Source of the DNA: Tubiluchus corallicola
Lineage: Eukaryota > Priapulida > Priapulimorpha > Priapulimorphida > Tubiluchidae
Assembly: GCA_030141605.1 (NCBI GenBank)
Contig: JAQGDQ010000122.1
Span: 441,001 to 505,000, forward strand
Direction: 5' to 3'
Length of the DNA stretch: 64,000 nt
The translations under genes and the position numbers were made by a program. Shown here in pieces: positions 1 to 64,000 of the stretch. Within the stretch, counting starts at the first letter, position 1. Each line of letters opens with the position of its first letter. The notes under the pieces are model-generated. The model was given only the letters and a program-made list of their open reading frames with translations, did no database searches and was not told the origin of the DNA.

Positions 1-495
1 ACTGAAAATTGTCACAGTGATGTTTCAGACATTTATGTATAAACACTAAAAATTTTAGATCATTTCCTTAGATTTTTCTAAAGATACAGAAGTTTAAAAA
101 AACAAGTCAAAAAATTTTCACTGCAAACTAGACGAAGTCGTGTCTTCCAACAGCTGATGCAGTTTCCCACATCTTTCATGTGCATTTGGTTCTAGTGCTC
201 AGCAGTTTGTGCCTTTAGTTCCTCTGCATCAAACGTCTCTGCAGCCATTGTACATTTTCTCTTTAAGGGAACACCAGATATCGTAATCCATAGAATTAAA
301 TGTTTCATTTTTTAACTACGATTTTTTACCAATGCTTTATTTTCTTTGGTAAAGACCATGATGTAAACTGGTTGATTTCCTTGCTCTTTTACTGCCATGT
401 ACTAAGTGCTTTAACACATTTTCTCTGCACTTCTCAATATATAATTATATTTTTATGTTGCACTTATAATTATATTACATTTTTTTATTTAACAG
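1..495 (+). other. ATP2B: PMCA intron (partial)
   Basis: Non-coding, AT-rich sequence ending in a pyrimidine tract and acceptor (tttttttatttaacag) before the first exon in the window. No other feature seen. Confidence 0.7.
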
Positions 496-11143
<10,648 letters not shown>

Positions 11144-11488
11144 TCACAGCTCTTGCTTGTTCTATTCTGACCTCTGGTGACGGGATACTGTACTCTTTTC
11201 TGTCTGTTTGTTAATGCAACATGTCGCACTTCTGGTCATACTTTTTACTAATCATCATTGACTTATGCGCTTCTCGTGGTAGTTTTAGTTACTAACATTT
11301 TTAACCAATTAACATTATTTGTACTGATGGTTTGATTAGGACAGTATGCAAAAGAGGCAGCTTTTTTAAAAAAATACGATAAAATATTCCTCCTTCGTAT
11401 GTGTGATATGTGAAGTTTAATCATGTGTACATTTTTATGAGTAAGTTAAACTTGAAAGTATTTGTAGTATTTGGGTACAACTGTATTT

Positions 11489-11686
11489 AATAAACTATTG
11501 AGTCCTAGTCATTTGAGTTATTTTTTTGCATACGGATGTATGAAAAACTTAGCAGTTGTTGATTTTTTTATTACAATTTGTGTAGGAAGAGTAAAGCTTT
11601 CAGTCATTGTACAAAAGCCCAGTGGCATTTCTTTTTGCGTTTTATGTACAAAAGTTTTGTTAGTGACAATTGTTTAAGAAAATAAA
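11489..11686 (+). terminator. Poly(A) signals for the proximal PMCA last exon
   Basis: AATAAA occurs at 11489-11494 and 11681-11686, 346 and 538 bp past the stop at 11143. They would serve transcripts that end in the proximal terminal exon; competition between these signals and splicing to 18586 would decide the C-terminus. Confidence 0.5.
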
Positions 11687-12468
11687 GTTATTTGTACAAA
11701 GTTTAATTTACCGGTGTACCGCATCGTGCAACATAAACGTTTTTCTACATACAAAATTTTTGTCTACCATTCTTGAAAATCTTGATTTTAAGAATGATTT
11801 TCGATGTTGTATGCAGGTAAACTTGGTGATAGAAAAATTTTACACAGTTACTTTGTGTATAGAATTCTTATTAATATTTAATGTTTGTGTTTGTTTTAGA
11901 ATCACTAGATGTATAATATCATGATTTGCAGTATTATTATTAATATGCCTATAACTACAAGAATGTTATCATCTTTTTTGAGCTTCTGGTGGAAGTACTT
12001 TTGTAAAAATAGCTCATTATCTTATGCATTCACGATGAATTTTGATAATTGTTATATAGAGTTATCATTGTAGCCATAATTAGGTGACTATTATTACACT
12101 GTATCTTAGAACTTGAGTGACAGCAATATGGTTCAAGTTCAGTTCCTGATTTTTCTAGTTTTCAAACTAATTAACTACAAGTGATCAGTAAATTAGCAAA
12201 AGAGTAAGTTTATCTTATTAAAGCTACTTCTGATGCATGAATAATTTCACGTGGAACTAAAAAACTATTTGCGATGATGTCACGATATATGATAGTGTAG
12301 AAAAGTATGCTTAATATCTTGAAGTAAAGGTACGTTGCTTTCATATCATAGAGTAAATTATAGTAAATCAAAAGTAAATTTCTGACACTGCCAATAACCT
12401 GTAAAAAAGAAAAATCTAAGATATTACTTTAAGATCTCTGCAGTACTTTATTTACCTATTTACTGGTT

Positions 12469-12864
12469 CACTCATATCTAGGTTTGCCGGACAAAAGCAG
12501 GAAGACATCGGTCCGAAATTTTGCCGACTGTTCGTATTCACTAAGCTAATGCAGTAGGCGCCGTGTATTAGACTCACGGTAATGTAGAATCAGTTGTCTC
12601 AAAAATGTCTAGTACGGGCCTATGCAAAAGTAAATAAAAACTATCGGCAATTGACTCGAATAACTCCGTATCATTGACTCTATATTTTTTCTGCACATGC
12701 ATAAATGGTGTAAACAAAGTGACGGCCTGCGAATTAGCATAGATTAAAGTCATAGATTAGCATAGGACTGTGTCTGTAGTATGCGGGACTTTTTAACGGT
12801 CGAGATTTTGTCCAATTCTTCCAATTTCTGTAAAAGCTAGGTCCGGCAAACCGTGATATGAGTG
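12469..12864. mobile_element. MITE with 24-bp terminal inverted repeats
   Basis: Left CACTCATATCTAGGTTTGCC and right complement CACTCATATCACGGTTTGCC, both followed by GGAC, bound a 396-bp element without coding sequence. In the PMCA region between the two alternative last exons. Confidence 0.7.
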
Positions 12865-12996
12865 TATTCAAAACGTCCCAAGTTCAATTCCCGGACAGGA
12901 AGTTAACTACTTATTCTGGACGAAAGCTATTTCTAATGAAAAATACTTTGAGATATTAAAATATTTAATTATTTATCTATTATTCTGCATTGTTAC

Positions 12997-12999
<3 letters not shown>

Positions 13000-13035
<36 letters not shown>
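13000..13035. repeat. (ATT)n microsatellite
   Basis: Twelve consecutive TTA units. Confidence 0.95.
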
Positions 13036-14114
13036 TTGTTCTTATATATTAGGTCCGTCAGCATTTTAAATTGAGTATGTGTAGCTATGTTTTAGTTGTG
13101 TAGAGAGAACATGTTTTGTTTATTATACATGTTCTCTGCAAATACAGTATTCTCAGCTTTTTGCGAAAGTGATTTTGTTTCTGTAAATAACTTATATCTA
13201 CCAAAAACTAGTCTGTGCTTTTATGATAATATTTAACAAAAAAAAATCTGTTTTGGAATTTGATCTTTGTTGAAGAGTTGGAATATCTGTGTAAACTGGA
13301 AACATGTCTAGTTTTTAACTTTGGTATTTCCTTGATTGAATTTGTATTTGTTTTCTTAAAAATCGTTATTTTGGATTTTCTCGTGATCATTCACTTTTTT
13401 GATTCAGAATTTGTTTTTGTATATATTTGTTATTATTGTTGTTTGTTATTTACTCTGCAATTGTAAATAACTTGACGCATCTAAAATATGTTGTTAGCAT
13501 TGTTATTTCTCTGTCTAAGCACATAACTACTATTTTTATTTAACATTTAAATTGTCTTACATGTAACCTGCGTAGTACTTCATTTGAAGACGAATCATTC
13601 TTAAACCCTGATGTATAATGAGTGCTCTCGCAAGTGACAAATTATCTACTCATTTTAAGGGTTATTCCTGTGTAGGAAAGGCATGATTTGATCAGTAATT
13701 TTTGGGGAAAGGTTATTTGCAGTGATATGTAATTTTGCATGTCATGTTGAACGGTTAATATACATGTCTGCTATTGTAATGTTACTGTGCAATTATGTAC
13801 AATAACAACAGGATTGAAGAACTATTGTGCATATCCAGGGTAGTTTTAAAAGCAACAATTGCATCAGGTTTTTCTTAAAAAGAAACTGTCGAGATTCGTT
13901 TGCAGTTTTTCTGCATGTTTCTGGCATTTTTTCGAAAGTCGTCATTAATGTATCTTTTTAATTGACATGTCTGTTGCATGTATTATACTTCATGTTTAGC
14001 TATTGTATTACCTTAAACTTGCTGAAAATCGTCAAGGAGTTTGTCTTGGAATCATGTTATAATAACACTGTTCTCTTGTTGAATAATCCTGTTCACTTGT
14101 TTGTTTCTGTAAAG

Positions 14115-14183
14115 GTGATTGGCGGTGAACGTTCGGACCGTTTGATGCCGCTACCGCTAAGCAAGCGACCGACGGATCAGGCA
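14115..14183 (+). CDS. ATP2B: PMCA candidate cassette exon (23 aa) in the calmodulin-binding region
   Basis: A 69-bp exon-like block with a pyrimidine-rich acceptor (tgtttctgtaaag) and a strong donor (gtaaga). It is phase 0 at both ends, matching the upstream pump exon that ends at 9572, and is much more GC-rich than its surroundings. It reads VIGGERSDRLMPLPLSKR then PTDQA. It could be spliced between the LQTQ exon and the distal terminal exon. The protein has no family match that I recognise; a weak resemblance to the upstream VVGVRSGQILWL stretch suggests a degenerate duplicate. Use in transcripts is inferred. Confidence 0.55.
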
Positions 14184-14870
14184 GTAAGATATCGTGATCT
14201 TATTCAGAGATTAATGGGATGCCATCTTTGTCACTTGGTTCCTAACACGGGTCTAATTATGCTCTACTTTCAATTCAAAAATTGCGTACTTAATGCAAGA
14301 ATTTGATGCTGTTATGCAAGTACAAAATTGAAAATCACACTAAATAATGCGATGTACAACAGCTTTATTTGTATTCTATTTTGTACTGCTAGTTTTTTTC
14401 CTCATGGCTTCATCATTTTCAACTATTCACACATTTAGTGACGCTTGTTGATCTAGCTCAAATTGTGTCAAATTAGGACCCGTGTAAGGACCATGTGGAG
14501 CTTTTGTCTATTAAGGTGTGGTGCCATTTCTTTGCCGGCATGCTGTTTTTTCCAAGCTTCCTTTGTCGTGGTTGTGCTTTTATTTTCTTGATGTATTGTT
14601 TATTTCAGTTTTGAGGTCTCGTCCAGAGTTAGTCGATAAAAAATTACAGAAATAGGAAAACTAATTATCGTCTTAGTAAAGAGACGAGTAGAAAACAGGA
14701 CAGTAATATTTACTATAATGAATAGTGATGAAAGTTGATCTTACTTTTTTAGACTTTGAGCAAAGCAGAGCGTACTTTTTAAAGAATGTACCAATTGTAG
14801 TGACTTTCTCTGTCCCTCCCTTCCCATCTCTCTCACATTCTCTTTCCCTTTCCTTTTCTATTTCTTCCTT

Positions 14871-15043
<173 letters not shown>

Positions 15044-15497
15044 GTCAATATGGTATTGTAGACTAATACTTCATTAATTTTATTATTTCTTGATCTTACA
15101 ACTGTGAGCTTGCGCTGCTCCTTCCTTTTGTACTTTTTCGTCATTTTTAGTGTGTAGGCTAGCTTTATTCAGACTAGTTTTTGTTCTTTACTTGTATAGT
15201 GGGCATTTTGAATCAATTCTTTAATTCTTTTAGACAGTAGCGTAAAAGTAGAGTAGCTGTTGTTGTTTTTTTCATTCATTGCGTTGTCATTCATCACACA
15301 ATGGAGTTTTTTGTATTTTTACATGGAGATGAATATCCGTAAATCTTTTTGATACCTCTATATTTTTTACAGCTTGTGAGCTTGAGTACAAAAAATGTTT
15401 TCAGTTTTTAATATTTATAAACAAATCTAAAGGGAATGTTGCATTTATTGATGTCAATGCAAAATTTCTGACTGTCAGAAAAAAGATGCATAGTGTA

Positions 15498-15870
15498 GGG
15501 ATGTCAGGTCATACAAATCTGGCGATACAGTAACAATAATCTTTTTTTTGGATGATGCAGTACGATACGATAAAAACGATACTGAAGTTAGACAATTTTT
15601 TAACAACAGAAGAAGTATGATTAATAATTAAAATTATTAAGTGTTTCAGTGCATTCAGTGCTTCATACCTAAATGGCTGCTAGTTACGAAACTCAACTTT
15701 GTTTGTCATAGTGATTCTTAAATATGTAAGCAGCGATAGACAAATAATTACCTATGCAAGCTGCACATGACTGGAAAAGTGACACTAAAAATACAGTACA
15801 GGGTAAATAATGATAAAAACAAATTTTTCATATCTATACGATAATCGATGATTATAGATAATAATCGATG
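15498..15870. mobile_element. Possible hAT-type remnant
   Basis: The left edge TAGGGATGTCAGGTCATAC and reiterated CGATACGAT words are reminiscent of hAT ends. An AT-rich stretch with ATAATCGATGATTAT palindromes follows, but no matching right end was found. Confidence 0.25.
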
Positions 15871-16800
15871 CTTATTGTTAACTTATCTAGCGCAGTAATG
15901 CTAAAATATTTGCTCTTTTTTTTTAGTGACTTTCAAAACACACGTGATCAAGCACAGCACTAACTATTATTCCTGCTCAATCCTTTGATCCCAACCTTAT
16001 TTTTGCGTGTCTGATAAGTACTACGTAAGAGAGATTACTCTAGTAAGGCACACCCATTAATTTCTGTTTAAAAGCGTATCTTTTAAAATTACACACGTGA
16101 GCATGAAAGCACGTCATTCCAATAAACTTCTCATTTTCTTCTTAAATATGGTGCTTGTTTAACAGCAGGTTTCTAGAGTAATCTAGGGGTTTTTATCAGC
16201 TAAAACTGAGCTAAGAAATCATGATTGATTAATCACTTTATTGCTATTCTGGGCTGCAGTAAATGTGATATTATTTTATATTTTATTTATTTTTCATTTT
16301 GTTGTTATTTTCATGAAGCAGTGTCTTTCATTTACATGCATTGTGTATTGTATGTCAAAGAGAAATATCAAACGTCATTTTTTTTTGCATTAATGTAAAT
16401 TCTTTGTCTGCTGTCCTTAGTAGTTGTCTTTACTTAGTGTTTTATATCACTTTAGTAATTTATACGCTTCAACATAATGTAGTAGATTTTATAAGTAAAC
16501 TTAAAAAAGTTAATTAAGAATACTGGTTTAGCATAGTCTATAATTAATAGCATGTGCCAAATTATTTCACTGTTAAAATCCAGTTGTCGTTGTTCGAAAC
16601 AAAGTATTTTACCTTGGTAATTAAGACAAAAAACAAGCCTTATTTGTTTTACGTCTAGATTTGGCTTAGTTTTTGTGGCACCAGGTTGCAGCACAATACA
16701 CTGATAACAATCGGGTTGACATGAAGCACCCATTGTTTTTTTGTGCATTGTGTTCCTTTATTTTCCATTGTTTTATTGAGGTGAACTGGTTTTCTTACAG

Positions 16801-16824
16801 GCGATTGCAATGATACAGACACAG
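16801..16824 (+). CDS. ATP2B: PMCA candidate 24-bp microexon encoding AIAMIQTQ
   Basis: Flanked by a good acceptor (ggttttcttacag) and donor (gtacat), phase 0 on both sides. It encodes AIAMIQTQ, ending in the same (I/L)QTQ that closes the constitutive exon at 9572 and that precedes IRVV in animal PMCAs. This re-creation of the IQTQ-IRVV junction directly before the distal exon is the main reason to believe it is a real exon. Confidence 0.55.
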
Positions 16825-18585
16825 GTACATAACCCTGGTATTGCATGCGCCCCGTTTTACTTTCTTTTTACCATATATGTGCATAAGCCAAATCTCTTGT
16901 TGACATTTCTGCCGTTCAAGATCTGCGTTTGTCTTAAGCAACTGCTTTTTCTGCAAAATATGTGCTGATCATAAACATTTTCACTTACTTGAGTTCACAA
17001 ATTTGAACTATATGTTTAAAGTTCATATTCTTCGATGCAACTTTTACATGAGTTTAAAATTTTAAAATGGCAGAAACATCATGTCAGCACTTTGTATGTA
17101 AACCTATTGTCAGTGACCTATTAGAAATTTATGAAGCTTGGCTTGCTAAGCTCTTGCTATGGCGGCAATACCTCTTTTATCTGCTTTTGTATCGTTTCTT
17201 TGTGTTCCCTAGTAGTTATTAGCATTTTTTATATACTGTTTATCTTAAATATGTCATGTTTATACTGCTTGTCTTATGAGGGAAGGCAAAGGTGTACTTG
17301 AACTTTGACCTAAGCATGCCTGTAACTGAAATACATTTTCTATGACATGTTATCTTCTACTTAGTAGAAATGTTTTGGTTTCGTGCATTTTGAAGTACAC
17401 ATATAACTATATAGTAGTACTTCCTAAGCAGTATTTAATGTCTTTTAACAACTGAAATATCTTGACTTATTTCTTCTAGTCTTTTTCTAGTTATTCAGAA
17501 ATGCCTGAATATGATATGCATGTAATAAGACTAATATTTTTACCAATACTGCATTTTTACAAGTTTGAGCAGTGAGATGCATTAAGAGCATTAGATGGGC
17601 ATTATGAAGTAGTAGTCTTTACCTCTGTAAGAGTGTTTTGCTTAATATAAGAAGCATTTTAATAGTGTAGTTAGTTTTGGATGATTTTCATATCGTATAT
17701 GAGGGTAATTTTTTTTGTTTAAAATAGTTATTTGAGTATTTTGAATTCTAACGTTACTCTGTGTAAAAAAGTAAGTCATTCATTCAGCTGGCAAATGAAG
17801 TAAAATGCATTAAATAAACTGCTAAATGAAAGTCAGGAAGAATGTTAACGTATTAAATTTCGCTTCATGACGTTATAAACTGTCACAGAAATTTCCCGTT
17901 TGATAATTTGCAAATATGGCTAAATAGTTTTAATTTGGTTACTCTGCTTTTACGACGAGCACTTGTGTGGTCAGTTCAGGCAGGTGTTTGAGTCTCTGTC
18001 TGACTAATCTTTCGTCCCAACTGATACCCTTGTCCCAGTGTACACACTTGTGTCTTGCACTTAAATTAATTGATCTACAATAGGAATCAGTGCATCGTTA
18101 ATTCATCTTCATTCACTGTAACTGTTTTGTAATCTATTGTTTGCAATGAATTCTAGGTCTATTGAGACCGTTCAGTTTTCACTGTTAACCCGTGTGTGCA
18201 TCCACTGTTGCAAAATGCCATGTTTTCTAACATTTAGTGTCTAAACATTAGTTAATTTCTACCATTTTGTAAAATGATCTAATGGGCCAATCAGAGATGG
18301 CCGAGCATTGTTCAGAAAGATTTTTTGGGTCTATAAAGCTTCGTTGTGATTTTTAATTTTTTGATATTTCAGTAAGAGGTTTAACATGTTTGTAATAATT
18401 AAATTTTAAGTTTAGTAAAATATTGTGTTGATTCTTAGCAATATTGTTAATCATGATTGGTTTTTGCTTTTAACCTTTGCAAACAATTGACGATTCTTCA
18501 CGTTTTTGCTTAAAATAAACATTTCAGGATGAACATTTTTTGACAAAAAAACTTCCTGATTTCCAGCTTCTTTTCTTTCTTTCAG

Positions 18586-18780
18586 ATTCGCGTTGTTAAC
18601 GCATTTCGCATGGGAGTAGATTCGAACCGATACGAAACAAGTCAACTAGCAAACAATCCTTCCTTGCAAAACGTTGTGACTCATCTGCAAGCAAAACGTC
18701 TCTCCCTTATGCACGGTTCTCGTCCGTCGGGCGAAAGCGTGCCCACGACAAGTGCACCCTCGGCAGCCACACCTGTCTGA
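18586..18780 (+). CDS. ATP2B: PMCA alternative distal terminal exon (second calmodulin-binding half and tail)
   Basis: Acceptor ttctttctttcag, then 64 codons and TGA. It begins IRVVNAFRMGVDSNR, homologous to the LRVVRAFRSVLED that opens the proximal terminal exon at 10817 and to the family's IRVV(K/N)AFRSS. It must therefore be a mutually exclusive alternative last exon in the same phase (0). The rest is a Ser/Thr/Pro-rich tail ending ATPV, again compatible with a class I PDZ ligand (T-x-V). An AATAAA lies 129 bp past the stop. Confidence 0.85.
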   Translation: MRVVNAFRMGVDSNRYETSQLANNPSLQNVVTHLQAKRLSLMHGSRPSGESVPTTSAPSAATPV

Positions 18781-18908
18781 GGCTAACTGAACTGCAAATT
18801 GTGGTAAATTGGTAGACTTTTCCGGCTTAGACAGATGTGTGACCATTGAGCAAGCGTTTCTCTTTGCTGTCAGACTGCGTGGACGCTAAGTCCTACATAG
18901 TGTTTCAA

Positions 18909-18914
18909 AATAAA
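18909..18914 (+). terminator. Poly(A) signal for the distal PMCA last exon
   Basis: First AATAAA after the TGA at 18778-18780, followed by T-rich sequence. It gives a 3' UTR of about 150 bases. Confidence 0.5.
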
Positions 18915-21900
18915 ACTTTTATTACTGTGACGTATAGTGCATGCTATCAGTAATTCGATATAAATGTCTTTACATGATAAGCTTCTCGAATCTAAGTATT
19001 TCTTATTCGCGATAGAAATTTAAAAAATTATATAACTTAGGTGTTATTATTGGATTAATAGCTTATTCACTTTGTGAGCAATGTTATAAAATTCTTAAAA
19101 ACAGTTCTAAACACTTAGTCCATTATATCCATTTTCATTGCATGTAAGGTGATATTTGCTTAGTCTGGAAACATAAATGTGTAAAGTTTATTATCGTTTA
19201 TAATAATAATAATTACAAGTGTAATGGTAAAATACTATTACGACGTTGGGTTTATTTAATTAATTTTCCTCGGTCATCCCTAACTTTTCATCTCTGCATG
19301 TTATGTGATCTTCGCCTATGTCTGTGGTCATTTAGAATAACGATGTGTGAATGTAGATAAAACTAATAACAGATGTTGACATGTGGCCTTGACGGTATAA
19401 AGCTGTACATGTATATATTTGTGTTGTTAAATCATTATCCTGTTTTTAAGCATTCATTAGCGTAGAAGATGTAAACGTTAATCTCTAATAGTACCGCAGA
19501 TTTCTAGCGAGTTGTTTTCTTTTAATGCTTCCTGGTGAGCATAGTCTTTCTAAAAATAATTATTTGTTTAAACGAGATGCTGCAGATTCGATCTGATTGA
19601 TCAGTTTTCTAACACTGCCAAATTTCTTTGGGTTAGTAACACCAGCATGGAGCATCGTGCAATTTATGTAAAAGTGCAGAAATGTGCAACGATATGGAAG
19701 TTAGAAATGGTACAAAAGTGTTTTGGAATTGATCCAGCTTCGTTCCAGCCAATAGGTTAGGTTATGTATGCATCACATTTGCTGATACCCTTAGAATAAG
19801 CTGATGCAAGTACTGTGTCTGAGGTCCACGTGTGTTTCGCTCTGTTGTAAAGAGTGTCTTCTGCTAGTGAACTTTCAATAGTGGAGTCGATTTCAGATAC
19901 GTTGTTTTGTCAGAAAGCATAATGGTGATGCAGTCTCACTCACGATAGCATGTTCACTTGTTTAACTGCAGCATGTTCACTTACTTAACTGTCCCGGAAA
20001 CAATTAAAGACATTCCTTTTACTGAACATTTGCTTTGTTTTTATACGAGATGCGTTTGTGTTTCATGTAAATTTATTTTCTCTATTTTTTGAACTTTTTG
20101 TTGTATGTTAATGATAACACAGTTTAGAACAAGCCTGTATATATTAACCACAGTTAGCTGTTGTGACATTTACCGGTGGTGTTGTAAGAAAGGATAATGT
20201 TATTCGCATTATGTGCAATGCGTTGAACAATACTTCGTGCAATGCTAACATTTACATCGAATTCCTCAGTTCTTGGCTAAACAAAGTGTTATATTATGTA
20301 TATATTATATTATTAAGTAACTGTTACTAGTGTATACTGGATATGTAATTCTAGTGCAGGGTTTTTTATTCATTGTTTATTTCCACTAATTATTTTTATG
20401 TGTTAGGAATATAGATGAACTTGCCATGTTTATAAATTTTACTTAGGTAAGTAACTAATACCCAAGCGGAGGCTGGATGTGTGACGAGTATGTATAGCTT
20501 TAGCCTAGCTGCATAAGCTTTCATTGTTTGTTTCATTGTTCATAGCGCTATGAGATAGGGAGAGTACAGTAAACTTTCGGATGGCTAGGGGCCAACGAAA
20601 CTGTCCGACTTGCTCGATAAAGCGAATTCAGATATATAGAAACAAATCCATTCCGCCGAGTGTGTCTGAGATGAACAATATTCCGATTTACGCAGAGCCA
20701 AATTATGCGTAGTCTACTGTATTACATTCTGAATTTGTGATCATCATCCACTTTCTTGTCTTCTGATTAAGCTGATCATATTGTCTTTCTTGATATTGTC
20801 TAGAAAATGTAATTTAAAGACAACAGTTTTATTTCATATGCCTGTTTCTTAATAGCCTGCTCTGTTCCAATGTAACTATAATAAAAAACGGTTGTATTTT
20901 ATTCTTTTAACTGCACAGTGGATTTGTAATTTGTGTGATAGTATTTGTTCCTCAGTCAATATAAAAAAATGAAATATATAAGAGCTAATCGCTTGCTGTT
21001 TTGGAGATAACAGAAGTCTGCATTGCTTACACTTGCTCTTGCATTGTTGTAGGACTTTACTTTTGTATACAGGTAGTGCAGTTGCTGCAAGAGAAGTAAT
21101 AGTTTTTAGTTCATAGGTTGTTATTTAATTTAATGATATACATTTAAAAAAATGTTAATATTGTTCATTTGACTGTGAGAGACATTACAGTCGTCATATT
21201 CAGCTGACTACAGATTCTGTAAATTGTTCAATATTTGAGTTTTGTGCAGGCGTATCAGACTAAGATTTGCTTTATTCAAAATGCAACTACCTTATTAATG
21301 TACGTTGGTCACTAGTGCGGCAGCGTTTTGCATTAAAACAATTATGTGTGATTACAGAAATGATTAACTACTGTAACTATTCTATTAGTTTGGTTATCCT
21401 TGTATAGATGGCAGCATTATGAATCTCAATGGTGAGTTTGTTTACTGACGCTGACTTTGTTTTAATAACTATAGTTGTAGTATATGTAATGTATATATAG
21501 CAGGAAGTTTATTTTCACTGTATGTAGTGTGTGCGCCGTTTTTGCGAAATGCGTTCAGACAAAATGTTTAAAACTCTGTAGTAGTTTTGCTCTAAATTAC
21601 TTTGCATATTTTAGTGCTAATAAGCGATGAAACTACAATGTGCCGTATATGCGCAGAATATTGATAATAGTTCGTCTTTTTTCTTTGTTCTTTTTTTGTT
21701 TGCAGGGATTTCGGTAACATTGTATGTTTTTATGAGATAATAAAGTTTTTAAATTTAACATAATTAAATAGGCGAAAGTTTCGTCTGACTTATTTTGTGT
21801 TAAACATTTATTATGAATAGTTTGTTCCATTCAGACAACGTCAGCAGTTATTATTAGTAGGAATATTATTCATTAACATTTTATTAGTATTATATGCCTA

Positions 21901-24212
21901 TTTACAAATCCTTAATAACTTTATTGTAATGGACTACAAATTTCATTAAATTAAAATGAAGATTTGTAGCTATACAATCAGTTTTATAAAACACGTTTGT
22001 TTAACACAAAGCTACTAAACAAACAGAGAAACAACATAATTTAACTCGAATGATCTTTGGACATAACCAAGTTGAAAGTGGTGACAATCAACGCTGCCTC
22101 ACCACTGAAAACGTGCAAACAAATAAATTTTGTAGAGTACTTTGACTACAAAACTGTCTAACTGTTTGCCCAACCTAACTGTAGCATCGATAATAACGGA
22201 AGAACTCAAAAAACGTACGATCGTTGGAAGTTGTTGAATAAACATTTCTAGTGCAATAATGCAGTTTATGAGTTGTTGTGTAGCAGATGTGAATGTAATT
22301 ACATTGGTCAAACTACTAAACAATTACGTATTTACAACAGAGAACTGTATTGAATTCTGAACACGGTGATATTGTTATTTGAACCAATAACCGAGAATTT
22401 CAACGTCCAATTATCCAAAGCGTTGTTGTGTGTGGATGTACTGTTAAATACACTAAACACAATGCACATGGTTTTATAATGACGTTATTTAATTGTCAAA
22501 AGCCAATTAGGCATTTGCTTGTTGGTGTGAATTTAGTTAGGCCTATAGATTAGATTAGATCACTAGATAAATAGCTAAGAGCAATAACTAGAATCTGCAC
22601 TAATATTACAACATCATACATGTATAGCAAAATAATAACGCATAAAAATAGAAAATGATCTACTGGTAATGTTTTACACATGAGTCAAACCTACCGTTTT
22701 CAAATATTGCATCTCCACCAGATAAAATTCCCTTCAGGAAATGCAGTGAGGATGATTACAGTGATGGTGTAGGACATCTCAAGTATATGTTAACATTCAC
22801 TGTCAGCAAAAATTATAGGCAATACAGCATAGAGCAGATTATGGTTTTACCTGGAACGTGTGTATTAGGTGTTCAAGGCAATGGTAATTTTGATTTCTTA
22901 TTTTTTGCAATTCGTGGACAGCATGTGAATCAAATATAAAAATGATCATCAATAAATCAATAACCAATTATGATCTTCTATTTACAAACAATTTTCAATC
23001 TATTCTCACTGCTATGATGTGCGTAAGTAAGTACATAATGAGTTTTCATACACAAACAGCTACTGTTCACTTTCTACTTAGAAAAAACAAAATGAGATAT
23101 TATTCCCAAGAAAAATGCAATTAAAAGTAAAAAAACAAACACTGTACAAATGGCACCAAAATATAAACGATGAGTGTCAGAGCTTGCAAAGTGTGAAACA
23201 GTATAAAAAACTCTTCAGAAGAAATAAAAATTAAAAGTCTAGAGACATGAGATATAAAGACCACTATTTACAAAGGCAGTAAATTGTTTCACTACATAAG
23301 TGCAATGAGTCACAAATGTAAACACCAGCAAAACCAATATAATAGAAAACCATGATAATAGAGGACTACAAAAAGGCTGCTGTCAAATAGTTTATACATA
23401 AAGGGCATATGTCTATGTATCTATAAGAGCAATACATCTGAGCCACCTATGCAGTACGTGCTAAAATCATGTATATATAAAAGTATTTACACACAACTTG
23501 AGCTCACATTCTAAAATTCTGACTACAGAGATTATACTCACCAAAACATCTGTCAGTACGCGGAACAGACTAAAAAACCTAAATCACAGCAACATAGATT
23601 CGTTAAGGCCACACCCTATCCAGATCGTACACTACTACACCACACCTGATGTGATCAGCAGGAACCTGACCAGGATATCTCAATAATCAAACGCTGCCAG
23701 GCGTGGACAGATGTACGATTTCACTAGAATGACACAAAATTATCATTTGAAGCAAAATTACAAAATTTTACAATTCTTGCTTCAGCAATTACTGAAGCCA
23801 TTGATGATTACATATAAACAGTGTGAAATGACGAAACCTATGACAAATTAAAATCAAGTAACTATTTTATTACAGGTATTTACAAGTTCTACAAATATTC
23901 CAAAATTTGCAGTTGAAATTCAATTGATGATAAGAAAATAAAATTAACAGTTAACAGAAAATTTCAATGCTGCAACAACGAGCTACAAATTTACAACTAC
24001 TAGCAAATCTAATTTATAAACTGATCTCTCGTTTTCACCTAGTAAGTCCATTGCTTCTTCCAAAAATACTTCAATTTGCAAACTCTAAAGTTACTTTTTC
24101 AGCAGTTGTGAGGTGAATGCCTGAAAGTTGAATGGTATCGCTTCAGCACTACGCAAAAAATTTTCTACTGCATACGAGGCAGAAAACTTAATGTAAAACT
24201 TAATGTAAAGTG
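18915..24212. other. Intergenic spacer between convergent PMCA and HCP genes
   Basis: About 5.3 kb, AT-rich. Apart from the small TA-flanked MITE at 20567-20719 I see no protein family, tRNA or conserved splice structure. Short open frames (for example near 22100-22320 and 23498-23686) match nothing I know. Confidence 0.5.
20567..20719. mobile_element. 153-bp pogo/Tigger-like MITE
   Basis: Starts CAGTAAACT and ends AGTCTACTG (inverted), flanked by TA at 20565-20566 and 20720-20721. CAGTARACT termini with a TA duplication are the habit of pogo/Tigger-type Tc1-mariner relatives. Confidence 0.6.
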
Positions 24213-24218
24213 TTTATT
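24213..24218 (-). terminator. Poly(A) signal candidate for HCP
   Basis: AATAAA on the minus strand about 345 bp beyond the TAA at 24563-24565. A second lies near 23877. Confidence 0.4.
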
Positions 24219-24562
24219 ACAGGAATGCGATACAATTTTTCCTGCAATTTTTCAGCTGCAGTTCTTCTAGACTGTTAAAATTCCACGAAATCAGGGCTAA
24301 CAACAATGAAACCTTTGTTGAAACATCATATTCAGTAGCCCATTATGATTAACCAATATTTACATAACATGTAAATATAACAACAAGGATGATACAGTAG
24401 AACAAATTCAAATGTACTAAAACCTGAGCAGACTAATTTGATCAATGGTAAAACTAATGTAATGATTTGATTTGTGTTCAATTTCTAAGTTTTTAATATG
24501 CTGTCCAGCACTAATATACAAGCACATAACATGCAAAGCACAATGCAGTCGTCATAGAAACG

Positions 24563-27500
24563 TTACCCAACTTTCTGCTCCATCATCAACTTCATGTCAT
24601 CAAGTGGATGTAGATTATCTGTAGGTTGAATGTTGTATTTGTCTACAAGAATTCTCAACACATTGGGTGTCAGGAAAGCCGGCAATTTGGGACCCAGTCG
24701 AATGTTCTTGATTCCCAGATGAAGCAGAGTCAACAGGACAGCAACAGCTTTCTGTTCAAACCAGGAAATAGCAAGGGATATAGGCAGAGAGTTGACATCG
24801 GTGTTGAAAGCATCAGCTAAAGCCGAAGCGACGACCACAGCTCCATATGCATCATTACATTGTCCCATGTCCAGCAAGCGAGGGATTCCTGACTCACCTA
24901 ACATGCCCAGGTCTTTGTAATTAAACCTGTAGAATGAAAGCAATTTGTACAATAACTTTTTCAATTACTTCTCTACATCTTCGTCTGCTTGCAGTTTAAT
25001 CAACTGTGTTGTGTTTCCTTATACGACCTGACATGCAGCAAGCTAGAAACTGGTGTGCAACAACACAGTCCTACTTAACTGGATTTTCATGAAACATGAC
25101 TCTTTGCCAAGGTGTCTGTAAGATGATGTCACTGACCATCTTAGCATCATTCGGAGGTGAATACACACACACACACTCTATGAGGCAAACAGCAAGAAAC
25201 AGTATGGCTACTAAAACCACCAACAACGAGTATTTTTTGAAGCAGTTCACCCAAGAAGCCTTGGAACAACAGTTCTTAACTACGATTGACTAGTCACCAA
25301 TCAGAGCACCTTGCTACTCGGCAACACATTTTCCTCAAAATGATGTTGACGAGAATGCTCAATGACTTTATGCTACCAGGATTGCAAAGCTTCATATACA
25401 ATTCTGACAGCCTTTCACCATCAATCAAATACAGTGCTTTTAAATTCTTATTAAACAGCAGCAGCTAAAACATTTGTAAGATAAGCAATGGGTGGCTGCA
25501 AATAGTTCAAAATTAGCAAACATCTTTTCATAGAAGTTATTACTGTGATGCTAGTGTTGCAACAGATATTTGATAAGCAAGAAATTACAGCATTGAACTG
25601 AAATCTGATCTGACCTATACTAACAATACAACTTTGAACAAGTCTTAAGTGGGTTAAGATCATTGAAGTCGGAAACAATGAAGTAACTGCATTACTCAAA
25701 GCAATAAAACGCAATACACTTATACACAAAAACTAGAAAAACATTTCCCACAGTTACAATATAATACAATATAATATATGTAAAGTAAAAATTCACCTGT
25801 ACTTGGCACAGCCCAAGGTCAATACGACTGTATCTTGTGGTAAACTTTCTACAAGTGTGGAGTAATAACTTCTACGATTTTCTGAGCCATCGCATCCGCC
25901 CACAACAAAAATTCTTTTAAGTCCTCCACTTTTTACTGCATCTATTACCTGAAATGTATACAAAGTGAAAAAACATGAGCTACATGTCAGTGTTAGCATA
26001 GCATCCAAGTCATTCTTTGCTATTCTTTTTAGTTTAAGAACAAACATTTGTGCTGTAACCTGTGTACATTATATACAGTAAAACTGTTACAGTGTGTAAA
26101 TAATTTATAAGTAACTACTTCCTATCTGAGAAGTTGTGGGATCGATTCCAAGTTGGGTATCTTACTCTGACAGACGAGTAAATTCTGAGAGTAAACTCAG
26201 AAGCGTGAACGGTTTTGCAAGTTCTGCCGGTAAGTTTTTGCGAACTTTCCCAAGAGTTGCTGCAAATTCTCTCCAACAGTAAGCATGAGTTTACACTCAG
26301 CAAAACTCAAGACAGTTCTTGCAAAGCCGTTCACACTTGCGTGTTTACTCTCAGAGAGAATTCGCTAGAGGAAACTTGATAGTCTGAATGTGCCGTAACT
26401 GTGTAGTGTTTTCGACAATTATGACATGTCACAATAAACACAATAAACTAGAACATTAAAGCAAAAAAATGATGCAAGTGTAATACATAATCTATTTTAC
26501 AGATCAAACCGTTACAGCAAAATGTGAGATTTAAAACATAAATGAAAATACCCTGAATGCTTGGCCTCCTCGAAAATTACTTTAAGGGTGTGCACAAACA
26601 ATATGTAATCTGTCCCTGTTGCTTCAAGAGTAAGATTACAGTCAAAATTATATTAATTCACCAATATAATTACTTGGGATTAAAACAAAACAACAAGTGG
26701 GTGTGAGTACCCAGCAATAGTGATATGATATGAAGCACATTTCACTATTATTTCTAAAAGCAAACTTTATTAAAATCACAAAATAAGCAAATATCTATAA
26801 AACACGCTCTAATTTAATACCAGAAATTGGACCAGTTGACTGCAGGCATTCACAATGGTGGATATTTACCTTTTTTGCATAAACTCATGAAGGTAAAAAG
26901 TTGTAAAAATACTGTAGTGATATGCTTCATTTTCTAATTTCCTTTTTAAAAACAGTGTCTACAATCAACAACATTTTGAGACATGCATACCTTTCCGGCA
27001 TTAGCAAGCAGGAAGTCGTGCCCAAATCCTACAGTCAACTTCCCGTCTCTGTCTTTGTAGGAATCACAAAACTCCCGAGTATAGCCTTCGCAGCTCATAG
27101 CAGAGGACAGCAGGTCTGCCATGTGATCGTCACGTGATAAATCCAAGTGTTTACAGCCTTTAACAAATGGGGAATTCTCATCAAGTGACAATTTCAATTT
27201 TATATGGATATGTAACAAAACAAGGTTATGTAACATTAACACAAATTATGTCAGCAAACAACAACAAAATTTGCGTGTAATTCTTAGGTCACGATAATGA
27301 ACCTTTTACAGTACACAACTTTTTCCATTTTGCTGTTGTTACTCGTGCAGGTGTTGTCCAAATGTTTATGAAGAGAAGTTAACAGCTCCGACATTTTGTA
27401 AAGGATGGTAATCACAATTTATAAGATAAATATTTGTCATGAACAATTTAATTAATGAAATTACCTGACCACCCGACATCGTTTAGGGTGAAAAGTCTGT

Positions 27501-30500
27501 CCTTGTACGAGTGATGTGGTTCAATGATGCAGTTTGTTGTCACGACGATCGGACCGGGAAATCTCGGAAACTCAAATTTCTGCAGCATCCAAGCTCCTCC
27601 AAAATGTCCCACCAGATTCTGAGAGATTGCAGTGATTAGCGACAAATCATCAAATTCTTTAGCCAAATTAAACTCAAGGAATGGAATTTGCAAAAACTTG
27701 AGCTAATTTGAACTCAGCGCTCTGAATGTATAGACAAACTGTATTCTATGCAATTCAAATTTTTGAATAAACCATTTTGTTTTTTGCTTCTTTTATTGAA
27801 AATAATATGATATATAAAAAAAAACAATTGTATTCTAACAATGTAACAAATATGACATTCTCAAGTAAGAAGCAATGAAATTTCTATAACAGCACCGTCA
27901 ATCCATAACATGTCTAACATAATACCGTGATGACAGATTTTCATACTACAATATCTAGATCACAAAAGGCAACAACTTTTGCTATCTTGGTCATGCGACC
28001 ACATCAGCCTAGACTAACCTTAATGAATTTACCTTATATTTGCGCAATTTGGGATATCCGTGAGCTGGCAGCATCTCTCCGTGTGTATAAACATTGATAC
28101 CAGTTTTCTCAGTAGCTTTCAGTACAGCCAAAAGATCAACAAGATCATGGCCAGACACAAGGATCGCCTTAAACGATAAAGGAAAAGAAGAATTATAATC
28201 GAGCTATTATTAAAACGTACAGCTCCTAGGAAAGTGACTCTCGAAGATATCGCATGATACAAAATGCATCACTTTTCATGAGCACATTCATGTCTAATGG
28301 CACGTTCAGATTAGCGAGTTTTCAGGTCTTGTGAACTTGCTCAGTCACTCGCCAAGTAATTTCCAAGCGTGATCAGACTAGAGAACAAATCTTGCTGCGA
28401 GTTAATCTCCGAAGTGTCGAGAGTTAACTCGACAAGGCATTCATACTAGCTTGTAGGAAATCAACTCGCAGCACCTGTTACAGAATTTGCAATAACTTGC
28501 CAACAGTAACTCACAAAGCAGTTCACACGTGTGAGATTGCTGTCACGGAGGAAACTCGTATCAGAAACTCACTAATCTGAATGCACAGTAATAGGTAGTG
28601 ATAGTACTATGAATACGTTTAACGCTTGGCTGTTAACTTCCTTCAAAGAAACAAAATAATCCTTTTTGTGGAGTTTAGTGCAAGCACACTGCAAACTAGA
28701 ATCCAACACTCAATGGTAAGGTCTACGCAAAGCTGATATTTGTGGCAAAACAGGATCCTGGCTAAATATAAAGGCTAACATTCTAAGATGAGGCACTAAA
28801 ATATGACATAAAAGACATATTTCTATTCAACTAGGACTACAAAACTAATTTACGTAGTGAGAGACTAGTGTTCACCAGTCATTCACCAGTCTCTCACTAT
28901 GTAAATTAGTTTTGTAGTCCTAGTTGAATAGAAATATGTCTTTCATGTCATATTTTAGTGCCTCATCTTAGAATGTTAGCCTTTATATTGAGCCAGGATC
29001 CTGTTTTGCCACAAATATCAGCTTTGCGTAGACCTTACCATTGAGTGTTAGATTCTAGTTTGCAGTGTGCTTGCAGATACCATTCTTCTGAAAAATCTTG
29101 TAAAATTTTCGGGATTTTGTAAAATTTTCAAAAATTTAATTCACTTTGAATCATAAATATTGATAAAAATAGCTTGAGACCACATATCTTCATCAGAAAT
29201 GCAGGAAGTTACCCCAACCATTGATCTCCTTACTAATTCTTGCAGTTATTATATCATGCAATCAAGTTTTCAATTAAAACAAGAAGTAAAAGACAAAGAT
29301 CAGGAACCAATGACAGAAATTTCAAATTATACCTTTCCAGGCACAGGAGCTGTTGAGACCTCGTGGGGAGATGGAGTTCCAAACTGGTCACGATGACCCT
29401 TGTCCAGCAGTTCCATGCCTTTCAAATTTACTTCACCAACCCGCAAAGCCAATCCCAGGTTCGTGGCCAAATTGGTCCTGTCAGATTCTGCACTAGTTTC
29501 TAAGAAATCGACTGCCTAAATGTTTTTCACAAAAATCGGTAGAAATCATTCAACTCATTATAAAGTTCTTCACTGGGGAGTACCATGAATGGAAAAGATG
29601 GCTGCCTGTCTGATTATTGACAGCTGTTCGTAAAGCATGAGCTAAACAAATGTTCATTCGTAATGTTAACTTACGGAATAGTTATCATATACTGCTGGCA
29701 GTTTCTATACTCACACTACTTTTACTGATGTGCTGAATTGATATGAAGGATCAGTAGCAGTTTAGATGGATTATGCTCAATAGGATTGACATTTTTGAAG
29801 TTTTTTTTTGGTACGATACTGCCAGAGAATCAAACTTATAAAATGACTTTTCAGAAAAAACACGCCAGGCTGTTTTACCAACATATTGATCTATTCGATA
29901 TATTTATATTGAAATATCCACGTAATTATTTTCCTCTGCATGCAATATCAGTTACAATTTAAATCACAGTTATTCAGTACTACTATGCTTTGTAACTTTA
30001 GTTCCTTAAATACAGCAATAGCAATGATGCAACTGCTGTGAACAAAATCTTAAACTGAAAATCTTTAATCCTGCTGATCGATACTGAATGGCACGGAACC
30101 AAGTTGGTTTAACCGTACATCATCAGCAGCTGGTAGTCTTGAAATTTTACGAACTTTTACAAAGATCTTTCAGCAAAACAGCCATTTCTGTGTGAGAGCA
30201 AAGGAAGAAGCTAAATGACCAGATCAAATACGATTACTTTTATGAGATCTGATGATGTGATTAGTGTGTGTAATCAATTAATAACTGGCCAACCTGCAAA
30301 AAGAATTTTGTGCATAAACTCACAACACACAACCACCCACGCCCCACTCACAACACACCATCCACACTAACCCACTGCACCAATCATAACACACCATCCA
30401 CACCGCACCACACCTCCTACGCCATACAACAACACTAGTGTTGATATTGAAACCAGTGTAGACATGGAAAACAAGTGTTAATATGGAAATAGTCAAACAG

Positions 30501-33500
30501 TCATACATTGGCAAAGCAAATCATCTTTAATATTTTACACAATCTTTCATTTAATTTATATTATTGATTTTACTTGCATATATATATATATATATATATA
30601 TGTATTGCCACCCACACCATAGCACACCACCCACATAAAATGAAATGCAACCTTTTGCAAATAGTTACCTCAAATACAAATGCAGAAATGTCTCGTGACT
30701 CTTGTCCCAGCAAAGCTGCATGTCTGGCATAAGTCGCCATTCCCTTCAAGCCAAAGATAATCATCTGCCGAACTCCATGCAAATCTGCTCCGTAAATGGC
30801 TTCTTCAAGGCGCAGTCCAAATTTCTTACCTGCCAAAGATGTAAAAGCCACTTTAGTGAATCGTCCTTATTTAGAGTATTAAAACTGATTATTTAAAACA
30901 AAATCATGATTACATTTCAATTTAAAAACGACTGCCAGTGCAATATACTTATTAACTTCTAGTCCTGATGTCGTTTTCAAAGTAAAACGCTTTTAATATT
31001 TTTAATAAAGACATTCATATATTTTTAACCAAATGACTACGAGTGTATGAAGTTAATCAATGCGAACCTGGCTAGTGAATGGACACATGACCGATGGGTT
31101 CAGTACTGTTTTGAGGTGTCTCAACTGCCACGCTATATAAATATTCAATTTGTTTAGAGGACAATATATATCAAGTCAGTTCAGTGTTTGCTCGTAACGG
31201 ATTTTCCTTGATGAGTTCTGGTCCTGCCACAAACAGCAACACTGAGCAGACCATGTCATTAAGTGCATGATCCCAGTTTGCAACACGCCAAACTGTATAA
31301 AAAAATGACTCGGCTTACAAGGAATTTGTTATAACATTTTATATGCGACCAACTGGTATCATTGCTCAACAAATGAAGAAGCTATCTCTTCCATTTCTAC
31401 AAAGTTTTCTACAGTTATAGAATCCACAGTACTTTTCCTTTTTTTAAAAGTAAAATTGTTCATTTATTATCCACAATAAGTAACTCTTCCTGTGACTTAC
31501 CTTCTTCTGCAAGAGTATGTACATCTTCCGCAGGAGGGCGATATGTGGCTGGACCTTCAGGAAATGCTTCAGGTTTTGCTCCTTGTTCCTACGAGGTAAA
31601 CCGTTTTCAGACAATTAGTGTTTAAAAGCACGTGAAAGGAATTTCATACTCTCACAGATTTATGACACATGTATAAGCTAAATTCAGTTAAGCAGAATGA
31701 CAGCGTTAGTCATTTTATGGTGAAACTGTTATGGTCTGTTTATGACACGAGCATTTCTTAATATAATGTCTTGTCATTGTTTACTTTAAGGTCTGTTCTT
31801 TATAAGATAAATCAAAATGAGACAGATCCAATCATCAGTGAATAGGAATGGAAGTGTAAATTACTAGTGTGATATATTAAACTGATGTGATAAAGGTAAT
31901 TGTCAAGTATTTTTATTATAATTATATTAAGTCTGACCTTGCAAGTAGAAAAATATAGTTCTTTTACAGCATCCCTGTGTTTGAGTGCCTCAGAAATGTA
32001 GACAAGAAACCTATCTGGGTCAAAGTTCACATTTGTTAGTGTGCTGCAAAAAGAAACAAAAGTAAAATTAACACAAGCAGAACAATAAACAAACAAAAAC
32101 GCTGTTTTCTTTTTGGAAATAGTTACCCAAAATAAGCCTAGTGAACATTTTGGACAGATGTTACCACAGAATTCGAGCAGTTTTAAAAGATTTAAACCAG
32201 ATCCAAAAAAACAGAAAACTTCGTCTACAGATTTCTTAAAATTCACGAAGCATGATATTGAAGTTGTGTCCAAGCAAGCGAGCGGCGTAGAATGATGCGT
32301 GACAATAAATGTGATGGTCAATAAATCTAGTTCCTCCTTAATTCCATTGTTTGAAATAAGAATAATAATTTAGATAATTTGGAATAATTTAGAATAATTT
32401 AAATAATTTGGAACAATATAGAATAATTTGGATAATTAATTGTGCCAGACAGACTTTAAGCAGAATGTATAAGTATTTTAGAGAGCACCAATTGAATTAT
32501 GATCATCGAACTTTATTGTCACTGCCACATTCTCATGTTTGATCACACTATATATTGTACTAATTAAAATTTCTGAATGCTAATTCATAAAATTTTCAGA
32601 ACTACTTGAATCATAAACTACTACAGCTGTTGCTGCTAATATGTCAAGTTACATACCAAAACAATTCCAATGAATTTAATCAGAGAACATTTGTACCAAA
32701 TTAAATTAATTAAATGAACTTACAATATCTACTCATATTAGCATTTATTGCAGTAATTTGATGGCTACATTGCTGTGATGCATGCAGTTCATCATCATTC
32801 ACAAAGAATATGCAAACTGTGGTATGTATTATTGGTGTGCAAATAACAGAATTAGTCAGTGTAACATATACATTGGCACACAATGGATTATTGTAAAACA
32901 TACGCTGATAGTCTCTTATACGTTGGCATACAACGTGAATGGGTAATATAAAACTATGATCTATAATTTAATGCTCACTCTAAAAGAACAGGTCTAAGCA
33001 ACTTTAAAATACTCATTAAAGGGATCATGGAAGTTCTAAAGTACTTGCTCACCTGAACAATGCTGAGTACATAAAATCGTACACTTCATTATTAAGATGT
33101 CTGCCCAGCTTGTTGACACGATGCCCGTACAAGGCCAGACCACGCAAGATGTACGTCAACAAATCTTGCAGGTGCGAAACCTCAGCAGTTTTTCCGCAAA
33201 CTCCGATCGTAGTGCACCCCTTCCGATTCTTGGTTTGTTCACATTGAAAACAAAACATGTCTGAAAATAAGTAATGAAAATCATAAAAAATCTTGTGCAC
33301 AAAGCTGTTTTATTACATTGGTCAATTCGTAATGTTTTAACTAGTGAAAAAATATGTGAGCCAATTAGAGCTATGTGCTCTGCTGTGCTGCAGTAGCACA
33401 AATAAGATAACCTCACTAAATAACATAGAGGCAACAATTTGTTTTCTACACTACCCACAGTCATGAAAGCTAATTCATTCGAAAATCAGACATATGATAT

Positions 33501-34341
33501 ATGCACGATTTCAGCTGTAGTAGACCGGACATAACTGACTGTGGCACACGTACAATATCAGTCAAGTAAATTGCAAGTGAATAACAGAAAGAAATGGACA
33601 GTCAGTACCATTGCGACCACTTAGCCACAACTTACTAGAGCCTAGTTATTAGCCTTTTCACATGGCAACAAGAACTTTTGTTAAACTTACATTTCATACT
33701 AACTTTCATAGTAATAATATAACTCTCTTATTTTCATATTAATGAAAATAATTAGTTAACTAACTAATTAATAAAGCAAGATTGATTATCAAGTTATTAA
33801 TGATATAAGTCTTCCATCCTAAGGAGAAATTTTATGACTAGCATGGAAAAAATGAATAAAAAAATCATTCCACTGCCAGATTCTGAAACCTGTGCCTCTC
33901 GCTTAGAAGTTGCCAAAAATGCAATAGAGTTGGCAAGAATACCTGCTAGAAAGCCACTGGTTCAAATCCAGATTTAGAACATTTTTTACTATTTCTTTTG
34001 CAAGCCAATCATAAGTTCACCTTTACATAATAGAAAATTCATAATGTCATACAGATTAAGTGAAAATTAACAAAACTTCTCAGTATTTCACTAAGAAATT
34101 TGAAAGACATGAGATCTGAATAGCACTAGAAGCTGCGCTACAATAATCATATAATACCTTCAGTATCGGCATTCGCTGCTCTGGCTTTTGTGGTATAGCT
34201 TCTCAACTTAACCTCTCCAAGATTTCGCAAAATAGTCCTGTTAAAGGGAGCCACGTGTCTCTCTAAAACACTGCATCGCCCTGCTGTTAGATAGCGCACA
34301 GTTGTGGCACGTAACAATGCTCTCAACAATGTGGAAGCCAT
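24563..34341 (-). CDS. HCP: Hybrid-cluster protein (hydroxylamine reductase family), mitochondrial
   Basis: Complete 11-exon gene, 633 aa: exons 34158-34341, 33053-33260, 31938-32043, 31501-31588, 30669-30829, 29333-29515, 28033-28167, 27465-27618, 26991-27157, 25797-25948, 24563-24926 (all minus, GT-AG, phases consistent). Residues 1-62 form an Arg/Ser-rich leader without acidic residues at its start ([18 protein letters not shown]), typical of mitochondrial import. The enzyme follows: Cys65, 68, 77 and 83 (C-x2-C-x8-C-x5-C, cubane Fe-S cluster), then the hybrid-cluster ligands His317 (SGHD), Glu341 ([10 protein letters not shown]), Cys385 (TTNC), Cys481 (VGGCDG), Cys509 (LGCAK), Cys536 (DMGQCND), Glu570 and Lys572 (SWFEQK). 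Spacing tracks bacterial HCP with an offset of 73-77. HCPs reduce hydroxylamine or NO and act in nitrosative stress or protein S-nitrosylation; the role in this animal is inferred. Confidence 0.95.
26150..26393. mobile_element. Truncated relative of the 28298 MITE
   Basis: The right part (TTCACAC..., GAGGAAACT..., GTCTGAATGTGCC) parallels the right end of the element at 28298-28588 (TTCACACG, GGAGGAAACTCG, TCTGAATGCACAG). No clear left terminus. Lies in the HCP intron between exons 26991-27157 and 25797-25948. Confidence 0.4.
28298..28588. mobile_element. MITE with TAA target duplication, Harbinger-like
   Basis: Imperfect terminal inverted repeats (left ...CGTTCAGATTAGCGAGTTTT, right complement ...CATTCAGATTAGTGAGTTTC) with TAA on both sides (28295-28297 and 28589-28591). 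The 3-bp TAA duplication is the habit of PIF/Harbinger elements. Same HCP intron as the hairpin. Confidence 0.6.
28679..29075. repeat. Near-perfect 397-bp foldback (inverted repeat) in an HCP intron
   Basis: Left arm about 28679-28870 and right arm about 28884-29075 are reverse complements with only a few mismatches or indels, around a 13-bp loop that itself carries a short direct repeat (TTCACCAGTCA). The ends read TGCAAGCACACT and its complement. It lies in the intron between HCP exons 29333-29515 and 28033-28167. Either a foldback-type MITE or a small-RNA hairpin. The high arm identity implies recent origin or ongoing conversion. Confidence 0.9.
30319..30425. repeat. C/A-rich low-complexity tract
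   Basis: Irregular reiteration of CACAACACACCATCCACAC-like words in an HCP intron. Confidence 0.6.
30579..30602. repeat. (AT)n microsatellite
   Basis: Uninterrupted AT dinucleotides in an HCP intron, 67 bp from the exon at 30669. Confidence 0.95.
33880..33980 (+). repeat. Possible tRNA-derived SINE relic in HCP intron 1
   Basis: CACTGGTTCAAATCCAGATT fits a B box; the upstream part is only loosely tRNA-like. Confidence 0.3.
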
Positions 34342-34990
34342 CTTCTTCGGAAGTTATTTTATCTGTGCTAGCACAATATCTGCAATTACCAACCAAAAAG
34401 GTTATAAAATTATACCTTTATTTCCCACGTTTCTGTCAGCAACTGCTTTAAAGTAACTATAGCAGGTGTTTATGTGGTCAATTTAATAAAAGAGAAAATT
34501 TGCAAAATTTTCATTAACTTACGCAAAAATGCGAATTGACAGCATGTTGTGGCTGGTAAACACACAAAAATAACAAGCAATTAAAAATGAAGTCATTGTT
34601 ACTGTTATTTTGTTATTTGTGTAAATGTCAAGACAAAATGTTTATCCTCATTTTAGCATCTTGCACCAACACTGAAAGAAGATAACAGTTTTATGTTGAC
34701 CTGAATTTGTCTAGTTTAGACAAGAGAGAAATGTTGAAGACTGGTATGTTAATAGAACAATATAAAGTGATTTATTATAATTAGCCAACACCTATGCGCA
34801 TGCATATACCCCTGGAAATAAGATGTAAATGGGAAATTAAGGGCTGCTCGTCTTAGAGCTTTTTCGTACTGCACTGTTTACAGACAAGAGACTAAGAATG
34901 GTGAATGGCCATTACTTTATTTTGAGAAAAACATCAGAGAAATACATAGTAAACATAGCTAATTATTTCTTGAGAAACATGTTATTGCTA
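34342..34990. other. Spacer upstream of HCP
   Basis: About 650 bp between the HCP start codon and the poly(A) signal of the next minus-strand candidate gene. It should hold the HCP promoter and 5' UTR; no TATA box or other recognisable element is visible. Confidence 0.4.
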
Positions 34991-34996
34991 TTTATT
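34991..34996 (-). terminator. Poly(A) signal for the candidate small gene
   Basis: AATAAA on the minus strand 27 bp after the TAA at 35023-35025. Confidence 0.4.
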
Positions 34997-35022
34997 GTTA
35001 TTTCTAGCATACAAGTTCTTAT

Positions 35023-38000
35023 TTAAGCAGGTATCACAATGATCACGATGTTCTGCTAAAAAGAAATGCCATGGTAACGTTTGCTTCTGTGCTTCATCTG
35101 GTAAACATCAACAAGTATAGATTTAATCTATTCTAGGGCATGCATTGTGTTCAGCTTTATATAGTAATATTGACCCAATTACAATATATCTATACAAACA
35201 TATTTAATCAGTTCACACTGTACTTCATGTGCGTGTGAACAATCTACTATGTAAGCAGTGAGGTGCTGGGTTCAAATCCTGGTCAGTCTGCAATTTTTCA
35301 GTGCTTCCTTCCTCAATTAATTAGATGTTAGGCTTTCCTAATGTGTATGTGCGCGTGTGTGTGCATGCGTATGTGAACGCAGTTGAACAGCTTGTCCTGA
35401 TAGCAATCTACATGGCACGTTACAAGGTAATAAAGATATTTTGTTGTAAAATCCAATATTGCACAGCAGGGCGCGTTGTTCTAATGATCTGAGCGCACAG
35501 GGCAACTTGTTCCACTGATAATAATGTTAATGGTGCATCTTGTTCTAATGCTCGTACATTATGGGGCATGTTGTCCTAGTAATGACATGTATATAGTGCA
35601 CCTTGTGCTACTGAGGGCAGATTGCACTTTTAATGAGGTCAGTAGTGATGCATGAACTGAACTTGCGCAATGTTTCATGTGCAATGGTAATGATAACAGT
35701 AAAAATACTGACGCTGGTCTCGTAAATTCATTTCAGTCAAGTTCCTGGAACGCTAAAACTTTAATTTTTGACTAATCTGCTAGAAGCTGGTGCACAGCGT
35801 GTTTCTAATGCAAATAACTAAGATTTTCTACTGCAAATTATTAATGGTGGCCGGGAGATTTTTTGAGGTGAGAGATTTGCATTTTTTTCAAAGATGCGTT
35901 AAACTTCAGAAGTTCAAATTTCACGATTATTGAGCATTACATGCTGATTTTTGTAAGGCTGTGTTTAAGTTAAATAGACAAGATAATGTGAGACGATGTA
36001 GTTTTTGCCTTCTTTGCTGTGCCGGCAATAAAGTTCAGTGAATCTACATAAAATGAAAATTACAGTGAATTTTAAACAATTTTCATGCTGATATAAATCT
36101 ATAGTCACTATAATGTACTTTGTCAAAAGATTTAACATAATTATGTCATTTTAATTTCAATTCTAATGTCAGCTAATTCAAGATTTTTAAAACAAATGTG
36201 TATCTATGAGTATCTAACAAATTTCAGAATATTATAAAACTGTCTATTTCGCCATGATTTTGTTCTCGATTTTGTTCATGTAATAAGTTTTAGCCATTGT
36301 TTTATTATGACATCATAATAAAGTTCCTCCGTGTTAAAAGTTTACGATAAAAGGGATACCACAGCAACAATAAATGGTGTTCTAAATGGCAAGTTCACAA
36401 AGAGTCAGATTCATGACAACAATAAATGTCATTCTAAAAGACATATCCTGGCAGTTGGCAAGCAAAAACTCAATAAGCGAATAACTTAATGACTTGCAAT
36501 CTAGACTAAGTGCTTTAAAAACTCAGCATTTGAAAGGCTACTGAAAATTGGTCAAAAACGTTCAGTTTAATAATAATGTCAATGAAACATGTTGCATAAA
36601 ACAGACAGTGATAATATTAAGCTAAACACAACATATGTGCTGGAGTACATCAAATCCATACTTGTTGAGACTTACCAGATGAAGCGTAAAGCCAAAACCG
36701 ACAACTGCACGATTTGATCCAGAAGCCATGTCATTACTGATTTGATTACAAAACATTTCATGCTTTGTAATTTAAGAATGGGATTATGGGACTACTACAA
36801 CATTTTGTGACATAACACGTGCACTAGCTGACAACAGTACATTTACATTGTAATGATTATAAACGGAAAATTACAATGTCATGTTACATGGAAACATGGA
36901 CAAGTTAGTTAAAAAGGAATGCAGCAGTATCCGACACAACACATTTCTAGAAAAACACACCTGTGTACATACCTTTAGGTGCTTAAACTACTCTAAACGC
37001 TATTGTAGGTAAAACACTTCTATAGTGCTTTAAACACTAATTTACTAAACACTACGTTACTGCAAAAATACACAAATTCACAGATGTGTGATATTACTCA
37101 CTTTATTGGGTAATCGCTATTCAGACACCGTCTCTGATACACTATCAGACTGTTCACAATACTCTGATACACTCTAACAGACTGTTCACTATACAGTAAA
37201 GTAGGGCCTGTTTTTAATCTGATTAAAAATCCGCCTTGCACGAAATTAACTGTTCACAATACTCTGTCACTATGGTGATCACTGCAAGCCAAATGCAATG
37301 TTGCAGTATCACTGACAACGTAAAGCCATGGTCATAATCCGCAAGGGCTAAACAGTAACAAAATCTCTGCTTCCGTAACAGCTTCAAGCTATCCAGCTTT
37401 ACGATTTGAGCGACTGCAGACAGATCAATAGAGGGATCCGGGAAACGCCAATCAGCTGGCAGGGATCCACCTCGCAATAGCCAATCAGACGTTGTAGCTG
37501 GCTCACTGCCAGCACTGCTTTGAATGAATCAGCTGCCTCAAAACTTACACACAAACAGCAGGGTGAACGCGAGTTCAGAATATAAAAATTATCATACTTA
37601 AAATAATGATAAATAAATATAAAAACTTAACGATACCAACTATACTGCGAAAGTGAGATTAAAAATCATTAATTAATTTTAGTCTGACAAAAAAGCCACA
37701 CAAAAGTTTCAGATGAACCAAACATGCAGGAAATTCTACAAAAAACTGAATCTTTTCAAAATTCTGTCTGTTCCAAGACAGTTGGCTTTCTATTTTGTCA
37801 AATTTGAGAATTTGACTTTGTATAAAGAAACAATTTAAAAAATATACTGACTTCAAATTTCTAGACTTCATTGGGGGGTCAAGGTTCAGATAGGGATTTG
37901 CTGCTGCTCGAGGTCGGGGTTCAGAACGCTAACTGAGTTCAAGGTCGAGATATTTCGGGTTCAGCATGAAGTGAACGTGACCCGGATTCGGGTCAGGACC

Positions 38001-41000
38001 AAAAATTCAAGACAGGAGTTCCCAACCCCGAATACAATTATCAGTAGCCCGATAAGAAAGTTACAGCAGAATTATTTCATTCTTTCTCTCACTTCCACAG
38101 TTTTAGCTCTGACCAGCTGAGGTAGTTCAAATCGTTTCGATTCGTCTACAAAAGGCTACCCTTCTCTTTTTCCCCGCTTTGCCCTTTTTCTTGCATTCTT
38201 ACTTTGATCATTACACATCTACTATTTTGAATCTAATAGTACAGAATTAGTTTGTAAACTGCACAGCAGAATTCACGTGCCTCTGGAAAAACTGACAGAA
38301 AGAAAAGGTGACTGAATTCCCATGATACTTATACAAAGTCTTCCATTAAAAACCAAATGTCAATTAAAGAAAAAAGTCTACAGTTCTCAATTTCATCATA
38401 AGTACAACAGTGTATTTACAATACATCATAACAGTGAATGATCATCTTGGCTGAAAAACGACATCTTAGAAATACAGCAACATGAATTTAAGAAAAATAT
38501 AGATTGCCTGAGATACAGATTGTTAGAATAATTTGAAATACGCGAAGCATTATAACGTGCCTCCTTATAAGTTTTCAGTTTTCCTAAGTTAATAAACGCT
38601 TCATGTTATAAATTATTTACAGATAAAAATGCTCAAAATTAATGTGGAAACAAATTTCCACTAGTTATTAGTTTAATAAAATTTTAATAGATGGCGAGAC
38701 TTATACTGTAAACAGTGGCAATAATATTATAATAGACACAACATGATAACATCTATTGGCAAGAAACAGGAGGCACTGTAAGTTAGAGATCAACAGACAA
38801 GTAGAAAGTAGTTTAAACTGCAAAATGTTCCAGTAATAGAAAAGAAAAATTCAGAAAAACCGATTTATCACACAGTCTACTTGCAATTTTATAATACATA
38901 TTTGCCTTCTGACATGTAAATATATGTTAAAAACATGTAGGAAAAAATGAGTCATAATATTAAGTTTAAGTCTCGCATAAAAAACGCACTTCAACAATAG
39001 CATTGATGTATTAGTTAAATACATGAGAAAATGTTAGGAAACAATAAAATCAAATTGCAAGGATATCTAATTTTGTTATGTTCTCACACTGCTAGTCTGT
39101 GGCGGCTCGTAGCTAAAATTAGTGGGGGTGCTCCTTCAGAAAATTTTTAGCCATTGTTTTACTACTGTGTAAAATGTAACAAACATATGTAATTTTAATG
39201 TTGCAGCTATATTTGAAGATCAGGTATTGAACGGCCTCTTTTTTTCACTGAAACTTTTTCATGGGGAGACAATTGCAAAAAAATAAGCTGTTGTAGTTCA
39301 CTTACAATCACAAAACTTATTTGTTGGGGATGTAAGGCGTCCATTATTAAATAATTTGTTTTAAGCAAACACGCTAAATTTACACTATCATATCCAAGAA
39401 TACGACGGTAGACGGTAAGCACGTGGCAATTGTTACTGTGATACAGACAGTGCTTTTCTACCTAGCAGCAGACGATATCGTACAGCGTGTTAGTTCAGAC
39501 ATGTGCGCATGGCCACATGTGCACAGCAGCCAAACACTGCGTTGCTTGGGCAGGAAAGCAAATTGTACTTCCCTCACATGCTCCAGTTGCTCACAAGTAT
39601 AAAAAAGAGCTAAAGAAAAAAGATCATATATTGAATATTATCGATAATAATGAGTGAAAACAGGGGGTGCTGCAGTACCACAGTACCTATGCACGAGCCG
39701 CCACCACCTTGATACAGTAATTGCTAAACAAGCAGAGTAAAAATTTTACAGCATACATGATCACGGACACTACCTATCCTGCAGTGCAAAAACTCCTAAA
39801 TCTTACACTTGCTAAGTGAAATTACATAAGTTCACAGTCACTTTGCAGCAATGTACGCAATACAGCATTGTCAATCAGACTGTAGTCAGTACATTAAAAC
39901 AACATCTTAAATAATATTTTATACACGGAACACTGGCCGACGAGAACAATATTCAACGAAAATAAAACAGCAAATCTCAATTACACTGAATATTTATATG
40001 GGCTGATATGGGTTTCAACAACTACATAAGTTTATCATCATGACAGATATGCAATTTTTCTGCAATAGCAGTTAAGCTCTACATTTAAGCATTTAGAATG
40101 TACACAATTGCAGGGAACTAAGTACTTCTGTTCTACAAACACATTTCAGTAATGTGAGGCGAGAGTTAACAACAATTCGCCACTACAAGAATCAAAGGAT
40201 TGTTCACGAATCCTACAAATTTACAATAGTTGAAGAAATATAAAGGAATTCCTTACATGCTGTAGTTTCCCAGAAAGTTACCTCATTATTGCCAAATGGT
40301 TGTTGTGCTTTTGTGAATCAGCTAAAACAGCTATTTATTTAAAATGTAACTTTTATAAGGGCAAACTGATGACAACGTATCGCCTACTCGGTACAATGTG
40401 TGTGAAAACACCCTAAGGTGGAGTTTACCCAGCATCCGGATGCGTATACATTTTGGGGGTGCGGAATAAATAAAATTGGTTTATATATATTTTCAATGCA
40501 CCCGTTTAAGCTGCCTGCATTTGCGTTACTCTTTTTCTGCAGTTATTTCCTATTGATTTTTTCTCCGCGGCTATTCTGCAAGATGGAAAACCGGATGCTG
40601 GGTAAACACCACTTAGCCCTGCAGCTTTCTTTAAAACACTAACCTTTGTAAATGATCAAAAAGCCTAAAAGGCAATACACACTTATCTAGCTACAGTAGC
40701 AACATATAAGCTTAAAAACTAACTACAAATCCAGAAATGAAAATCGGGTTTCAAAAATCTGTATGCAAAATGGCAACGGATCGCATAATCTATTCGTAAT
40801 TATTACAAAGCTGACAAAAACAAATCATAAACTACGAAAAGGAAACCTTCTGAAAGAAATACTAGTTTTTAAAGTTTAAAGCACATAAGCTAACCTGCAT
40901 AAAACAGTAAAATCAGCTGCTATTGCAAAGCAATAATGTGCGCAAAATTACAAGCTAGCCATATTTCTAACAATACAAGTCAAACCAATAATAGCATCAT

Positions 41001-42520
41001 TTTTAACATTAAATTAGCTGGTCCCTTCAAAGACTTGTAAAAAATATAGTCCTTTGATAAGACTTCCTGAGACATACTTTTTCAAAGCAGATAAGTCATG
41101 CTTTCAGAGTGTGAATCAAGGATAAAAGGATTGTTGAAACTCACAAAATACGAATTAAGTAATAAAGCAGAAGAAATTATTTCCTTCATTTGATTAGAAC
41201 ATAGGCAAATGAACTCAACTAATTATTACGAAAACATTAAATAAATGTACCAAAACTGATCAAGTTCAAAAATAAAAATTTAAGCAAAGCAATTAAAAAC
41301 AGTAAAATCAAAAAGTAAAAAAATAATTTGGAATAATTAATCTCTTCCTGATTGTCTCGTATAACTTTGATTGTACAGTGAAGCTACTGTCTACCCTGAC
41401 ACAGGCTAAAATCTTACACCTTACACCCATCTATCTCAAATATATATTACATATTAGATAAATAACCAACACTGTATAACATTTCTGTACGGGAAGACTC
41501 GATGTGGATGAAAAGTAATTAAAACTTGCTGATGTATCAGAAATCAGATTAAACCACATGATTAGAAGAAACCCTAATTCAGTCATCAATGCTTTTCACA
41601 AAAAAGCAAAAAATGGTTACTTGGAAGAAACATACCAAAATACCTATGGCAATTACAATTTCTAATATTACCGGGTTTCATGTAAAGCACCCTATGCTAC
41701 GTGACTTAAACACCTAAGTGACCCAACAGCTGACTCTAATATCAGAACATGTGTAGCGTCTATGACTAGCAAAATGCAACAAAATTGTTAGGACAATCAC
41801 AACATACAGTGTCTGTAAATTGCAACAACAATAATGAAAAATATCCAAAAAACATGATATATTTGTACTGCTTAACTACACCATTAAACGCATAAAATCA
41901 TTTGAAGTGTCTACTGATTTATGCGCAAGAGTACCATTGCATTCACGTTGATAGGAAGTCATGCAAATCAAGTTGTCATAACACACAAATTCACGAATTT
42001 TAACTTCAAGTTTAGGTATGAATTTTTGAACTAAGTTTGACTGAAAGAAAGGAAATATTTGAAAATCCCGACAAAGGTCCCATTTGATTCGGGGGACATT
42101 TACACGTGTCGCTGGTTAAAATCTGGCCTAAGTCCCAACTTTGTGGTTAATTTTAATCAGAGTTTAATGACTCCGGGTTGACTGTATTGAATCCATTCCA
42201 ACACTGCTAACATATCATGCCCCAAGATATACTATGAGATGCAAATAACCCAAGCATACAACTCGGAAATGTCTTGTATAACAAAGGTAAAGTTTAGCAA
42301 AAGGAAGCGGGAAATCCGTAAAGGCAATATTGGTGATATAGAAAATCCACTGATTTTGCAAGAACCACAAGCAATTACGTTTGCATAATTATGTTAATAT
42401 TTTGCACTTTAGTAATGCACTAAGATATTTGCACCTTGAAACTTTTGCTTCTTTCTACTTCTAACCCTGTTAGGAAAATATGTAAAAATACTTACGGCAA
42501 ACAGGTACACCGTCTGCCAT
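35023..42520 (-). CDS. Candidate small spliced gene, 52-aa protein with hydrophobic C-terminus
   Basis: Four short exons on the minus strand join in frame: 42496-42520 (ATG, MADGVPVC), 40282-40321 (DSQKHNNHLAIM), 36676-36736 (MASGSNRAVVGFGFTLHL) and 35023-35055 (QNIVIIVIPA, TAA). All junctions are GT-AG (donors gtaagt, gtaact, gtaagt; acceptors tgttttag, tcaaatcag, tttctttttag) with phases 1, 2 and 0. A poly(A) signal lies 27 bp past the stop, and the ATG context is AAAAGATGG. The third exon is clearly GC-richer than its flanks. The last 20 residues could form one membrane helix. I do not recognise a family. Since it was assembled by eye from small pieces, a chance chain is possible. Confidence 0.4.
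35240..35295 (+). repeat. tRNA B-box-like SINE relic
   Basis: GCTGGGTTCAAATCCTGGTC is an excellent internal pol III B box, but no intact A box precedes it. Confidence 0.35.
35461..35640. repeat. Degenerate tandem repeat
   Basis: About four to five diverged reiterations of a GGGCRYSTTGTTCTAATGAT-like unit, spaced irregularly 35-60 bp. Confidence 0.45.
37126..37197. repeat. Short tandem repeat, unit about 32 bp, two copies
   Basis: The words CTCTGATACACT and CAGACTGTTCAC recur in the same order twice, with a partial third copy (TGTTCACAATACTCTG) near 37251. Confidence 0.6.
37448..37488 (+). promoter_or_regulatory. Pair of CCAAT boxes
   Basis: CCAATCAG occurs at 37448-37455 and 37481-37488, 33 bp apart, in a locally GC-richer stretch. 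This is the NF-Y consensus. It lies 0.7 kb upstream (minus sense) of the exon at 36676-36736 and might mark a promoter; no transcript start can be placed. Confidence 0.35.
37868..38030. repeat. Diverged GGTTCA/GGTC-rich repeat tract
   Basis: GC-richer segment with repeated GGTTCAG, GAGGTC, GGGTTCAG and GGGTCAGG words; looks like an old tandem repeat. Confidence 0.35.
39099..39706. mobile_element. Element with GGCGGCTCGT terminal inverted repeats
   Basis: TGTGGCGGCTCGT at the left and ACGAGCCGCCAC at the right bound about 600 bp. GGGGGTGCT also recurs just inside both ends, in direct orientation. No transposase frame inside. In an intron of the candidate small gene. Confidence 0.6.
40413..40616. 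mobile_element. MITE, copy 2 (inverted relative to 7522)
   Basis: Strong terminal inverted repeats: left CTAAGGTGGAGTTTACCCAG, right complement CTAAGTGGTGTTTACCCAGC, both running on into CATCCGG. About 204 bp. Homologous to 7522-7733. Lies in the first intron of the candidate small gene. Confidence 0.75.
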
Positions 42521-42647
42521 CTTTTCGTTTCAACAACACAGTGAATTCTCTTCTAGTACCTCTATTACCTAACACATTTAGGCTGTTTGCTGTGAAATTT
42601 AAAATGTTTTCCTAAACTCATTAATTTCAAACAATCACATACTACCA

Positions 42648-62621
<19,974 letters not shown>

Positions 62622-64000
62622 TCTTCTTCCCTCCTAATACTAACTGGAAAAACTGTTATGCGTTTGTTTCCAGAAAAATCATGGTCAGGCTAGAGTCGGC
62701 TTATCAGATTTAAAGAATACAGCAGATTCTGGCTAGATCTGACGGGTGCCATACAGTATGCGTGTATATAGGGGAGAAAAATGTTCACAAAAAATATTTA
62801 AAATAGGGTATAGCACTACAAGCTGTTACGTAATAATTTGGACTTGCTCGCCACATTCAACACACTACACTACCGCTTAATACGAAACTAGTAGAGCTCT
62901 TCGACGTACACGCGGATGATGCACTCAAATCAATCAACTATAGTGAGCTGTGTACACTATACAGTATCAAATTCGTTGAAATATCTCGAAAAGAGCGCAC
63001 TGCTTGAAAACTATTCTTCTCGAGCGCTGCAATCGAGAGCAGCTGAATAAGCTAAAAAAATAAGCAAATTATTAATTATTATTACTATTATTACTTGTCT
63101 GTTAGACTCTACTCAACAAGAAGCCATTCACTTTACAGAAGAGACTTAACCACTTGTTGAAAGATATAATAATAAAGTAACACTGTCTGAGAGTCAGAAT
63201 AGTTGCTGGCAGCTTCTGCAAAACAACTTCTGACTTTATGTGTAAACTATAACAAAATTGTTTAGCTAGACACATTAAGAACAAAATTATTTTTTCATGT
63301 TATTAATTCAATGTCAATAAGTGTTGGCATTTCAATTGTGCTGCTAATTAATTCATTACATAAAAATCATAGTTTGTCAATCACTGATGGAAAGTTCATG
63401 CAAAGGCAAAGTCTGTTAACTTGTAAATTTACCTAGACTGTAAAATGTTCAATTTTCCAGTATTTTGCAGTGACTTTGACATGGTCTAACTCTGTATTTT
63501 ATTGAAAGAAGTACATAAGCAGCATAATGTCAACAGCTTGTAAGTTATACATCAAAGCATTTTACTGCTAATAGTAAGATATGCCATTTAGTTTCATTTC
63601 TAGTTACATATCTATGAAAGCACAACTATTTGTTAAAAGTGACCACAAAAAGTTTGTTTATAACTTGTATGTTCTGGAGCAAATAGACAAATACATTATT
63701 ACTTTGCAGGTTATCACAGGTAAAGTAGCATAATCATATCAAACTAATTTATATCACAACTAAAATGACCACATCTCATTCAATCACAAGTAGACAAGTT
63801 AAGATAATCAAACTACAGATTATCATATCACTAAGCTTACTGCACTAATTCACTATTCATTTAATGTTACGAGCTGTATCGTCGCATAAGCTCAATAGTC
63901 ATTTAACTATGAAAAAACAAGAAAACCTAAGTTAGTTGTAACTAATGATGTTGCTTATACATGTAGCAAATACAACAGCCAAATGGTAACACTATTCAAA
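62622..64000 (-). other. Region upstream of the SLC23 start codon
   Basis: About 1.4 kb that should hold the 5' UTR or promoter of the transporter. It is AT-rich; no TATA box, CpG-rich stretch or further coding exon is evident. Confidence 0.4.

Follow-up and report, generated by a model that had tools for sequence, protein, structure and literature searches.

Hybrid-cluster proteins (HCPs) are iron-sulfur-oxygen enzymes of mainly microbial occurrence, and in an older study the eukaryotic members, mostly from protists, fell into several separate groups, for which repeated transfers were the preferred explanation (PMC1484493). The Hcp of Escherichia coli is described as a high-affinity NO reductase, and the substrate of HCP is debated even in bacteria (PMC7412212). 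In Chlamydomonas reinhardtii, HCP2 is reported to be mitochondrial (PMC7412212), and an alpha-proteobacterial origin has been proposed for the algal HCPs (PMC7412212, PMC8003979). From an animal, an EST from the branchial plume of Riftia pachyptila (EF648468) was annotated as 'hydroxylamine reductase'; according to the passage on this EST, its best hits were to bacteria, an alpha-proteobacterium among them, and the symbiont genome data gave no match (PMC2175520).

Here we describe an HCP gene in a 64-kb window (the whole stretch of DNA that was analysed, C1711:441001-505000) of the 343.5-Mb, 2344-contig assembly of Tubiluchus corallicola. The gene lies on the minus strand at window positions 34341-24563 (ATG at 34341, stop codon ending at 24563) and has 11 exons. 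Its coding sequence of 1902 nt specifies 633 amino acid residues in a frame free of stops. The ten introns, 307-1165 nt long, are without exception of the GT-AG type, and the GC content is 0.455 in the coding sequence versus 0.334 in the introns. The coordinates and strand of the original prediction were thus exact. An Rfam search of the window gave no match. The features are as follows; C225 is the contig that carries a second HCP gene in the same genome.

34158..34341, minus strand: exon 1, import-type leader, residues 1-61 and the first base of codon 62, phase 1 end; assigned from its GT donor and the RSYTTKAR motif common to the C225 candidate leader
33053..33260, minus strand: exon 2, Met63 and the N-terminal C-x2-C-x8-C-x5-C cluster motif
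31938..32043, minus strand: exon 3, same boundaries in the C225 paralog
31501..31588, minus strand: exon 4, same boundaries in the C225 paralog
30669..30829, minus strand: exon 5, from the spliced model and comparison with the C225 paralog
29333..29515, minus strand: exon 6, from the spliced model and comparison with the C225 paralog
28679..29075, minus strand: long inverted repeat in intron 6 (192-nt arms, 97% complementary, 13 nt apart), probably mobile-element-like
28033..28167, minus strand: exon 7, hybrid-cluster ligands His317 and Glu341
27465..27618, minus strand: exon 8, hybrid-cluster ligand Cys385
26991..27157, minus strand: exon 9, one codon longer than exon 9 of the C225 paralog
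25797..25948, minus strand: exon 10, Cys481 and Cys509
24563..24926, minus strand: exon 11, Cys536, Glu570, Lys572 and the stop codon

The window protein scored 692 bits against NCBIfam NF003658 (cut-off 367) and 645 bits against TIGR01703 (cut-off 360.8), both models of hydroxylamine reductase, and Pfam Prismane (PF03063) matched residues 63-614 with 504 bits (cut-off 27). The Ni-CO dehydrogenase model TIGR01702 gave 46 bits, below its cut-off of 478. The best solved structure was that of Desulfovibrio vulgaris HCP (E = 2.3e-145). The predicted product is an HCP, as had been proposed from the DNA alone.

Alignment with the D. vulgaris protein placed the N-terminal cluster cysteines at Cys65, 68, 77 and 83, and the hybrid-cluster positions at His317, Glu341, Cys385, Cys481 (presumably the persulfide position), Cys509, Cys536, Glu570 and Lys572. 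We assumed the numbers of the twelve cluster positions in D. vulgaris HCP, and the residues found there in the solved chain agree with them. Measured in this way, 12 of the 12 positions are kept in the window gene and likewise in the C225 gene, so that the full active site claimed for the former, with the four cysteines of the N-terminal cluster and the eight positions around the hybrid cluster, is present. The N-terminal spacing C-x2-C-x8-C-x5-C is the same as in D. vulgaris HCP. Class I HCPs have the spacing C-x2-C-x7/8-C-x5-C and are thought to work without an Hcr partner; the window gene is class I-like in its spacing.

The new observation here is that a second, diverged HCP gene with shared introns exists in the same genome, at C225:102592-94542. 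The two cores are identical at 387 of 570 residues, and introns 2-10 have the same positions and phases in both genes, exon 9 being the shorter by one codon in the C225 gene. DNA similarity between the two loci is confined to exons or exon edges and nowhere runs through an intron. For the core, pN was 0.210 and dN 0.246, and the synonymous sites were saturated (pS 0.830). Since dN is this low while synonymous sites are saturated, the duplication is old and both copies have been held under protein-level constraint, that is, purifying selection. Two diverged copies suggest that HCP is an old, working part of the animal. The paralog is strong evidence that the gene is neither a contaminant nor a pseudogene, and lends support to mitochondrial import.

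The surroundings of both genes are those of an animal. Five of the seven open frames flanking the HCP gene matched Pfam families (Cation_ATPase_C twice, plus strand; Xan_ur_permease twice, minus strand; 7tm_1 once, plus strand) and two had no match; we take the Cation_ATPase_C neighbour to be a plasma-membrane Ca-ATPase and the Xan_ur_permease neighbour to be SLC23. The original prediction had likewise placed the gene between ordinary animal genes. The C225 contig carries frames for CTP synthase, polycystin, a ligand-gated channel, CUB and LRR, and has interspersed repeats in common with the window, the most similar reaching 84.6% over 630 bp. Because of these animal frames and shared repeats, the two contigs most likely come from the same animal genome. 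The original prediction had named a non-animal source of the contig as evidence against it; animal gene families and shared repeats were found instead, and from its sequence context we regard the HCP gene as an animal nuclear gene.

In a scan of GTDB, at least 588 stretches matched; of these 588, 584 were confirmed relatives, and the best 80 were kept. Among those 80, the closest prokaryote had about 51% identity over the core. As a side observation, 46 plasmid-borne HCP records each had less than 60% identity. We picked 81 bacterial rows (the 80 GTDB loci and the copy on the bacterial contig C1700) and dropped four with wrong reading frames (L045, L057, L069, and L076), which gave a tree of 80 rows: 77 bacterial, D. 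vulgaris HCP (1e2u), and two animal. In this tree the animal pair formed a clade (support 100) with a stem of 1.2 changes per column, and its neighbours were seven bacterial rows (SH-aLRT 95), of which four are alpha-proteobacterial, two gamma-proteobacterial, and one labelled Myxococcota. A second, careful tree used a hand-chosen 46 of the 80 rows; the grouping with the seven rows had support of 88/94 there, with the bootstrap unsettled, and the stem was 1.2-1.4 changes per column across the two trees. The seven rows have an x11/x6 N-terminal spacing, unlike the animal genes. The link between them and the animal pair is weak, because the spacing differs and the stem is long. Weak as it is, the link fits the proposal that algal HCPs came from alpha-proteobacteria (PMC7412212, PMC8003979). 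Recent transfer from the sampled bacteria is unlikely because of the distance and the shared introns.

An import-type leader had also been proposed, and 62 residues with a net charge of +6 do precede Met63. This leader is basic and has an R-3-type motif that recurs in the C225 candidate leader. Its helical moment is not unusual, the maximum being reached by 703 of 5000 shuffles. For exon 1 of the C225 gene, we searched 7.8 kb for candidates that had an ATG as well as a listed GT donor in phase 1, and these were ranked by net positive charge and helical moment. The best candidate (10.8; next, 6.0) starts about 1.9 kb upstream of exon 2. As the search selected for charge, phase, and helical moment, these properties of the C225 leader are not independent; the independent evidence consists of the common motif RS[Y/L][T/A]TKA[R/K] and of ED directly before the core start MFCFQCEQ, found in both leaders. 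The leaders are identical at 17 of 57 aligned residues. With the helical moment unremarkable, the motif shared by the paralogs is the better evidence for import, and the window HCP is probably targeted to mitochondria.

We propose, with a probability of about 60%, that this nuclear animal gene encodes a class I-like HCP that is imported into mitochondria and carries out ferredoxin-fed reduction of NO or hydroxylamine at low oxygen. After import, the mitochondrial Fe-S machinery would assemble the [4Fe-4S] cluster and the hybrid cluster. Electrons would pass from NADPH through ferredoxin reductase and mitochondrial ferredoxin to the N-terminal [4Fe-4S] cluster, and from there to the 4Fe hybrid cluster, which at low oxygen may convert NO to N2O and/or hydroxylamine to ammonia. 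Such reduction would protect respiration. The gene structure, the ligands, the recurring leader motif, and the purifying selection are observed, and the import, cluster assembly, electron donor, substrate, and role are inferred from what is known of the family (reviewed in PMC7412212). For the removal of hydroxylamine by itself HCP might be dispensable, given that rat-liver mitochondria have a hydroxylamine reductase activity (cited in PMC2175520). A role with denitrifying symbionts is speculation; the assembly does contain bacterial contigs.

The best-surviving alternative, which we nevertheless consider unlikely, is that the protein serves chiefly as an anaerobic electron sink, oxidizing ferredoxin and passing the electrons to hydroxylamine, nitrite, or some other acceptor, a role suggested for Chlamydomonas HCP4 (PMC8003979). 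It is favoured by the occurrence of a PNO-like gene and an AOX gene in this genome. The PNO-like gene, on C1789, is intron-rich and consists of POR_N exons followed by a flavodoxin exon; further reductase-like exons in it were recognised by eye only. The AOX gene is intron-split, as is the gene for cytochrome c1. We had considered the C1789 gene as an animal pyruvate:ferredoxin oxidoreductase, a source of reduced ferredoxin, and rejected this on account of the flavodoxin exon into which it runs. A PNO-like enzyme would make NADPH, not reduced ferredoxin, and this speaks against an electron sink. Matches of the [FeFe]-hydrogenase type numbered five at three places in the genome search: two, on C1833 and C552, are uninterrupted frames whose operon-like surroundings look bacterial, and the other three belong to a single intron-split gene, which we take to be CIAO3/NARFL. 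An animal hydrogenase was thereby rejected, and with the only intron-split match being CIAO3/NARFL-like, no ferredoxin-based fermentation was seen.

Flavodiiron proteins and globins were also looked for in the same genome. The five flavodiiron-type matches comprised four equal-scoring single frames on four contigs, one of them the bacterial C1700, and a weak single frame on C1809; no intron-split one was seen among them, and an animal flavodiiron protein was rejected. Because a gene can score equally on four contigs including a bacterial one (scores alone were compared), assembly redundancy seems a likelier reading than separate gene copies for the identical HCP loci on C1711, C1797, and C2115 (100% over 9.2 kb). 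Globins gave nine matches, and three of the five stretches examined are full-length single frames that presumably represent globin X; for one of these, the best solved structure was neuroglobin.

It has also been reported that HCP has protein S-nitrosylase activity (PMC7412212). The animal protein might accordingly be mainly an NO-dependent S-nitrosylase or a mitochondrial NO sensor rather than a detoxifying reductase, and it does keep all the ligand positions; we think this improbable. The redox potentials do not fit oxidase activity (PMC7412212), and an exon-by-exon search of the genome for the NO synthase domain gave no candidate (its control was positive in 2 of 14 genomes). The same type of search found no match to COX5B (control positive nowhere) in an animal with cytochrome c1, so it can miss genes, and the NO synthase result is not proof of absence. 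The search did detect HCP, PNO, AOX, and cytochrome c1. COX1 had no match in the assembly, from which the mitochondrial genome is probably absent. An endogenous enzymatic source of NO is doubtful since no NO synthase domain was found; if the animal truly lacks NO synthase, the reductase that we prefer would draw on NO from nitrite or from bacteria.

That the gene is a decaying or non-catalytic relic is very improbable: the frame is open, the splice sites are clean, dN is far below the saturated synonymous change, and with every cluster position present in both copies the pseudogene reading was rejected. Bacterial contamination or very recent transfer can be dismissed, even though one bacterial contig in the assembly (C1700) has an intronless HCP of its own, since that HCP shares 40% identity with the window core and clusters in the tree with D. 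vulgaris instead of the animal genes, the 80 best prokaryotic loci reach at most about 51% identity over the core, animal neighbours flank the gene, and nine of its ten spliceosomal introns lie at the same places in the C225 gene.

Discussions of NO handling in animal mitochondria usually centre on globins and cytochrome oxidase. A conserved HCP would place a bacterial-type, NO/hydroxylamine-reducing Fe-S-O centre there and would offer a possible animal source of N2O. More tentatively, and with considerable doubt, some invertebrates may keep a nuclear gene for a long-duplicated, mitochondrion-targeted HCP of ancient (possibly alpha-proteobacterial) origin, which an animal in which no NO synthase is detected would use as a dedicated NO/hydroxylamine reductase. 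If so, NO from bacteria or nitrite would be reduced to N2O, a denitrification-type step in animal mitochondria, and the Riftia EST, which had been put aside as a possible contaminant, would be a real host gene; that earlier animal sighting would be reopened by a conserved HCP. Two genes with shared introns make such questions testable.

Among the known systems, D. vulgaris HCP (class I, PDB 1e2u) resembles the animal gene in its full-length alignment, N-terminal spacing, and all hybrid-cluster positions, but is bacterial, has no leader, and does not group with the animal genes in our trees. Chlamydomonas HCP1-4 are likewise eukaryotic, organelle-targeted, and duplicated, with a proposed alpha-proteobacterial origin (PMC7412212, PMC8003979); they are algal, and the likeness is one of description. 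For the metabolic setting, the genome paper on Alvinella describes AOX in that worm and PNO both there and in siboglinids, other annelids, and some non-chordate bilaterians; its authors read such genes as pointing to mitochondria that are flexible or facultatively anaerobic (PMC12403961). The PNO-like, AOX, and cytochrome c1 genes found here form a low-oxygen mitochondrial toolkit like that of Alvinella and, in part, of siboglinids, which also speaks for the role that we propose. The Riftia EST is an animal-tissue cDNA annotated as the same family, but is a single EST for which its authors suspected contamination (PMC2175520). An HCP gene family is also mentioned in an animal genome report on a clam, in one sentence and only for that species among the four molluscs compared, a passage that holds no ligand, intron, or targeting analysis (PMC5499747). 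An animal HCP is therefore not wholly new, as the Riftia EST and the clam family precede it in the open-licence literature and further reports may exist. The window gene is not a new type of system; it is a well-supported addition to a known family in an under-recognised group of hosts.

The locus of the hybrid-cluster protein (HCP) gene was present in three copies (on C1711, the contig of the window, and on C1797 and C2115), with 100% identity over 9.2 kb. As a flavodiiron-type gene was also found on four contigs with equal scores, the triple locus probably reflects redundant assembly. Intron 6 of the HCP gene contains the following repeat.

Window 28679-29075: two arms of 192 nt, 97% complementary and separated by 13 nt, which form a near-perfect inverted repeat

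Three other contigs looked bacterial.

C1700:113276-114898 and 301788-302366: HCP and flavodiiron-type gene
C1833:3076-3987: [FeFe]-hydrogenase operon
C552:30414-31286: [FeFe]-hydrogenase operon

These genes suggest that the contigs derive from low-oxygen bacteria, sampled together with the animal.

Contig C1789 carries a PNO-like gene, in which reductase-like exons were recognised by eye; its first frame, near 614737-614997, is possibly leader-like.

C1789:614737-638810 (loci L118, L119, and L121): intron-rich PNO-like gene, pyruvate oxidoreductase exons and a flavodoxin exon
C1789:625605-625751 and 626171-626314 (L119): two very similar tandem open frames, each encoding the second [4Fe-4S] ferredoxin motif

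The tandem frames are candidate mutually exclusive exons.

The domain search of the whole T. corallicola assembly for NO synthase gave no domain match (0 candidates), which does not prove absence, because COX5B was likewise missed. The lack of a match was unexpected for an animal.

Three full-length, single-frame globins were found.

C992:2803-3144
C724:11020-11379
C1915:1194571-1194924

Their possible starts (MGC, MGSGC, and MGTSC) have Gly-2 and a nearby Cys, and we take these globins to be globin X-like.
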